From: Pseudobdellovibrionaceae bacterium
Lineage (GTDB): Bacteria; Bdellovibrionota; Bdellovibrionia; Bdellovibrionales; Bdellovibrionaceae
Reading direction: 5' to 3'
Length of the DNA: 64,000 bases
NCBI GenBank assembly: GCA_019637915.1
Contig: JAHBUV010000001.1
Location: 124,001-188,000 of the forward strand
Positions 1 to 64,000 of this stretch are shown here, piece by piece. The notes under the pieces were generated by a model that saw only the letters and a program-made list of their open reading frames with translations, ran no database searches and had not been told where the DNA came from. The translations under genes were made by a program, and so were the position numbers. Each line of letters begins with the position of its first letter. Position 1 is the stretch's first letter.

Positions 1-104
1 CCGACCTGAAGGGTGCGGATGAGCAAATCGCCTTTGACCACATCCGCCGCCGAGGCGCCGCCAGCGACCCAGGTCAGGGCCATCAAAACCAAGAGCTTCT
101 TCAT
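1..104 (-). CDS. Exported protein, N-terminal fragment (cut by window edge)
   Basis: Only the first 34 codons are visible, read leftwards into the window edge. They start MKKLLVLMALTW and continue through a hydrophobic core to an Ala-rich GGASAA end, a classic Sec signal peptide with likely cleavage after the alanines. GGAC lies just upstream of the ATG as a weak ribosome site. The mature part begins DVVKGDLLIRTLQ, which I do not recognise, so no function is offered. Confidence 0.6.
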   Translation of the reverse strand, partial: MKKLLVLMALTWVAGGASAADVVKGDLLIRTLQV

Positions 105-260
105 CGGTCGTCCTTTGCTTTTGAGATCGAACCTGTCACCGAAATCGACCCGGGTGACGTTCTTGGGCCTTTCCGGAAGGCCCGGAAAGCAATGAACGTC
201 GACCCGCAGGCTTTTCAGCTTGATCAGGGCTTCACGGAGCAAAAGCCGTGCAAAGAGGGG

Positions 261-1280
261 CTAGACTTCGATCTGCCGGCGGAGCCAGGCTTCCAATTCG
301 TCCAAGCCCGTTTGGAGGTCGGCATGGGTCTCCCGCAGCCGGCGCAGGGCCTGGTGAACGCTGGCGCCGGTGTAGGGCCGCTCCAGCAGGAGTTCGCGCA
401 ACTCATCGATCAGCGGCGGATGCAGGGAATCGGTGAAGATCCTCATGTCCTTGATCAAGGCCTCTTCGACGCGGAATTGGAAATGGAAGAATCCCAGGGA
501 CAGGTACTCATCCATCTCGTGGGTGAACTCCAGGGTGTGGCCATAGAGCCAGTCCCAGGATTGCAGTTCCTCGTAGGTCGCCTTGAGCCGGGGGATGCCG
601 TTCAGGCTTTCCAGGGAGAGGGGCGTGATCTCGGCCCGGGCCCCGTAAAACGACTCGAACGAGCGGCTGAGGGCGGTGACGATCCGTTCGTGGCTGATCT
701 CGGGGTTGATCTCGTTGAGATTCACCACGCGGGACCGCACCGACTCCTTGCCCTTGGCCTGCAGCTTCTTCGGGCTGGGCGTGAGGTAATGGCTGAGGCG
801 CGAAAGATCCGTGTTCAATAAAAGAGTGCCGTGATGGAAGGCGCGGTCTTTCTTCTCGCGGTAGGCGCTGCCGCTGAATTTCCGCGGTCCGTCGGCGAAG
901 GGGATCAGCAGATCGTTGCGGCCCGAGGCCTCGCCCTCGACGCCGAGGGTTTTCAGCCCGTCGAGGAGGATGCGCACGTTGTTGGCGCGGCTGTAGGACT
1001 CTTTCGGCGACAAGAACGTGAAACAGGTGTTGCCGAGGTCGTGAAAAACCGCGCCGCCGCCGGAGCGCCGCCGGGCCAGGTGAACGCCCTCTTCCTTCAT
1101 GCGCGCGAGGTGGCACTCGGACCAGGGATTCTGATTGCGACCGATGACGACGGTGCTGTCGTTGCGCCACAGGAACAGCACCTGCTGGTCGGGATCCAGG
1201 TGATCGAAGAGCCATTCCTCCGTGCCGATGTTCAGATAGGGATTGAGGCTTTCCGAGAGGAAGATTTTCAGTTTTTCCAT
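261..1280 (-). CDS. lplA: Lipoate-protein ligase A
   Basis: At 339 residues it matches the length of E. coli LplA, including the C-terminal accessory domain. It activates free lipoate with ATP to lipoyl-AMP and transfers it to lysines of 2-oxoacid dehydrogenase E2 subunits and GcvH in the cytosol. The family hallmark RRRSGGGAVFHDLGN is present near residues 70-84, and KFSGSAYR near residue 135 carries the expected catalytic Lys. The start MEKLKIFLSES follows a GGAG ribosome site. It stands alone on the minus strand, so this cell can scavenge lipoate; whether it also makes lipoate cannot be judged here. Confidence 0.93.
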   Translation of the reverse strand: MEKLKIFLSESLNPYLNIGTEEWLFDHLDPDQQVLFLWRNDSTVVIGRNQNPWSECHLARMKEEGVHLARRRSGGGAVFHDLGNTCFTFLSPKESYSRANNVRILLDGLKTLGVEGEASGRNDLLIPFADGPRKFSGSAYREKKDRAFHHGTLLLNTDLSRLSHYLTPSPKKLQAKGKESVRSRVVNLNEINPEISHERIVTALSRSFESFYGARAEITPLSLESLNGIPRLKATYEELQSWDWLYGHTLEFTHEMDEYLSLGFFHFQFRVEEALIKDMRIFTDSLHPPLIDELRELLLERPYTGASVHQALRRLRETHADLQTGLDELEAWLRRQIEV

Positions 1281-1342
1281 GGAGCTCCGACCATAACGCC
1301 GGAGGGAGGCGTCTCCAAGCTGAAACTTCCGGAAATCCCGCC

Positions 1343-2527
1343 CTAGCCCATGCGATCGAGGTCGCGGCGGTGCTCGGCCAGGGCGCGGTGAAGGTCGCGG
1401 AGGGCGTTTTCCATTCTTTCCGTGGATTGCCCGGGTTTGAAGGTCATCGTGGCCTCGTAAAATTCCCGGGCGGGCGCTTCGAGGGCGCCGAGCAGGACGT
1501 CGATCTTCTCCAGGCGTTTCAGGAAAATTTTTTGCGCGTCCTTTTCCCCCCGATGCAGGACCGCCGTGTCGCGCTCATTGAAGAGCAGTGTCATGCGCAG
1601 GCCCTGCCAGGGGTTCCCCTCCGTCTGGCGGAGGATGTTTTTCTGAAACCAGTTGAGGGAGGCCGGCTCGTCCACGATCAATGAGACCCAGAAGTATTTT
1701 TTGCTGGAAGCGTGCCGGACGGGTTCGACCGCGAGGTTTCTCCGGGACAGTTCCCCTTCGAACACTCTCGAGGTCGCTTTCCAGCTTTCGCTGAAGTGGA
1801 TGAAGCGCAGGGCGTGCTGCTGCAGGTACCTCAAAAGGTTCGCGTGTTTTTCGGCGTCGATCTCGCGTTTGAGCCGGCGCAGGGCGATCCCGGCGCTCTG
1901 CCGGTGGGCGAGGATTTCATCCAGGGAGAAGTAAGTGGTGTAGGAGTTTTTCGAGACGGCCCCCGGCAGCGTGGCTTCGCGTTCCATCTCCCGGGTGGTG
2001 ATTTTCGCCTGGAACAGGCGTTCAAAGCCGTTCTCCGTTTGGACGGCCCAGTCCGCGTCCACGGCATGACGGATCTCATGGAGGAGGCTCGGGCTGGGTC
2101 CCTTCGCGCCGAACGAGGCGGCGTCCATGGTGATCGTTCTGTGCCAGGGGCTGTAAGAGGCGTGAACGGATTTTTCGACCAGAGCCGCGATGGAGTAGCG
2201 CAGCTCGACGCCGCGGCGATCCAGGCCCCGGGCGATCTTCGAGATGCGGCTGTCCCCTTGCGGAAGGATGATCAGGCCGGGGAATTCCCGCGAATCGTCG
2301 AGGAGGGTTTCGATGCCTTCCTTCGCGAGGAGGCCTTGCGCGTTTGTCAGGAGATCCGGGTTTTTGGTGGCGCGGTAAATGTCTTCCAGGGCTTTGAGCT
2401 TCTCCGCGACATCCTGGGGGCGGGAGGACGGGGTGAAGACCCGCGCGCAGGAGCTTTGGGCGACGGCGGCGCCCGGAAGGGCTGACATCGCCGAAATCAA
2501 ACAAAACGCCAACCCCAGTGTCCGCAT
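1343..2527 (-). CDS. Secreted protein with HExxH (putative zinc peptidase-like)
   Basis: 394 residues. The chosen start (MRTLGLAFCLISAMS) has GAGGTG upstream and opens a clear signal peptide ending in AVA. An in-frame ATG 18 codons earlier lacks a signal-peptide-like start. The mature protein begins QSSCARVF. A stretch reading SLLHEIRHAVDADW carries an HExxH motif (His150, Glu151, His154 from the chosen start), the zinc-binding signature of many metallopeptidases. I cannot identify a family or third ligand with certainty. The C-terminal half is charged and helical-looking. No conserved operon partner is adjacent. Confidence 0.7.
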   Translation of the reverse strand: MRTLGLAFCLISAMSALPGAAVAQSSCARVFTPSSRPQDVAEKLKALEDIYRATKNPDLLTNAQGLLAKEGIETLLDDSREFPGLIILPQGDSRISKIARGLDRRGVELRYSIAALVEKSVHASYSPWHRTITMDAASFGAKGPSPSLLHEIRHAVDADWAVQTENGFERLFQAKITTREMEREATLPGAVSKNSYTTYFSLDEILAHRQSAGIALRRLKREIDAEKHANLLRYLQQHALRFIHFSESWKATSRVFEGELSRRNLAVEPVRHASSKKYFWVSLIVDEPASLNWFQKNILRQTEGNPWQGLRMTLLFNERDTAVLHRGEKDAQKIFLKRLEKIDVLLGALEAPAREFYEATMTFKPGQSTERMENALRDLHRALAEHRRDLDRMG

Positions 2528-2686
2528 CGCGCACCTCGCCCCTTCACGGAGCAAAGGCGGCGCCAGGGGGCGGCGGTTCAAGCCCGTTTAAACACCGTTG
2601 GAAGGCGGGATATTCCCTGGCGGGGCCCCGGAGGACAATCCTGGCTGGGGGGAGTCGATTTTTTAGACAGGTCTCCGGCGGGGGCT

Positions 2687-3994
2687 TCAGAGGAACAGGC
2701 TGACCACGGCCGCCGTCATCAGGGTCGACAGCGCTCCGCCCAGCACGGCCCGCAATCCCAGGCGGGCGAGTTCGCCCCGGCGGTTCGGCGCCAGGGGGGC
2801 GATGCCGCCGATCTGGATGGCGATGGAGGAGAAGTTCGCGAAGCCGCTCAGGGCGTAGCTCAGGATGATGAAGCTGCGATCGCTCAGCCGGCCCGAGAGG
2901 TCCGACAGGTGCAGGTACGCGACGAACTCATTGAGCACGGTTTTTTCGCCCAGCAGGGCGCCGGCCAGGACCACTTCCTGCGAGGGGATGCCGATGACCC
3001 AGGCGATGGGCGCGAAGACCCAACCGAGCAGCATCTGCAAAGACAGGGTCGCGGGCTCGCCCGGCACGCGCAGGGCTTCCGGAACGAGGGGTTGTCCCCA
3101 GTGTTCGAAACCGGTCCACAGGCCGATCTGCCCGAGCAGGGCGTTCAGCATCGCCATGAGGGCGATGAAGGCGACGAGCATGGCGCCGACGTTGAGGGCG
3201 AGCATCAGTCCTTCGGAGGCGCCGCTCGCCGCCGCGTCGATGACGTTGGCGTGGGGGCTGCGGTTCGCCTCGTGGGGAATGCGCCCGAAGGTTTCGGGCA
3301 CTTCGCGTTCGGGGATGATGATTTTGCTGATGAGGATGGCGGCCGGCGCGCTCAGGATGCTCGCGGTCAGGAGGTGGCCGCCGATGTCGGGGATGCGGTC
3401 ACGCAGGAGGCCCACGTAGGCCGCCATCACGCCGCCCGCCGTGTTGGCCATGCCGCCGATCATCACGCACAGCAGTTCGCTGCGGGTCATGGAGGGCACG
3501 AAGGGCTTGATGATCAGCGGCGCCTCGGTCTGGCCGACGAAGATGTTGGCCGCCGCGGCCAGGGTCTCGGCCCCCGAGGTGCGCATGGTCTTCTGCATGA
3601 TCACGGCGAAGAAGTTCGTGATCTTCTGCATGATGTGCAGGTGGTAGAGCACCGACATGAGCGAGCCGATGAAGACGATGGTGGGCAGGACCTGCACGGC
3701 CATGATGAAGCCCGACTGGTCGGTGTCGGCGAGGCTGCCGAACATGAAGCGCGTGCCCTCGAGGGTGAAATCGATCGTGGCGTTGATGGCGTTGTTGGCG
3801 GCCTCGAACAGAAACCGCAAGGGCCCGCCGATGCCGAGGGCGGGAACGCCCAGGACCAGCAGGCAGAACAGCACCTGCAGGGCGAGCCCCCAGGCCACGA
3901 GATGCCACGGGAAGCGGCGCCGGGCATCGGAGAACAGCCAGGCGATCGCGATCAGCACGCCGAGCCCGAAAAGAGGGATGAGACGATCCATCAT
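2687..3994 (-). CDS. CNT-family nucleoside transporter
   Basis: 435-residue polytopic inner-membrane protein with about ten hydrophobic segments, of the concentrative nucleoside transporter family (NupC type), importing nucleosides with a cation gradient. The family signature VGQTEAPL lies mid-protein, and the second conserved region shows NEFVAYLHL. The start MMDRLIPLFG is preceded by AGGAAGG. An upstream in-frame ATG would add a cysteine/leucine-rich tail without a ribosome site and was rejected. Substrate preference and coupling ion (H+ or Na+) cannot be told from sequence alone. Confidence 0.9.
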   Translation of the reverse strand: MMDRLIPLFGLGVLIAIAWLFSDARRRFPWHLVAWGLALQVLFCLLVLGVPALGIGGPLRFLFEAANNAINATIDFTLEGTRFMFGSLADTDQSGFIMAVQVLPTIVFIGSLMSVLYHLHIMQKITNFFAVIMQKTMRTSGAETLAAAANIFVGQTEAPLIIKPFVPSMTRSELLCVMIGGMANTAGGVMAAYVGLLRDRIPDIGGHLLTASILSAPAAILISKIIIPEREVPETFGRIPHEANRSPHANVIDAAASGASEGLMLALNVGAMLVAFIALMAMLNALLGQIGLWTGFEHWGQPLVPEALRVPGEPATLSLQMLLGWVFAPIAWVIGIPSQEVVLAGALLGEKTVLNEFVAYLHLSDLSGRLSDRSFIILSYALSGFANFSSIAIQIGGIAPLAPNRRGELARLGLRAVLGGALSTLMTAAVVSLFL

Positions 3995-4193
3995 GCGGTC
4001 CTTCCTACCGGAAGGGAGCACCGCCGTCAGCAAACAAAGGGGGAGGATCAAAGGACGTGATCCTTAAGAACAAAGTCAGGGCATTTCATGGTTTGATTTT
4101 CCGATTTTCGGATGTCGATGATCGATTTTCGAATTGGGGGAATGGCTCGTGCTGTCGCGGCTCGCTTGGAAAATGGAGAATCGAAAATCGAGG

Positions 4194-4214
4194 AAATTTT
4201 GCGCAGCAAAATTT
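4194..4214 (-). terminator. Hairpin immediately 3' of tRNA-Gly
   Basis: Perfect 9-bp inverted repeat AAATTTTGC / GCAAAATTT with a 3-base loop, directly abutting the encoded CCA end of the tRNA. It may act in 3' processing or termination. It lacks a strong U-tract, so termination is inferred only from position. Confidence 0.35.
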
Positions 4215-4289
4215 GGAGCGGGAGACGGGGCTCAAACCCGCGACCTATGCCTTGGCAAGGCATCGCTCTATCAACTGAGCTACTCCCGC
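4214..4289 (-). tRNA. tRNA-Gly(GCC)
   Basis: Folds as a full cloverleaf on the minus strand: acceptor stem GCGGGAG/CTCCCGC, D-arm AGCTCAGTTGATAGAGC, anticodon stem ATGCC/GGCAT around TTGCCAA with anticodon GCC, and T-arm GGGTTTGAGCCC. The 3' CCA is encoded (complement of TGG at 4214-4216). It reads Gly GGC and GGU codons. Confidence 0.96.
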
Positions 4290-4305
4290 GCTCACAGAGA
4301 AGGGC

Positions 4306-4334
4306 AAATTACTGTTGTCCCCCGGCCTTGTCAA
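4306..4334 (-). promoter_or_regulatory. Promoter of tRNA-Gly
   Basis: On the minus strand a perfect -35 TTGACA (4329-4334) is followed after 17 bases by TAATTT (4306-4311), about 17 bases before the tRNA 5' end. The fit to a housekeeping sigma promoter is good in spacing and -35, weaker in the -10. It interleaves with a possible rightward promoter (4315-4343) for the next gene. Confidence 0.5.
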
Positions 4335-4349
4335 TGGTCAGATTAAAAA

Positions 4350-4553
4350 ATGCGAAGAGCCGTGGCGCGTTCGATGAAAAAGTGGCTGATCCTGCTGTTT
4401 TTGGCGGTGATTGCCTATTTCTCAGGCTGGGTGCTGGGCACGCGGATGAAAAACCAGCAGATGGTGCGACTTCAGAACAGCGAAATGATGGACGCCGGGG
4501 CGAAGGACGGCAGGGGCGGCACGGAGTGGCGGGCCGAGGCGATTTTGACGTAA
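4350..4553 (+). CDS. Small membrane-anchored protein
   Basis: 67 residues: a short basic N-terminus, then one hydrophobic segment (WLILLFLAVIAYFSGWVLG), then a polar tail. It is probably a single-pass inner-membrane or signal-anchor protein of unknown function. A promoter-like pair TTGTCC-17-TCAGAT ends 6 bases before this ATG, which favours it over the internal ATG at 4374 and suggests a leaderless mRNA. Its 3' end overlaps a small minus-strand ORF. Confidence 0.45.
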   Translation: MRRAVARSMKKWLILLFLAVIAYFSGWVLGTRMKNQQMVRLQNSEMMDAGAKDGRGGTEWRAEAILT

Positions 4554-4615
4554 CAGCTGATCAGGATCGCCATGAAGATCCAGAACCAATTCGACGGGGT
4601 GAAATAGTCAAACAT
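4472..4615 (-). CDS. Small membrane protein coupled to pgsA
   Basis: 47 residues beginning MFDYFTPSNWFWIFMAILIS, one hydrophobic segment, then a Ser/Pro/Ala tail. The ATG overlaps the pgsA stop codon (TGATG), and AAGGTGG lies at good spacing inside the pgsA end, so translational coupling is plausible. Function is unknown. It overlaps antisense the tail of the small rightward ORF at 4350, so the two cannot both be assumed real. Confidence 0.45.
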   Translation of the reverse strand: MFDYFTPSNWFWIFMAILISCYVKIASARHSVPPLPSFAPASIISLF

Positions 4616-5184
4616 CAGGCCACCTTTTGACGACCGGCCAGGTAGGCGCGGTGGTACTCGAGCCCGCTTGCTATACTCAAAATCGTTGAAAACCACAAGA
4701 GAGCGTAGCCCAAAGGGCCCAACCAGGCGCCGCCACCGGGTAAAAAGGGAAGGTCCCAAAGGATGACGGCGGGAATGCCGGCCATCTGCAGGGCGGTTTT
4801 CCATTTGCCGGCCTGGCGGGCGGCGATGATGACCCCGTCGGCGGCGGCCACGGCGCGGATGGCGCCGATCCAGGTGTCCCGGGCGGTCAGCAGGATCACC
4901 AGAAACGGATCGACTTTGCCCGGCAGGATCAGCAGGGTCAGCACGCTGGTGACGAGGATCTTATCGGCCACCGGGTCCATGAATTTGCCCATGGTGGAAA
5001 CGGCGTTGTACTTGCGCGCGAAGTAACCGTCGTAATAGTCGCTGACGGACGCCAGGATGAACAGCCCCGCCGCCACCATGTTCCAGGCGAGAGTGTTGGG
5101 CCACAACGCCGCCACGATCGGGATCGTCAGCACGATTCTCAGCAGAGTGATTTGCATGGGGAGGCGAGTCTTCCAGGTCGACAT
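4615..5184 (-). CDS. pgsA: CDP-diacylglycerol-glycerol-3-phosphate phosphatidyltransferase
   Basis: 189-residue multi-pass membrane enzyme that makes phosphatidylglycerol phosphate from CDP-diacylglycerol and glycerol-3-phosphate, the committed step to phosphatidylglycerol and cardiolipin. The complete CDP-alcohol phosphotransferase motif is visible near residues 49-74: DYYDGYFAR, then G, D and D in MGKFMDPVAD. Length and hydrophobic pattern fit PgsA rather than phosphatidylserine synthase, though substrate assignment within this superfamily is never certain from the motif. It is divergent from the YbgC-type gene. Confidence 0.9.
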   Translation of the reverse strand: MSTWKTRLPMQITLLRIVLTIPIVAALWPNTLAWNMVAAGLFILASVSDYYDGYFARKYNAVSTMGKFMDPVADKILVTSVLTLLILPGKVDPFLVILLTARDTWIGAIRAVAAADGVIIAARQAGKWKTALQMAGIPAVILWDLPFLPGGGAWLGPLGYALLWFSTILSIASGLEYHRAYLAGRQKVA

Positions 5185-5231
5185 CCTGCTCAGGATTAAG
5201 ACATCGAGCGTCGGAAGTCATGAAAAATCTG

Positions 5232-5260
5232 GTCACAGGCGGGGTGCATCCGGCACAGAT
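5232..5260 (+). promoter_or_regulatory. Candidate promoter of the YbgC-type gene
   Basis: GTCACA (5232-5237), 17 bases, ACAGAT (5255-5260), then 6 bases to the ATG at 5267. Individually weak, but it shares spacing and start position with several other genes in this window. No ribosome site precedes the ATG. Confidence 0.3.
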
Positions 5261-5266
5261 AAAACC

Positions 5267-5683
5267 ATGTTCGTGCACCGCCACCTCGTGCAGTTTTATG
5301 AGACGGATTTGATGGGGATCATCCATCATTCCAATTACCTGCGTTTTTATGAAGAAGCCCGTGTCGCGTGGGCCCATGCCCGGGGGCTGATCGATTATCA
5401 GCAGCCGGGCTCCGCCGCGCACTTCGCGGTCCTCGAGACGCAAGTGAAACACTTGAGACCGGGGCGTTTCGGCGATTCCTTGGAGATCGATGTGCAGGCG
5501 CGTCGTGACGGGGTCAGGGTGATTTTCCAGTACCGCCTGCGCCGGGGGGGCGAGGTGCTGAGCGTCGCGGAGACGCGGCACGTGCCTTTGAGCGCGGAAC
5601 TCAAGCCCATCCGCCTGCCCCTTCCCATTAAGACCGTTTTGGAGAAAGAAACATGGACAGAAACCTGGCTCTTGAATTCGTGA
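5267..5683 (+). CDS. YbgC/4-hydroxybenzoyl-CoA-type acyl-CoA thioesterase
   Basis: 138-residue hotdog-fold thioesterase. Its N-terminus VQFYETDLMGIIHHSNYLRF matches the catalytic signature of the family (Asp of YxTD followed by G..H.NY). It hydrolyses acyl-CoA or acyl-ACP thioesters in the cytosol; in many bacteria this family is tied to phospholipid metabolism or the Tol-Pal locus, but no tol genes are near. The start MFVHRHL was chosen because the longer upstream reading is not thioesterase-like. The last 31 bases overlap glpX. Confidence 0.85.
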   Translation: MFVHRHLVQFYETDLMGIIHHSNYLRFYEEARVAWAHARGLIDYQQPGSAAHFAVLETQVKHLRPGRFGDSLEIDVQARRDGVRVIFQYRLRRGGEVLSVAETRHVPLSAELKPIRLPLPIKTVLEKETWTETWLLNS

Positions 5684-6612
5684 GGATCACTGAAGCGGCT
5701 TCCCTTTCCTGCGCCCGATTGATGGGGCGGGGGGATGAGAAGGCGGCGGACGCGGCGGCCGTCGATGCCATGAGAAAAGCCTTCGACTCCGTTCAGATCG
5801 ACGGCACCGTCGTCATCGGCGAGGGCGAGCGCGATGAGGCCCCGATGCTCTACATCGGGGAGAAGGTGGGTCGTCAGAGCGCCGAGGCCCCGGCCGTGGA
5901 CATCGCCTTGGATCCCCTCGAGGGCACCACGATTTGCGCCAAGGGCGGCGTGGGCGCCATCTCGGTGATCGCGGTGGCGGAAAAAGGCCGCTTCCTGCAC
6001 GCCCCCGACACTTATATGGAGAAAATCGCCTGCGGCCCCGGCGCCAAAGGCTGCATCGATCTGGATCTGGCGCCGGCGGAGAACATCCACCGCGTGGCCG
6101 AGAAGCTGAACAAACCGGTGGAGGACGTGACGGTGGTGATCCTCGATCGTCCCCGCCACGCCGACCTGATCGCGTCCGTTCGCGGGACCGGCGCGCGCAT
6201 CCAGCTCATCAGCGACGGGGACGTTTCGGCCGCCGTGGCGACGGGCTGGGGCGAATCGGGCATCGATCTCCTGATGGGCATCGGCGGCGCGCCGGAGGGC
6301 GTGATCTCCGCCGCGGCCATGCGCTGCCTGGGCGGCGACTTCCAGGGCCGCCTGAAATTCCGCAACGAAGAGGAAAAACAGCGCGCCACCCGCATGGGCG
6401 TGAAAAACCTCGGGCAGAAATTCACCATGGAGCAGCTGGCTTCGGGCTCCGTCATGTTCGTCGCCACGGGCGTCACCGACGGTCCGCTGCTGAAAGGCGT
6501 GAAGATGCTGCCGGGCCGCCTGGCGCGCACGCACTCCATCGTCATGCGTTCGAAGAGCGGCACCATCCGCACGGTTGAAACCTTGCACAACCTGCAGATC
6601 AAGCCCCTGTGA
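5653..6612 (+). CDS. glpX: Fructose-1,6-bisphosphatase class II
   Basis: 319 residues, family length. It dephosphorylates fructose-1,6-bisphosphate in gluconeogenesis. Diagnostic stretches are IGEGERDEAPMLYIGE (about residues 55-70), DIALDPLEGTTICAKG with metal-binding Asp/Glu, and GIGGAPEGVISAAAMRC. GAGAAAG before the ATG is a fair ribosome site. The gene begins inside the end of the thioesterase gene, implying one transcript. Confidence 0.96.
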   Translation: MDRNLALEFVRITEAASLSCARLMGRGDEKAADAAAVDAMRKAFDSVQIDGTVVIGEGERDEAPMLYIGEKVGRQSAEAPAVDIALDPLEGTTICAKGGVGAISVIAVAEKGRFLHAPDTYMEKIACGPGAKGCIDLDLAPAENIHRVAEKLNKPVEDVTVVILDRPRHADLIASVRGTGARIQLISDGDVSAAVATGWGESGIDLLMGIGGAPEGVISAAAMRCLGGDFQGRLKFRNEEEKQRATRMGVKNLGQKFTMEQLASGSVMFVATGVTDGPLLKGVKMLPGRLARTHSIVMRSKSGTIRTVETLHNLQIKPL

Positions 6613-6622
6613 GCCCGGGACC

Positions 6623-6922
6623 GTGGCGTTGAAGCTGATCTGCTTTCATTGCGGCAAAGAGATGGAGTTCGTCGAACGGGTGGGCCTGCGCGACGAATGC
6701 CCGGGCTGCCGCTCCGACGCCCACGTCTGCAAGAACTGCGAATTCTACGACGTGAAGGTTTACAACGAATGCCGGGAGACGCAGGCCGAAGTGGTGCGCG
6801 AGAAAGAGCGCTTCAACCGCTGCGATTATTTCCGTCCCCGCGGCGGCGGCGGACCGGGCGCCGTGCAGGACAAGACGGCGGCTTTGCGGGCGGCGGCCGA
6901 GGCCCTCTTCAAGAAGTCTTGA
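6623..6922 (+). CDS. Cys-rich zinc-ribbon protein
   Basis: About 99 residues from a GTG start 10 bases after glpX. Cysteines pair as CFHC, CPGC and CKNC, followed by two further single Cys and a FNRCDYFRP end, a layout typical of small zinc-ribbon proteins. The GTG start was preferred because the only in-frame ATG lies inside glpX and adds Cys-rich non-conserved-looking sequence; a TTG two codons on is also possible. Function is unknown. Position suggests cotranscription with glpX. Confidence 0.7.
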   Translation: MALKLICFHCGKEMEFVERVGLRDECPGCRSDAHVCKNCEFYDVKVYNECRETQAEVVREKERFNRCDYFRPRGGGGPGAVQDKTAALRAAAEALFKKS

Positions 6923-6947
6923 CAGCTCCGTAAAAATCCGTGGGAAT
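6919..6947 (+). promoter_or_regulatory. Candidate promoter of the START-like gene
   Basis: A perfect TTGACA (6919-6924) overlaps the stop codon of the previous gene; after 17 bases comes GGGAAT (6942-6947), five bases before the ATG at 6953. The -35 is excellent, the -10 poor. Confidence 0.3.
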
Positions 6948-6952
6948 AGGGC

Positions 6953-7384
6953 ATGGCAAGCGCAAGCACGACCGAAGTTTTCAATTGCACGCCCGCGGAG
7001 TTCTTCAAAATCGTCATCGACTATCCGAACTACCCGCAATTTTTGTCGGAAGTGAAGAAGTGCACGGTCCTCAAGACCGAAGGGGAGCGCAAGCTCATCG
7101 AGTACCAGGTGTCGATGATCAAGAGTTTCAAATACAGCCTGTGGATGACCGAGCAGGAGCCGGGCCTGGTGTCCTGGGAGTTCGCCGGCGGGGACATCTT
7201 CAAAACCATGAAGGGGCATTGGAAGCTGGAGGATCAGGCCGGCAAGTGCCGCGCCACCTACTTCGTCGACGCGACCTTCGGCCTGTTCGTGCCGGGGCCG
7301 GTGACGAAAGCCCTGTTGGACGTGAACCTGCCGAACATGGTCAGCGCCTATCACAAACGGATCAAAACGATTTATGGCAAGTGA
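6953..7384 (+). CDS. SRPBCC/START-like protein (COQ10-type polyketide cyclase fold)
   Basis: 143 residues. The opening STTEVFNCTPAEFFKIVIDY and the YPNYPQFLSEVKKC segment are typical of COQ10/RatA-like START-fold proteins, which bind hydrophobic ligands such as quinones or lipids. The body alternates beta strands around WEFAGGDIFKTMKGHW, and the end LLDVNLPNMVSAYHKRI fits the long C-terminal helix. Ligand unknown. It overlaps the next gene by 11 bases, so the two are probably one unit. Confidence 0.75.
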   Translation: MASASTTEVFNCTPAEFFKIVIDYPNYPQFLSEVKKCTVLKTEGERKLIEYQVSMIKSFKYSLWMTEQEPGLVSWEFAGGDIFKTMKGHWKLEDQAGKCRATYFVDATFGLFVPGPVTKALLDVNLPNMVSAYHKRIKTIYGK

Positions 7385-7757
7385 CGAAGGCCACGAGAGG
7401 AAAAGCTCCAAGAAGGAGCGCGAGGACCTGGCCGGAATGGCGGCGGGCCTCATGGGGGACGCCCTCAAGAAAGTCTTCAGCGTCGGCGTCTCCGCGGCCT
7501 TCATGACGGAGGAAAACGTCCGCCAGTACCTGCAGGACATGAAGCTGCCCAAGGAAGTCCTGGGCCTGGTCCTTCAGAGCGCCAACCGCTCCAAGGACGA
7601 GATCACCAACCGCGTGTCCAACGAGATCATCAAGATCGTCTCCAAGATCGACTGGGTGAAGGAACTGGCCCGCTTCGCCGAGAGCCACAAATTCAAGATC
7701 TCGGCCGAGATCGACATCATCCGCAAAGAAAACCTGAGATCCGGCAAGGAAGGTTAA
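7374..7757 (+). CDS. Small helical protein of unknown function
   Basis: 127 residues, translationally coupled to the START-like gene. It is highly charged and Lys/Glu-rich at the ends, with a central segment LPKEVLGLVLQSANRSKDEITNRVSNEIIKIV that looks like a long amphipathic helix. The pattern recalls phasin/polyhydroxyalkanoate-granule-type helical proteins, but I see no diagnostic motif and make no assignment. There is no signal peptide, so it is cytosolic. Confidence 0.6.
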   Translation: MASDEGHERKSSKKEREDLAGMAAGLMGDALKKVFSVGVSAAFMTEENVRQYLQDMKLPKEVLGLVLQSANRSKDEITNRVSNEIIKIVSKIDWVKELARFAESHKFKISAEIDIIRKENLRSGKEG

Positions 7758-7812
7758 AACAGGGCTCGAGAGCTTTCCTCGCGACGCCGATTCTCCTCCT
7801 GGAGAGGTGCGC

Positions 7813-10281
7813 GTGGAGTACGGACTCAGGTCGGGCTCGTTTCTTGTTCTCATGATGCTGGCTTGCAAGGCCCTGGCGGCGCCGACGCCGTCCTTCACCT
7901 ACGAGGGTTATCTCACGGACCTGTCGAACGCTCCCGTGACGACGACGGCCGGGGACAATCTCCAGGTCAAATTCGAAATCCGCGGCAACTCCGGCACGGA
8001 CTGTCTTTTGTACTCCGAGCTCCACAACAACGTCATCGTCCAGCAGGGGGCTTTCTCCCTGAAGGTCGGCCAGGGCGCGAGCCCCAGCCTGCCGGGCGGC
8101 CAGGCGTCCCTCCGCGATCTTTTCGCCGTCAGCGGCACGATCAACGGCGATTCCTGCAGTTACAACGCCTCCTCCACGACGGGTCGCCGCTTGCTGCGCG
8201 TTTACGTCGACGGCACCAGCTTCGGCGACGTGGCGCTGACGGAGGCGCCGCGCGCCTGGGTGGCGGACACGGCGGCGGACTCCTTGAAGCTCGGCGGCAA
8301 GCTTGCAACTGAATTTGTTGAGACGTCCAGCCTGTCGATCTGCGTGGCCGGGCAGTCGCTCACCTGGAACGGCACGGCCTTCGCCTGCGCCAGAACCTCG
8401 CCCGCGGGCGCGGGCACGGCGGGCCAGGTGTTGAGCACCGACGGGGCGGGCAATCTGTCCTGGGCCGATCCCGGCGGCGGCGGTTCCGGCATCACGGCGC
8501 TGACGGGGGATGTGACCGCTTCGGGCACGGGGTCCGTGTCCGCGTCGATCGCCAACGGCGCCGTGACGGCGTCCAAAATCGCCGATGGCGCCGTCACCGC
8601 GGTGAAGCTCGAAAGCACCGGCGTGATCCCGGGGACCTACGGCGGCTCCTCGGACATCCCCGTGGTGAGCGTGGACGCCAAGGGGCGGGTGATGTCGATG
8701 TCGACCTCCGCCCTCAGCGGCATCGACGCCGCGGCCCTGGGGTCGGGCACCATCGATCCGGCCCGCCTGCCGAACGCGGTGAAGTCCTGGAACCTCACGG
8801 GCTCGGACGTGTGGACCAGCGTCAATCGCGTGGTGATCGGATCCGACCAGGCGGACGGGCGATTGCGCGTCGCCGGTCAGACCAGCAGCGATTGGCTGGT
8901 GCACGACATCGCGTCCGCGAGCACCGGCCCGGTGGCGTTCCTGCGCCGCTCGCGGGGCACGCTGATGGGGCCGACCGCGGCCAAAACGAGCGATATCCTG
9001 GGCGGTTTTTACGCCACCAGCTACAACGGATCGTCCTTCGGCAATCCGCTCGCCGGCATGGAGATCCGCGCCTCGCAGGATCACACCCCGGCGGCGCAAG
9101 GGGCCTATCTCTCCCTGCTCACGACCTCGGCGGGAAGCACCGGCCAGGTGGAACGCCTGCGCGTCGATCCGTCCGGGAAGATCGGCATCGGCACGGTGTC
9201 CCCCTCGTCCCTCCTGCACGTGAATTCCATCAGCGGGGATCTGCCGGCCGTGCTCGTCAACAACGCCATCGGCAACGTCTCCGGCTCGCACTCGGCCCTG
9301 CGCAGCCTCCTGCAGTTCAACAACACCGCGTCCGTGAGCGCGAGCCCCATCGCGGCGGCGGAGGGATCGATCGTCGTGAACTCCAGCGGTGCCTTCGGCT
9401 ATCCGGTGAACGGCATGTTGGGGACCGTGACCAACTCCGCGACCGTGACGGGCTCCCAGGGTTATGGCGTGCAGGGTCAGGCCGTTCACGCGGGCGCCCA
9501 GGGCGCGACGAAGCTCTCCGGGGTGCACGGCTCCGCGCAAGGCGGCGCCAGCAGCGGCGGCACGATCGGGACCTTGATGGGCGTTTCCGGGGACGCCGTC
9601 AACCTGTCGGGGAGCGGTAGCGTGATCAGCCAGATGTACGGCGTGCGCGGCACGGTCAACAATCTGTCCTCCACGGGCAACGTGAACTACGCCTATGCCG
9701 GCAGTTTCAGCATGGGAACCGGAACCACGACGACGATCGCCAACGCCTACGGCGTTTTCATCGGCTCGATGACGGCGACCAACGCGTGGGGCCTTTATCA
9801 GAGCGACGCCTCATTGAACAATTATTTCGCGGGCAAGGTGGGCATCGGCAACGCCGCTCCCAACTTCGCCCTGGACGTCGTCGGGGACGTCAAGGCCTCC
9901 GGCTGTGTGATGGCCGGCGGCAGCAATCTGGGCGGCACCTGCGTGTCCGATCGGCGCTACAAGGAGCACATCGAGGAGCTGCCGGACGGCGTGGCCGATC
10001 GCCTGGCCCGCATCACGCCCAAGCACTACGACTGGCGGAGAGCGGAATTCCCGGAAAAGAATTTCCCGGCGGAGCGCCAGCTGGGCGTCATCGCCCAGGA
10101 CGTGCAGGCCCAGTTCCCCGAGCTGGTGGAGACGGACGAGAAGGGCTTTCTGCGGGTGATGTACTCGTCCCTGATGACTTACTTGCTGAAGGCGTTCTCG
10201 GAGGATCATCAGCGGATCGACCGGTTGGAGATGGAAAACCGTGAACTGCGCGCGCGACTGGAAAAGCTGGAGCGGCGCTGA
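7813..10281 (+). CDS. Secreted tail-fibre-like protein with C-terminal S74 chaperone domain
   Basis: About 822 residues. The GTG at 7813 sits 8 bases after GGAG and opens a signal peptide (LVLMMLACKALAA); a GTG six bases earlier is too close to the ribosome site. A repetitive Gly/Ser/Thr/Ala-rich shaft follows, including the fibre-type run GAVTASKIADGAVTAVKL, then an Intramolecular chaperone (peptidase S74) domain at about residues 715-800 beginning VSDRRYKEHIEEL. There the Ser and Lys of the SDxxxK self-cleavage dyad are kept. A coiled coil (QRIDRLEMENRELRARLEKL) ends the protein, as expected for trimerising fibres. It resembles the secreted fibre proteins of predatory Bdellovibrio. The target is unknown. 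Confidence 0.85.
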   Translation: MEYGLRSGSFLVLMMLACKALAAPTPSFTYEGYLTDLSNAPVTTTAGDNLQVKFEIRGNSGTDCLLYSELHNNVIVQQGAFSLKVGQGASPSLPGGQASLRDLFAVSGTINGDSCSYNASSTTGRRLLRVYVDGTSFGDVALTEAPRAWVADTAADSLKLGGKLATEFVETSSLSICVAGQSLTWNGTAFACARTSPAGAGTAGQVLSTDGAGNLSWADPGGGGSGITALTGDVTASGTGSVSASIANGAVTASKIADGAVTAVKLESTGVIPGTYGGSSDIPVVSVDAKGRVMSMSTSALSGIDAAALGSGTIDPARLPNAVKSWNLTGSDVWTSVNRVVIGSDQADGRLRVAGQTSSDWLVHDIASASTGPVAFLRRSRGTLMGPTAAKTSDILGGFYATSYNGSSFGNPLAGMEIRASQDHTPAAQGAYLSLLTTSAGSTGQVERLRVDPSGKIGIGTVSPSSLLHVNSISGDLPAVLVNNAIGNVSGSHSALRSLLQFNNTASVSASPIAAAEGSIVVNSSGAFGYPVNGMLGTVTNSATVTGSQGYGVQGQAVHAGAQGATKLSGVHGSAQGGASSGGTIGTLMGVSGDAVNLSGSGSVISQMYGVRGTVNNLSSTGNVNYAYAGSFSMGTGTTTTIANAYGVFIGSMTATNAWGLYQSDASLNNYFAGKVGIGNAAPNFALDVVGDVKASGCVMAGGSNLGGTCVSDRRYKEHIEELPDGVADRLARITPKHYDWRRAEFPEKNFPAERQLGVIAQDVQAQFPELVETDEKGFLRVMYSSLMTYLLKAFSEDHQRIDRLEMENRELRARLEKLERR

Positions 10282-10318
10282 GGCGCGCCGGCGCCGCCTC
10301 GTTCCTCAAAAAAGAAAA

Positions 10319-10345
10319 CCCCGCGGTCGTCCCGCGGGGTTTTTT
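10319..10345. terminator. Bidirectional intrinsic terminator
   Basis: CCCCGCGG / CCGCGGGG 8-bp stem with a 5-base loop, followed by six T on the right and preceded by an A-run (AAAAAAGAAAA) on the left. It therefore can stop both the rightward fibre gene and the leftward hsp20 gene, whose stop codons flank it. Confidence 0.88.
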
Positions 10346-10362
10346 CTGAAAGCCCGGAAGCG

Positions 10363-10890
10363 TCAGTGCTTCGTGCTTCCCTCGACGTTTTTCTCCTTCG
10401 GTCCGAAGAATCTTTCCATCAGGCCTTTCACCTCGCCGGTTTCCTTGCCGGCGCCGGTCTTCACCTCGATCGAAACCGGTTTGGCGGCTTCGGATTTCGG
10501 CAGATACAGCTGCAGCTCGCCGTTGTCGAACTGCGCCTCGATGCGGGAGGGGTCGACGTCCTTCGGCAGGCTGAAGGCGCGGTGGAAGCGGCCGAAGCTG
10601 CGCTCGGTGCGGGTCCAGCCGTTTTTCTCGTCCTGGAACTCGCGGCGCCGTTCGCCGGTGACGGTCAGCATGCCGTCATGCACTTCGATTTTCACATCCT
10701 TCTCTTTCATGCCCGGCAGGTCGAAGGCCATCAGATAGCCTTTGTCGTTTTCGGTGATGTCCGTGGCCGGTTGGAAGAGTTCCGTTCTTTCCGAAGGGGT
10801 GGCGCCCTGCAGTTGGTTGATCATTTCGTCGAATTCCTTGAAAAGATCCCAGGCGGAGCCGCGGTTTCGGGTCGTCAGTTGGTGTCTCAT
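10363..10890 (-). CDS. Hsp20/alpha-crystallin small heat-shock protein
   Basis: 175 residues from the ATG (MRHQLTTRNRG) preceded by AAAGGAG; a longer upstream start has no ribosome site. The alpha-crystallin domain spans about residues 45-145, with YLMAFDLPGMKEKDVKIEVHD, LTVTGERR and the FHRAFSLPKDVD strand. It would be a cytosolic ATP-independent holdase. A variable C-terminal tail carries KPVSIEVK, where an IxI/V-type anchoring motif is expected. It is monocistronic. Confidence 0.93.
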   Translation of the reverse strand: MRHQLTTRNRGSAWDLFKEFDEMINQLQGATPSERTELFQPATDITENDKGYLMAFDLPGMKEKDVKIEVHDGMLTVTGERRREFQDEKNGWTRTERSFGRFHRAFSLPKDVDPSRIEAQFDNGELQLYLPKSEAAKPVSIEVKTGAGKETGEVKGLMERFFGPKEKNVEGSTKH

Positions 10891-11057
10891 ACGTTTTTCT
10901 CCTTTCGTTGTCGCGTGACGTCTTCGTCTCACACGGTGAACATGTGAATCCCCGCCGGGCTGTCAAGGCAGCGAAAAAACCGCGAAGAACGACGCGTGGC
11001 GCGACCCCGACCTCGGTCGGTCTCAAGCTGAGACGCGAAAAAGCCGAGAAGCGGGGC

Positions 11058-11318
11058 ATGATCCGCACTCTGGAAAACCTCGATGCCGGCACCTCCCTGA
11101 TGTTGATGTCCTGCCTGTCGGTCGTCCTTTTTTGTTTTTGCTGCTACCGCTTCCTTCGTGAAATCACGAAGCCCTGGCCCGTGATGAACAACACGGCTTA
11201 CGCCCGTCCCGCCCTGCAGGTGGGCCGCGCCTACAAGGTTTTTTCCTGGGGGCTTCTGATGGGCTTTTTCTTGGTGGGCCTTGTCATTTCTTTTGTTGAG
11301 GTCTTCACCCGGCTATGA
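11058..11318 (+). CDS. Small two-helix membrane protein
   Basis: 86 residues from MIRTLENLDAGTS. Two hydrophobic segments, LMLMSCLSVVLFCFCCYRF and SWGLLMGFFLVGLVISFVEV, are joined by a polar loop, giving a hairpin-like inner-membrane protein. The ribosome site is weak (GGGG). I do not recognise it. It is followed after 7 bases by the aldehyde dehydrogenase gene. Confidence 0.55.
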   Translation: MIRTLENLDAGTSLMLMSCLSVVLFCFCCYRFLREITKPWPVMNNTAYARPALQVGRAYKVFSWGLLMGFFLVGLVISFVEVFTRL

Positions 11319-11319
11319 T
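11291..11319 (+). promoter_or_regulatory. Candidate promoter of the aldehyde dehydrogenase gene
   Basis: TATGAT (11314-11319, 5 of 6 consensus) ends 6 bases before the ATG at 11326. Seventeen bases upstream is a poor -35, TTTTGT. The strong -10 at this fixed distance is part of a pattern seen at several genes here. Confidence 0.35.
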
Positions 11320-11325
11320 CGGGGG

Positions 11326-12696
11326 ATGGAATTCCAAACTTACAATCCGACCACCGGTGACGCCCTTCAACGGCGCGAGCACTGGCCCTTTGAAAAAGCC
11401 GAAAAACAATTGAACGAATCCTGGAAGGACTTTCTGGTCTGGCGGCGGCGGTCGCCCAAAGACCGGGCCCAGGCGGTGGCGCTGTGGGCGCGCTCGCTGA
11501 AAAACCAGCGCGACCGGCTGGCGCGCATGATGACGGAGGAGATGGGGAAACCCATCCGCCAGGCGAAGGCCGAAATCGACAAATGCATTTTCACCTGCGA
11601 GTACCTGGCGGCGGAAGGGCCGAAATTCCTGGAGCCGCAGCGGCACGAATCCCCTTATCATGAGTCCTGGGTGACCTATGAGCCCCTGGGGCCCATCCTG
11701 GCCATCATGCCCTGGAACTTCCCCCTGTGGCAGGTGGTGCGTTTCGCGGCGCCGGCCCTGATCGCCGGCAACACGGTTTTGCTGAAGCACGCCGATCTCA
11801 CCGCCGGTTGCGCGGAGATCATCGGGGAGTCGGCCCGCGACCTGGTGGACGGGCTGCGTTTGATCCGCAATCTGCCCATCGACCACGAGGTGGCGGCGGA
11901 TCTGATGCGGCACCCGAAGATCCGCGGCGTGACCTTCACGGGCAGCACGCGGGGCGGGCGCGAGGTGGCGCGCACGGCGGGCGAGGCCTTGAAAAAAACC
12001 GTGCTCGAACTCGGCGGCAGCGACGCCTACATCGTTTTGTCCGACGCCGACGTGATCGCGGCGGCGAAAACCTGCGCGGCGGCGCGCTTGGTGAACGGCG
12101 GCCAGTCCTGCGTCGCCGCCAAACGCTTCATCGTCGAGAGGCCCGCGGCCGGGGCTTTTGTCTCCGCCCTGGTGAATGAAATGAAAGCCGTGCAACCCGG
12201 CGATCCCTTCGACGAGGATTGCCGCTTGGGGCCCCTGGCCGCCAAAAAATTCCAAGCGCAGCTGGCCGAGCAGGTGGAGGATCTGCAAAAACTCGGCGGG
12301 CGCGTCGTTCTGGGCGGCACCGTGCCCGAGGGGCCCGCCGCCTATTATCCCCCCACGGTGATCGTTTTTGAGCGGCCGACCCCGGGAGTGGGCGACATCG
12401 AGACCTTCGGTCCCGTGGCCGTGGTGATCGTCGCGGCGGACGCCGTGGAGGCGATGCGCGCCGCCAATGACAGCCCTTACGGGCTGGGTGGGGCGCTTTT
12501 CACCGCCGACACAACAAAAGGACTTGATCTGCTCCGTGATTTCGAGGCGGGCTTCGTGGTCCTGAACGGCTCCGTGCAATCCGACGTGCGCCTGCCTTTC
12601 GGCGGCGTGAAGGACTCCGGCCATGGCCGCGAGCTGTCGGTGCACGGCCTGCATGAATTCTGCAACATCAAAACCGTCGCCCAGGGGGCGCGTTGA
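11326..12696 (+). CDS. NAD(P)-dependent aldehyde dehydrogenase, succinate-semialdehyde type
   Basis: 456 residues, ALDH superfamily. Visible are PWNFPLWQVVRFAAPALIAG (coenzyme/substrate entrance), FTGSTRGGREVA (NAD-binding turn), catalytic Glu in LELGGSDAY, and the nucleophile in NGGQSCVAAKRF. The QSCVAAKR form resembles the Sad/YneI succinate-semialdehyde dehydrogenase branch, which oxidises succinic semialdehyde to succinate, but related aldehydes are possible. The stop codon overlaps the TTG start of tilS. Confidence 0.88.
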   Translation: MEFQTYNPTTGDALQRREHWPFEKAEKQLNESWKDFLVWRRRSPKDRAQAVALWARSLKNQRDRLARMMTEEMGKPIRQAKAEIDKCIFTCEYLAAEGPKFLEPQRHESPYHESWVTYEPLGPILAIMPWNFPLWQVVRFAAPALIAGNTVLLKHADLTAGCAEIIGESARDLVDGLRLIRNLPIDHEVAADLMRHPKIRGVTFTGSTRGGREVARTAGEALKKTVLELGGSDAYIVLSDADVIAAAKTCAAARLVNGGQSCVAAKRFIVERPAAGAFVSALVNEMKAVQPGDPFDEDCRLGPLAAKKFQAQLAEQVEDLQKLGGRVVLGGTVPEGPAAYYPPTVIVFERPTPGVGDIETFGPVAVVIVAADAVEAMRAANDSPYGLGGALFTADTTKGLDLLRDFEAGFVVLNGSVQSDVRLPFGGVKDSGHGRELSVHGLHEFCNIKTVAQGAR

Positions 12697-13664
12697 AAAA
12701 GCCAGCGGGCGCGTTGAAGGCGCGCTTCGGCCTGGAGCACCGCCTCTGGGAGCGCTTGAAAAAAGACGGCCTGCGCGGGCGCGGGTTCTTGCTCGCCTGT
12801 TCGGGCGGCGCGGACTCGGTCGCCTTGGTGCGGGCCTTCGCGGCGGTTCAGGCGAAAAAAAATTTGCGCGTGGCCCACTTGCACCACGGCCCCGGCGGGG
12901 CGGGGGCCTTCCGCGATGAGGCGCGGCAGTTCGTGCGCGATCTGGCGCGCGACCTGGATCTGGCCTTTGTGGAAGCCCATCACGGGGGGGAGATTTTGCG
13001 GGGGGAGGCGGCCTGCCGGGATTTTCGCCGGCAGTGGCTCGAGCGCTGGCGGGAGGAGTTCGCGATGGACGCCGTCGTCACGGCCCACCACGCGGAGGAC
13101 CTCCTGGAGACGCGGTTGATCCGCCTGGTCCGCGGGACGGGGCCCGGGGGATTGAGGGCCATCCCGGTGTGGCGGGCCCCCTGGTACCGTCCCTTCCTCG
13201 GATTTTCCCCCGACGAACTGCGGGGATATCTCGAAAAGATCAACCAATCTTGGTGTGAAGATCCCAGCAATCAGGACCCGCGTTTTTTGCGCAACTGGCT
13301 CCGGCAAAATTGGCTGCCCGCTTTGGAGGCATACCGACCGGGTTCCAAGGGGGCTTTGGGTCGTTCGCTCGAGGATGTGGCGGCTTCGGTCCCGAAGATT
13401 TCACTTCCAGTGCGGTCGGCTTCCCGCTCTTGGGCCGTCCGTCGCGCCGAGTGGGAGACATGGTCGCCGGGGGAGCGGCTCCAGCAGCTCGCGGTCGGAC
13501 TGCGTCATGCGGGTGTGGCGAATTTCACACGGGGACAGCTCGAGGAGATTCACCGTCGCCTGGACAAAAATCAAAAGGACTACAGCTTTCAATTGGCGGG
13601 TTGCGTTTGGACCGTGGGAGCGGAACAAATTCAAGCGCGCCTGGTTGTGGCGCCTCTGAAATGA
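12693..13664 (+). CDS. tilS: tRNA(Ile)-lysidine synthase
   Basis: 323 residues. It converts C34 of the CAU-anticodon isoleucine tRNA to lysidine, changing its codon from AUG to AUA. The PP-loop ACSGGADSVAL lies near residue 36; HHAEDLLETRLIRLVRGTG is the second family motif. It is shorter than E. coli TilS, with a reduced C-terminal part. The TTG start overlaps the dehydrogenase stop by four bases, so expression is coupled to that gene. Confidence 0.93.
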   Translation: MKKPAGALKARFGLEHRLWERLKKDGLRGRGFLLACSGGADSVALVRAFAAVQAKKNLRVAHLHHGPGGAGAFRDEARQFVRDLARDLDLAFVEAHHGGEILRGEAACRDFRRQWLERWREEFAMDAVVTAHHAEDLLETRLIRLVRGTGPGGLRAIPVWRAPWYRPFLGFSPDELRGYLEKINQSWCEDPSNQDPRFLRNWLRQNWLPALEAYRPGSKGALGRSLEDVAASVPKISLPVRSASRSWAVRRAEWETWSPGERLQQLAVGLRHAGVANFTRGQLEEIHRRLDKNQKDYSFQLAGCVWTVGAEQIQARLVVAPLK

Positions 13665-13673
13665 TGCTAGCCT
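13645..13673 (+). promoter_or_regulatory. Candidate promoter of ftsH
   Basis: TTGTGG (13645-13650), 17 bases, TAGCCT (13668-13673), straddling the tilS stop codon, with a predicted start near 13680 and a leader of about 30 bases that contains the ribosome site. Moderate match only. Confidence 0.3.
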
Positions 13674-13710
13674 CAATTTAATTAAACATTCGTTTGGAAA
13701 GAGGTTTTCC

Positions 13711-15681
<1,971 letters not shown>

Positions 15682-15686
15682 CGTTC

Positions 15687-16496
15687 ATGTGGTCGAGCTT
15701 CCTTGAACAACTTGAATTCGTCGTCGGTCAGATCCGTCCCCAGGATCTGATCGACATCGCCCTCGTTTGGCTGATCGTTTACAAAGTGCTCATCCTCATC
15801 CGCCGCACGGGCACGGTGCAGATGCTCTCGGGTCTGGGCGTGCTGGCGATCGGCTACATCCTGAGCATCTGGCTCGAGCTGTTCACGTTCAACTGGCTGC
15901 TGGAAAAATTCTTCGCCAATCTGTTCGTCATCGTGGTGATCCTGTTCCAGGGCGAGATCCGTCGCGCCTTGGCGCACATCGGATCGAATCCGTTTTTCAC
16001 GGACGTCTCGGCGGTGCAGGAGACCGAGATCGTCGAGGACCTCGCCAAGGGCATTCTCCAGTGCGCCTTCAAGGGCTTCGGCGCGCTGATCGTGATCGAG
16101 CGCGAGATCATGGTGGATTACCACATCGAGCCGGGCACCGAGATGGACGCCAAGGTGTCGACCGAGCTGATCACGTCGATCTTCCACCCCTCCTCGCCCA
16201 TGCACGATGGCGCGGTGTTGGTCCGCGGCGGCCGCATCCACTCGGCCGGCTGCTTCCTGCCGCTGTCGAAAAACCCCGTGCTGGACAAGAACCTCGGCAC
16301 GCGCCACCGCGCCGCCGTCGGCCTGACGGAGGAAACGGACGCCATCGTTTTCGTGATCAGCGAGGAAAGCCAGCTGATCAGCATCGTGCAGGGGGGGCGA
16401 CTGCGCTCCAACGCCGAGCTGGGCCAGATCCGCCGCACCCTCTATCAGGCTTACGGCCTGGCCTACCAAGAACCGCAAGACGGGGAGCGCTTATGA
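15687..16496 (+). CDS. cdaA: Diadenylate cyclase CdaA (c-di-AMP synthase)
   Basis: 269 residues: three N-terminal membrane helices, then the DAC domain. Both catalytic signatures are intact: DGA in MHDGAVLV (about residue 174) and RHR in GTRHRAAVG (about residue 206). It condenses two ATP to cyclic di-AMP, a messenger for potassium/osmotic and envelope homeostasis. I used the ATG at 15687; a TTG at 15678 overlapping the ftsH stop is the alternative. It sits directly upstream of cdaR, and glmM follows, the classical c-di-AMP module. Confidence 0.95.
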   Translation: MWSSFLEQLEFVVGQIRPQDLIDIALVWLIVYKVLILIRRTGTVQMLSGLGVLAIGYILSIWLELFTFNWLLEKFFANLFVIVVILFQGEIRRALAHIGSNPFFTDVSAVQETEIVEDLAKGILQCAFKGFGALIVIEREIMVDYHIEPGTEMDAKVSTELITSIFHPSSPMHDGAVLVRGGRIHSAGCFLPLSKNPVLDKNLGTRHRAAVGLTEETDAIVFVISEESQLISIVQGGRLRSNAELGQIRRTLYQAYGLAYQEPQDGERL

Positions 16497-16918
16497 GGAT
16501 CAGGCGCCTGCGCGGCATGATCAAGGAATTCTTCACGGAGAACGTCAGCTACAAACTGGTCTCGCTCTTCATCGCCTTGATCCTGTGGACCACCATCCTC
16601 GGCCGCCGTGATTTCATCTACAGCCGCACCATCGACCTGGATTTCCGCGCCTCGCCGGGCTTCTCGGTGGTGGCCCAGCCCGAGCAGGTGAGGCTGCGCG
16701 TGTCGGGGACGCGCTCCTCTTTGCGTCGCTTCATGGAGGCCACGGCCAGTCAGAGCCTTCTGATCGACCTGACCAGCCGCGGCCCCAGCGTCATCGAGAT
16801 GAACGTGCCTTTGGATAAAATCGACATCCCCTTAGGAGTGAAGGTTCTGAGCGTGCGTCCCAGCGTGATCCGTGCTGAGATCGTTCCATTGAAGCCTTCC
16901 ACGCCCGAAGGCCCTTAA
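16493..16918 (+). CDS. cdaR: CdaR/YbbR-domain regulator of CdaA
   Basis: 141 residues. One N-terminal membrane helix (YKLVSLFIALILWTTILG) is followed by what looks like a single YbbR-type beta domain; Firmicute CdaR proteins usually carry several YbbR repeats, so this is a short form. CdaR binds and modulates CdaA at the membrane. The ATG overlaps the cdaA stop (ATGA), giving coupled translation and supporting the assignment. Confidence 0.85.
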   Translation: MRIRRLRGMIKEFFTENVSYKLVSLFIALILWTTILGRRDFIYSRTIDLDFRASPGFSVVAQPEQVRLRVSGTRSSLRRFMEATASQSLLIDLTSRGPSVIEMNVPLDKIDIPLGVKVLSVRPSVIRAEIVPLKPSTPEGP

Positions 16919-16933
16919 GAAAGGAAAACCGCC

Positions 16934-17512
16934 ATGAAAAAGATTCTGCTCTTCGTGATGACTTTCGGTTTCATCGCTCAGGCCCAGGCCGACCTGGCCG
17001 TGGGGGTCCTCGGCGGCGTGCGCCGGGACGGCTACCAATACTCCGCCAATGACGGCAGCTCCGTCGACGCCAAGAGCGGTTCCACCTACGGCGCCCTGCT
17101 GTGGCTGCCCTTCCTGCCGACCCTGAGCTTCCGCACCGGGATCCTGTACGAATCCCGCACGCTGGGCTTCTCGTCCACCGCCGGGGACGTCGACCTCAAG
17201 GAAACTCGCGTCGTTTACCCGGTGCTCCTGGAGCTGGCCCTGCCGCTGACGGGCCTGTCCGCCATCGGCGGCCTGCACTACGCGACGCTCAACAAGGCCG
17301 AACTGTCCAAGCCCGGCTTCACGATCAAGGATCCCAAGACCGATCAGCGCCTGGTGCTGGGTCTGGGTTACGAGATGGCCTCTTTCACCCTCCTGTCGTT
17401 GCGCGTGGAGGGCCTTTACGAGCGCAGCATGGACAACTTCTCCAACACGGACGGCGTCGATTTGAAATCCAACTCCATCGCCGCCAACGTGATTTTGAAA
17501 TTCGGCTTCTAA
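16934..17512 (+). CDS. Outer-membrane beta-barrel protein
   Basis: 192 residues. A signal peptide MKKILLFVMTFGFIAQAQA is followed by alternating amphipathic strands and a C-terminal aromatic end (ANVILKFGF), the usual BAM-recognised signature of outer-membrane barrels, probably eight-stranded by length. AAGGAAA precedes the ATG. It lies between cdaR and glmM with 15- and 13-base gaps and so is likely cotranscribed with the c-di-AMP module. Specific function unknown. Confidence 0.78.
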   Translation: MKKILLFVMTFGFIAQAQADLAVGVLGGVRRDGYQYSANDGSSVDAKSGSTYGALLWLPFLPTLSFRTGILYESRTLGFSSTAGDVDLKETRVVYPVLLELALPLTGLSAIGGLHYATLNKAELSKPGFTIKDPKTDQRLVLGLGYEMASFTLLSLRVEGLYERSMDNFSNTDGVDLKSNSIAANVILKFGF

Positions 17513-17525
17513 GCAAGGACCTGTC

Positions 17526-18905
17526 ATGACCGAGAAAAAGATCCCGCGACTCTTTGGCACGGACGGCATCCGCGGCACCGCCAACCAGTGGCCGATGACG
17601 CCGGAGATGGTGGCGAAAATCGGCCAGGCCATCGGTTTGGTCCTGCAGAACTGGCAGCGTCGCGGGGCCTCCCAGATCCGCAAGGTGGTGATCGGCAAGG
17701 ACACGCGCCTGTCCGGTTACATGATCGAGCAGGCGCTGGCCTCGGGACTGAACTCCATGGGCGTGTACGTGCAGCTCCTGGGCCCGATGCCCACGCCGGG
17801 CATCGGTTACCTGGTGCGCACCATGCGCGCCGACGCCGGCATCGTCATCTCGGCGTCGCACAACGCCTTCCAGGACAACGGCATCAAGATCTTCGGCCCG
17901 GACGGTTTCAAGCTGCCCGAGGAGATGGAGCGCGAGATCGAGCGCCTGGTCGCGAACGAGGATCTGGGCAAGAAGCTGCCGCCCTCGAAAGACATCGGCC
18001 GCACCAAGCGCATCGACGACGCCCAGGGGCGCTACATCGTTTACGTGAAGAACACCTTCCCTTTGGAATTCACCTTGGACGGCCTGCGCGTCGTCCTCGA
18101 CACGGCCAACGGCGCCTCCTACAAAGTGGCGCCGGCGATCTTCGAGGAGCTGGGGGCCGAGGTCATCCAGCTGGGTGACGCACCCAACGGCACGAACATC
18201 AACGACAAGGTGGGCGCCCTCTATCCGGCGAAACTCGCCGAGGTGGTGCGCGAGTACCGCGCCGACGTGGGCATTTCCCTGGACGGGGACGCCGACCGCG
18301 TGATCATGGTGGACGACGCCGGCGAGATCGTGAACGGCGACCACATCCTGGGCATCTGCGCCCTTTTCCTGAAGCGCAAGGGCCTGCTGAAGAAAGACAC
18401 CCTGGTGGTGACGCAGATGTCGAATTTCGGCCTCGAGAAAAAGATGAACGAGAACGGCATCCAGGTGGTGAAAACCGGCGTCGGCGACAAGTACGTGGTC
18501 GAGGAGATGCGCAAGAACGGCTACAACCTCGGCGGCGAGCAGTCGGGGCACATCATTTTCCTCGATCACACGACGACCGGGGACGGCTGCGTGGCGGCCC
18601 TCGCCGTGCTGGCCGTGATGAAAGAGACCGGCAAAACCATCAGCGAGCTCAACTCCCTGATCGAGGACGTGCCGCAGGTGTTGATCAACTGCCGCGTGCG
18701 CCACCGCAAGGACGTCGCCGACATCAAGGGCTATGCGGAACTGATCCGCGACATTGAAAAGAAACTCGCCGGCGAAGGCCGGGTTTTCGTGCGCTTCAGC
18801 GGCACCGAGCCCGTGATCCGCATCCTCGTCGAAGGCCCCGACAAGCGCGCCATCACCTCCTACGCCGAGGAGATCGCGCAACTCCTGGAAAGAGAACTGT
18901 CGTGA
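17526..18905 (+). CDS. glmM: Phosphoglucosamine mutase
   Basis: 459 residues. It interconverts glucosamine-6-phosphate and glucosamine-1-phosphate on the way to UDP-GlcNAc for murein and LPS. The phosphoserine loop ISASHNAFQDNG (about residues 108-119), metal loop DGDADR, sugar loop GGEQSGHI and C-terminal phosphate loop RFSGTEPVIRI are all present. GlmM is known to bind CdaA and restrain it in Firmicutes, matching its place downstream of cdaA-cdaR. The stop overlaps pdxJ. Confidence 0.96.
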   Translation: MTEKKIPRLFGTDGIRGTANQWPMTPEMVAKIGQAIGLVLQNWQRRGASQIRKVVIGKDTRLSGYMIEQALASGLNSMGVYVQLLGPMPTPGIGYLVRTMRADAGIVISASHNAFQDNGIKIFGPDGFKLPEEMEREIERLVANEDLGKKLPPSKDIGRTKRIDDAQGRYIVYVKNTFPLEFTLDGLRVVLDTANGASYKVAPAIFEELGAEVIQLGDAPNGTNINDKVGALYPAKLAEVVREYRADVGISLDGDADRVIMVDDAGEIVNGDHILGICALFLKRKGLLKKDTLVVTQMSNFGLEKKMNENGIQVVKTGVGDKYVVEEMRKNGYNLGGEQSGHIIFLDHTTTGDGCVAALAVLAVMKETGKTISELNSLIEDVPQVLINCRVRHRKDVADIKGYAELIRDIEKKLAGEGRVFVRFSGTEPVIRILVEGPDKRAITSYAEEIAQLLERELS

Positions 18906-19633
18906 AGAAAAAAATCCGCCTGGGCGTGAACGTCGATCACGTGGCGACTTTGCGCCAGGTGCGCGGCGACACGACCCCTTACCCGGACCTGCTGCATTTC
19001 GTGAAGGAAGCCGTCAAGGGCGGGGCCGAGCAGATCACCATCCATCTGCGCGAGGACCGCCGCCACATCCAGCTGAAGGATCTGGCGCAGTTGTCGAAGC
19101 ACCGCCCGGTGCCGTTGAACCTGGAGATGGGCGCCACCCCGGAGATGCTGAAATTCGCCCGCAAATACCGCCCCGATTGGGTCTGCCTGGTGCCGGAAAA
19201 CCGCCGCGAGCTCACGACGGAAGGCGGCCTCGACGTCGTCCGCCGGAAGGCGGGCCTCACGCCGCTGATCGACAAGCTCCAGCGTTTCGGGATCGAGATC
19301 TCCATGTTCATCGAGCCCTCCCGCGAGCAGGTGGTCGCGTCTTTCGAAGTCGGGGCCGACGCCGTGGAACTCCACACGGGCCGCTGGGTGCGCCTGACAG
19401 GCGCGGCCAAGCAGCGCGAATGGAAGCGTCTGGCGGAGGCCGCAACCCTGGCCCACAGCCTGGGTTTGGGCGTGCACGCCGGCCACGGTCTGGATACTCA
19501 ACAAGCGAAGTTGATCCGCCGTTTGCCGCACCTGCGCGAAGTGAACATCGGTCACTTCCTGGTTTGCGAAGCCCTGAAGGACGGCCTGAAGGCGTCCGTG
19601 CGCCGCATGAAGGGCATCCTGGAGGGCCGGTGA
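18902..19633 (+). CDS. pdxJ: Pyridoxine 5'-phosphate synthase
   Basis: 243 residues, GTG start overlapping the glmM stop (GTGA). It forms pyridoxine 5'-phosphate from 1-deoxyxylulose-5-phosphate and 3-amino-2-oxopropyl phosphate, the last ring-closing step of DXP-dependent vitamin B6 synthesis. LGVNVDHVATLRQVRG, ITIHLREDRRHI, NLEMGATPEML and VHAGHGLD are characteristic PdxJ segments. Confidence 0.96.
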   Translation: MKKKIRLGVNVDHVATLRQVRGDTTPYPDLLHFVKEAVKGGAEQITIHLREDRRHIQLKDLAQLSKHRPVPLNLEMGATPEMLKFARKYRPDWVCLVPENRRELTTEGGLDVVRRKAGLTPLIDKLQRFGIEISMFIEPSREQVVASFEVGADAVELHTGRWVRLTGAAKQREWKRLAEAATLAHSLGLGVHAGHGLDTQQAKLIRRLPHLREVNIGHFLVCEALKDGLKASVRRMKGILEGR

Positions 19634-20073
19634 AGGATTTCACGCGCCATCTGACGCAAGTGAGCGATCTGTCCGCCTTCGTTGAAGAGCTTTTGCTTTA
19701 TCGCGAGCCCCGCACCCTGTGGCTGCTGGAGGGAGAGGTGGGCAGCGGCAAGACCGAGACCGTGAAGGCCCTGTCCCGCTTATGGGGATTGAGCGAAGTG
19801 GCTTCCCCCTCCTACGCCATTCATCACCGCTATGAAAACCGTCACGGGGTGGCGGTGGATCATTTGGATCTGTATCGCCTGGAAAGCGAGGAAGATCTTG
19901 AAAGCACGGGTTTTTGGGATCTTTTCTCGGAGTCCGAGGGCCTTGTGGTGATTGAATGGGCGGACCGCCTCAATTGGGATTATCTGCCGCGGGGATGGAG
20001 CGCTTTCCATCTGAAGTATGAAAAGGGTCCGGGCCCGACGGAGCGCCGAATCCAAGTTCAAAAAATCCGCTGA
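19630..20073 (+). CDS. tsaE: tRNA threonylcarbamoyladenosine biosynthesis ATPase TsaE
   Basis: 147 residues from a GTG overlapping the pdxJ stop. Walker A is GEVGSGKTETVKAL near residue 36; SPSYAIHHRY, DHLDLYRLES and IEWADRL are the other conserved TsaE blocks. TsaE works with TsaB/TsaD to make t6A37 in ANN-decoding tRNAs. It appears to be the last gene of the ftsH-cda-glmM-pdxJ run, followed by a 249-base gap. Confidence 0.94.
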   Translation: MKDFTRHLTQVSDLSAFVEELLLYREPRTLWLLEGEVGSGKTETVKALSRLWGLSEVASPSYAIHHRYENRHGVAVDHLDLYRLESEEDLESTGFWDLFSESEGLVVIEWADRLNWDYLPRGWSAFHLKYEKGPGPTERRIQVQKIR

Positions 20074-20177
20074 ATTCTTTTGTTCCCATGGATGTTTTAT
20101 GTAAGATGGACGCGAACCACCGCGCCCGTGGTCTCTTTTGGCCCCTGAAGCCCATTCAGAACCTGTGCCGCCTGGAT

Positions 20178-20206
20178 TTGATTCTCTGTTCCAAGCGGAA
20201 TCTAAA
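20178..20206 (+). promoter_or_regulatory. Candidate promoter of the XRE regulator operon
   Basis: TTGATT (20178-20183), 17 bases, TCTAAA (20201-20206): four of six matches in each box. The predicted start near 20213 gives a leader of about 110 bases containing repeated TTCGAG motifs. Confidence 0.3.
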
Positions 20207-20241
20207 AAACAAAGACTGTTTCTGGGAGAAAGTTTCCTGGA

Positions 20242-20280
20242 TTCGAGAATTTACGCTCGAAACAAGGAATCGTCTTCGAG
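20242..20280 (+). promoter_or_regulatory. Repeated TTCGAG motifs (possible operator)
   Basis: TTCGAG at 20242-20247, its complement CTCGAA at 20256-20261 and TTCGAG again at 20275-20280, in the leader of an HTH-regulator gene. The first two form a 6-bp inverted repeat with an 8-base spacer. An autoregulatory operator is an inference from position. Confidence 0.3.
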
Positions 20281-20322
20281 AGGATTCTTTTTCCATCTAA
20301 ACAAGATGGTGGACGGGTTCCA

Positions 20323-20637
20323 ATGAACATGGGTAAAAACTTAAAGCGGCTGTTGGCGGAACGTGGGATGAGCGTCGTTTTGTTGTCAAAACGGGCGCAA
20401 GTTCCCGCGAAGACCATTTATCACTGGATGGGTGGTCAGCGTCCTCGCAATGTGGAACAGATCTACCGGATCTGCCAGATTTTGGGGGTTTCCATCGAGG
20501 AGCTTTTTGGATTGGCCCCCTTGACCCAATCCCAGGGAAACTTGGCGGGGAAAAATCTGTTGGGCGTCGACTACCATGCCGGTGTGTTTGAAGTGATTTT
20601 GCGCCCGATCCGCCCTGCCAACGGAGGACAGTCGTGA
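20323..20637 (+). CDS. XRE/Cro-type helix-turn-helix regulator
   Basis: 104 residues. A five-helix Cro/C1-type DNA-binding domain fills residues 4-64: LLSKRAQVPAKTIYHWMGGQ is the HTH and VEQIYRICQILGVSIEELFG the following helices. The C-terminal 40 residues are unassigned. The ATG at 20323 is preceded by GGTGGACGG. It overlaps the next small gene by four bases, so the pair forms an operon. No phage genes surround it. Confidence 0.82.
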   Translation: MNMGKNLKRLLAERGMSVVLLSKRAQVPAKTIYHWMGGQRPRNVEQIYRICQILGVSIEELFGLAPLTQSQGNLAGKNLLGVDYHAGVFEVILRPIRPANGGQS

Positions 20638-20843
20638 ACAAAGACAATATTCGACGTGAATTGAATGACCTTCTGCAGCGTCTTCATGTGACGCCGGATC
20701 AGGGTGAGGGCTCGACGGGCGAACCCGCGGATATGACGGCCAAGCGCATCGGGTGCCAGATGACTCAGTTGAGTCCGGACGACCAGGTGCAGTTGATGAA
20801 GGGTCTGCTGGAGATCCAGCACGAGGATTTCCGCTTGAGTTAA
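20634..20843 (+). CDS. Small acidic protein coupled to the XRE regulator
   Basis: 69 residues from a GTG overlapping the regulator stop. It is mostly helical and polar (DNIRRELNDLLQRLHV; LSPDDQVQLMKGLLEIQHEDF), without membrane or secretion signals. I do not recognise it. A role as partner or modulator of the adjacent regulator is possible from coupling alone. Its stop overlaps the stop of the convergent gene. Confidence 0.6.
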   Translation: MNKDNIRRELNDLLQRLHVTPDQGEGSTGEPADMTAKRIGCQMTQLSPDDQVQLMKGLLEIQHEDFRLS

Positions 20844-22036
20844 GCGGCGGCGGAGTCTTCGCTGGCGCCGCCCAGGCGGCGCGTGAGATCGGATGAGGTT
20901 TTTTCCGCGGCCCGCAGGATCGGGAGCGTGTAAGCGGCCGCCGGGCCGATGGCCAACAAGGCACCCACCAGGCGATTCTTGAAGAACACGGGAACCAAAG
21001 TCAGCGTTTCGGCGGGCACGCCTTGGTGCCACTGATTCATGAAACGATCATTGATGTCATTGCTGACCGGAGCCCCGTGAAAGGGCTTTTCCGTCGTCAC
21101 CATGATGTTGAAGGCGCTGGGCTCGCCCAGATGGATCTTCTCCGGGGTGGTCACCTGGCCGAAATTTTCACTCCACAAAACGGGCACCAGGGCCTCGTTC
21201 TTTTCCGTCAGGGCCAAAAGCATCGTGTGGGTGTGGTGACGCAGCGACTGCAGCGCGCTCTGCACTTCGCGGCGGAAAATGGGATTGCTCGCCATCAGGG
21301 TGCTGAGGGCGTGTTTGGGCTCCAAGGGCCCCAGACGAAACACACCTTGTTGATGGGGCGCCAAGCCCGTCATGGATCCCGTCATGCCGGCGGTGGCCGC
21401 GGGCAGGGAGGTCTTTTTCGTGACCGGCTCCAGAGGGGTTTCCAGGACCGGCTTGGGGACGGGCTTGTCGGCGACGGGTTTCGCCGTCGCCGCGGGATGC
21501 ACGACGGTTTTTTCCAAAGGCTCTTCGTCACGGGGGCCGTCGTTTGTTTCTTTCGGCGCTTCGGCCGTGGCCGCGCGATGGAGGCTGATCCCCGTGAAGT
21601 CCAAAGACGGCGCTTCTTGGGTGTCCTTGATGCCTTCCGGCGCTTCGCCGCCCGCGGCGACGTGGCTGTCGCGCAGCCGTTCCCACCAGGAGGCGAGGCC
21701 TTCGCGGGGCGCGTAGATGAAGCCGCAGTGGGCCGGCAGGTTGTCAGGTTTTTCCAGGCCGGCGATCAGAACATGTCCGTCCCATTCCGCCACGGGGAAG
21801 AGGGTGGAGCTCCAGGGGAGCTGAACCTTCTCCAGCAGAGCGGCATCGGGCTCCTGCTCCGTGAAGAAGTTGCCTTGCAGCAGAGGGATTTGATGGGTTT
21901 TGCAGGCCCACAGGAAATATTCCTCTTCACTCAAAAGGCCTTCGATCAGGGCATGCTCGAGCAAAGAGACTTCCGAGGGGGTCTCCAATTCGCCGATCTT
22001 GTCTTTGAAATGCTCTTGCCAAGTGAGTGAACTCAT
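20840..22036 (-). CDS. Cytosolic protein of unknown function with a possible MshEN/GAF-like layout
   Basis: 398 residues. The N-terminal 110 residues (LLSEEEYFLWACKTHQIPLL, then LFPVAEWDGHVLIAG) weakly recall the MshEN/GspE-N type module of secretion ATPases. A Pro/Ala/Glu-rich linker (about 110-230) follows, and the C-terminal 170 residues read like a GAF-like sensory fold (TLVPVFFKNRLVGALLAIG). No ATPase motifs are seen. AAAAGG precedes the start. Assignment is tentative. Confidence 0.6.
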   Translation of the reverse strand: MSSLTWQEHFKDKIGELETPSEVSLLEHALIEGLLSEEEYFLWACKTHQIPLLQGNFFTEQEPDAALLEKVQLPWSSTLFPVAEWDGHVLIAGLEKPDNLPAHCGFIYAPREGLASWWERLRDSHVAAGGEAPEGIKDTQEAPSLDFTGISLHRAATAEAPKETNDGPRDEEPLEKTVVHPAATAKPVADKPVPKPVLETPLEPVTKKTSLPAATAGMTGSMTGLAPHQQGVFRLGPLEPKHALSTLMASNPIFRREVQSALQSLRHHTHTMLLALTEKNEALVPVLWSENFGQVTTPEKIHLGEPSAFNIMVTTEKPFHGAPVSNDINDRFMNQWHQGVPAETLTLVPVFFKNRLVGALLAIGPAAAYTLPILRAAEKTSSDLTRRLGGASEDSAAA

Positions 22037-22148
22037 TGCCTTTTCATCGGAAAATCCGGCCTTGGACTCAAAGGTTTTGTGGGGGCCGGTCCGGAGGTCC
22101 TGTCGAAAAGTTGTAAAAAACTCAGAAGAATCAGAAAACCCGGCAGTC

Positions 22149-22177
22149 TTTTCAGGAACTTAGGGCTGTGGTATAGA
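22149..22177 (+). promoter_or_regulatory. Candidate promoter of the cysteine desulfurase operon
   Basis: TTTTCA (22149-22154), 17 bases, TATAGA (22172-22177), nine bases before the ATG at 22187. No ribosome-binding sequence lies between. If correct the mRNA is leaderless or nearly so. Confidence 0.35.
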
Positions 22178-22186
22178 GTCCCTCTT

Positions 22187-23356
22187 ATGGCCGAAAACCC
22201 GGTGTACCTGGATCACAATGCGACAACTCCCGTGAGCGCGGGAGTGCTTTCCCGTTTGTCGGAATGGGCGGCGGCTTGGGGAAATCCCAGCTCCATCCAT
22301 GCGCGCAGCCGTGATCCGAAGCGCGTGCTGCGTGAAACCCGTCAGGTCCTAGCGGATTTCCTGGGTTGCTCGCCGCTGGAGCTGGTCTTCACCTCCGGGG
22401 GGAGCGAGTCGAACAACACCGTGCTGAAGGGTTTGTGGGCGAAGCTCGGCCGCGAACGGCCGCACATCATGTGCTCCGCCGTCGAGCACCCGAGTGTTCT
22501 GCGCACCATGCAGTGGCTGGGCGAGCAGGGCGCCGAGGTCGACATCATCCCGGTCAGTCGCGACGGCCGGATCGATCTCGAATTCTATCGGGCGAAGTTG
22601 GGCGCGCGCACCCTGTTCGTCTCGGTGATGGCGGCGAACAATGAGACCGGCACCCTTTTCCCCGTGCGGGAAATGGCGGGGATGGCCCACGCCAAAGGCG
22701 CCCTCTTTCACTGCGATGCCGTGCAGATGTTCGGCAAACTGCCGGTGGATCTCGCCGCGTGGAACGTCGACTACGCGAGCTTCTCGGCGCACAAGTTCTA
22801 TTCCCTCAAGGGCACGGGCGTGCTCTACGTGAAACGCAATTCCCCCTATGAACCTTTGATCCACGGCGGGGGACAGGAGCGTCACCGCCGCGGCGGCACC
22901 GAGAACACCCTCGGGATCGCGGCCCTGGGCCAGGTGGTGAGCGAAGCGCCCGCGGTGGCGGCGGAAGGCTCGCGCATCGCCGCTTTGCGGGATCATTTCG
23001 AGGCCCGCGTGCTGGCGGAAATCCCCGCCTCCTCGGTGACGGCCGCGCTGAGCCCGCGTTTGCCGAACACCTCGAGCCTGGTGCTGGACGGCGTGGACGG
23101 GGAGACCCTGCTGATGAGCCTCGACCTGCAGGGTTACGCCGTCAGCACCGGCGCCGCCTGCTCGAGCGGCAATCCCGAGCCCAGTCCGGTGCTCCTGGCC
23201 CTGGGCCTGAGCCGGCAGGAGGCGCAGAACAGCCTGCGCGTGAGTTTTGGCCGCGGCAACGACCTCGCGCAGGTCGACGCCTTCGTCGAGATTTTGAAAT
23301 TCACCGTGCAACGTCTTCGTCAGCTGCAGAACAACACCGGGGTGAGACATGCGTAA
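22187..23356 (+). CDS. iscS: Cysteine desulfurase (IscS/NifS family)
   Basis: 389 residues, PLP enzyme releasing sulfane sulfur from cysteine for Fe-S clusters and thiolated t[14 protein letters not shown] opens the fold; the PLP lysine is in [16 protein letters not shown], and the persulfide Cys is in [14 protein letters not shown]. It overlaps mnmA, so its first job here is probably sulfur supply for tRNA 2-thiouridine. No IscU or SufU scaffold is adjacent; a SufE lies 34 kb away. Confidence 0.93.
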
Positions 23357-24431
23357 AAAACGGGTTCTGGTCGCCATGAGCGGCGGGGTTGACAGCTCCG
23401 TTGCGGCCGCCCTTCTCGTCGATCAGGGTTATGAGGTCATCGGCGCCACCATGCAGGTGTGGGATTATTCGAGCTGCGACATCGAGGAAGGCAACGGCAC
23501 CTGCTGTTCGTCGATCGACGTCGACGACGCGCGCTCGGTCGCCGACCGTCTGGGCATTCCTTTTTACGTGCTGAACTGCGAGGCGAAGTTCCGCGCCGCC
23601 GTCATCGATCCCTTCCTGAAGGCCTATCTCGAGGGGCAGACGCCTTTGCCCTGCGTGAACTGCAACACCTACCTCAAGTTCGATCACCTGGTGCGCAAGA
23701 TGGAGGAGCTCGAGTGCGATTACATCGCCACCGGCCACTACGCGCAGGTGGTGCAGGACGACCGGGGTCACGCGCACATCGCGACCTCCACGGACGACTG
23801 GAAGGATCAGACGTATTTCCTGTTCACGATCGATCCCTCGATCGTGCCGAAGCTGCTGTTCCCCATCGGGCACCTGAAAAAGCCCGAAGTGCGCCGCATC
23901 GCCGAGGAAAAAGGCCTGGTGGTGGCGCGCAAAAAAGACTCCACGGGGATCTGCTTCGTGGGCGATCAGGGCTATTCGAACTTCATCGCCGGCCAGGTGC
24001 CGCAAGCCGTCCTGCAAAGCAAAGCCGGCTTGATCAAAAGATACCCTTCGGGCGAGGTCATGGGGCGCCATCCGGGCATTCATCAGTTCACCATCGGCCA
24101 GGGCCGGGGACTGGGCCTCACCCATCATGAAAAACTCTTCGTCGTGAAGATCGACGCCGCCGACAACACGGTGTGGATCGGTGACGAAAGTCATCTGTTC
24201 ACCCATGAAGTCGACGTGGTGGACGCGAAGCTCCTGGGGCCTTTGACCGAGGGCGAGAGCCTCAACGTCAAGATCCGCTACCAGCACAAAGGCTCCCGCG
24301 CCAAGGTGTACCGCTCGGACGAGGGATTCAAACTCGTTTTCGAGGAGCCGCAGCGGGCGGTGACGCCCGGCCAGGCCGCGGTGTTTTACCGTGACCGTGA
24401 GCTGGTGGGGGGCGGATGGATCACGCTCTGA
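23349..24431 (+). CDS. mnmA: tRNA-uridine 2-sulfurtransferase MnmA
   Basis: 360 residues. It thiolates U34 of Glu, Gln and Lys tRNAs using sulfur from the desulfurase encoded just upstream. The PP-loop is [11 protein letters not shown]; the catalytic Cys pair lies in [12 protein letters not shown] and [16 protein letters not shown] and GQGRGLGL are further family blocks. The start overlaps iscS by 8 bases and the end overlaps mtaB by 16, so the three are cotranslated. Confidence 0.96.
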
Positions 24432-25759
24432 ACTACCGGGTGCACAGCTTCGGCTGCAAAGTGAACACTTACGACACGGGCCTGCTGCAGAAAAACCTCG
24501 GGGCGGCGGGCTTTCAGTCCTCCGCGGAGGACGGCGGTCCGCGCATCCACGTGCTGAACACCTGCGCCGTGACGGCGGAGGCGACCAAGGAAGCCGTGCG
24601 ATTGATCCGTCGCCTGAAGGCCCGCGATCCGTTCTGCACCGTCGTGGTCACGGGCTGCGCCGCCCAGGTGGACACCGGTTCGTTCGAGAATCTTCCGGGA
24701 GCCGATCTCGTCGTGGCGAATTCCCACAAAGGTCAGCTGCCGGAATTGCTCTCGAGGTATTTCAAGAAAACCCTGGACGGCCGGGTCTTTAAATCCAACA
24801 TCTTCCGCAAGGAGGATCTCGAGGCCGGCGGCGGCGTCGAGAAGCACCACACGCGGACCTTCCTGAAAATCCAGGACGGCTGCAACAGCTTCTGCACTTA
24901 CTGCGTGATCCCTTTCGCGCGCGGCAAATCCCGCAGCATCCCGGTCATGGACCTGGTGGCCCGCGTGCGCGAACTTGAAGTGCAAGGGGCGCGCGAGATC
25001 GTGCTCACCGGCGTGCACATCGGCGATTACGAGGACGACACCCAGCCCGGCCGCAAGCTCGCCCTGGAGGACCTGCTCGAGCACCTGCTGGCGAAAACCG
25101 CCGTCCCGCGCTTCCGCCTGTCGAGTCTCGAGCCCGTCGAGGTGACCGAGCGCCTGCTGGATCTGTATCAGAATCCCCGGATGTGTCCGCACTTCCACAT
25201 GAGCATCCAGAGCGCCAACACCGAGGTCCTCGCCAAGATGAAACGCAAATACACCCAGGAGGACGTGAAGAACTCCCTGCTCCGCATCCGCGAACGCGTG
25301 CCGGGCGCTTTCGTCGGCATGGATGTCATCGTGGGTTTTCCCACCGAGAGCGAAGAGCAGTTCCTGGACACGGTGGCGTGCCTGCGCTCGCTGCCGTGGA
25401 CGCGTCTGCATGTTTTCCCCTACAGCGAGCGCCCCGGAACCCGGGCCGCCGCCTACGAGGAGTCGGTGTATCCCCATGAACGCGCCCGTCGCGCCGCCGT
25501 CTTGCGCGACATGAGCCTGCGGCGCCATGAGGGCGAGGCCCGGACCCAGATCGGTTCGTTGAAGAAAGTTTTGGTTCTCAACCAGGCGTCCAAGGGCGGC
25601 GAGTCCTTGAGCCGCGATTACTGGCCCGTCGCCATCCCCGAAGCGGAGGCGTTTCTGGATCATTGGCGCGGTCAGGAGATCGAGGTGCGGGTGACGGGCT
25701 ATCGCGATGCCGGGAAAAAAGGCCAGGACGGTTTGCTGGTGGCGGAGGTTTTGGCATGA
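24416..25759 (+). CDS. mtaB: tRNA t6A37 methylthiotransferase MtaB
   Basis: 447 residues, radical-SAM methylthiotransferase converting t6A37 to ms2t6A. Three N-terminal cysteines (SFGCKVN, NTCAVTA, TGCAAQV) bind the auxiliary cluster; CNSFCTYC is the CxxxCxxC radical-SAM triad, followed by a TRAM-like C-terminal domain. MtaB rather than MiaB is chosen from the FGCKVNTYD opening and PFARGKSRS. Its substrate t6A needs TsaE, encoded 5 kb upstream. Confidence 0.9.
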
Positions 25760-26448
25760 GCCTGGAAACGCGTTTGCAGTATGAATTCCGAAGACCCGAG
25801 CTGTTGCTGCAGGCCCTCACGCACAAGTCCTTCGCCTATGAAAACCGCGCCGCCGCCCACAATGAAAAGCTCGAGTTCCTGGGCGATGCCGTCATCGACC
25901 TGGTTCTCGGTGAATTCCTGATGGATCTTTTCCCGGGCGATGAAGAGGGCTCTTTGTCGAAAAAGCGCGCCAGCCTCGTGAACGAGGAAACCCTGGCCGT
26001 GCTGGCCCGCCGTCACGAGCTGCCGGCCGTCCTGCGCCTGGGCAAGGGCGAAGCCCAATCCGGCGGCGCGGAAAAACCGCGTCTTCTGGGGTCGGCGTGG
26101 GAGGCCCTGTGCGGCGCCTTGTACCTGGACGGCGGCTATGAGCCCGTGCGCGAACTGCTGCGCCGGGAGTTCCGCCCCCTGATCGAGCAACTGGATCCGG
26201 AGCAGGACTACGCCGCGGATTACAAGACCCGCGTGCAGGAGCTCGCGCAGAAGCTCGATCGCGCCACCCCCGTGTACGAGCTGGTCTCCGAAGAGGGGCC
26301 GCCCCATGACCGGGTGTTCACCGTCAGTCTGAAAGTCAAAGAAGAAGAAATCGCCCGCGGCGCGGGCCGCTCCAAAAAGGCCGCCGAGCAACAGGCGGCG
26401 CGCGAGGGTCTGAACAATCCGCGCTGGGGCAAAGGAGACAAGTCGTGA
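25756..26448 (+). CDS. rnc: Ribonuclease III
   Basis: 230 residues, start overlapping the mtaB stop (ATGA). It cuts double-stranded RNA in rRNA precursors and some mRNAs. NEKLEFLGDAVIDLV carries the first catalytic cluster, and a C-terminal dsRNA-binding domain (about 155-225) ends RSKKAAEQQAAREGL. In GSAWEALCGALYLDGG the Glu is kept, but the position of the E. coli catalytic Asp114 appears to be Ser. It is followed by era, a common rnc-era pair. Confidence 0.94.
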   Translation: MSLETRLQYEFRRPELLLQALTHKSFAYENRAAAHNEKLEFLGDAVIDLVLGEFLMDLFPGDEEGSLSKKRASLVNEETLAVLARRHELPAVLRLGKGEAQSGGAEKPRLLGSAWEALCGALYLDGGYEPVRELLRREFRPLIEQLDPEQDYAADYKTRVQELAQKLDRATPVYELVSEEGPPHDRVFTVSLKVKEEEIARGAGRSKKAAEQQAAREGLNNPRWGKGDKS

Positions 26449-27362
26449 GTTATCGTGCAGGATTCCTGGGGTTGATCGGTCAGCCCAACGCGGGCAAGAG
26501 CTCGCTGATGAACTTTCTCGTCGAAGAGAAGGTGTCCATCGTTTCGAAAAAACCCCAGACCACCCGTCGGCGCATGCTGGGTCTGTGGAGTTCCGACGAA
26601 GGGCAGATCGTTTTCGTGGATGCTCCGGGCTTGATCAAGGCGGAAAAGGGACTGAACAACTTCCTGGCCCGCGAGGCCGATGAGGTGATCGCCGAATGCG
26701 ACGCCCTGGTCGCGGTTCTGAGCGTCGACGAAAAAGAGGCCGCCGCCAACGAGCAGACCCTGGACCTCGTCGCCAAGAGCGGCAAGCCCTGGGTGGCCGT
26801 CGTCACCAAGGCGGATCTGCAGGACAAGGGTCACCGCGTTTTGATCCTGAAGGACCTGGTCGCCGCCCGTCAGGGCAAGGCCTTCAGCATCTCGGTGCTG
26901 AAAGGGGACCGCGACACGCCGGAAGACCGCGAGATCCTTTTGCGTGAATTCCTGCAGCTGCTGCCGGAATCGCCGGCGCCGCTTTACGACATCGAGCTCT
27001 TCACGCCGGAGACCGAGCGCACCCTGATCGCCGAGATCATCCGCGAGAAGTGCTTCGAGCACCTCCACCAGGAGATCCCCTTCGGCATCGCCGTGCGCAT
27101 CATCAAGTTCGATGAGGACGCCGTGCCGGTGCCGCGGCTCGCGGCCGAGATCATGGTCTCGAAGGACAACCACAAGGGCATGGTGATCGGCAAGGCCGGC
27201 GCCGTCTTGAAGGCCATCGGCAGCGACGCCCGCAAGGACATCGAAAAGTTACTGGGACAAAAGATTTTCCTCGAGATGAACGTCATCGCGCGCGACTCCT
27301 GGACTGAAAACAAGCGGATCATGAAGGAGCTCGGTTATGTCCACGACAACAAAGGTGAATGA
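26445..27362 (+). CDS. era: GTPase Era
   Basis: 305 residues, GTG start overlapping rnc. It binds 16S rRNA and helps 30S assembly. G1 is GQPNAGKSS, G3 DAPG, G4 TKAD (a common variant of NKxD). The C-terminal KH domain shows MVIGKAGAVLKAIGSDARKD. The last 26 bases overlap der, an unusually long overlap, so the two GTPases are made from one mRNA. Confidence 0.96.
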   Translation: MSYRAGFLGLIGQPNAGKSSLMNFLVEEKVSIVSKKPQTTRRRMLGLWSSDEGQIVFVDAPGLIKAEKGLNNFLAREADEVIAECDALVAVLSVDEKEAAANEQTLDLVAKSGKPWVAVVTKADLQDKGHRVLILKDLVAARQGKAFSISVLKGDRDTPEDREILLREFLQLLPESPAPLYDIELFTPETERTLIAEIIREKCFEHLHQEIPFGIAVRIIKFDEDAVPVPRLAAEIMVSKDNHKGMVIGKAGAVLKAIGSDARKDIEKLLGQKIFLEMNVIARDSWTENKRIMKELGYVHDNKGE

Positions 27363-28680
27363 CGTCCCCAAGGTGGCCATCATCGGCCGCCCGAACACCG
27401 GCAAGTCGACGCTGTTCAACATCATGACCGATTCGCGCAAGTCCGTGGTGAAGAACCAGCCGGGCGTCACCCGCGACGTGATCATCGAGCCCGTCGAGGT
27501 CTGGGGCAAGAGCTTCGACCTCCTCGACACCGGCGGCATCACCGAGTCGCCGGACCTGATCTCGAAACTGATCCGCGAGCAGGTGACCGAGTTCCTGCAG
27601 ACGGTGGATCTGCTCATCGCCGTCATGGACGGCCGCGCCGGCCTGCTGCCGGAGGACCGCGACATCATCCGCATCGCCAAAGAGACGGGGAAGGAGTTCC
27701 TCCTCGTCGTCAACAAGGTGGACCGCGTGCATGAGGAGGAACTCGCCAAGGCCGAGTTCCACGAGTTCGGCGTCGACGTGGTGGCGGCCTCCTTCGAGCA
27801 GCGCCGGGGTTTGTCGGACGTCCTCGAGTGGATTCACGCCCACTTGCCCGACCGCGAGCTGCACACCAAGGAAGGCACGACCATCGCCATCGTGGGGAAA
27901 CCCAACGTCGGCAAAAGCTCGCTCTGCAACACCCTGCTGGGCTCGAACCGCATGCTGGTGAGCGACATCGCCGGCACGACGGTGGATTCCGTCGATTCGC
28001 CCTTCGTGTACCAGGACCGCCGCTACATCCTGGTGGACACGGCCGGCCTGCGCCGCAGCTCGAAGCGCGAGGAGGACATCGAGATCATCTCGGCCTTCAA
28101 GTCCCAGGAGAGCATCCGCCGCGCCGACCTCGTGCTGCTGATGGTGGACGGCAACATCGGCCCCACCGAGCAGGACGCGAAGATCATGCAGGCGATCCTC
28201 GAGGATCACAAGGGCGTGATCCTGGTCGCCAACAAAACCGACGTCGCCTCGAAAGAGGTGCCGGAGTTCCGCAAGACCTTCCGTTCGCAAGTGGAAAGGA
28301 CCTTCCACTTCTTCATCGACGTGCCGGTGGTTTTCATCTCCGCCAAGACCGGTTTCGGCCTGGAGGACCTGCTGGAGGAAGTGGAGCGCGTCAGCGAGAA
28401 ACTGAGCCTGCGCATCCCGACCTCGGAATTGAATGAGTTCTTCTTCGAGACGATCCGCAAGGCGCCGGCCCCGGTGTGGGGAACGACCAACGTGAAGTTC
28501 TACTACCTCACGCAGACCCTGCAGCAACCGCCGGCCTTCATCGCCTTCGCGAACCATCCGGACGGCGTCACCAACGCCTACCGGCGCTTTCTGATCAAGA
28601 ACATGAAAGAGCGTTTCGACCTTCAGGGAATCCCGATCCGCATCTTCTGCATGAAGTCGCGGCGGGGAGGGGAGAACTGA
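27337..28680 (+). CDS. der: GTPase Der (EngA)
   Basis: 447 residues with two tandem GTPase domains: GRPNTGKST with NKVD, and GKPNVGKSS with NKTD, plus a C-terminal KH-like domain with FIAFANHPDGV and RRFLIKNMKERFDLQGIPI. It acts in 50S subunit maturation. It starts within the end of era and ends one base before the symporter start region. Confidence 0.97.
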   Translation: MSTTTKVNDVPKVAIIGRPNTGKSTLFNIMTDSRKSVVKNQPGVTRDVIIEPVEVWGKSFDLLDTGGITESPDLISKLIREQVTEFLQTVDLLIAVMDGRAGLLPEDRDIIRIAKETGKEFLLVVNKVDRVHEEELAKAEFHEFGVDVVAASFEQRRGLSDVLEWIHAHLPDRELHTKEGTTIAIVGKPNVGKSSLCNTLLGSNRMLVSDIAGTTVDSVDSPFVYQDRRYILVDTAGLRRSSKREEDIEIISAFKSQESIRRADLVLLMVDGNIGPTEQDAKIMQAILEDHKGVILVANKTDVASKEVPEFRKTFRSQVERTFHFFIDVPVVFISAKTGFGLEDLLEEVERVSEKLSLRIPTSELNEFFFETIRKAPAPVWGTTNVKFYYLTQTLQQPPAFIAFANHPDGVTNAYRRFLIKNMKERFDLQGIPIRIFCMKSRRGGEN

Positions 28681-28681
28681 G

Positions 28682-30052
28682 ATGACGCCGATCCGGGGCT
28701 CCTGGCGCACGCGTTTCGGTTTCTACCTGGTGGCCATCGGCTCGGCTTGCGGTCTCGGCAATCTCTGGCGTTTTCCTTACGTCGTGGGCGAAAACGGCGG
28801 CGGCGCCTTCGTGCTGTTGTACGCCCTGATGGCCCTGATCCTCGGCGCGCCCCTGTTGATCGGCGAATTGATCCTCGGGAAGACGACGCGCCAATCGGTG
28901 ATGATGGCGACCCGGGAGCTGGAAAAACGATCCTCCCTGCCGTTCCGCTGGGCCGGGCGCTTCGCCCTGCTGATGAGCCTCGTCGTGCTGTCGTACTACT
29001 CGGTCATCGCCGGTTGGGTGCTGCATTTCATCGTGCAGTTCATGCTGGGTCTTTTTTCGACCAAGGAAGAGGTCACCGGGGGCCTGAGCGTGCTGATGGG
29101 CAACGGCGGTTTGCAGTGGGCCCTCGCCTCGGTGCACATCCTGATCACCCTGATCGTCGTGGCGAAGGGCGTGCAGGAGGGCCTCGAGCGCTGGATCTCG
29201 GCGGTGATGCCGCTTTTCGCGGTGCTGGTGTGCCTGCTGATCATCCGCACCATGTCCCTGCCCTCGGCGCCGGACGTGCTGCGGTTTTTGTTCTATCCGG
29301 ATTTCTCCAAGCTCACTTTCGCCAGTCTCAACCACGCCATCGGCCACGTGCTGTTCACCCTGTCGGTGGGCTTCGGCACGATGGTGACCTTCGGCTCCTA
29401 CATGCGCGAGCAGGATCATGCGCCGACCGCGGGCTTTCGCGTCGCCATGGTGGACACCGTGGTGTCGCTCGCCATCGGCCTCTTGGTTTTTCCCGTGGCT
29501 TTCCAGGCGTCGAACGTGCCGCTGACGGACCCGGGTCTGATGTTCGAGGTGCTGCCGAAATTCCTGCTGCAGATCCCGGGCGGGCTCTTTTTCGGTCTGA
29601 TCTTCTTCGTGTCGCTGTACCTCGCCGCCCTGAACGCCAGCGTGGGTCTGTTTGAAACCATCGTCGCCAACGTCAAAACGAGCCGCGGCCGCAACCGCGA
29701 CCGCTCCACGGCGGCCTGGCAGTCGGGGGCTTTGATCCTCGGGCTGTCCTTGTTCCCGGCCCTGTCCAGCACGGCGTTCCGCCGTCTGGAATGGAACAAT
29801 CACGGTCTGATCGAAAGCATCGATTCCCTGTTGATCAACTGGCTCTTGCCGGTGGCGGCCCTGGGTTTGATGTTCGCCATTTATCGCGGCATGGGGGAGA
29901 AGGCCTTGAGATCGGCCTTCCTCGATCAGGACCGCCTGGTCAGCCAGTCGATGTACCCCCACTGGATCTTCCTGATCAAATGGGTGATCCCCGGACTGAT
30001 CGCGTTGGGGCTTTTCCTGCAGGTTCTGGGACTCCTGAAACTGGCCCCTTAG
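28682..30052 (+). CDS. Sodium-dependent neurotransmitter-symporter-family transporter
   Basis: 456 residues, about eleven to twelve membrane helices. Helix 1 carries the sodium/substrate signature CGLGNLWRFPYVVGENGGGAF. Bacterial members import amino acids with Na+ (LeuT, TnaT); the substrate is not predictable. GGGGAG precedes the ATG, directly after der. The last codons (CTG GCC CCT TAG) lie inside the inverted repeat of the adjacent mobile element, so the natural C-terminus may have been altered. Confidence 0.92.
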   Translation: MTPIRGSWRTRFGFYLVAIGSACGLGNLWRFPYVVGENGGGAFVLLYALMALILGAPLLIGELILGKTTRQSVMMATRELEKRSSLPFRWAGRFALLMSLVVLSYYSVIAGWVLHFIVQFMLGLFSTKEEVTGGLSVLMGNGGLQWALASVHILITLIVVAKGVQEGLERWISAVMPLFAVLVCLLIIRTMSLPSAPDVLRFLFYPDFSKLTFASLNHAIGHVLFTLSVGFGTMVTFGSYMREQDHAPTAGFRVAMVDTVVSLAIGLLVFPVAFQASNVPLTDPGLMFEVLPKFLLQIPGGLFFGLIFFVSLYLAALNASVGLFETIVANVKTSRGRNRDRSTAAWQSGALILGLSLFPALSSTAFRRLEWNNHGLIESIDSLLINWLLPVAALGLMFAIYRGMGEKALRSAFLDQDRLVSQSMYPHWIFLIKWVIPGLIALGLFLQVLGLLKLAP

Positions 30053-30063
30053 GGTGGAGATGG
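30041..30063 (+). repeat. Left inverted repeat of the IS-like element
   Basis: Pairs with 31050-31072 at 22 of 23 positions; AAA precedes it on both arms, so the match may extend to 26 bases. It contains the symporter stop codon. Confidence 0.75.
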
Positions 30064-30109
30064 GGTTGAGAGGAGACGCTCCGACGACTTGTGTCGTTGG
30101 GATGAACTT

Positions 30110-31021
30110 CTAGATTGTCTTTGCGGTTTTCATTTTCGGTTTTTTCAGGATCAGATCTTGATTGTGCCTGAGGGCGTAAAGGGCGATGTGGAGAGCCAGG
30201 CGCTCTTTTTTCTTGGTCGTGCACCAGGTTCTTCGAAAAAGTCGGTTGATGTTGGCCCTCATCATGGCGCAGGTGTGGTTGAGACTGAAAAGTGGGTCGA
30301 AGCCGATTTTTTTGAGTTCTCCTTGCCCGGTCACGCATCCTCTTTTCCCTTTAAAGCGCTGATGATGGCAGCCCTGAAAATGTTTGGACACATCAGGAGC
30401 GTAGTGGGGGTTTTCATCGGACTTGATGAGGGCGGTGGGGGCCACCAGGGGTTTGATTTCTTGAAAGAGCTCTTTTCTTTTTTTGGTTCTTTCGTCAGGC
30501 CTTGGCCCGTATTTTTTCTTTGCGAGATGGCTTAAAAGGCCTTTGGCCGGCATTTGAGCGACACGAAAGCCCAAGATCCGGCGCGAATGAAATTCCACCG
30601 CCAAGGTGACGGAAAGGGGTTTGCATTTGGTGTGCTCACTTGTTTCGAGATCATCAAATTCAATGGTTTCAGCCGGTGGATGATTTTGGTTCAAAGCTGA
30701 AGAGAGTTTTGCGGCCCAGAGCCCGAGGAAGATGAACTTTCTAACGACTGTTTTACGGTTGATCTGAAGATCCAGGGCGGAGCGTCTTTGTGAAAATCCC
30801 CCCGTGAGCAGACGAAAAAGATGGGGGTTGATATCTCGGCGCTTTTGCCGAAAACAAGGTTCAAAAGTGGCAGAGGAAAAGGATTTTTTGCAGCTTCGGC
30901 ACAGAAAGCGTTGAATGGTTTTTTTGTCAGAAGAACGCGTGTAGAGCCCACGCCGTACGACATGGTTCCGGCATCCGGAAGGGCAAAGGGGAAGGAATGG
31001 AGAATCCTGAACAAGAGACAT
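30110..31021 (-). CDS. IS1/IS1595-like transposase
   Basis: 303 residues. An N-terminal zinc ribbon (CPSGC, then FLCRSCKKSFS) and a helix-turn-helix region precede an RNase-H-like core, with candidate acidic residues in TIEFDDLETSEH and ALIKSDENPHYAP. The C-terminal NRLFRRTWCTTKKKERLALH block is typical of IS1-like proteins. The reading frame is intact, so the element could be active. Codon use is more A+T-rich than flanking genes, consistent with recent arrival. Exact family unproven. Confidence 0.8.
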   Translation of the reverse strand: MSLVQDSPFLPLCPSGCRNHVVRRGLYTRSSDKKTIQRFLCRSCKKSFSSATFEPCFRQKRRDINPHLFRLLTGGFSQRRSALDLQINRKTVVRKFIFLGLWAAKLSSALNQNHPPAETIEFDDLETSEHTKCKPLSVTLAVEFHSRRILGFRVAQMPAKGLLSHLAKKKYGPRPDERTKKRKELFQEIKPLVAPTALIKSDENPHYAPDVSKHFQGCHHQRFKGKRGCVTGQGELKKIGFDPLFSLNHTCAMMRANINRLFRRTWCTTKKKERLALHIALYALRHNQDLILKKPKMKTAKTI

Positions 31022-31049
31022 CGCCTTTAAGGCCTCAGCACGTCTCCTG

Positions 31050-31072
31050 CCATCTCCACTCTAAGGGGCCAG
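31050..31072 (-). repeat. Right inverted repeat of the IS-like element
   Basis: Complement of 30041-30063 with one mismatch. It lies 28 bases upstream of the transposase start and four bases from the outer-membrane protein stop codon. Confidence 0.75.
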
Positions 31073-31076
31073 TTTT

Positions 31077-31853
31077 CTAGAAGTTCATCCCGAGGATCAA
31101 CATCAGGTTGTAATAATCCCCGCTCAGCAGGGAATCCAGGCGTTCCGTGCTGTTGACGTACTCTTTGGATTCATCGGCGAAGTTCACCAGGTGGTAGGAG
31201 CCCTGCACGCCCAGGAAACCGCGGCGGCGCATCAGCGGGATCTCGAGGCCGGCGCCCAGATCGACGCCCATCGTCTGGTCGCGGCTGAGGGAACCGAGAT
31301 TGTCCAAGGAGTAGGTGCGATAATTCTGCGAAAAGCCCAGAAGACCATAGGGGTTCAGGTCGGCCAGACCCCGGGTGACGTTCTGGGTGTTAAAGTAATA
31401 CTTGAAGTCGAAATTGATCGAGGTGATCGACACATTCCCCGTGTAATGCTTCGTGCCCTGCAGGGTGGTGAAGTCAACCTTGTGGTCGCCGGTGAGGAAG
31501 CTCATGGCGAAGGCCGTGCGCAGGTCGAAGAAATAGGTCATGGTGACGCCGTAAGCGGCGCCCGGTTTGTACTGCTTGGCGAAGTTGCCGGTGAATTGGC
31601 GCATGCCCCCGTAGAGACCCACGGTGAAGAAGCGGCCGTTGCGGAAGAAGTTGATGTCGGCCTCTTCGTCGGAGGCCTCGTCGAATTCACTGTAATCGGA
31701 GAAGGGGTCGAAGGCCTCGTCCGGGTCGCTCTGCGCCAGGAGGAAAGAACCCGAGGGCAGGGACTGGGCGGAGACCCACGACGAGTTCATGAAGACAGCG
31801 CCAAAACCGACGGCGGCCAAGAGCAGGCCGCGGCGAACAAATGTGATTTCCAC
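31077..31853 (-). CDS. Outer-membrane beta-barrel protein
   Basis: 258 residues from a GTG preceded by GAGGGGGA. A signal peptide (LLLAAVGFGAVFMNSSWVSAQ) leads to a short acidic linker (DPDEAFDPFSDYSEFDEAS), then a barrel of alternating aromatic strands ending LMLILGMNF, the terminal Phe expected for BAM substrates. The acidic linker might bind cations. Function unknown. Its last 15 coding bases are duplicated in inverted orientation inside the neighbouring IS-like element. Confidence 0.78.
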   Translation of the reverse strand: MEITFVRRGLLLAAVGFGAVFMNSSWVSAQSLPSGSFLLAQSDPDEAFDPFSDYSEFDEASDEEADINFFRNGRFFTVGLYGGMRQFTGNFAKQYKPGAAYGVTMTYFFDLRTAFAMSFLTGDHKVDFTTLQGTKHYTGNVSITSINFDFKYYFNTQNVTRGLADLNPYGLLGFSQNYRTYSLDNLGSLSRDQTMGVDLGAGLEIPLMRRRGFLGVQGSYHLVNFADESKEYVNSTERLDSLLSGDYYNLMLILGMNF

Positions 31854-31916
31854 GGAATTCCCCCTCGTCTCAGTATCAGAAAAAAAAAGGGCAAAGGGAA
31901 GGTTCGAAATTGAAAC

Positions 31917-31931
31917 GCCTCATCTTGAGGC
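31917..31931 (+). promoter_or_regulatory. Small hairpin in the purM leader
   Basis: GCCTCA / TGAGGC with a 3-base loop, in the 172-base gap between the divergent outer-membrane protein gene and purM. It may be a structured leader or operator. I could not place a convincing promoter, PurR box or guanine riboswitch here. Confidence 0.25.
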
Positions 31932-32025
31932 AAAAACGACATTCCGAGTCAACGGCGGAGTCCGGTGGACCCCATGGGAGTTTCACGATACGAATTGGTC
32001 TTCTTTTCACAGGAGAAATGCCGCG

Positions 32026-33045
32026 ATGGCCATCGACTACAAACAAGCCGGTGTGGATGTCGAGGCCGGTGACGCCCTCGTCGATTGGCTGCAGGCCAGT
32101 GGCGGGAAAAAAGCCCATGCGGATCGCGTGGTGTCGGGCATCGGCGGATTCGCCTCCTTGTTCCGGATTGATTTTCCGCAGATGAAAAAACCCTGCCTGA
32201 TCACCTGCACCGACGGGGTGGGCACGAAGGTGAAAATCGCCTCGCGCTTCCGCCGCTTCGAAGGGGTGGGTCAGGACCTCGTCGCCATGTGCGTGAACGA
32301 TCTCATCTGCTGCGGCGGCGAACCCCTGCAGTTCCTGGATTACTACGCCGTCGGCAAACTCGACCTCGCCGACGCCAAGGCGTTTCTGGACAGTGTCCGC
32401 CGCGCCTGCGACGAGTCGGACTGCGCTTTGACCGGCGGGGAGACGGCGGAGATGCCGGGCGTGTACCAGGCCGGCGATTTCGATTGCGCCGGTTTCGCCG
32501 TGGGCATCGTCGACCAGGAGGACATGCTGGGCCCGCAGCGCGTGCGGGTGGGCGATGTTTTGATCGGCGTTTCGAGCTCGGGTTTCCACAGCAACGGTTA
32601 CTCCCTGCTGCGTCGCTTGTTCGAGTCCGATCTGGAAGCCTGGGCCGATGAGCTTTTGAAGCCGACGGCCCTTTACGTGCGCCTGATGAAGGATCTGCGT
32701 CAGGGACATCTCGTGCACGCCGCCGCCCACATCACGGGCGGCGGCATCGACAACATCCCCCGCGCCCTGCCCGAGGGCACGGTGGCCGACATCGGGGCCT
32801 GGGATTTCCCGCCGGCATTCGCGGAGGCGCAGAAACGCGCCGGCCTCGACGACCTCGCCATGATGAAGACCTTGAATTGCGGCATCGGCTTCGTGCTGGT
32901 GGCGCCGTCCGGGAATGCGGCCGCGGTGCGCGCCGTGATCGAAAAGCACCGCTTCCGCGCTTATGACCTCGGTCAGGTGGTCGCGGCCGCCGATCGTCAG
33001 GCCGCGGCCGACGTGCGGGTGCGCTTGAAGGGAGAAGGGCGATGA
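32026..33045 (+). CDS. purM: Phosphoribosylformylglycinamidine cyclo-ligase (AIR synthase)
   Basis: 339 residues. It closes FGAM to AIR with ATP, the fifth step of purine synthesis. CTDGVGTKVKIA, DLICCGGEPLQFLDYYA, LTGGETAEMPGVY and HITGGGIDNIPRALP are PurM hallmarks. AGGAGAA precedes the ATG. It is first in a purine operon that continues purN-unknown-purB-purC-purS-purQ-purL-purF. Confidence 0.97.
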   Translation: MAIDYKQAGVDVEAGDALVDWLQASGGKKAHADRVVSGIGGFASLFRIDFPQMKKPCLITCTDGVGTKVKIASRFRRFEGVGQDLVAMCVNDLICCGGEPLQFLDYYAVGKLDLADAKAFLDSVRRACDESDCALTGGETAEMPGVYQAGDFDCAGFAVGIVDQEDMLGPQRVRVGDVLIGVSSSGFHSNGYSLLRRLFESDLEAWADELLKPTALYVRLMKDLRQGHLVHAAAHITGGGIDNIPRALPEGTVADIGAWDFPPAFAEAQKRAGLDDLAMMKTLNCGIGFVLVAPSGNAAAVRAVIEKHRFRAYDLGQVVAAADRQAAADVRVRLKGEGR

Positions 33046-33599
33046 AGCCCCCGATCCGCACGCGAAGATGGGCCGTGTTCATCTCCGGACGCGGATCGAA
33101 CCTGCAGGCCCTGCTCGATCAACTGATCGACGTCGACATCCGCTGGGTCTTGAGCTCGAAGGCCTCGGCGCCGGGTTTGCTGCGGGCCCGCCGTCAGGGG
33201 ATCGCCGCCACGGTGCTACCGAAAAAAATCGATTGGGCGGAGCTCGACCGCGAGCTGCGCCGCCGCGGCATCGAGGCGATCTTCCTGGCGGGCTTCATGA
33301 AAATCATCCCGGAGGATTTCGTGCGGGCCTGGGCGGGGCGGATGTTGAACGTGCATCCCAGTCTTTTGCCGCAGTATCCGGGTTTGAACGCGTTGGAAAA
33401 ATCCTATGATGACAATGCCCCCATGGGCGTCACCGTGCACGTGGTGACGCCCGAAATGGATGCCGGTCCCCAGGTGTTTCAGCGGCGCGCTTTGCCCGCT
33501 GGCGCCAAGGCGGCGGGCGTTTCCGCCCGCGAGGCGCAGGTGCGCATCTCGCGGGCGGAACAACGTTTGGTCAGAGAGGCGGTTCGCAAATGGAGATGA
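33042..33599 (+). CDS. purN: Phosphoribosylglycinamide formyltransferase
   Basis: 185 residues. It transfers formyl from 10-formyl-THF to GAR. SGRGSNLQAL binds phosphate; LAGFMKIIP, NVHPSLLPQYPG and VHVVTPEMDAGP hold the catalytic Asn/His/Asp residues. The start overlaps the purM stop by four bases. No purD precedes it, so GAR must be made by an enzyme encoded elsewhere. Confidence 0.96.
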   Translation: MKPPIRTRRWAVFISGRGSNLQALLDQLIDVDIRWVLSSKASAPGLLRARRQGIAATVLPKKIDWAELDRELRRRGIEAIFLAGFMKIIPEDFVRAWAGRMLNVHPSLLPQYPGLNALEKSYDDNAPMGVTVHVVTPEMDAGPQVFQRRALPAGAKAAGVSAREAQVRISRAEQRLVREAVRKWR

Positions 33600-34876
33600 A
33601 AACCCACGATGTCCTGGTGGTGAGCGCCTTCGGCCGCGGTCATTGGCTGGCGGCGGAACTGCATCAGCAGCGCATGAAGGTGCTGTTGCTGGACGTGACC
33701 GCCAAACTGGGCGTCTGGCCCGCCGAGGACAGCGAAGGGCCTTTCGGGGTCTTCCGCCTGGAGCGCTACAGTCCGTCCTTCCAGGCGCGCCTGGCCCATG
33801 ACGATCAGATCGAGGAGATTGAAAGCGGCTTCACCATCTGGCCGCCCGAAGGCGTGATGGAGTTCAAAGGCCCGCTGACGCGGTTTCACTGGATGCGCCA
33901 GGGATTCCCGCGGGAGTGGCTCGAGCAGTTGGGCCGCGGCGAAACGCCCTCGGACGTGCGCCGCGACGCCGACCTGATGAGCGTGTGGCCCCTGGCCCTG
34001 GCTCATCAGCTGGCGGCCACCCGTTACCGCCCCGCCGCCAGCGCCTTGCAAAGCCGCCGGGCTTTGCCGCTCACGGCGAACTTCGGCCTGCGTTTCGCCA
34101 CCCGCCAGGGTTTGAGCAAAAACCTGCAGTGGCTCGCCGATCAGGGCGTGGAGTGCTCGGATCGCACCGAGATCCTCGATCTGTCCTTCCGCGGCCGCGG
34201 CGAGGTGTCGGGGGCGGAACTCAGCGGCGCCCGTTCGGGCCTCGTGCACTTCGATCAGATGATCTGGACGCTGACCGGGGCCGAGACGGCTTTCCTGTCG
34301 GAAAAGCTCGCCGGTCACCTGTATCCGGGTGGCTTCACGGCGCCGTCCTGGTGCTGGTTGCGCTACCGTCTGACGGTGCAGTCCTGCCCGGAAGTGCAGC
34401 GCCTGCCTTTGCAGGTGGTGATGGTGGACGATCTGGAGTCGCCGTGGACCCATCAAAATCTGATGATCGTGCAGAAGACGCCGTCCGAGGAGCGCCTGGA
34501 CGTGTGGGTGCGGCTGCCGGCCATCCAGCGATTCAACCGCGATTATCTGGCCGAGTACGGCCGCCGCATCCTGAAAACCTTCGCGAAGCGCCTGCCGACC
34601 TCGAATCCCGAGATCCAGTCCCTGCCGCAGGAGGCGTCTTACACCTCCCAGGAGCTGGGCGAGCCGCGCCTGCCGCTGTGGGAGGCGGGCAGCCATCCCG
34701 AGCGGGGACGGCGCAAGGCCTCGAACCTGCACTTTGAAAGCCCCGAGAACCGCGAGACCCACGGCATCGACGAGGAATTCGATCATCAATCCTTGTTGAG
34801 GGACCGTCTGGTGCGCTGGTGGCAGATCCAGCAGCAGAAACTGCAAAAACAACAGAAGAAGGAGAGCGCGCCGTGA
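33590..34876 (+). CDS. Unknown protein embedded in the purine operon (Rossmann-like N-terminus)
   Basis: 428 residues. The start THDVLVVSAFGRGHWLAAEL followed by KVLLLDVTAKLG looks like a nucleotide-binding Rossmann beta-alpha-beta of a flavin/NAD enzyme, though the glycine pattern (FGRGHW) is not the standard GxGxxG. The middle is mixed alpha/beta and the tail, RWWQIQQQKLQKQQKKE, is a charged coiled coil. It overlaps purN by 10 bases and purB by four, so it is cotranslated with purine enzymes, but I recognise no purine-pathway family. Confidence 0.75.
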   Translation: MEMKTHDVLVVSAFGRGHWLAAELHQQRMKVLLLDVTAKLGVWPAEDSEGPFGVFRLERYSPSFQARLAHDDQIEEIESGFTIWPPEGVMEFKGPLTRFHWMRQGFPREWLEQLGRGETPSDVRRDADLMSVWPLALAHQLAATRYRPAASALQSRRALPLTANFGLRFATRQGLSKNLQWLADQGVECSDRTEILDLSFRGRGEVSGAELSGARSGLVHFDQMIWTLTGAETAFLSEKLAGHLYPGGFTAPSWCWLRYRLTVQSCPEVQRLPLQVVMVDDLESPWTHQNLMIVQKTPSEERLDVWVRLPAIQRFNRDYLAEYGRRILKTFAKRLPTSNPEIQSLPQEASYTSQELGEPRLPLWEAGSHPERGRRKASNLHFESPENRETHGIDEEFDHQSLLRDRLVRWWQIQQQKLQKQQKKESAP

Positions 34877-36159
34877 TCGACCGTTACACCCGCCCGGAGA
34901 TGGGCCTGCTGTGGGAGCCGGAGAGCAAATTCGGCAAGATGATGGAGGTCGAGATCGCCGTCGCCGAGGTGCAGGCCGCGCTGGGCATGATCCCGCGCAA
35001 CGCCGCGAAGGAGATCCGCAAGAAAGCCCGCTTCAGCGTCAAACGCATCCACGAGATCGAGCGCGAGACCAAGCACGACGTCATCGCATTCGTCTCGAAC
35101 ATGGCCGAGAACATCGGCCCCGCCGGGAGATACGTCCATTACGGCATGACGAGTTCCGACGTGCTGGACACCGCCTTCAGCCTGCAGGTGCGCGACGCCG
35201 GCCAGGAGCTGATGACGGGTTTCGACCGCCTGGAAAAAGCCCTGAAGGAAAAAATCCGCCGCCACGGCGAAACCCTGTGCGCCGGCCGCACCCACGGCAT
35301 GTTCGCCGAGCCCACGAGCTTCGGTTTGAAAATGGGCGGCTTCCTGGCGGAGCTGCGCCGCAACCGCCGGCGCGTGGAAACCGCCCTGGACGGCCTGATG
35401 ATCTGCAAGCTTTCGGGCGCCGTCGGCACCTACTCGAGCCAGCCGCCGGAAGTGGAAATGAAAGTGGCGCGCAAACTGAATCTGCATCCGGAGACCATCG
35501 CCACGCAGGTGGTGCCCCGCGACCGCCACGCCGAACTGATCTGGAGCCTGTCCCTGACCGGCGCGGGCCTCGAGCGCCTGTCGGTGGAGCTGCGCCATTT
35601 GCAGCGCAGCGAGGTGGCGGAGGTCACGGAGGGCTTCACGAAAGGGCAAAAGGGCTCTTCGGCCATGCCCCACAAGAAAAACCCCATCTCGGCGGAGAAC
35701 ATCACGGGCCTGGCGCGTCTGCTGCGCGGTTACGCCTTCGCGGCGTCGGAGGATGTGGCGCTTTGGCATGAACGCGACATCAGCCATTCCTCCGTGGAGC
35801 GCGTGGTCTTCCCGGACGCCTTCATCGTCCTCGACTACGGCCTGCACCGCATGGCGACCCTGATGGAAAACCTGGATGTGAACGAGAAACGCATGCTCGA
35901 GAACATCGAGTCCTCGCAGGGGCAGCTGTTCAGCTCCCACGTGCTGCTCGCCATGGTCGACAAGGGCCTCAGCCGCGAGCAGGCTTACGCCCATGTGCAG
36001 CGCCTGTGCCACAGCCTGGGACGGGGCGATCACCTGCGCAAGAAGCTGCTGGAGGACGCCGAGACGAAGAAACTTTTCACCGCCAAGCAGGTGGAGGAGA
36101 TCTTCAGTGGCCGCAAACACAAAAAATCCATGAAACAACTCACCCGGAGACTTTTGTGA
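34873..36159 (+). CDS. purB: Adenylosuccinate lyase
   Basis: 428 residues from a GTG (VIDRYTRPEMGLLW) with AAGGAG upstream; it overlaps the preceding stop by four bases. It cleaves SAICAR to AICAR and adenylosuccinate to AMP. The superfamily signature GSSAMPHKKNP is complete, with YGMTSSDVLDT and AGRTHGMFAEP carrying the catalytic His residues. It is placed next to purC, the preceding step. Confidence 0.96.
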   Translation: MIDRYTRPEMGLLWEPESKFGKMMEVEIAVAEVQAALGMIPRNAAKEIRKKARFSVKRIHEIERETKHDVIAFVSNMAENIGPAGRYVHYGMTSSDVLDTAFSLQVRDAGQELMTGFDRLEKALKEKIRRHGETLCAGRTHGMFAEPTSFGLKMGGFLAELRRNRRRVETALDGLMICKLSGAVGTYSSQPPEVEMKVARKLNLHPETIATQVVPRDRHAELIWSLSLTGAGLERLSVELRHLQRSEVAEVTEGFTKGQKGSSAMPHKKNPISAENITGLARLLRGYAFAASEDVALWHERDISHSSVERVVFPDAFIVLDYGLHRMATLMENLDVNEKRMLENIESSQGQLFSSHVLLAMVDKGLSREQAYAHVQRLCHSLGRGDHLRKKLLEDAETKKLFTAKQVEEIFSGRKHKKSMKQLTRRLL

Positions 36160-36881
36160 GTTCACCCGAACTGCTCTACGAGGGCAAAGCCAAGAAAATC
36201 TTCCGCCTGGCCGGCGAGCCCGACCACGTGCTGATGGAGTTCAAAGACAGCCTGACGGCCTTCAACGCGCTCAAGAAGGGCTCTTTCGACAGCAAGGGTC
36301 CGGTCAACCGCGACATCGCGTCCCTGATTTTCGCGTTCCTGCGCGGCCGGGGCGTCGACAGCCACTGGGTGCGCGACGAGGGCGAGCGCGGCATGGTCGC
36401 CCGCCGGGTCGAGATCATCCCCTTGGAGGTGGTGGTGCGCAACGTGCTCGCCGGTTCCACGGCGAAGAAGCTCGGCCTCGAAGAAGGCCGCGTTTTGCCG
36501 CGGCCCCTGGTGGAGTTTTATTTCAAAAACGACGAGCTGCAGGATCCCTTCGTGTCGGACGATCAGATCGAGATCCTGGGCATCGCTTCCGCCGCGGATC
36601 TGGCGGAATTGAAAAAGCAAGCGCTGCGGGTCAACGAGGGCCTGAAGGACCTCTTCCATCGCGCCGGCCTCCGCCTGGTCGATTTCAAGATCGAATTCGG
36701 CCGCGACAAGGCGGGGAAAATCCTCCTGGCGGACGAGATCACGCCGGACTGCTGCCGGTTGTGGGATGAAAAGACCAACGAGAAAATGGACAAGGATCGC
36801 TTCCGTCGCGATCTCGGCCAGGTCAAAGAGAGTTACGAACAGGTGTTGCAACGACTTCGTCAAATCGGGGGTGGGAAATGA
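36156..36881 (+). CDS. purC: SAICAR synthase
   Basis: 241 residues, GTG start overlapping purB. It joins CAIR and aspartate using ATP. LLYEGKAKKIF, FKDSLTAFNALKKG, RRVEIIPLEVVVRNVLAGS and ADEITPDCCRLW are family blocks. CAIR formation (PurE/PurK) is not encoded in the window. Confidence 0.96.
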   Translation: MSSPELLYEGKAKKIFRLAGEPDHVLMEFKDSLTAFNALKKGSFDSKGPVNRDIASLIFAFLRGRGVDSHWVRDEGERGMVARRVEIIPLEVVVRNVLAGSTAKKLGLEEGRVLPRPLVEFYFKNDELQDPFVSDDQIEILGIASAADLAELKKQALRVNEGLKDLFHRAGLRLVDFKIEFGRDKAGKILLADEITPDCCRLWDEKTNEKMDKDRFRRDLGQVKESYEQVLQRLRQIGGGK

Positions 36882-37117
36882 AGTTCGGAGTGAAAATCAT
36901 GCCGCGGGAAGTGATCCTGGACACGCAAGGCCGCGCCGTCGAGCAGACTTTGAAGGGGCAGTCCTTCCGGCTGGACTCTTGCCGCGTCGGCAAATTCGTC
37001 GAGATCGACGTGCCGGCCGCCACTGAGGCCGAAGGCCGCGACATGGTCAAAAAGATGGCCGATTTCGTTCTTTATAATCCCCTCATCGAGGTTTACGAAA
37101 TCCAGAGGCTCGGATGA
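36878..37117 (+). CDS. purS: FGAM synthase small subunit PurS
   Basis: 79 residues, the normal PurS size. It bridges PurQ and PurL in the three-part FGAM synthase and helps channel ammonia. VKIMPREVILDTQGRAVEQT and the LIEVYEIQRLG end are typical. Start and stop overlap purC and purQ by four bases, giving tight stoichiometric coupling. Confidence 0.94.
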   Translation: MKFGVKIMPREVILDTQGRAVEQTLKGQSFRLDSCRVGKFVEIDVPAATEAEGRDMVKKMADFVLYNPLIEVYEIQRLG

Positions 37118-37752
37118 AAATCGGCGTCACGCGCTTTCCTGGCACCAACTGCGACCACGACATCTGGTCCTTCGTGGAAGCCCGCGGTCACCAGCCACGG
37201 TGGTTGTGGCATCAGGACCGCTTCAATCCCCGGGAGATCGACGCCGTCCTCGTGCCCGGCGGTTTCAGCTACGGTGATTATCTCCGTTGCGGCGCCCTCG
37301 CCGCGAAGAGCCCGGTGATGAACGACGTGCGCGCCCTGGCCGCCGCCGGCAAACCGGTGCTGGGCATCTGCAACGGCTTTCAGATCCTTTGCGAGAGCGG
37401 CCTGCTGCCCGGGGTGCTGGTGCGCAACAAGAGCCGCCGTTTCATCGACGAGTGGGCGGAGCTGCAAGTCGAGCAACCGAACCCGCATTTCGGCCGCGGC
37501 CATCAAACAGGCGCGCGTTTGCGCCTGCCCATCGCCCACGGCGAGGGCTGCTTCCTCACCACCGCCGAGGAAATGAAGCGCCTGCGGGGCGAGGGGCAGA
37601 TCTGGCTCAAGTACGTGAACAATCCCAACGGCAGTCTCGAGGACATCGCCGGAGTGACCAATGACAAACGCAACGTCGCCGGCCTGATGCCCCATCCGGA
37701 GCGGGCCTTGTATGACTGGATGGGCGGCCTGGACGGGGGGGATTTCCTATGA
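37114..37752 (+). CDS. purQ: FGAM synthase glutaminase subunit PurQ
   Basis: 212 residues, class I glutamine amidotransferase. The nucleophile is in LGICNGFQIL; PGGFSYGDYLRCG and the C-terminal His/Glu in GLMPHPERAL complete the triad. It supplies ammonia to PurL. The start overlaps purS and the stop overlaps purL. Confidence 0.96.
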   Translation: MKIGVTRFPGTNCDHDIWSFVEARGHQPRWLWHQDRFNPREIDAVLVPGGFSYGDYLRCGALAAKSPVMNDVRALAAAGKPVLGICNGFQILCESGLLPGVLVRNKSRRFIDEWAELQVEQPNPHFGRGHQTGARLRLPIAHGEGCFLTTAEEMKRLRGEGQIWLKYVNNPNGSLEDIAGVTNDKRNVAGLMPHPERALYDWMGGLDGGDFL

Positions 37753-39962
37753 CCGCGACTTTTCCGAACGATGAGATCCGCGCCAAAGCCCAGCACTACC
37801 GCCTGAACGCGGCGGAGTACGAGCTCATCACGAAATTGCTGGGTCATCCCCCGCAAGGGATCGAGTGGGCGCTTTTCTCGGCCTTGTGGAGCGAGCATTG
37901 CTCTTACAAAAGCTCGAAGGTGCACCTGCGCAAATTCTCCTACCGCAACGCCTCGGTGCTCGAGAGCGAGGGCGAGAACGCCGGTGTCGTCGACCTCGGC
38001 CAGGGCGAGCGCATCGCCTTCAAGATGGAGTCCCACAACCATCCGAGCTTCATCGAGCCCTATCAGGGCGCGGCCACCGGCGTCGGCGGCATTCTGCGCG
38101 ACATCTTCACCATGGGCGCGCGTCCCATCGGGCTCGCGGATTTCCTGTGTTTCGGTTCGCCGCGGGCCGATCGCATGAAGTCCCTGGTGGCGGGCGTGGT
38201 GTCGGGCATCTCGGGCTACGGCAACTGCGTCGGCGTGCCGACGGTGACCGGCCAGACGGAGTTCGACGCCGGCTATGATCAGAACATCCTGGTGAACGCC
38301 ATGGCGGTGGGGCTCTTCCGCGAGAAGGACCCCATGGCCCTGTCGAAGGCCAAGGGCCCCGGCAACTGGGTGGTCTATGTCGGCGCCAAAACCGGCAAGG
38401 ACGGCGTGCATGGCGCCAGCATGGCGAGCGAGTCGTTCGACGAGAGCTCCGACGCCAAAAAACCCAACGTGCAGATCGGCGATCCCTTTTATGAGAAATT
38501 GCTGATCGAGGCCTGCCTCGAGATCCTCGAAAAAAACCTCGTCGTCGCCATGCAGGACATGGGCGCGGCGGGCTTGACCTCGTCGAGCTTCGAGATGAGC
38601 TCCAAGGGCGGCGTCGGCATGAGGATGGACCTGAGCGAAGTCCCTTTGCGCGACGCGAGCCTGACGCCGGAAGAGATCCTGCTGTCGGAAAGCCAGGAGC
38701 GCATGCTGCTGGTCTGCGAGCCGGCGCGCTTCAACGAAATCCAGGCGGTGATGAGCCGTTGGGGGCTCGAGGCCAAAAAAATCGGCGAGATCCAGGCCGA
38801 GCGCCGCGTGACCCTGCTGTGGAGGAACGAGGTCCTGTGCGACATCGATCCCGATCTGCTGGTGGAGAACGCGCCCAAGCACGAGCGTCCCTATCAACCG
38901 TGGAGCTCCCCGCGCCGCCAAGCCGATCCGACGCCGGCGGTTCTGAAGAACACCCCCCTGGGGGTGGTGTTCCAGCAGCTGGTCAAAGACCACCGCCTGG
39001 GCAGCAAGGAGTGGATCTACCGCCAGTACGATCAGCGGGTGGGTCTGCGCACGGCCCGCGACGCCCGTCAGTCGGTGGCGTTCCTGCGCCTGCCGGACAG
39101 CGGTCGGGGGCTCGCGATGGCCGTGGGTTGCCGCCCGAGCCTGATGCGGATGGATGCCCGGATCGGCGCCTTCGACGCGGTTTTTTACCCGGCTTTGCAG
39201 ATGGCCTTGAAGGGCGCGCGCGCCCTGGCCGTGACCGATTGCCTGAACTTCGGCAATCCGGAAAAGCCCGAGATCATGACCGAGTTCGTGACGAGCGTGG
39301 AGGCCATCGCCGAGGCGGCGCGCCTGATGGACGCGCCCGTCATCAGCGGCAACGTGTCTTTTTACAATGAAACTTTGGGCCGCGGCATTCCGCCGACGCC
39401 GGCGACGGGCCTGGTGGGTCTGCGCGAAAGCGTTTCTCGCATTCCCTGGGATGAGTTCACGGAAGCGGGGCAGGTGGTGTACTGTCTGTCTTCGCCTTTG
39501 GTCAGGACCTTTCATCGCACGGCGGAGGTGCTGGGCGCGGAGCCCGCCTTCAGCGGCGATTTCTCGGCGGAGAAGGCCGCGATGTTCGTGCGTTCCTGTC
39601 GCGAATTGGCCTCGAAGGATTTCTTCGCCGGCTCGAAAGCGGTGGGGGCGGGTGGACTTGCTTTCACGCTGGCCCGCATGACCGAACAAGGCCATGGCTT
39701 CGAGGCCGGCGAAGCGCTGTCGGCCATGACGACGGCGGAGCTGCTGGAAGAGCGCCTGTACGAAGCCCTGGTGGCGGTGCCGGCGGAAAAAACCGCGGAC
39801 TTTGAAAAGGCCGCCGGGGATTTCTCGAACTTCCTCCGCTGCGTGAAGATGGGCCGGACGGGCGGGGACAAATTGGATTTCGGCGGCGGCCGGGCTTTCA
39901 GCGTGAAGCAACTGCATGGCTGGCGCGAAGGCGCCTGGACGCAAGCCTTCGGGGAGATGTGA
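37749..39962 (+). CDS. purL: FGAM synthase large subunit PurL
   Basis: 737 residues, the small PurL form that needs PurS and PurQ, unlike the roughly 1300-residue proteobacterial fusion. It makes FGAM from FGAR, ATP and ammonia. LWSEHCSYKSSK, MESHNHPSFIEPYQGAATG and GAKTGKDGVHGASMAS are diagnostic; the second half repeats the PurM-like fold (DCLNFGNPEKPEIM). It ends one base before the purF ATG. Confidence 0.97.
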   Translation: MTATFPNDEIRAKAQHYRLNAAEYELITKLLGHPPQGIEWALFSALWSEHCSYKSSKVHLRKFSYRNASVLESEGENAGVVDLGQGERIAFKMESHNHPSFIEPYQGAATGVGGILRDIFTMGARPIGLADFLCFGSPRADRMKSLVAGVVSGISGYGNCVGVPTVTGQTEFDAGYDQNILVNAMAVGLFREKDPMALSKAKGPGNWVVYVGAKTGKDGVHGASMASESFDESSDAKKPNVQIGDPFYEKLLIEACLEILEKNLVVAMQDMGAAGLTSSSFEMSSKGGVGMRMDLSEVPLRDASLTPEEILLSESQERMLLVCEPARFNEIQAVMSRWGLEAKKIGEIQAERRVTLLWRNEVLCDIDPDLLVENAPKHERPYQPWSSPRRQADPTPAVLKNTPLGVVFQQLVKDHRLGSKEWIYRQYDQRVGLRTARDARQSVAFLRLPDSGRGLAMAVGCRPSLMRMDARIGAFDAVFYPALQMALKGARALAVTDCLNFGNPEKPEIMTEFVTSVEAIAEAARLMDAPVISGNVSFYNETLGRGIPPTPATGLVGLRESVSRIPWDEFTEAGQVVYCLSSPLVRTFHRTAEVLGAEPAFSGDFSAEKAAMFVRSCRELASKDFFAGSKAVGAGGLAFTLARMTEQGHGFEAGEALSAMTTAELLEERLYEALVAVPAEKTADFEKAAGDFSNFLRCVKMGRTGGDKLDFGGGRAFSVKQLHGWREGAWTQAFGEM

Positions 39963-39963
39963 G

Positions 39964-41349
39964 ATGAGAGCATGGCGTGAGGAGTGCGCGGTCTTCGGGA
40001 TCTGGAATCATCCGGAGGCGTCGCGTTTGGCTTATCTCGGCCTCTATGCCATGCAGCACCGCGGACAGGAGTCGGCGGGCATCGTGTCCCTCGACCAGGG
40101 TCAGCACATCCACCACAAGGGCCTGGGCCTGGTCGGCGATGTTTTCCGCGACGCCGATCTCGAGCGTCTGCGCGGCGAGGCGGCGGTCGGTCACGTCCGT
40201 TACTCGACGACGGGGCAGAATCTGCTGACCAATGCGCAGCCGCTGACGGCCATGCTCTTGAACGGCCCCATCGCGGTCGCCCACAACGGCAACATCGTCA
40301 ACAGCGAAGTCCTGCGCCGCGAGCTGAAGGCCCAGGGCTCGATCTTCCATTGCACCAGCGACACCGAAATCATCCTGCATCTGCTGTCGAAGCACCCCTC
40401 CAATGATCTGATCCGCGCCTTGAAAGACAGCGTGAAGACGCTCGAGGGGGCTTTCAGCCTGGCCGTGATGTCGCATGATAAGCTGGTGGCGGTGCGCGAC
40501 CCCTACGGCTTCCGCCCTCTGGTGCTGGGCCGCAAGCAGCGCGATGACGGCGGCTGGGCCCGCGTGGTGGCGTCCGAGACCTGCGCCTTTGACCTGATCG
40601 GCGCGGAGTTCGAGCGCGAGATCGCCCCCGGGGAGATCTTCTGGATCGACGAGAACGGCGAGCACTCCGAGCGTTTCGCGGAGCTCAACCGCTCCGCCCA
40701 CTGCGTGTTCGAGCACATTTATTTCGCCCGCCCCGACAGCGTGGTGTTCGGCCGCAGCGTTTACGGCTCGCGCAAGAATTTCGGCCGCGAGCTCGCCCGC
40801 GAAAATCCGGTGGAGGCCGATCTCGTGGTCCCGGTGCCGGATTCCGGCGTGGCGGCCGCCTTGGGCTACTCCTCCGAGAGCGGCATTCCTTTTGAGCTGG
40901 GCATCATCCGCAATCACTACGTGGGACGGACCTTCATCCAGCCCCAGCAGTCGATCCGCGACTTCGGGGTGAAGATCAAACTCAATCCGCAAAGCGCCGT
41001 GATCAAAGGCAAAAGGGTGATCGTCATCGACGACTCCCTGGTCCGCGGCACCACCAGCCGCAAGATCGTCAACCTCATCCGCCAGGCGGGCGCGGCCGAG
41101 GTGCATCTGCGCATCGCCTGTCCGCCGACCACGGGACCGTGTTACTACGGCGTCGACACGCCGAAAAAATCCCAGCTCATCGCCGCGCAGCATTCCCAGG
41201 AGGAGATCCGTTCCTTCGTGGGCGCCGACTCTTTGGCTTACTTGAGCATCGAAGGACTTTTCAAAGCCACTCAAGGCGGTCACAATCAATTCTGCGCCGC
41301 TTGTTTCGACGGGGAGTATCCGACGCCCTTGTTCGGCCTGGACGCATGA
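39964..41349 (+). CDS. purF: Amidophosphoribosyltransferase
   Basis: 461 residues. First committed step of purine synthesis, PRPP plus glutamine to phosphoribosylamine. The start MRAWREECAVFGIW shows a seven-residue propeptide before the catalytic Cys8, as in the B. subtilis type. SETCAF, PPTTGPCYYG and a C-terminal CAAC (about 444-447) match that enzyme's 4Fe-4S ligands. The PRPP loop is VIVIDDSLVRGTTS. It would be oxygen-sensitive and feedback-regulated by nucleotides. Confidence 0.97.
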   Translation: MRAWREECAVFGIWNHPEASRLAYLGLYAMQHRGQESAGIVSLDQGQHIHHKGLGLVGDVFRDADLERLRGEAAVGHVRYSTTGQNLLTNAQPLTAMLLNGPIAVAHNGNIVNSEVLRRELKAQGSIFHCTSDTEIILHLLSKHPSNDLIRALKDSVKTLEGAFSLAVMSHDKLVAVRDPYGFRPLVLGRKQRDDGGWARVVASETCAFDLIGAEFEREIAPGEIFWIDENGEHSERFAELNRSAHCVFEHIYFARPDSVVFGRSVYGSRKNFGRELARENPVEADLVVPVPDSGVAAALGYSSESGIPFELGIIRNHYVGRTFIQPQQSIRDFGVKIKLNPQSAVIKGKRVIVIDDSLVRGTTSRKIVNLIRQAGAAEVHLRIACPPTTGPCYYGVDTPKKSQLIAAQHSQEEIRSFVGADSLAYLSIEGLFKATQGGHNQFCAACFDGEYPTPLFGLDA

Positions 41350-41362
41350 CCAAGGAGTGGGG

Positions 41363-42298
41363 ATGAAGGGGAAGGCCTGGCGCCCGTTGCGGGCGGGGGA
41401 CATTGTGGATGTGGTGGCTCCGGGTTACGCCACGAAGCCCGAGGCCGTGGATCGCGCCCGCCAATTCCTGTTGAGCTGGGGCCTCGTGCCGCGCATTCCG
41501 CCGAACCTGATGGCGCCGCACTTCCTGCACGCCAATGATGACGATTCCCGTTTGATCTTGCTGAAGAAAGCCTTGCTGGCGGAAGACTCGGCGGCCGTGT
41601 GGTGCCTGCGCGGGGGCTATGGCTCCAACCGCCTGCTACCGGGCCTGGCGCGCATGAAGGCGCCCCGGCGGGCGAAGCTTCTGGTCGGCATCAGCGACAT
41701 CACCTCTTTGCATTTGTTCCTGAGCCAGGAGTGGGGTTGGGCCACTTTGCACGGGCCTTTGCTCGAGCGCATGAGCCCGGGCCGTCTGGCGCCCCGCGAT
41801 CATCGCGAGATGAGGGATCTCGTTTTCGGACGCGTGAAGCAGGTGCGATTCCAAAACCTGAAACCCATGAACGAAGCCGCCCGCCGTTTGCGCCGGGTGA
41901 AGGCGCCGGTCATCGGCGGCAACCTCACCGTTTTGCAAAGCACGCTGGGCACGCCCTGGCAGCTGCGCCCGCGCGGGCATTTTCTTTTCGTCGAGGACAT
42001 CGGCGAGCGCGGCTACCGGGTGGATCGCATCTTCGAGCAATTCCGCCAGGCGGGTTTGTTCCGCGGTTGCCGCGGCCTTCTGCTCGGTGACTTCACGGCG
42101 GCCGACGAGCCCGACGGGCGCAATCTCGTGCCCTTGGTGTTCCGGCGTTGGGCGGAGGACCTGGAGATCCCGGTCTTTCGCGGCTTGCCGGCCGGCCACG
42201 GCAAGGTCCAAAGACCGGTGCCCTTCGCCACCTCCGCGGTTCTGAGCGGCGGCGGCCAGGGCGTTTTGACGATCGAATCGGGGGGAGCGAAACGATGA
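41363..42298 (+). CDS. ldcA: LD-carboxypeptidase (peptidase S66)
   Basis: 311 residues from the ATG with AAGGAG six bases upstream. It removes the terminal D-Ala from murein tetrapeptides in the cytosol, making the tripeptide reused by Mpl. The nucleophile is in LVGISDITSLH; FLFVEDIGERGYRVDRIFEQ and GLPAGH supply the Glu and His of the Ser-Glu-His triad. It follows purF after 13 bases and overlaps the next gene by four, so it rides on the purine transcript. Confidence 0.92.
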   Translation: MKGKAWRPLRAGDIVDVVAPGYATKPEAVDRARQFLLSWGLVPRIPPNLMAPHFLHANDDDSRLILLKKALLAEDSAAVWCLRGGYGSNRLLPGLARMKAPRRAKLLVGISDITSLHLFLSQEWGWATLHGPLLERMSPGRLAPRDHREMRDLVFGRVKQVRFQNLKPMNEAARRLRRVKAPVIGGNLTVLQSTLGTPWQLRPRGHFLFVEDIGERGYRVDRIFEQFRQAGLFRGCRGLLLGDFTAADEPDGRNLVPLVFRRWAEDLEIPVFRGLPAGHGKVQRPVPFATSAVLSGGGQGVLTIESGGAKR

Positions 42299-43356
42299 AG
42301 CTGACGGTGCTGGAAAAAAACCTCGAAGAGCAGATCCGCGCCCGCATCCAGGATGTCACGCCGGGCGTGATGGTGCGCGCTTACCAGGGCGGCAAGCAGG
42401 TCATCGATGTCGGCGTCGGCGACACCTGGGCTTATTATGACCTGGCCAGCCTCACCAAGGTGATCTTCACCGTGGAGGCCCTGATGGTGGCCTTTGAGAA
42501 CCGCCTGTGGGACGAGGACAGCACGCTCGGGCAGTTCGTGCCCTGGTATCCCCATCCGCAACTGAGAATCGTCGACATCCTGTCGCACTCCGCCGGCTTC
42601 ACCTGGTGGATGCCTTTCTACAAGGACATCGATCTGAATCTGTCCGTGGAGGCCCGGCGCGAGCAGCTGAAGAAAATGCTGCGGGACGCGCCGCTGGAGC
42701 CCCAGGAGCAGAGCGTTTATTCCGACCTGGGATTCATGATGCTCGGCTTCGTGCTGGAGGCGATCCACGAAAAGCCCCTGCTGGAGATCTGGAACGATTT
42801 GAAATCGTCGATGTACGACGGCACGACGCTGGAGTTCCATCCGAATCATCAGCCGACGCAGCGGGTGTCGCTGTACGCGCCGACGGAGGAGTGCCCCTGG
42901 CGGGGTCGCCTCCTGCAGGGCGAAGTCCATGATGAAAACGCCTGGGCCCTGGGCGGGGTGTCCACGCACGCCGGGCTGTTCGGCAGCATCGACGACGCCG
43001 GCTGGGCTTTGCTCAACCTGCGCTCGCAGTTGCTGGGCATCGGCCGCTCGCCGGTGAAAATGAAGACGGCGCGCTTCTTCACCCGCCGCGCCCGTCCCGA
43101 GGGGCAGGGGGACTGGGGCCTGGGGCTGATGATGCCGACCCCGGGGGCCGCGAGCTGCGGCATGTACTTCAGTCTGACCGCCTTCGGGCACACCGGCTTC
43201 ACCGGCACGAGCCTGTGGTACGATCCCAAGGCCGACCTGGCCGTGGCCATCCTGAGTAACCGCGTGCTTTACGGGCGCCACAACGACGCCTTCAAGAAGC
43301 TGCGGCCGGAGATCCACAACTGGATCGTGGAGGGCCTGCGCAAGGCCTCCTACTGA
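42295..43356 (+). CDS. SxxK serine hydrolase (class C beta-lactamase/DD-peptidase-like)
   Basis: 353 residues. Family motifs: DLASLTKVIFT (SxxK), VYSDLGFMMLG (YSD in the YxN position) and GHTGFTGTSLW (HTG in the KTG position). No signal peptide is visible, so a cytosolic murein-peptide or ester hydrolase is more likely than a periplasmic beta-lactamase. The start overlaps the ldcA stop, suggesting a joint role in murein-peptide turnover; that role is inference. Confidence 0.85.
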   Translation: MKLTVLEKNLEEQIRARIQDVTPGVMVRAYQGGKQVIDVGVGDTWAYYDLASLTKVIFTVEALMVAFENRLWDEDSTLGQFVPWYPHPQLRIVDILSHSAGFTWWMPFYKDIDLNLSVEARREQLKKMLRDAPLEPQEQSVYSDLGFMMLGFVLEAIHEKPLLEIWNDLKSSMYDGTTLEFHPNHQPTQRVSLYAPTEECPWRGRLLQGEVHDENAWALGGVSTHAGLFGSIDDAGWALLNLRSQLLGIGRSPVKMKTARFFTRRARPEGQGDWGLGLMMPTPGAASCGMYFSLTAFGHTGFTGTSLWYDPKADLAVAILSNRVLYGRHNDAFKKLRPEIHNWIVEGLRKASY

Positions 43357-43405
43357 GGGAATCTGTTCCCCCAATTGGCACCCTGTCTAAAGCTTGAACG
43401 GGGGC

Positions 43406-43424
43406 CGCTTTTCAAAGCGCTTTT
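43406..43424 (+). terminator. Possible weak terminator after the purine-ldcA operon
   Basis: CGCTTT / AAAGCG with a 2-base loop followed by CTTTT. The tiny loop makes it a doubtful terminator; it is the only hairpin seen in the 137-base gap before the next gene. Confidence 0.25.
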
Positions 43425-43493
43425 AAACGCGGAGGACGTGGAACCCTCTTTGCTTGATCCCTCTCCCGAGGAACAATAAAGAGGAGGACGTTG

Positions 43494-44777
43494 ATGAAAC
43501 GCGCTTCGGGCTGTTTGCTGGCATTGCTTGTTTTGATGACCTGGTCGCTCAGCTGGGCGCAACTGCGTCCCTCCGTGGAGGAGCTGGTCGACTACGAAAC
43601 CAAAGGCAATGCGGTTTCCAACCGCTCGAACGAGGCCGTGACGATCCGGAATTACGAGATCCCCTTGCGCCTGTTGGTGAAGGACCTCGCCGCCGACCGC
43701 ATCCCGCGGCAGGCCCTGAACGCCCTCATTTTCCAGAAAAACGGCGAGGACTACGTCCGCTGGATCATCAATCCGGAGGACACCAAGTGGCATCTGGAGC
43801 TCGAGGCCTGGATGCGTGAAAACGGCGTCAGCACCCGGAAGCATGGCTATTTCGAAGGTTACATGACGGCGTCGCGCTCCTACATCGTGCGCGATCCGAA
43901 AAGCAAGATGTCCTTCTCGCTGAAAGTGTCCACCGACAACACCGGCGGCAACTGGCGCGACAAGCGGCAGACCTGGGACGACGCCCGTCAGGTGAAACTC
44001 GCGTCCGACCACGCCATGAAAGCCATCCAGATGCGCACGCCGGAAAATTTCATTTTCATGGACGAGCCCCTGGTGTTCGGCGTGGAGAAGATCGACCAAG
44101 GGATGCTGCTGCGTCTGCTGGCCGACCTGCCGACCACCGAGCGCGTCTACGTTCCCGGCTTCTCGGCCCTGCACGAGGCGGAAGGCCTGCACATCGCCCG
44201 CCTGAACGGCTCGAACGATCCGGCCGAGTTCTGGAAAGAGCACTACGTGAAGCCCCTGGCCAAAGCCATCGCGGAGCTCTCCGCCATGACGGGTCTCGCT
44301 TACGACTCCCCGCACTCGCAGAACTTCCTGGTCGAGCTCGACAAGAACTTCAAACCGACGGGCAAGATCGTTTTCCGCGATCTCGGCGATTCCTACCTGA
44401 CGGTGGAGATGGCCCAGGCCATGAAGCGCACGGAGCTGCTGAAGTACTGGGAGAAGGACAACAAGATCAAGTCGAAGATGTTCATCGCCCAGGGCATCCT
44501 GCACGGCAACAGCAAGCCGAGCTGGGTGAGTGAGGCGGTCTACAACGAATACGGCCGCGTGTTCTTCCTCGAGTTCGAGAAGGAATTCTCCCGCGTCACG
44601 GGCGTGCCGGTGCAGGAGCTCTTCGCGGACGGCACCTACGGCCGCAACGGCGACTACTTCAGCAAGCAGTACTTCCTGATCAACAAGCCGGGCTGGCAGG
44701 GTTTCCTCAAGCGCCTGGAAAAAGACGGCGGCCTGAAGCCCGTCGCCATGGCCTGCGGCCGCGTGATGATGCTCTAA
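43494..44777 (+). CDS. Secreted protein with IucA/IucC-like signature
   Basis: 427 residues from the ATG, with a full AGGAGG seven bases upstream. A signal peptide (CLLALLVLMTWSLSWAQ) is clear. The mature protein is alpha/beta; PHSQNFLVELDKNFKPTG followed by KIVFRDLGDSYL resembles the H-x-QN...RD block of siderophore synthetases of the IucA/IucC family, or more loosely a kinase-like fold. ATP is scarce outside the cytosol, so the enzyme role is unclear. It is monocistronic or upstream of mpl. Confidence 0.65.
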   Translation: MKRASGCLLALLVLMTWSLSWAQLRPSVEELVDYETKGNAVSNRSNEAVTIRNYEIPLRLLVKDLAADRIPRQALNALIFQKNGEDYVRWIINPEDTKWHLELEAWMRENGVSTRKHGYFEGYMTASRSYIVRDPKSKMSFSLKVSTDNTGGNWRDKRQTWDDARQVKLASDHAMKAIQMRTPENFIFMDEPLVFGVEKIDQGMLLRLLADLPTTERVYVPGFSALHEAEGLHIARLNGSNDPAEFWKEHYVKPLAKAIAELSAMTGLAYDSPHSQNFLVELDKNFKPTGKIVFRDLGDSYLTVEMAQAMKRTELLKYWEKDNKIKSKMFIAQGILHGNSKPSWVSEAVYNEYGRVFFLEFEKEFSRVTGVPVQELFADGTYGRNGDYFSKQYFLINKPGWQGFLKRLEKDGGLKPVAMACGRVMML

Positions 44778-44784
44778 TTCCCCC

Positions 44785-44813
44785 TCGACAAACGCCGGGA
44801 GCCGGTTCAAGAT
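44785..44813 (+). promoter_or_regulatory. Candidate promoter of mpl
   Basis: TCGACA (44785-44790, five of six), 17 bases, CAAGAT (44808-44813), six bases to the ATG at 44820. There is no ribosome site before the ATG. Confidence 0.35.
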
Positions 44814-44839
44814 TTCCCTATGGAAATCAAAGCCGGCTC
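44799..44839 (+). repeat. Nested palindrome centred on the mpl start codon
   Basis: Inner arms GATTTCC (44811-44817) and GGAAATC (44822-44828) with loop CTAT; outer arms GAGCCGG (44799-44805) and CCGGCTC (44833-44839). The ATG (44820-44822) begins in the inner loop. It could be an operator at the transcription start or an RNA hairpin presenting the start codon. Confidence 0.6.
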
Positions 44840-46235
44840 TCATGTTCATTTGATGGGGATTTGCGGGACCGCCATGGCGAGTCTCGCGGGACTTTTGAAG
44901 GACCGCGGCTTCCGCGTGACGGGCAGTGACGCCAATCCTTACCCGCCGATGTCGACGCAGATCGAACGCCTGGGCATCCCCCTCATGAAGGGCTACGGGG
45001 CGAAAAACCTCGATCCGCGCCCGGACTTCGTGATCGTCGGCAATGTGATTTCCGCCAACAACGAGGAGGCGCAGGAGATGGTCCGCCTGGGGATCCCCTT
45101 CACCTCGTTGCCGAAGGCGATGGGCGAATTCATCATCGCCGATCGCGAAAGCATCGTCATCTCGGGCACTCACGGCAAAACCACGACGACGTCCTTGATG
45201 GCCTGGGTGGCGGAAGGGGCCGGCCACAAACCGGGTTTCCTGATCGGCGGCGTGCCGAAGAATTTCTCCCTGAGCTTCCGCAATCCCGAGGGCAAGTACT
45301 TCATCATCGAGGGCGACGAGTACGACACCGCCTACTTCGACAAAGTGCCGAAGTTCATCCACTACAGGCCCCGCCACGTGGTTCTGACCAGCGTCGAATT
45401 CGATCACGCCGACATCTACCGGGATCTCGCGGCGGTGAAGGACGCTTTCGCGCGCCTGATGAAGCTGATCCCCGAGGACGGCACCCTCATCGCCTGCGGC
45501 GATGACGCCAACGTCCTGGAGTTGAGAAAACTCTGCCGCGCCAAAAACAATTTCACCTACGGGCTCAAGAACGGCGATTTCCTGGCCCGCGTGCTGGAGT
45601 CGAACGACCAGGGCACGCGCTTCGAAGTCGAGTTCCGCGGCGAGAAACTCGGTCCCTTCCGGATTCCCATGTCGGGGGACTTCAACGTGCTGAACGCCAC
45701 GGCGGCCGTGGCCCTGTCGAAGGTGCTGGGCTTCCCGCCGGACCGCGTGGCCTCGTCCTTGAAAACCTTCGAGGGCGTGAAGCGCCGTCAGGACATTCTC
45801 GGCGAACCGGGCGGCGTGCTGGTGATCGAGGATTTCGCCCACCATCCGACGGCGGTGCGCGAAACCGTCAAGGCCGTGCAGGACCGCTATCCGGGCCGGC
45901 GCGTGTTTTCGGTGTTCGAGCCGCGCTCGGCGACCTCGCGCCGCAAGGTTTTCCAGAATGACTACGTCGAGGCTTTTTCCGTCGCGCACGAAGTGCTGCT
46001 GGCGAAGGCCTTCGATCAGAGCAAGATCGACGCGGAAAACCGTTTTTCCTCGGAAGAGCTGATCGCCGACTTGAAAAAACGCGGCGTCAGCGCCGGGGTA
46101 TTCGATTCCGCCGACACCATCGTCGCGGATCTCCTCCGCCGCAGCAAAAAAGGCGATGTCGTGCTGATCATGAGCAACGGCGGCTTTGACGGCATTTACG
46201 AAAAGCTGATGAAGGGCTTGCAAGACCGCGCCTAA
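44820..46235 (+). CDS. mpl: UDP-N-acetylmuramate:L-alanyl-gamma-D-glutamyl-meso-diaminopimelate ligase
   Basis: 471 residues, Mur ligase fold. It reattaches recycled murein tripeptide to UDP-MurNAc using ATP in the cytosol. HLMGICGTAMASLAGLL opens the N-terminal domain; the P-loop is ISGTHGKTTTTSLM; EGDEYDTAYFDK and EDFAHHPTAV are Mpl/MurC features. Mpl over MurC is chosen from the SDANPYPPMSTQIE opening and GDEYDTAYFD. It complements LdcA, which makes its substrate. The stop overlaps the convergent lipoprotein gene. Confidence 0.94.
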   Translation: MEIKAGSHVHLMGICGTAMASLAGLLKDRGFRVTGSDANPYPPMSTQIERLGIPLMKGYGAKNLDPRPDFVIVGNVISANNEEAQEMVRLGIPFTSLPKAMGEFIIADRESIVISGTHGKTTTTSLMAWVAEGAGHKPGFLIGGVPKNFSLSFRNPEGKYFIIEGDEYDTAYFDKVPKFIHYRPRHVVLTSVEFDHADIYRDLAAVKDAFARLMKLIPEDGTLIACGDDANVLELRKLCRAKNNFTYGLKNGDFLARVLESNDQGTRFEVEFRGEKLGPFRIPMSGDFNVLNATAAVALSKVLGFPPDRVASSLKTFEGVKRRQDILGEPGGVLVIEDFAHHPTAVRETVKAVQDRYPGRRVFSVFEPRSATSRRKVFQNDYVEAFSVAHEVLLAKAFDQSKIDAENRFSSEELIADLKKRGVSAGVFDSADTIVADLLRRSKKGDVVLIMSNGGFDGIYEKLMKGLQDRA

Positions 46236-48664
46236 GGAATGCAGAGGCCGCCGGTGTTGACGTAACCGCCGCTGCCGACGCCGCCCCAGACCAGGACATC
46301 CGTTCCCGTCCACACCGCCGTGGCTTTTTGCCGGGGCGTGGGGGCGTCCTCGTCGATGAACGAATTCCACGAGGCGGTGGCTGGATGGTACTTGGCGCCG
46401 TCATTGAGATTGCCGCTGGAGCCGGAGCCGGCGAAGATCACCATCTCCTGTCCCGTCCACACGGCGATGTGGTCCGTGCGGGCGGCGGGCGCGCCGGTCG
46501 GCAGGGGGTGCCAGTCGCCGCTGGAGGGATTGTAGGAGGCGCCGGTGCTCAGTTTGTTGCTGCCGCTGTCGACACCGCCCCAGACGATCATTTCCGACCC
46601 CGTCCACACGGCCGTGTGATTGGCGCGGGCCGAGGGGGAGTTGGTCGTCGTCAAGCCCGTCCAGGTGTTGCTGGCCGGATCGTAGGCCGACCCGTTGAGG
46701 TAGCTCATGCTGCTGTCGACGCCGCCCCAGACGATCATCGCCGAGCCGGTCCACACGGCGGTGTGGTTGGCGCGGGGATTGATGCCGGCGGCAGACACCG
46801 GCGTCCAGGTTTCCGTCGCCGGATTGTAGCGGGCGCCGTCGTTAGCATAAATGTTGGATGTTTTGATGCCGCCCCAGACGATCATTTCGCCGTTCGCCCA
46901 GACCGCCGTGTGCAGCTTGCGCCCGTTGGGCGCCGTGCCCGCCAGGGGGGAGGAGCGGTTGGTCCAGGTGTCGGTGGCGGGATTGTAAGCGTGAAGATCG
47001 CCGTAGAAGTTCGTCGCGTTCGCGCCGCCCCAGATCAGCATTTCCGACCCCGTCCACACGGCGGTGTGGTTGGCGCGCGCGTCGGGAGCGCCCGTCAGGG
47101 TGATCGGGCTCCAGGAGTTCGTGGCCGGATCGTAAATCGATCCCGAATTCAGGTAGGTGCCGTCGAAACCGCCCCACACGATCGCCCGGCTGCCCGTCCA
47201 GATCATCGTGTGACCGTTGCGGGCCGAGGGGGCCGTCGCGACGTCGACCTCTAGCCAGCCGGGCGAGGTCCACGTCGCGCTCGTCACTTTCGAGGTGATG
47301 TTGCCGAGAAGATCCCGGGCGGACAGGCGGAAAAAATAGGGCGTGCGCGGCGGCAAGGACGAGGAGAGCGGTCCGGTGAAGCTGTTGCCGGTGGCGGTGG
47401 TGGTGAGGAACAGCGTGGCGGTGAGCTGATCGACGATCTCCACGATGTAATCCTGAAAACCGATGCCCGCGTCCGAAGACGCGTTCCACTCCAGGAGCGG
47501 CGTGAAAAGTAAACTTCCCGCATTGATCCCGACCTGCACCCCCGACGGCGTGGTGGGTGGCGCGGTGTCGACGATCCACGAAAGACTGCTGACGGGTCCA
47601 AGGTTGCCGGCGGCGTCCACCGCCCTTACTGAAACATAATACGTGAAGGAGTTGTTCAGCGCCAGACCGCTCAGTTGAGTGGTGGTGAGAGAGCCGATGG
47701 AGGTCCAGTCACGAAGACCGTTGCCCCCGGCGCTGGTGTCGAGGGCGATCTGATAGTCGGTCGTGTCGGGGAGGGCGGCCCAGCTCACGGTGGGGGAGCG
47801 ATTGGCGACGCCGAGATAATGCTGGCCGGAACCCAGGGTCGTGTCCGCGAAGCTCAGGGCGGGAGCGGGGGGTGCCGTCGTGTCGATGACGAGAAAGCTC
47901 TGTCCCGCGAGCGAGAGACTGGTGGATGGCGCGGGGAGAAGAAGAACGGCGTCCTGCCCGAGGCCGTCGCGCAGGCTCGCGCCGCCGGGAATGGTGAGGG
48001 CCGTGGACGAGGCCTGATCCAGGTGGGCGCTGTTGTCGCCGGGGTTGATGCTGTAATGGAAAAGCAAAGTGTCGCTGCCGCCGCCGCTCAGGTAAGGCGC
48101 TTGGACGGTGCTCCCGTCCAGCCGCAGCTCGAGATGGGGAACGCCGCCGGCGACGAGGATCGGCGCGGAGAATTTCACGAGCACGGCGATGTCTTGTCCC
48201 GCCCGGTAGGCGCCGTCGGGGGTGCCGCTCAGCACGGAAAGCACGGTCGGCGGCTCCACGCGCGTCCAGGTCTTCGTCACCATGTCCGAGCTGCCGCCCA
48301 CCGAGCCGTCGCTGTAAACCGGCAGGGCGCAGACTTTGAGGTGGGTGCCGTGGGAGGACCAATCGAGATGATTCGTGTCATTGGTGAGGGTTTGCACGGG
48401 GGAGCCCGGCATGTCCGAGCAATCCAGAGTGCCCGCGTCGCCGACGCGGTAATGGAGGGCGGAGAGCTTCGTCCAGTCGGCCTGGATGGCGTACTCGGCG
48501 CTGGCGGGGGTTCGCGCATCGAAACTCTGACCGTCGCTGAGCAGGATATGAATCGAGGCGGATTTGCTGGCCGAAAACAGATAAGAAATGCTGGGCTTCA
48601 GCTTGGTGCAGCCGGACAGGGAGAAAATGGCGCCGAAAAAGATCGTCCTGATCACCTGGGTCAT
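46232..48664 (-). CDS. Kelch-repeat lipoprotein with fibronectin-like domains
   Basis: About 810 residues. The start TQVIRTIFFGAIFSLSGC gives a lipoprotein signal with the lipobox Cys at residue 19. Two or more Ig/fibronectin-III-like domains follow (VDAAGNLGPVSSLSWIVDT; SARDLLGNI), then seven Kelch-like blades about 50 residues apart, each with a version of HTAVWTGSEMIVWGG, ending in one Cys. A beta-propeller adhesin or envelope scaffold is likely. An earlier in-frame start would bury the signal peptide. Target unknown. Confidence 0.82.
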   Translation of the reverse strand: MTQVIRTIFFGAIFSLSGCTKLKPSISYLFSASKSASIHILLSDGQSFDARTPASAEYAIQADWTKLSALHYRVGDAGTLDCSDMPGSPVQTLTNDTNHLDWSSHGTHLKVCALPVYSDGSVGGSSDMVTKTWTRVEPPTVLSVLSGTPDGAYRAGQDIAVLVKFSAPILVAGGVPHLELRLDGSTVQAPYLSGGGSDTLLFHYSINPGDNSAHLDQASSTALTIPGGASLRDGLGQDAVLLLPAPSTSLSLAGQSFLVIDTTAPPAPALSFADTTLGSGQHYLGVANRSPTVSWAALPDTTDYQIALDTSAGGNGLRDWTSIGSLTTTQLSGLALNNSFTYYVSVRAVDAAGNLGPVSSLSWIVDTAPPTTPSGVQVGINAGSLLFTPLLEWNASSDAGIGFQDYIVEIVDQLTATLFLTTTATGNSFTGPLSSSLPPRTPYFFRLSARDLLGNITSKVTSATWTSPGWLEVDVATAPSARNGHTMIWTGSRAIVWGGFDGTYLNSGSIYDPATNSWSPITLTGAPDARANHTAVWTGSEMLIWGGANATNFYGDLHAYNPATDTWTNRSSPLAGTAPNGRKLHTAVWANGEMIVWGGIKTSNIYANDGARYNPATETWTPVSAAGINPRANHTAVWTGSAMIVWGGVDSSMSYLNGSAYDPASNTWTGLTTTNSPSARANHTAVWTGSEMIVWGGVDSGSNKLSTGASYNPSSGDWHPLPTGAPAARTDHIAVWTGQEMVIFAGSGSSGNLNDGAKYHPATASWNSFIDEDAPTPRQKATAVWTGTDVLVWGGVGSGGYVNTGGLCIP

Positions 48665-48802
48665 CGTCTTCTTTATCGGCAAAGCCCGACCTTGGGTTGA
48701 AGAGAATTGCTCAAGTTTTGGGCAAATCACCTCATAATATTCAGCGTCAGCCAAGGCGATTCCCGCTCCGGAAAAGTGTCTCAAAACAGCACGCCTTTTC
48801 CC

Positions 48803-48831
48803 TTGAAAGTCCCCTTCGCCATCGCTACCAC
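48803..48831 (+). promoter_or_regulatory. Candidate promoter of mutS
   Basis: TTGAAA (48803-48808), 17 bases, TACCAC (48826-48831), six bases to the ATG at 48838. The -35 is good, the -10 poor. Confidence 0.25.
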
Positions 48832-48837
48832 CTAGGG

Positions 48838-51327
48838 ATGTCCACCGCCAATCTGACGCCTTTGATGAAGCAGTACTGGGATATCAAAACCCTCCACCAG
48901 GACAAGATCCTCCTGTACCGCATGGGGGATTTTTTCGAGATGTTCTTCGACGATGCCGTGAAAGCGGCGCCGGTGCTCGGCATCGCCCTCACGCAGAGGA
49001 ACAAAAAAGGCGGCGATGAAACCCCGATGTGCGGCATGCCCCATCACTCGATCGCGGGCTCCATCAACAAGCTGCTGGCGGCGGGTTTCAAGGTCGCCAT
49101 CTGCGATCAGATCGAGGATCCGAAGCAGGCGAAGGGCCTCGTCCGCCGCGCCGTCACCCGCGTGCTCACGCCGGGCATGGTGTACGATCTCGAAACCCTC
49201 GACGGCGGCCGCGCCCACTACATCGTGAGCTTCGATGAGGCGCACGTGAGCTTCCTCGACACCACCACCGGGGAGGCCTTCTGGATCCCGGCGGTCGACA
49301 AGGCCGCCCGCCGGCGTTACCTCGAGGTCATGCCCCTCGCCGAAATGGTGTTGCCGAGCGACGCCGACAGCGAAGGGGAGACCACCGTCATGGTGTCGCG
49401 GCATGATCAGCTGGCCGACGCCGGTCACGAGTTGCTGCGCCAAGGGGCGCCGCCCAGCGCGGCCCGCCTGCTGTCCTACGTGGAAAGCCTGTCGGGCGGC
49501 GAAGCGCTCAAAATCCTGCGTCCTTTCAGCGAACGCCGTCTGCAGAGCCGCTTGAACCTGTCACCGACGGTGGTCCGCCACCTCGAGATTTTTCAAACCT
49601 ACAAAGGCGAAGGCCCGGGCAGTTTGTTGCACTCGATCGACCGCACCCGCACCTCCGCCGGTCATCGTTTGCTGCGCCAGTGGCTGAGTTTCCCCCTCAC
49701 GGATAAGGCGGAGATCGGCGCGCGCTGGGATGCCGTCGAGGCCTGGCGCAAACGCCCGGCGGACCTGAAGAAGGTCCGCGAGATCCTGGGTCAGATGGGG
49801 GATCTGGAGCGCCGTCTCGGCAAAGTGCCGCAGCCGACCTGCAACGGCCGTGATCTCCTGAGCCTCGCCCACTCCATCGAGGCGGGCTTGTCGTCCTTGT
49901 CCTTCGCCGGCACCGGCATTGATGCGGAACTCGCCACCTTGATCGGGCGGGTGAATTCCACGCTGGTCGAAGAGCCGCCCCTCAGCACGAAGCAGGGTCA
50001 TCTGGTCCGTCGCGGCGTGAGCCCGGAGCTCGACGAGGTGATCGAGCTGTCAACGGACGCGCACAGCCTGCTCGCCCGCATGGAGGCCGAGGAGCGCGAG
50101 CGCACGGGGATTTCCTCCCTCAAGATCCGCTACAACAACGTCTTCGGTTATTACATCGAGATCACCAACACCCACAAAGACAAGGCGCCGGCCCGCTACC
50201 AGCGCAAGCAGACCCTGGCGAACGCCGAGCGCTATTGCACGGAAGAGCTCCTGGATCTCGAGCGCAAGGTCTTGTCGGCGCAGACCCGGCGCAACGAGAT
50301 GGAGTCGGAGATTTTCGAAGCCTTGCGCCGGGACGTGCTGTCCCGCGGTTCGCGCATCCTGGAGCTGGCGAAACAGTGCTCCGAACTCGATGTCGTCACG
50401 GCCCTGGCGTGGTTGAGCCTGGAGCGCCATTACTGCCGTCCGACCTTCAGCGCCGACGGGGCCATCCGTCTGCGCGCCAGCCGCCATCCGGTCGTCGAAC
50501 AAAGCGTCGGCCGCGATTTCGTCGCCAACGACGTCGACATCGGAGCCCATCATTGCCTGCTGCTGACCGGGCCCAACATGGCGGGGAAAAGCACCCTCAT
50601 GCGGCAGATCGCCCTGACGGTGCTGCTGGCGCAGATGGGTTCTTTCGTTCCCGCCTTGAGCGCCGAGGTGCCCTTGACCGACGCGATTTTCACCCGCATC
50701 GGCGCCAGCGACCAGCTGTCGGAAGGTCTTTCCACCTTCATGGTCGAGATGACGGAAACCGCCGCCATGCTGAAAAACGCCACGGTGAATTCCCTCGTCG
50801 TCCTCGATGAGGTCGGACGCGGCACCAGCACTTTCGACGGCATGTGTTTGGCGCAGGCCATTCTCGAGCACCTGCTGTCCGAGGTGCGCTGCCTGACCTG
50901 TTTCGCCACCCACTACCACGAGATCACCGCCCTCGATCGCCTGTGGCCGCAGATCCTGAACGCCCACATGACGGTCAGTGAAAAATCCGGCGAGATCCGT
51001 TTCCTGCACACCCTGGAAAAAGGCCCCGCCACCAAATCCTACGGGATCCAGGTGGCGGACCTGGCGGGATTGCCGGCGTCCGTGACCAAGCGGGCGAAGC
51101 AGTTGCTCCGCGACATCGAAGGTCGCTCCGCTCAAGGCGGGGCGCAACAGATGTCCTTGCTGGACGCGCCCCGGGCTTTTGAGGAACCGGCGGTCGACCT
51201 GGAAAAACAAAGGGCCCTGGACAAACTGGTGAGCGAACTGCGGAGTCTGTCGATCCCGAATCTCACGCCCCTGGACGCCCTGAACCGCCTCGCCCACCTG
51301 CACGAAGCATGTCACGATCTTTCCTGA
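48838..51327 (+). CDS. mutS: DNA mismatch repair ATPase MutS
   Basis: 829 residues from MSTANLTPLMKQYWD, where family homology begins; an ATG 47 codons upstream overlaps the divergent gene and is not conserved-looking. The mismatch-reading FxE motif is in YRMGDFFEMF. The Walker A is TGPNMAGKSTLMRQ and Walker B LVVLDEVGRGTSTFDG, with THYHEI as the H-loop. It recognises mispairs and recruits MutL. It overlaps glnD by 19 bases. Confidence 0.97.
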   Translation: MSTANLTPLMKQYWDIKTLHQDKILLYRMGDFFEMFFDDAVKAAPVLGIALTQRNKKGGDETPMCGMPHHSIAGSINKLLAAGFKVAICDQIEDPKQAKGLVRRAVTRVLTPGMVYDLETLDGGRAHYIVSFDEAHVSFLDTTTGEAFWIPAVDKAARRRYLEVMPLAEMVLPSDADSEGETTVMVSRHDQLADAGHELLRQGAPPSAARLLSYVESLSGGEALKILRPFSERRLQSRLNLSPTVVRHLEIFQTYKGEGPGSLLHSIDRTRTSAGHRLLRQWLSFPLTDKAEIGARWDAVEAWRKRPADLKKVREILGQMGDLERRLGKVPQPTCNGRDLLSLAHSIEAGLSSLSFAGTGIDAELATLIGRVNSTLVEEPPLSTKQGHLVRRGVSPELDEVIELSTDAHSLLARMEAEERERTGISSLKIRYNNVFGYYIEITNTHKDKAPARYQRKQTLANAERYCTEELLDLERKVLSAQTRRNEMESEIFEALRRDVLSRGSRILELAKQCSELDVVTALAWLSLERHYCRPTFSADGAIRLRASRHPVVEQSVGRDFVANDVDIGAHHCLLLTGPNMAGKSTLMRQIALTVLLAQMGSFVPALSAEVPLTDAIFTRIGASDQLSEGLSTFMVEMTETAAMLKNATVNSLVVLDEVGRGTSTFDGMCLAQAILEHLLSEVRCLTCFATHYHEITALDRLWPQILNAHMTVSEKSGEIRFLHTLEKGPATKSYGIQVADLAGLPASVTKRAKQLLRDIEGRSAQGGAQQMSLLDAPRAFEEPAVDLEKQRALDKLVSELRSLSIPNLTPLDALNRLAHLHEACHDLS

Positions 51328-53609
51328 ACGACGCCGGCCGCGGAGAGGGCCGGCGACGCCTTCGCCCCCCGTCCCACGCCCCCGACGGCGAAAGCCGCGC
51401 GGACGGGGATTTCGTGAGCCGCGAATTTTCCGACTGGCTTTTGCGGGGATTGCTCGAGGAGTGGCGGCGCCATCCGGATTTTGAAAGGGCCGCGCCGGTC
51501 CTGGTCGGTTCGGCGGCGCGCCGGGAGCTCACCCCCCGCTCGGATCTGGACCTGCTCTTCACCGGCCCCGAAGAGGCCGTGCGTTCCTTCGTGGGTTCAT
51601 GTCAACAAAAAGGCTTGAGGATCCGGGCTCGCGTGCCGGAAAACCCGGAGGACTGGACGGTGGGCGTGGAGGTGTGGGATTGGCTCGCGCTGTTCGAGGC
51701 CCGGGCCCTGGTCCCCGCGGCGGAGGCGGAGCTGCTCCGTCAGCGCGAAATCCTCGCGCGGCGCGCCTCCCGCGAGCGCCGTTCCTGGTTGAAAGTCATT
51801 TTGAAGGAGCGCCGCGAGCGTCAGGAACGCTACGACTCCATCGCCAATGTCCTCGAACCGAACCTGAAATACGGTCCCGGCGGCTTGCGCGATCTCGATC
51901 AGGCCCGGCAGATCGCGCGCCTTTTCCCCGAGCGTTTCATCGGCGAGGACTTCCGCCACGCTCTGGGGGTGCTCGAGTACTACGCCGCCTTCTGGACTTT
52001 GCTGCGGCAAAAGCTGCATCTCGAAGGCCAGGGCGACGTGCTGATGAACGCGAGTCAGTTCGATCTCGCCGCCTGGTTCGGCATGCAACATAAGACTTTG
52101 ATGCGCGAAATCCAGCGTGGTCTGTCGCGGGTCAGCTTCTACGCCGAGTGGATCGCCGAACAGGCGGGCGCGGGGGAAAAACGTCTGAGCGCTTTGCGGG
52201 CCGTGCCGCTGAAAACCCGGGCGCAGGCGATGCGGGCGCTGGAAAAAGATCCGTCCGTCCTGATGCAGTCACGGATCCGGCAAAAGCTGGATGAGCTTTT
52301 CCCCCTGTCCTGGGTGAGATCCAAACCCCGCGAACGGGGCCGTTGCCTGGAGCGCGTGCTGCGTCCCGGGGCTTCGGCGGAGTTCATCGTCGCGGTCTTC
52401 GCCTCGCGGCTGATCGATCGTTTGTGCCCGGAGATCGTGCCGCTGGTGGGATACGTGCAGCATGATCAATACCATCGCTACACCGCGGACATTCATCTGC
52501 AGCAGGCCTGCCGGCAGTTCCAGGGTGTCCTGCGCAAACCGCGGCGCCTGGGCCGCGTGGGAAAAGAGGTCACCGCCTTGAGCGCGGCGGATCAGAAAAT
52601 CCTCTCGTGGACGGTGCTCTACCATGATCTGATGAAGGGCCGCGAGGGCGATCACTCGGCGCTCGGCCGCGATCTCGTGCGCCGGGATCTGCGCCAGTTC
52701 GGCCAGGGGCAAAGCCTGATCACCGAGGTCGAGTGGCTGGTGGAAAATCACCTGGCCCTGTCACAGGCGGCTTTCCGCAAGAATCCGGCGGCGCCATCGA
52801 CCTGGTCGGAATTGCGCGAGATGGGCGCGCAGGGCGCGCGCCTGCGGCGCCTGGCGGTTTTCACGGCGGTGGACATCTTCGCCACCAATCCCGAGGCCTG
52901 GACACCCTGGAAGGCGCGGCTGATGAGCGATCTGCTGAAAGCGCTGCGCTCGCCCTCCGCCAAGGTGTACTTCCGTTTGCAGCAGGAGCTGGCCAAGCGG
53001 GGCATCGCCGACCGCAGCGCCGAGATCGACGACTCTTTGATCCTGAAGTTGCCGGCCGCGAAGCTCGCCGAGGATCTCGCGGAGGTCTCCCGGCCGGGCC
53101 CGGCGCAGAAACCGAAGGTCTTGAGCATCGGTCGCGGCGAAGTGTGGATCCGCTTCCACGAGCGCGAGGACCACGCCGGCATTTTCGCCGAATACGTGCA
53201 GCGGCTGTACTCCATGGGCCTCAGCGTGCGTCACGCCTCCGTGCACACGCTGCCCGGCATCGGCGTCTATGATTGGTTCCAGGTGAGCAGCCGGCGCTCG
53301 CTGCAGCAAATCCGCCAATGGCTGGCGGCGGAGGAATGGCCGGTGAAACCGCCGCCGAAAGTGAAGTTCGAAAAGGTCTCCCTGGTGAGTCAGGACGAGA
53401 ACGAGTGGGTGCTGAGCTTCAAGGGCCTCGATCAGCCGGGCTGCCTGGCCGCGGCGGCCCTGGCCTTGAGCGAGGCGGGCATGAGCCTGCGCTCGGCCCG
53501 CGTCCACACCTGGGGACGCCAGGTGGACGACCTGTTCCACATCGTCCCACGCGGGGACGTGGCGGATCTGTTGGCGGGACTCCGCCGGCGCTTCGAAGAG
53601 GGCCCTTGA
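51309..53609 (+). CDS. glnD: PII uridylyltransferase/uridylyl-removing enzyme GlnD
   Basis: 766 residues, shorter than E. coli GlnD (890). The nucleotidyltransferase core reads GSAARRELTPRSDLDLLF; the HD hydrolase reads YHRYTADIHLQ, then LYHDLMKGREGDHSALG; two C-terminal ACT domains follow (about 600-670 and 690-760). It senses glutamine and adds or removes UMP on PII. Divergence and an extra 40-residue Arg/Pro-rich start are noted. It sits downstream of mutS without an obvious partner. Confidence 0.88.
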   Translation: MSRSFLNDAGRGEGRRRLRPPSHAPDGESRADGDFVSREFSDWLLRGLLEEWRRHPDFERAAPVLVGSAARRELTPRSDLDLLFTGPEEAVRSFVGSCQQKGLRIRARVPENPEDWTVGVEVWDWLALFEARALVPAAEAELLRQREILARRASRERRSWLKVILKERRERQERYDSIANVLEPNLKYGPGGLRDLDQARQIARLFPERFIGEDFRHALGVLEYYAAFWTLLRQKLHLEGQGDVLMNASQFDLAAWFGMQHKTLMREIQRGLSRVSFYAEWIAEQAGAGEKRLSALRAVPLKTRAQAMRALEKDPSVLMQSRIRQKLDELFPLSWVRSKPRERGRCLERVLRPGASAEFIVAVFASRLIDRLCPEIVPLVGYVQHDQYHRYTADIHLQQACRQFQGVLRKPRRLGRVGKEVTALSAADQKILSWTVLYHDLMKGREGDHSALGRDLVRRDLRQFGQGQSLITEVEWLVENHLALSQAAFRKNPAAPSTWSELREMGAQGARLRRLAVFTAVDIFATNPEAWTPWKARLMSDLLKALRSPSAKVYFRLQQELAKRGIADRSAEIDDSLILKLPAAKLAEDLAEVSRPGPAQKPKVLSIGRGEVWIRFHEREDHAGIFAEYVQRLYSMGLSVRHASVHTLPGIGVYDWFQVSSRRSLQQIRQWLAAEEWPVKPPPKVKFEKVSLVSQDENEWVLSFKGLDQPGCLAAAALALSEAGMSLRSARVHTWGRQVDDLFHIVPRGDVADLLAGLRRRFEEGP

Positions 53610-53620
53610 GAGGGCCCTTC
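53594..53620. terminator. Possible hairpin between convergent glnD and oxidoreductase genes
   Basis: Two copies of the self-complementary AGGGCCCT type sequence separated by TGAG, with CGAA/TTCG outside and a small bulge. It spans the glnD stop. It has no T-tract, so termination is uncertain. Confidence 0.3.
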
Positions 53621-53622
53621 GA

Positions 53623-55398
53623 TCATTGCCCGGAGGCCCGGGCCGTCCCGGCCGCGGCGGACTCTTTCAAAATCTCCATGGCTTCCTGATAGGCGCGGCC
53701 CATGGCCGTTTCCAGTTCCGGCGCGGCCACCGTGTTGTTGGCGAAACGCACGCGGCCCATCGGGCGGGCGAGCAGCGGCATCTGCTTCAGCGAACCCGGT
53801 TTGACGACGTGGATGGATTCGGGCCAACGGAAGCTTTCCACCAGTTCGATCTCGATTTTTTGCCCGTGGCGGGCGGCCTCGGGGCCGAGTTTTTCCACCA
53901 TGTCCTTCACCGCGTGATCGACGAGCTTGAGCTGGTTTTCGTCGCTGAAGCGCTTGTCGTTGCTGGCGCCCAAAGGGTGGTAGATCGAGAGGACGCCTTT
54001 GTCGTCGGCGGGATTTTTGCCGAAGTCCTGGGTGCCCTCGTAGGCCTTGATCTTCGGGTCCTGCCAGCGTCCCAGGATGAAGTCCGTGGGCTTCGTGAGG
54101 TCGCCGCCGGACTCGGACCAGGTGTCGTAAGTGGCGCGGTAGGGATGGCCCTTCAGGCGCACCACGTGCACCGCGTAGTCGGTCATTTTCAAGGCGGCGA
54201 TGGCGGCGGTTTTCTCCGGATCCTGACGCTCGAAATCGCGGATGAGCTTCGGCGCCAGGGACAAGGGCGCGGCGAAGACCACGTGGTCCGTGACCACGTC
54301 CTTCAGGACACCGTCCTCGATGAATTGCGTGCGCGTGCTTTGCGCGCCGTTTTCGATGGCGGCGACCGGGGCGGAAACGCGCAGATGCACGTTCGGGAAG
54401 CTTTTCAGTTTTTTCAGCAAGGCCTCGGCGATGGTGCCCGTGCCCAGGGTGCCGGTGTAGCGGGTGTAGATCTCGGATTCGTAAAAATCGATGAACTGCC
54501 GGGCCGAGACCTCGCGGGCCGTGCCGCCCAGAGCGGAACGTCCGTAGAGGTCCAGCAGATCGATCACGTCCTTCATCGGATCCTGGCGGGGGACTTCGCG
54601 GTCCTGACGGAAGAGCTCAAGAACGCGCGCGGACTCCTTGTCTTTCCAGGTGGCGACGATCTCCGGCATGCGGCGCACGAGGGTCGCCATGTCCATGCCG
54701 TCGGCCCATTCGGCCATGGGACCTTCGGTGTCGCCGGCTTTCTGCGCCGCCAGCTTCAGCAGGGCGTGTTTGAACAGGCGGAAGGACTGCGGCAGTTCCT
54801 GCAGGCTGTGCTCTTCCCAGACGCCCAGGTAAAGTTTCTTTTTCCACAGGTAGCTGTCGATGTGCTCCGGGATGCTGAGTTTTTTCTTGTAAGCGCCGAG
54901 GCCGATTTTCTGGAAGATCTTGTACTCGATGCCGCCGTCGGGGCCGGAGGAGTAGGCGGCGCCGCCGCCGGCGCGAACACCTTTCAACTCGGAACCCACG
55001 GCGAGGCCGCCCATCACGGGATTGCGCTCCAGCACCAGGACGCGCTGGCCGGCTTCGGCGAGATAAAGGGCGGCCGTCAACCCGGCCGGCCCGCCGCCGA
55101 CGATGACGGTGTCGTATTTGTGGATCTCACGCACGGGGACGGTGTTGCGGGGGACTTTCGGGGCCAGGCTCTGGTGGTCGTTCATGCGGATCAGCACGGG
55201 CAAGCCGAGCTCCGGGCTCAATCGCACGTCGCCGGCCTTCACGCCGTAGCGTTCCTGCAGCATCGCCCGTTGCGAGGCGGACAGGGAGGGCTCGAAAATT
55301 CCCGAGCAGCTTTCCTGGGCGGCACCCGGGGAGGCCCAGGACAAACAAGCGGCCGCGAAAAACGCCACCGGCAAATGGATCGACAGTTGTCGTCGCAT
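53623..55398 (-). CDS. Secreted FAD-dependent amine oxidase/phytoene-desaturase-like oxidoreductase
   Basis: 591 residues. The start MRRQLSIHLPVAFFAAACLSW with GAGGTG upstream gives a signal peptide ending GAA or AAQ. The mature chain begins ESCSGIFEPS. The FAD dinucleotide fold is unmistakable: DTVIVGGGPAGLTAALYLAEAG, then LVLERNPVMGGLA. The C-terminal FAD block is weaker. Exported flavoproteins usually need folding before export (Tat), but no RR motif stands out beyond the first two Arg. Substrate unknown. Confidence 0.85.
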   Translation of the reverse strand: MRRQLSIHLPVAFFAAACLSWASPGAAQESCSGIFEPSLSASQRAMLQERYGVKAGDVRLSPELGLPVLIRMNDHQSLAPKVPRNTVPVREIHKYDTVIVGGGPAGLTAALYLAEAGQRVLVLERNPVMGGLAVGSELKGVRAGGGAAYSSGPDGGIEYKIFQKIGLGAYKKKLSIPEHIDSYLWKKKLYLGVWEEHSLQELPQSFRLFKHALLKLAAQKAGDTEGPMAEWADGMDMATLVRRMPEIVATWKDKESARVLELFRQDREVPRQDPMKDVIDLLDLYGRSALGGTAREVSARQFIDFYESEIYTRYTGTLGTGTIAEALLKKLKSFPNVHLRVSAPVAAIENGAQSTRTQFIEDGVLKDVVTDHVVFAAPLSLAPKLIRDFERQDPEKTAAIAALKMTDYAVHVVRLKGHPYRATYDTWSESGGDLTKPTDFILGRWQDPKIKAYEGTQDFGKNPADDKGVLSIYHPLGASNDKRFSDENQLKLVDHAVKDMVEKLGPEAARHGQKIEIELVESFRWPESIHVVKPGSLKQMPLLARPMGRVRFANNTVAAPELETAMGRAYQEAMEILKESAAAGTARASGQ

Positions 55399-55474
55399 CG
55401 AACACCTCGCTGTTTCCAGAAAGACAAGACGTCCTTCTGAACCGAGGAGTTTCAAGAAACGGGCCGGGAAAAGA

Positions 55475-55672
55475 TCAGTTTTTCTTTTTCACGACCGGCG
55501 TGCCGGAGACACCCGTGTGATTGCGCCAATTGAATTGAGGGTCGAGTTTGGTGCGGTTCTGCCAGGCATCCCATTTCTTTTTGGGGAGCTTGTGCATGAC
55601 ATTGCCCTTGTCATCGAAGATGTCAGGATCTTTGCCAAAAACAAAACCGAGGATTTTCTGCGCGATGCCCAT
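55475..55672 (-). CDS. Small basic protein of unknown function
   Basis: 65 residues, Lys/Trp/Asn-rich (KKWDAWQNRTKLDPQFNWRNHTG), opening GIAQKILGFVFGKDPDIFDDKGN. No membrane or secretion signal. The ribosome site is weak. The balanced codon use and compact placement suggest a real gene, but I do not recognise it. Confidence 0.55.
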   Translation of the reverse strand: MGIAQKILGFVFGKDPDIFDDKGNVMHKLPKKKWDAWQNRTKLDPQFNWRNHTGVSGTPVVKKKN

Positions 55673-55709
55673 GACTTGATTTTTAGGGCAGGGCGGACGT
55701 GAAGGAAAG

Positions 55710-55726
55710 AGCTTTCAGGGAAAGCT
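55710..55726 (-). terminator. Possible hairpin after the small exported-protein gene
   Basis: AGCTTTC / GAAAGCT 7-bp stem with a 3-base loop, 16 bases past the stop of the minus-strand gene, followed on that strand by CTTTCC. A weak terminator at best. Confidence 0.3.
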
Positions 55727-55741
55727 GCATCCTGTCAAAAC

Positions 55742-56020
55742 TCAGGAGCGGGGGTTGGCGCAGACGTCGATGACATCCAGGCCCTGGTCCTCGCTCAAGT
55801 GACCGCCCAAGGACTTCTTGAAGTGTTTGAAGCAAACGTCCGCCGCTTTGTCGAAAGCCTCTTCGTAGTTGGTGGCGGGACGGCGGACTTCGAGGGTTTC
55901 GCCCTTCAGGCGGAATTTGAAGACGAATTCCTGGACCGGCGGAGCCGGGTCGACCGAGGCCATCGTCATCGAGGCGACACCGAAACTGATGGTCAGAAGG
56001 ATCAGGATTTTCTTCATCAT
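55742..56020 (-). CDS. Small exported protein of unknown function
   Basis: 92 residues. MMKKILILLTISFGVASMTMAS is a clean signal peptide with GGGAG five bases before the ATG. The mature protein has FVFKFRLKGETLEVRRPA, a helical YEEAFDKAADVCFKHFKKSL stretch, and two cysteines that could form one disulfide. Likely periplasmic. Function unknown. Confidence 0.7.
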   Translation of the reverse strand: MMKKILILLTISFGVASMTMASVDPAPPVQEFVFKFRLKGETLEVRRPATNYEEAFDKAADVCFKHFKKSLGGHLSEDQGLDVIDVCANPRS

Positions 56021-56209
56021 AAAAACTCCCTTTGCCGGATGAAGGAGCAAGGCGGATGCCATGTTTCATTCAGGGACTCCCGTAAGGAAGCGGAATCCGG
56101 AGGGAAAATGCGTCTCAAAACGGCGCGTTCGGCGGGCCTGGCCGATCGGGCGACAAGTGTCCATTTGCGCCGGGGGTCTGTCGTCTCTCTGGACAGGCGG
56201 GGATCCTGA

Positions 56210-56238
56210 TTGTCTCGGCGCGGGGAAACCCCTAGAGT
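56210..56238 (+). promoter_or_regulatory. Candidate promoter of the DUF4230-like gene
   Basis: TTGTCT (56210-56215), 17 bases, TAGAGT (56233-56238), eight bases before the ATG at 56247. AGGGG lies just ahead of the ATG, too close for efficient use if transcription starts as predicted. Confidence 0.35.
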
Positions 56239-56246
56239 GAGGGGAT

Positions 56247-56894
56247 ATGACGAAATTCCTGTTCGGCGCCCTGCTCACCTTGATCCTGTCTTTCGTGACG
56301 GCGCTGTATTTCCTGTCGCGCTGGAATCACCGCCCCGAAGGGCCCCAGGAGATGACGTCCTCTTTCACGAGTTACGTGACGGGCTCCCGCGGCGTGCAGC
56401 GCGTGCAGCTGTTCGAAGCCGATTCCGTCGAGGTGATCGAGCGCACCTCGCAGTACTCGCTTTTCTGGAACACCTTCAAGCTGCCCGACATGGTGGTGCT
56501 GGCGCGCGTGCCGGTGCGCTACGTGTACTACGTCGATCTGCAGGAGCCCTTCGAGGTGAGCGAAGCGGACGGCCGCCTGCGGGTCCAGGCGCCGGCTTTG
56601 AAGGCGGCCCTGCCGGCCCCGGATGTCTCGGGGTTGTCGTTCGAGGTGAAGAGCGGCGGGCTGTTCCGCGACGCCCGCGCCGCTTTCGAGGACCTGCGCA
56701 AAACCATCACGCCCTTGCTGAAGGAAAACGCCGAACGTCAGATCCCCCTGGTGCGGGAGCAGGCGCGCGAGCAGATGAAGGCCCTGATCCTGGCCTGGTG
56801 CCGCGATTCATCGGCCTGCGCCCACCGGGCGGAGCAGCTGGACGTGCGCTTTCAGAATGAGGATGCCGGAGCGCCCGCCGCGATCAGAAAATGA
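56247..56894 (+). CDS. Membrane-anchored protein, DUF4230-like
   Basis: 215 residues. One N-terminal membrane segment (LFGALLTLILSFVTALYFL) is followed by a beta-rich extracytoplasmic part, VQLFEADSVEVIERTSQYSLFW and RYVYYVDLQEPFEV, and a helical tail. The strand pattern and the Y-V-DL element resemble DUF4230 proteins, a tentative match. Two Cys near the C-terminus (WCRDSSAC). It overlaps the next gene by four bases. Confidence 0.65.
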   Translation: MTKFLFGALLTLILSFVTALYFLSRWNHRPEGPQEMTSSFTSYVTGSRGVQRVQLFEADSVEVIERTSQYSLFWNTFKLPDMVVLARVPVRYVYYVDLQEPFEVSEADGRLRVQAPALKAALPAPDVSGLSFEVKSGGLFRDARAAFEDLRKTITPLLKENAERQIPLVREQAREQMKALILAWCRDSSACAHRAEQLDVRFQNEDAGAPAAIRK

Positions 56895-57691
56895 AGCTGA
56901 AATATCAATTGCCCCCGACCTACCGGTCCTGGTTCCCCGCCGAGCTCTGGGAGCTCGACCCGGTGGAAACCAAGGCCACTTGCGATGACTGCGCCATGGC
57001 GCCGGGAAAACACCGGCGCGCCGAAAGCTACCGCGCCGATCTGAAGTGCTGCACCTTCCATCCGTGGTTGCCGAACTTCGCCGTGGGGGCTTTGCTCGAG
57101 GAGGACGGCGAGGGCGCGCGCCGCCTGCGCGAGAAAATCCGCCGTCGTCAGTACGCCTTGCCGACGGGGGTGCTGCCGCCGGTGCGCTACCAGATCGAGT
57201 TCAACCGGCGTCGCCCCGGCGACTTCGGGAATCGCGAGGACTGGCTCTGCCCCTACTACGAAAAAAGCACCCGGCGCTGCACGGTCTGGCGCCACCGCGG
57301 CTCGGTGTGCTCGTCGTTCTACTGTTTCAGCGATGAGGGAAAAAAAGGCCTGAAGTTCTGGCGCAGTCTGGAGAATTTCCTCGGCTACCTCGAGATGGCG
57401 ATGATGGAAGAGGCGCTGGTGCGTTTGGATTTTTCCCCCCGCCAGGTCAGCGATCTGCTGGGCCTGATGAACCGCGAGGACGGCACGCAACGGGAAAAAC
57501 GCTCCTGGTCGCTGCCGGAGAAAGAGGCGCGGCGCCTGTGGAACGGCTACTACGACGAGCAGGAGGATTTCTACCGCCGCTGCTTCCGCCTGGTGCGGGA
57601 TTTCAGCCGCCGGGAGATCGAAGAGGCGCTGGGCGAGGCGGGGACGCGCCTGCGCGAGACAGCCCTTGTGGATTCGCGCTGCTTCCGGTAG
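56891..57691 (+). CDS. Cys-rich protein, probable metal or Fe-S cluster binder
   Basis: 266 residues, soluble. Cysteines cluster as CDDC, KCCTFHPWLPNF, LCPYYEKSTRRC and VCSSFYC in the first 150 residues, a spacing seen in YkgJ-type zinc/iron cluster proteins. The C-terminal half is charged and helical. It is coupled to the DUF4230-like gene by ATGA overlap and precedes sufE by 12 bases, which makes an Fe-S role attractive but unproven. Confidence 0.7.
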   Translation: MKLKYQLPPTYRSWFPAELWELDPVETKATCDDCAMAPGKHRRAESYRADLKCCTFHPWLPNFAVGALLEEDGEGARRLREKIRRRQYALPTGVLPPVRYQIEFNRRRPGDFGNREDWLCPYYEKSTRRCTVWRHRGSVCSSFYCFSDEGKKGLKFWRSLENFLGYLEMAMMEEALVRLDFSPRQVSDLLGLMNREDGTQREKRSWSLPEKEARRLWNGYYDEQEDFYRRCFRLVRDFSRREIEEALGEAGTRLRETALVDSRCFR

Positions 57692-57703
57692 AACCCGGAC
57701 CTG

Positions 57704-58147
57704 ATGAGTCTGTTGCAAGACAGGGCCACGGCCCTCACCCGGAAATTTCAATCCCTGTCCGACTGGGAAGCGCGTTACAAGTTGCTCATTGAGTGGGGCC
57801 GCGAACTGCCGGCTTTTCCCGAGGAACTGCGCACCGAAGAGAACAAAGTGCGCGGCTGCCAGTCGCAGGTGTGGTTGCACGCCTCCCTGGATGAGGAGGG
57901 TCGGATGTGGTTGCGCGCCGACAGCGATGCCCTGATCGTCAAAGGACTCATCGCCACGCTTTTGCAGGTTTACTCCGGGGTAACGCCTGGCGACATCCTG
58001 CAGTTTCCGCCCGAATTCCTGAAAACATTGGGCTTCGAGGGCCACCTTTCTCCCTCGAGAGCGAACGGTTTGCACGCCATGCTTAAACAAATTCGCCACT
58101 ATGCCGTGGCCTTTGACTATTTGTGGAAATCGAAAAAAACGCATTGA
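57704..58147 (+). CDS. sufE: SufE-family sulfur acceptor
   Basis: 147 residues. SufE takes persulfide sulfur from a cysteine desulfurase and hands it to cluster assembly. The acceptor Cys is in NKVRGCQSQVWL near residue 52, and SGVTPGDIL and the LSPSRANGLHAML end are typical. No sufS or sufBCD is adjacent; the only desulfurase in the window is at 22 kb. Confidence 0.93.
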   Translation: MSLLQDRATALTRKFQSLSDWEARYKLLIEWGRELPAFPEELRTEENKVRGCQSQVWLHASLDEEGRMWLRADSDALIVKGLIATLLQVYSGVTPGDILQFPPEFLKTLGFEGHLSPSRANGLHAMLKQIRHYAVAFDYLWKSKKTH

Positions 58148-58167
58148 CCCCCGTCATTGGTCCAGGA

Positions 58168-58219
58168 TTGAATTTTTGAACAAGGACGTGGAGGGGAAGC
58201 CCGTTCTTCAAAAATTCAA
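58168..58219 (+). repeat. 13-bp perfect inverted repeat before the protease gene
   Basis: TTGAATTTTTGAA (58168-58180) and TTCAAAAATTCAA (58207-58219) with a 26-base loop. Each arm is itself a direct repeat of a 5-mer (TTGAA or TTCAA). The right arm ends one base before the ribosome site of the protease gene. Confidence 0.7.
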
Positions 58220-58230
58220 GAGGGGGAAAA

Positions 58231-59097
58231 ATGGCACGGATGTTCATTTTGTCTTTCGTGGTTGTCTTCGGATCAGCCGCGAGCGCGTTCACGTATCAGC
58301 CCAACGTCATCTATGGAAAAGACGACCGGATTGATCTCTACATGATCGAGAATCCCATCGTCCGCGAAGTGGCCCTGTCCACGGCGGCGATGATCCCGTC
58401 GGCGAATCTTTCGCAGGCCGAGGAAGGCAAGCAATCGGTCCGCGCCGGCATTTACGGCCATGAGATGGGCCTGTGTTCGGAAGAGGCTTTTTACAGCCAA
58501 CCGAGCGGCGCCATGTGCTCCGGCTTCCTGGTCGGCGATGATCTGCTGGCCACCGCCGGGCATTGCATCACCGAGAGCAGCTGCGAGAGCAACAGCTTCG
58601 TTTTCAACTACCACATGACCAACGCCGAAACGGCGCCCACGGTGGTGGCTCAATCCGACGTCTACCGCTGCACCCAGGTGCTGTCGCGGGAACTCACCAA
58701 CAACCAGGACTACGCCCTGGTGAAGTTGGACCGCCCGGTGGAAGGCCGCCGCGCCCTGCGCCTGGCCGCCAACCCCGTGCAGTTGAACGACGGCATCTAC
58801 GTGGTGGGCCACCCGTCCGGCCTGCCGACGAAGGTCGCCGGCGGCGCCAGCATCCGTCGTCTGGAGACCGGCTACTTCGTGGCGAATCTCGACACCTATG
58901 GCGGCAACTCCGGCTCGGCCGTGTTCAACACCGAGACCAACGAAGTCATCGGCATCCTGGTGCGCGGCGAGCGGGATTTCCGCTACGACAGCAGCAACAT
59001 GTGCAAGCGCAGCAACAGCTGCCTGGACAGCGAGTGCCGGGGCGAGGACGTCACCCTCATCTCGTACATCATCGATGCGTTGAACCAGAAACATTGA
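58231..59097 (+). CDS. Secreted trypsin-like serine protease (S1)
   Basis: 288 residues with AGAGGGGG before the ATG. Signal peptide MARMFILSFVVVFGSAASA. The catalytic triad is complete: His in LLATAGHCIT, Asp in QDYALVKLD, Ser in YGGNSGSAVF. Several cysteines (LCSEE, MCSGF, SSCES, RCTQ, a C-terminal trio) suggest disulfides. A roughly 50-residue segment between signal and protease domain may be a propeptide. Substrate specificity is not evident. Confidence 0.92.
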   Translation: MARMFILSFVVVFGSAASAFTYQPNVIYGKDDRIDLYMIENPIVREVALSTAAMIPSANLSQAEEGKQSVRAGIYGHEMGLCSEEAFYSQPSGAMCSGFLVGDDLLATAGHCITESSCESNSFVFNYHMTNAETAPTVVAQSDVYRCTQVLSRELTNNQDYALVKLDRPVEGRRALRLAANPVQLNDGIYVVGHPSGLPTKVAGGASIRRLETGYFVANLDTYGGNSGSAVFNTETNEVIGILVRGERDFRYDSSNMCKRSNSCLDSECRGEDVTLISYIIDALNQKH

Positions 59098-59141
59098 TCT
59101 GAATTCAAGTGGACCCGGGCTCCCTCGGGACCACATTTTTT

Positions 59142-59165
59142 GGCCTCAGGACGAGGCCTTTTTTT
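59142..59165 (+). terminator. Intrinsic terminator of the protease gene
   Basis: GGCCTC / GAGGCC stem with loop AGGAC, then seven T. It lies 45 bases past the protease stop. Confidence 0.85.
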
Positions 59166-59225
59166 AAAGAACCGGGAGACCGGCCTGCCCGTGAGCGGGG
59201 AGATCGGTCTCCCGGTTCTTTTTTT
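59166..59225. terminator. Second large terminator hairpin between protease and yebC
   Basis: 17-bp perfect stem, left arm 59166-59182 (AAAGAACCGGGAGACCG), right arm 59205-59221, enclosing a small CCCG/CGGG hairpin, and followed by seven T. The yebC stop codon lies in the terminal T-run. It acts mainly rightward as a back-up stop; leftward it lacks a long U-tract. Confidence 0.75.
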
Positions 59226-59922
59226 AGATCGTGGCGTGCACGCGGTGGGTGTCGTCCATCTCGTCGAGCGCGTTCAGGAACTCCTCCACATCCTTCATCT
59301 GCTCCTCGCTGAGTTCCGTCAGGTTGTTGGCCTTGTAACTGAGTTCGCAGGTGGTGATTTTCCAGCCGCGCTTTTCCAGGGCGGCGCGCACGTCGTTCAT
59401 GGCTTCGACGGCGGTGTGGAAGGAGTAGCCCTCGTCGCTTTTTTCGACCGAGTCGGCGCCGGCCTCGATGGCCTCCTCCTCCGGATCGAAGTTGCCGTCT
59501 TTCGTGCCCTCGATGAGCCCGACGCTGGCGAACATCCAGGCGACCGAGCCGCTTTCCCCCATGTTGCCGTCGTGCTTTTTGAAGCAGTTGCGGATTTCGG
59601 GGGCCGTGCGGTGGCGGTTGTCGGTCTGGCACTCGACGATGACGCCGACGCCGTGGGGGCCGTAGCCTTCGTAGGCGACCTCCTCGACGAGGCTGCCGTC
59701 ATTCAGCTGACCGGCGCCTTTTTTGATGGCGCGGTCGATCGTGTCGTTGGGGCAGGATTGTTTTTTCGCCGCATCGATGGCCGTGCGCAGGCGGGCGTTC
59801 ATGTTGGGATCGGGGCCGCCGGCTTTGGCCGCCACTTGGATTTCTCGGGCGAGTTTGGTGTAGATCAGACCTTTTTTAGCGGCGTTGGCCGTCTTCGATG
59901 CGTTTTTCCAAGATTTTCCCAT
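59224..59922 (-). CDS. yebC: YebC/PmpR-family protein
   Basis: 232 residues. MGKSWKNASKTANAAKKGLIYTK opens the family, with LARLR-like AGGPDPNMNARLRTAIDAAK and EVAYEGYGPHGVGVIVECQTDN as diagnostic stretches. YebC proteins act on translation at proline-rich stalls or as transcription regulators, depending on clade. A promoter-like GTGACA-17-TGGAAT lies six bases before the ATG. Confidence 0.94.
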   Translation of the reverse strand: MGKSWKNASKTANAAKKGLIYTKLAREIQVAAKAGGPDPNMNARLRTAIDAAKKQSCPNDTIDRAIKKGAGQLNDGSLVEEVAYEGYGPHGVGVIVECQTDNRHRTAPEIRNCFKKHDGNMGESGSVAWMFASVGLIEGTKDGNFDPEEEAIEAGADSVEKSDEGYSFHTAVEAMNDVRAALEKRGWKITTCELSYKANNLTELSEEQMKDVEEFLNALDEMDDTHRVHATI

Positions 59923-59928
59923 GGGCTG

Positions 59929-59957
59929 ATTCCAGCAAAAAGCCCGATGTTTGTCAC
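59929..59957 (-). promoter_or_regulatory. Candidate promoter of yebC
   Basis: On the minus strand GTGACA (59957-59952), 17 bases, TGGAAT (59934-59929), six bases before the yebC ATG. Its -35 overlaps the -35 of the divergent promoter. Confidence 0.35.
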
Positions 59958-59979
59958 GCGCCGGCTGGGGTGATAGAAG
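59951..59979 (+). promoter_or_regulatory. Candidate promoter of the DUF455 gene
   Basis: TTGTCA (59951-59956), 17 bases, TAGAAG (59974-59979), six bases before the ATG at 59986, with no ribosome site between. Confidence 0.4.
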
Positions 59980-59985
59980 ACGCGC

Positions 59986-60810
59986 ATGTCCGTTCTCTCC
60001 ACAGCCTGCGTGCGTCAGAAATTGCGTGAAGTCGAAGGCGCCTGCCATGAGGCCTTGTTGGGCCGCGCGCCGCCCGCGATTCCTGCTTTGGTCGCGCGGG
60101 ACATTGAAGTTCGGGAGGCGAAGCTGCACCCGCCGAAGGAGGGCTTGAGCACCCCCCTCGGCCGGGCCCGGTTGCTTCACGATATGGCCAGCATCGAGCT
60201 GCAGGCCATGGAGCTCGCCTTGCGCGGGCTGCAAGAGTATCCGGACGCGCCGCGGGAATTCCGCGAGGAGCTGGCGGCCCTGACCCTTTCGGAAGCCGGT
60301 CATCTGAAGCTCTGTCTGGACACGCTCGAGGACCTGGGGCACCGCTGGGGCGATTGGCCGGTGCATCTGAGTTTGTGGCAGGCGGTGAGCGCGGAGGACT
60401 CCCTCCTTGACCGCGTGCTGATCGTGCACCGTTACCTGGAGGCCAGCGGCCTGGATGCCGGGGATCGCCTCCTGCGGCGCTTGGAGGGGTTGGGGCGGCC
60501 GGATGGCACCCAGGATGTGATCGAACTGATTCATCGCGAGGAGATCGGCCACGTGGACTTCGGCAGCCGTTGGTACCGGGAGCTGTGCCGCGCCCAAAGG
60601 ATCGATCCGGATCACGATTTTCCGGTGCGCATGGGGGGCTTGCGCCAGCGCCTTCCTTACCGCACCGAGAATCTGGCGGTGGAGATCCGTCTGAAGGCGG
60701 GCTTCACGATGAAAGAGATCCTCGAGATGGAAGATTGGCGTTTGCGATCACGGCGGGAAGCTTCGTCGCCCTCGGCCTTTTCTCGGCCAGCGTTTCCACC
60801 CAATAGTTGA
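59986..60810 (+). CDS. DUF455 ferritin-like protein
   Basis: 274 residues. A four-helix ferritin-like fold is suggested by the metal-ligand pattern: ARLLHDMASIELQAMELAL, TLSEAGHLKLC, LIHREEIGHVDFGSRW. These match the DUF455 family, whose reaction is uncharacterised; a di-iron site is likely. The C-terminal 35 residues are Ser/Arg/Pro-rich and overlap by 107 bases the end of the convergent response-regulator gene. Confidence 0.85.
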   Translation: MSVLSTACVRQKLREVEGACHEALLGRAPPAIPALVARDIEVREAKLHPPKEGLSTPLGRARLLHDMASIELQAMELALRGLQEYPDAPREFREELAALTLSEAGHLKLCLDTLEDLGHRWGDWPVHLSLWQAVSAEDSLLDRVLIVHRYLEASGLDAGDRLLRRLEGLGRPDGTQDVIELIHREEIGHVDFGSRWYRELCRAQRIDPDHDFPVRMGGLRQRLPYRTENLAVEIRLKAGFTMKEILEMEDWRLRSRREASSPSAFSRPAFPPNS

Positions 60811-61162
60811 CGGTGTCGCGCAAGGCTTGCCGTTCAAAGGGCTTCGCCAGAACCTGCAGGGCGCCGCGCGCGCAGCACTCGCGGTCGGAAACCTCCGAGT
60901 GACCGGTCACGAACAGCAGTCCCGGGTGCTGCGGATCCTTGGCGCGGATCTGATCCAGCAGGGAGAGTCCGTCGCCGTTCGGCATGCGCACGTCGGAAAC
61001 GATCAAATCGATTTTATTCTTATTGAGGACTTCAAGAGCCTGATTGCCGCACTCGGCGGTGTGCACCTTGTAACCTTGGTGGCGCAGGTCCATGGCCATC
61101 AAGTTCCGGAGCATCCAGTCGTCCTCAACGACCAATAAGGTGTAGTCTTGAGCGTTCAACAT
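60704..61162 (-). CDS. Single-domain response regulator (REC)
   Basis: 152 residues from MLNAQDYTLLVVEDDW. The receiver domain has the acidic pair EDD, phospho-acceptor Asp in IVSDVRMPNGDG, Thr in FVTGHS and Lys in LAKPF. No output domain, only a 25-residue tail. A GTG at 61213, overlapping the upstream pseudouridine-synthase stop, could extend it by 17 residues; no start has a clear ribosome site. It may be phosphorylated by an unlinked kinase. Confidence 0.88.
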   Translation of the reverse strand: MLNAQDYTLLVVEDDWMLRNLMAMDLRHQGYKVHTAECGNQALEVLNKNKIDLIVSDVRMPNGDGLSLLDQIRAKDPQHPGLLFVTGHSEVSDRECCARGALQVLAKPFERQALRDTVNYWVETLAEKRPRATKLPAVIANANLPSRGSLSS

Positions 61163-61199
61163 GAGCGCATCTTGCATGAAAACGCGCGGGGCGAACCGT

Positions 61200-61937
61200 C
61201 TAGATTTCTTCACCCTCGCGGAGGAAGCGCCACTGTCCTTCGGGAAGATCGCCCAGGCGCAGACGTCCGAGGCGAACGCGCTTGAGGCCGATGACTTTCA
61301 GATCGACCGACTCGCACATGCGGCGGATCTGCCGTTTTTTCCCTTCGCGCAGAATGAAACGCAGCTGATCCTCGTTGATCCAATCTACCTGCGCGGGCTT
61401 CAGCGCTTTGCCGTCGAGGGACAATCCGTGGCGGAGCAGCTGCAGGTTTTCCGGCGAAAGATGCCCGCGCACGCGCACGATGTATTCTTTCTCGACATTG
61501 GAATTTTCGCCGATGATGCGTTTCGCCAGGCGGCCGTCCTGGGTAAACAAAAGAAGTCCTTGCGAGTCGATGTCGAGGCGGCCCGTCACGGCGAGGCCTT
61601 TGAGGTCGCCCATCTTCAGGCGCCGCGTTTCGTTCGGGCGATATTGGTTCGCGTCGGTGATCAGGCGGATGGCGGGGGTCTTGTCGTCCTCGGGCTGCGC
61701 CGAAACGTACCCGATGGGTTTGTTCAAAATGATGGTGACCAGGCTTTTCTGCGTTTCCAGGGCGCGGGTGTCGAGGGTGATGCGCGCGTCGGGGCTCACT
61801 TTGGTGCCGAGCTGGTCGATCTTTTCGCCGTTCACGTAGACCAGGCCGCGGGAGATGAAATCATCGGCTTCGCGGCGCGAGCAGAGCCCTTTTTCGGCCA
61901 TCAATTTCGACAGGCGGATTTTGTTGTCGTCGCTCAT
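61200..61937 (-). CDS. 23S rRNA pseudouridine synthase, RluF/RluB type
   Basis: 245 residues from [17 protein letters not shown]. An N-terminal S4 domain ([21 protein letters not shown]) is followed by the RsuA-type catalytic domain with Asp in [19 protein letters not shown] and VEKEYIVRV, then [10 protein letters not shown]. The RRMCE..VL.R form resembles RluF/RluB. It isomerises a uridine in 23S rRNA; the exact site is not predictable. Its ATG overlaps the queD stop. Confidence 0.9.
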
Positions 61938-62332
61938 GCCGTCACCTCCACCCACAGATCGGGCATTTCGTGCAGTCGCAGGCCGCGCCACGGGGCAGGC
62001 AGGGGATGGGCGGTGATTTTGTCGCGCAGGTAAAGGGCGATGTTTTCCGTGGTCGGGATCAGGTCGCGGAACTCTGGGACGACGAAGTTCAAGTGCTCAT
62101 GATCGAGTTTCTGGGTTTCCTGTGAAACCACGCGGCGCAGGCGGGCGATCAGTTCGGGGTCGGGGTTCGCGGGCACTTCGAAGCGCACCAACAGTTCGTA
62201 GTTGTGGCCGTGGCCGTGCTCGGTGAAGCAGCGGCCGAACTCGCGGCGGTTCCGCTCCTCGCTCCAGGCCTTTTGGTGGTACAGGTGGGCGCTGGAAAAG
62301 CGCGCCGGGATCTCGATTTCGAACGAATTCAC
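61934..62332 (-). CDS. queD: 6-carboxy-5,6,7,8-tetrahydropterin synthase family protein
   Basis: 132 residues from a GTG. Zinc-binding histidines are in RFSSAHLYH and HGHGHNYEL; the catalytic Cys is in [11 protein letters not shown] (CxxxHGH); LDHEHLN and [10 protein letters not shown] complete the fold. In queuosine synthesis it converts dihydroneopterin triphosphate to carboxy-tetrahydropterin. No queC/queE neighbours. Substrate assignment within the PTPS family rests on the CxxxHGH motif. Confidence 0.88.
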
Positions 62333-62388
62333 GGAAAAAGGCCCTCTTTCGGGCTCATCCTAACAGGCCTCTCGTCCGAAAGAAAGGC

Positions 62389-62481
62389 ATGAGCTTGCGG
62401 GAAGCCCTTGCCAACACCTGGCGCTGGTTCGTCCTCGGCGGCCTGTTTTTCGCCGCCTTCTGGGGAGCCTGGCCAATCTAA
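62389..62481 (+). CDS. Possible 30-residue membrane peptide
   Basis: ATG to TAA, reading MSLREALANTWRWF then a hydrophobic VLGGLFFAAFWGAW. AAAGG is only two bases before the ATG, so initiation is doubtful. It ends right at a large palindrome. It could equally be spacer. Confidence 0.25.
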   Translation: MSLREALANTWRWFVLGGLFFAAFWGAWPI

Positions 62482-62482
62482 A

Positions 62483-62537
62483 AGGTGCCAGGTCCTGAAT
62501 GGTGGAGCGGCGCTCCACCATTCAGGACCTGGCACCT
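62483..62537. repeat. 26-bp perfect palindrome (REP-like)
   Basis: Arms 62483-62508 and 62512-62537 pair perfectly around a 3-base loop GGC. The tip reads GGTGGAGC / GCTCCACC and the base AGGTGCCAGGTCC / GGACCTGGCACCT. It is the strongest inverted repeat in the window and appears only once here. It resembles dispersed REP/BIME elements. Confidence 0.85.
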
Positions 62538-62540
62538 AAG

Positions 62541-62573
62541 AAAAAGGCGGCTGGGAATACCAGCCGCCTTTTT
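62541..62573. terminator. Bidirectional intrinsic terminator
   Basis: AAAAAGGCGGCTGG / CCAGCCGCCTTTTT 14-bp stem with a 5-base loop. A- and T-runs flank both sides, so it can end the leftward gene at 62599 as well as rightward transcripts. Confidence 0.85.
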
Positions 62574-62598
62574 GGTTTTTGCATTGAGAGAGAAGGGC

Positions 62599-62826
62599 TT
62601 AGGCCGATTTCTTTTTGCCCAGCATGTAGTGGTAGTGCTTCTTGTCGAAGTCCTGGGCGCGGGCGCCTTCTTTGGTGATCAGGCCGGCTTTGAACCAATC
62701 GAAGTGCTCGTTGCAGAATCCGGCTTTGGCGGGCTTTTGCTTGCAGTCTTCGGCGGTGCACTTGGTGGGGCCCAAGGCGATCACATTGTTGGGGATCTGT
62801 TTTTCGAGGTTCTTCTTGTCAGCCAT
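62599..62826 (-). CDS. Small Cys/Lys-rich cytosolic protein
   Basis: 75 residues with AAGGAG five bases before the ATG and a terminator after the stop, so expression is well supported. Cys lie in TKCTAEDCKQKPAKAGFC followed by NEHFDWF, a possible zinc-binding knuckle, and the tail is Lys-rich (FDKKHYHYMLGKKKSA). I do not recognise it. Possible nucleic-acid binding is inference from charge. Confidence 0.7.
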   Translation of the reverse strand: MADKKNLEKQIPNNVIALGPTKCTAEDCKQKPAKAGFCNEHFDWFKAGLITKEGARAQDFDKKHYHYMLGKKKSA

Positions 62827-62962
62827 GGATTCTCCTTCTGGGTCCTGTTTCAGGACCGACAAAGGTCTTATCGGAGGCCGACGGCTGGACTTGAGGCGGG
62901 CGCTGATTGTCGAAAAGTTGGACGCTTTTCCCGGCGATGCGGCGGGCGCGGATGCCGCGGGC

Positions 62963-64000
62963 TCAGTGGCCGCCGGGCAGGCTGAAGTAAAAAACCGCGC
63001 CGTCGCCCGGTCGGCCCTCGGCGTGGATCTGCCCGCCGTGGCGCTGGATGACCCGGGCGACCGAGGCCAATCCCAAACCCGTGCCCGGAAAATCACCGGA
63101 ACGATGCAGGCGGACCAGGGGCTGGAAAAGCCGGTGGGACTGCTCGGGGTCGAAGCCCGCCCCGTTGTCCTCGATGAAAAAACCCGGTTTGTCGGCGAGC
63201 TTGTCCTGAGGGGCGTGGCCCAGGCGGATTTTCGCCGCGGGTTTTTTCGACGTGTACTTCACGGCGTTGCCGAGGAGGTTTTCCAGCACCAGGCGCATCA
63301 GGGCCGGATCGGCCTGCACGGTCAAATCGTCGTCGACGACGAAGTCGATTTGTCGCGCGGCGGACTGGGCCCGCAGATGATCCATGATCTCGCGGGCCAG
63401 ATGGGTCAGGTTCACCGGTTCGCGGCGCAGATCGCCGCCGCTGGCTTGATAGAGCGACAGCATGCGGTTGATCTGCTGGGCCATGTTGCCGCAGGTTTTG
63501 ACGATGGAATTGAGGTAGCGCCGGGTGTCCTCGCCCAGTTCCGCCTGCGAACGCAGCTGGATCAGCTCCGCGAACAGGGAGATGTTGGTGAGAGGGTTCT
63601 TCAGGTCATGGGCGAGGGTGTGCAGGGGGGTTTCGATGTCGCCGCTGTCGCTGCGCTCGACCTTGTTGCGCAGATCGAGATTCTCCAGGGCGACGGCGCA
63701 GCTGTTGGCGAGGGTCTGCAGCAGGCGCAGGTCCTCGTGGCTCGGGGAATGCTCCTGGGCCCAGTAGCTGCCGATGGCGGCGATGGGTTGCTCGAAGCGC
63801 ACCGGCACCATGCACAGGCTTTTCACGAAAGTCGGGCGGTAGGCGTCGTGCGGGATGCGCGGGTCCTGGTAGATGTCCCTGATCTGCACGACCTGGCGGT
63901 GAAGCATGGCCCAGCCGCTGATGCAGCCGCGCAAGGGGAAACGCCGGCCCTTCCACAGGGCGGAGATGGCATCCTCGTCCGCGTAATAGCAGTTCTCCCC
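62963..64000 (-). CDS. GAF-domain sensor histidine kinase (N-terminus cut)
   Basis: At least 346 residues; the frame is open to the window edge. A GAF domain (SGWAMLHRQVVQIRDIYQD ... VPVRFEQPIAAIGSYWA) leads to a short coiled coil, then HisKA with the phospho-acceptor His in HTLAHDLKNPLTNIS. The ATPase domain has N-box LLGNAVKYTS, G1 EDNGAGFDP and G2 GTGLGLASV. It is soluble in the visible part. It may pair with the orphan receiver at 60.7 kb, but nothing proves it. Confidence 0.9.
   Translation of the reverse strand, partial: GENCYYADEDAISALWKGRRFPLRGCISGWAMLHRQVVQIRDIYQDPRIPHDAYRPTFVKSLCMVPVRFEQPIAAIGSYWAQEHSPSHEDLRLLQTLANSCAVALENLDLRNKVERSDSGDIETPLHTLAHDLKNPLTNISLFAELIQLRSQAELGEDTRRYLNSIVKTCGNMAQQINRMLSLYQASGGDLRREPVNLTHLAREIMDHLRAQSAARQIDFVVDDDLTVQADPALMRLVLENLLGNAVKYTSKKPAAKIRLGHAPQDKLADKPGFFIEDNGAGFDPEQSHRLFQPLVRLHRSGDFPGTGLGLASVARVIQRHGGQIHAEGRPGDGAVFYFSLPGGH

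Follow-up and report, generated by a model that had tools for sequence, protein, structure and literature searches.

The DNA analysed here is a stretch of 64,000 nt, referred to as the window. Among its genes is one encoding an exported trypsin-like protease, which is preceded by sufE (Table 1). The start of the protease resembles a signal peptide when judged by eye, and in an alignment of 11 sequences the residues H111, D160 and S227 are invariant, in the contexts TAGHC, QDY and GNSGSA. Two orthologous protease frames, L029 (G030:C4:18097-18948) and L060 (G068:C42:5740-6537), contain one in-frame TAG each and are possibly pseudogenes or errors.

Table 1. Features of the protease locus, with positions in the window
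Feature	Position	Strand	Remarks
sufE, conserved neighbour upstream of the orthologue	57704..58147	+	83 nt from its stop codon to the protease start
5' arm, TTGAATTTTTGAA	58168..58180	+	half of the inverted repeat
Candidate CsrA/RsmE-type site, ACAAGGACGT	58180..58189	+	exact match to WCANGGANGW; GGA1 at 58184-58186
Two more GGA motifs (58190-58192, 58195-58197)	58190..58197	+	the latter (GGA3) in the predicted apical loop AGGGGAAG
3' arm, TTCAAAAATTCAA	58207..58219	+	exact complement of the 5' arm; stops one base 5' of AGGGGG
Ribosome-binding site AGGGGGA	58221..58227	+	GGA at 58225-58227, putative CsrA contact
Exported trypsin-like protease, 288 aa	58231..59097	+	Pfam: Trypsin_2 1e-19, Trypsin 1.8e-12
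Terminator-like 17-bp perfect inverted repeat, protease/yebC gap	59166..59221	+	from the repeat and terminator scans

An earlier sequence-only reading of this DNA had noted a perfect 13-bp inverted repeat, with arms 26 bases apart, just before AGGGGG, and the coordinates confirm it. The repeat sits in the 83-nt gap between the sufE stop codon and the protease start, and its second arm is followed by a G at 58220, AGGGGG at 58221-58226 and the ATG at 58231. About 0.125 perfect repeats (arm of at least 13 bp, gap of 3-40) are expected per 64 kb in a first-order Markov sequence with the composition of the window, and five were observed (33521-33560, 58168-58219, 59166-59221, 62483-62537 and 62541-62573), the third and the fifth being terminator-like and the fourth a dispersed palindrome. 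The repeats of the window are above chance, although a perfect repeat is in itself nothing unusual there. When folded as plus-strand RNA, positions 58160-58230 gave -23.5 kcal/mol (z -3.16, equalled by none of 200 shuffles), and the z value fell to only -0.37 for the longer stretch 58120-58260 because the folding signal is local. The hairpin, with its long A/T-rich stem and 26-nt spacer, was formed by the plus-strand RNA in all four stretches folded. An Rfam scan matched tRNA alone.

The spacer also contains a candidate binding motif which was absent from the sequence-only reading. According to the available parts of a SELEX study (PMC7652899), CsrA selects the consensus RUACARGGAUGU, with the GGA in hairpin loops and an ANGGAN hexaloop. 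ACAAGGACGT agrees with this consensus and its ANGGA core, and WCANGGANGW is also found in the leaders L018, L019, L020 and L056, that is, together with the window, in 5 of 25 orthologue leaders. RNAfold predicts GGA1 to be paired within the window hairpin (unpaired probability 0.01), and freeing it would cost about 2.9 kcal/mol; GGA3 is exposed in the prediction but is not an ANGGA. GGA1 and GGA3 are 41 nt and 30 nt away, respectively, from the ribosome-site GGA. The genome of the window encodes CsrA (PF02599, 9.1e-26), in which L4 and R44, RNA-contact residues named in the portions of PMC7652899 at hand, are present, and fliW is located directly downstream of csrA. CsrA was moreover found in 58 of 59 relatives.

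The protease orthologue was sought in 66 genomes of the Bdellovibrionaceae. Of the loci read, 26 have sufE upstream. Readable leaders numbered 25; L026, whose leader contains an N, and L060, which is at a contig end, were left out. A strict rule, fixed after examples had been seen, asked for a stem of at least 5 bp with at most one G-U pair and a 5-6-nt loop containing GGA, the ribosome site being excluded. Sixteen of the 25 sufE-linked orthologue leaders satisfied it, against 0.92 expected from dinucleotide shuffles; in one of the sixteen, L030, the hairpin is away from the ribosome site. Leaders of neighbouring genes gave 4 matches in 59 (sufE 3/26, an upstream 266-aa protein 1/20, yebC 0/13), and among the leaders fetched after the idea had been formed (L052-L059 and L061-L063) 8 of 11 matched, ten of these eleven being from a single genus. 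A hairpin scan that did not ask for GGA gave 17 of 25 against 5.81 expected, which is a weaker result than with GGA, and GGA is in the loop of 14 of the 17 leaders having a hairpin near the ribosome site.

Hairpins read by eye immediately upstream of the ribosome site, with GGA in the loop, include UCUC-ACGGAA-GAGA in L018, UUUUUC-AAGGAU-GAAAAA in L020, CUUUU-ACGGAU-GAAAG in L027, which belongs to the genus of the window, CUCAA-AAGGAU-UUGAG in L031 and AUGUUC-AGGAU-GAACAU in another genus (g6). ANGGAN hexaloops are present in L018, L019, L020, L027, L031 and L056. Other loops are without GGA, namely AUGAU in L021, L022, L023 and L029, AAGAG in L052 and AUGAA in L028. The GGA is unpaired in a loop in 16 of the 25 orthologue leaders; the window leader, with GGA1 predicted to be paired and GGA3 exposed, fails the rule of a 5-6-nt loop. 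As modelled, the element of the window departs most from the type among the orthologue leaders, with its long stem, its 26-nt spacer and the predicted pairing of GGA1. No hairpin of the strict type was found in L062 (genome G060) among the 25 leaders scanned; there the ribosome site is inside an 8-bp stem (CGTTCTCC/GGAGAACG), unlike in the other orthologues.

Covariation was examined in an ungapped alignment of 14 leaders of genus g6 (11 distinct), from which L062 was omitted for having no alignable hairpin. Both sides had changed in five of the eight pairs and 94.3% of the cells were paired; any of the measures was reached by none of 500 shuffles, and the pairing was lost when the partner was slid by 1-3 columns. 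The loop GGA and the ribosome-site GGA are 17 nt apart in the nine g6 leaders with a GGA loop and also in L020. The predicted hairpin structure is kept beside the ribosome site in most orthologues while its letters change. The sequence-only reading had held that a lack of conservation upstream of orthologous proteases would speak against a function of the repeat, and this turned out to be half the case: the sequence is not conserved, but a hairpin with a GGA loop is kept in most orthologues. Mapped onto the protein tree, the presence of a GGA loop shows no significant clustering (it needs 6 changes, and 55 of 500 shuffles need no more), and therefore losses or gains have been repeated. This may reflect either a repeated loss of CsrA control or an extra role for the hairpin.

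The background in the same genome was taken from 464 kb (20 stretches and the window) with 359 predicted genes, 260 of which have a ribosome site. The strict rule was satisfied by 4 of these 260 leaders, and only two strict hairpins were at most 10 nt from the ribosome site, both belonging to flagellins. WCANGGANGW was likewise found in 4 of the 260, including one flagellin and the protease of the window. Flagellin is the classic target of CsrA-FliW control. In the flagellin leaders of this genome and its relatives (30 of the 66 matches found) the strict rule was satisfied by 12, against 0.92 expected. Within the genome of the window, the leaders of the flagellins (L178 3552 and 4975) resemble that of the protease in having a GGA-loop hairpin or WCANGGANGW before the ribosome site, and differ in the stem, which is richer in G+C and has a compact loop in the flagellins whereas that of the protease is A/T-rich with a long spacer.

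More distant homologues were retrieved with an alignment query. Three of 66 matched the strict rule where 1.31 would be expected. L083, which is among these three, is the locus of L025, and the paralogues L085, L086 and L088 gave no match. In leaders of the Bacteriovoracaceae type a GGA-loop hairpin is placed at the ribosome site itself in 11 of 15, against 0.57 expected, under a rule that was fixed after the motif had been seen (at least 4 bp, ribosome site included). This Bacteriovoracaceae/Halobacteriovorax set includes L145, titled Proteobacteria and placed by its leader, without which the count is 10 of 14; L100, which has no leader, was omitted. The form is often GGAA-AAGGAU-UUCC around the ribosome site. 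In L112, L116-L118, L121, L122, L137, L143, L145 and L153 the ribosome site is in the loop of GGAA-AAGGA[U/A]-UUCC before the start codon. GGAAAAGGATTTCC is present in 10 of 12 genomes of this type, as a single copy in each except for one genome with two, and the copy in G099 is not at the protease leader L115. CsrA was found in 11 of the 12, G099 being the exception. In the Elusimicrobia homologues only 1 of 22 leaders has the hairpin (22 of 26 titled rows were used; L104, L111, L138 and L148 were left out as their starts are unsure), and CsrA was not found in any of the 14 Elusimicrobia genomes searched.

The hairpin with a GGA loop that recurs in the orthologue leaders has the architecture of published CsrA/RsmA sites. 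In the available parts of PMC4894983 the Campylobacter jejuni flaA leader has two GGA hairpin loops with an optimal distance of 18 nt, and mutations of the loop GGA, including GGA to UGA, weaken CsrA binding and abolish regulation. The protease leaders are similar to flaA, as far as these parts describe it, in the hairpin-loop GGA beside the ribosome site and in the compensatory changes, and csrA and fliW are both present in C. jejuni as in the genome of the window. The spacing of the sites is 21 nt in flaA and 17 nt in the g6 leaders, and the 17 nt of g6 and L020 is close to the flaA optimum (PMC4894983). UGA, a mutant form of the flaA loop, occurs in some Bdellovibrio leaders and is natural to the loops of L021-L023 and L029. 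Unlike flaA, the gene here encodes an exported protease, in Bdellovibrionaceae, and the window hairpin has a greater length and a spacer of 26 nt. The Escherichia coli glgC model of a hairpin site plus the ribosome site (excerpts of PMC7652899) and the RsmE/RsmN complexes (excerpts of PMC3791407) also resemble the orthologue leaders, with a loop GGA and a ribosome-site GGA. According to the excerpts of PMC3791407, the consensus has the form ANGGAN, as in the hexaloops of the six leaders, and RsmN binds an AAGGAU loop and also a 5-nt loop. These published cases differ from the present one in that the window GGA is predicted to be paired and CsrA binding to the leaders is here a prediction.

We consider it probable (roughly 0.7) that the protease leader is a CsrA target, with the repeat forming the stem of a hairpin in this 5' leader RNA. 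The sequence-only reading had offered two options, a hairpin in the RNA through which translation of the protease is controlled, or a DNA operator bound by a dimer; the analysis supports the first and not the second. The action of CsrA on the protease would likely be translational repression, and the ribosome-site GGA at 58225-58227 is likely the second contact of the CsrA dimer. One face of the dimer would hold the GGA of the hairpin loop and the other that of the ribosome site; bridging the two sites in this way, it would prevent the 30S subunit from binding, and translation of the protease would be repressed. On export of flagellin, FliW would take up CsrA and the repression would be relieved, so that FliW and flagellin, by setting the level of free CsrA, could tie protease synthesis to the flagellar state. 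We infer that CsrA binds, that it acts as a repressor and not as an activator, and that FliW is linked to this control. Control of free CsrA by FliW and flagellin has reportedly been described for Bacillus subtilis. The same is described for C. jejuni in the available parts of PMC4894983.

The leader hairpin could also be conserved independently of CsrA, holding the ribosome site open, stabilising the mRNA or stopping read-through from sufE, with the loop GGA being incidental. The persistence of the stem in the leaders whose loops have no GGA (L021-L023, L029, L052 and L028) agrees with this, as does the window stem, which is longer than in typical CsrA sites (mostly at most 4 contiguous pairs in the SELEX hairpins, in the parts of PMC7652899 available). 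We nevertheless regard it as unlikely in view of the frequency of GGA in the loops near the ribosome site, the signature shared with flagellins, and the Elusimicrobia homologues, which are without the signature in genomes that, where searched, are without CsrA. It is even less probable that the repeat is due to chance and functionless in this genome, the element of the relatives having decayed there. The window leader is indeed without the compact GGA loop of its relatives and carries one of five such repeats in the window, but its position coincides exactly with the hairpin of the relatives and it carries the exact 10-nt consensus, which is rare among the sampled leaders.

An operator for a dimeric transcription factor, with TTGAA-N3-TTGAA in each arm, would account for the perfect symmetry and for the repetition of TTGAA inside the arms. 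However, the paired motif occurs once in the 3.32-Mb genome with no second inverted pair, and 11 of the 14 other single-arm matches (at most one mismatch) are inside open frames of at least 150 codons. Moreover the repeat is directly at the ribosome site and the changes in relatives preserve RNA pairing. As a candidate that neither recurs at other promoters nor is conserved in its arm sequence upstream of orthologues, the operator was rejected and is very improbable. An RNA thermometer, for which an easily melting A/T-rich stem would be suited and at which the earlier proposal of RNA probing at different temperatures had hinted, or a terminator/attenuator can practically be set aside, since the arms exclude the ribosome site, whose weaker pairing elsewhere depends on which stretch is folded, and since no T-run follows the repeat, the terminator scan has no entry there and the intrinsic terminator (G+C stem with T-run) was rejected.

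Returning to the CsrA reading, a wider proposal can be made tentatively, with more doubt than confidence. Throughout predatory Bdellovibrionota a CsrA-FliW circuit may tie the production of an exported trypsin-like protease to the assembly of flagella, through a hairpin whose sequence turns over and which would adjoin the ribosome site in Bdellovibrionaceae and overlap it in Bacteriovoracaceae; a change of GGA to UGA may have disarmed the hairpin in the HD100-like lineage, so that the switch would be present in some natural strains and absent from others. If true, this would name a non-flagellar CsrA target in predatory bacteria and link motility to an exported protease, and natural loop variants would be available. 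To our knowledge post-transcriptional control in predatory bacteria has been little described. In the titles and abstracts of literature listings no paper was found with CsrA or carbon storage regulator for Bdellovibrio, and the available parts of two B. bacteriovorus proteome/transcriptome papers (PMC12546842, PMC2797640) have no mention of CsrA. As read here, the protease leader is a new case of a known type of control, in a lineage for which the listings hold no CsrA-target paper.

Elsewhere in the window, 62483-62537 forms a perfect palindrome of 55 bp, each arm being 27 bp long. The end of this palindrome, AGGTGCCAGGTCC, has 50 copies in the genome (at most one mismatch) against 8 for the reversed control, and many of the copies are plus/minus pairs 42 nt apart. 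Copies are located on both sides of a Y1_Tnp-family match (G000:C1:670867-671058), which suggests that the palindrome is a REP/RAYT-like element.
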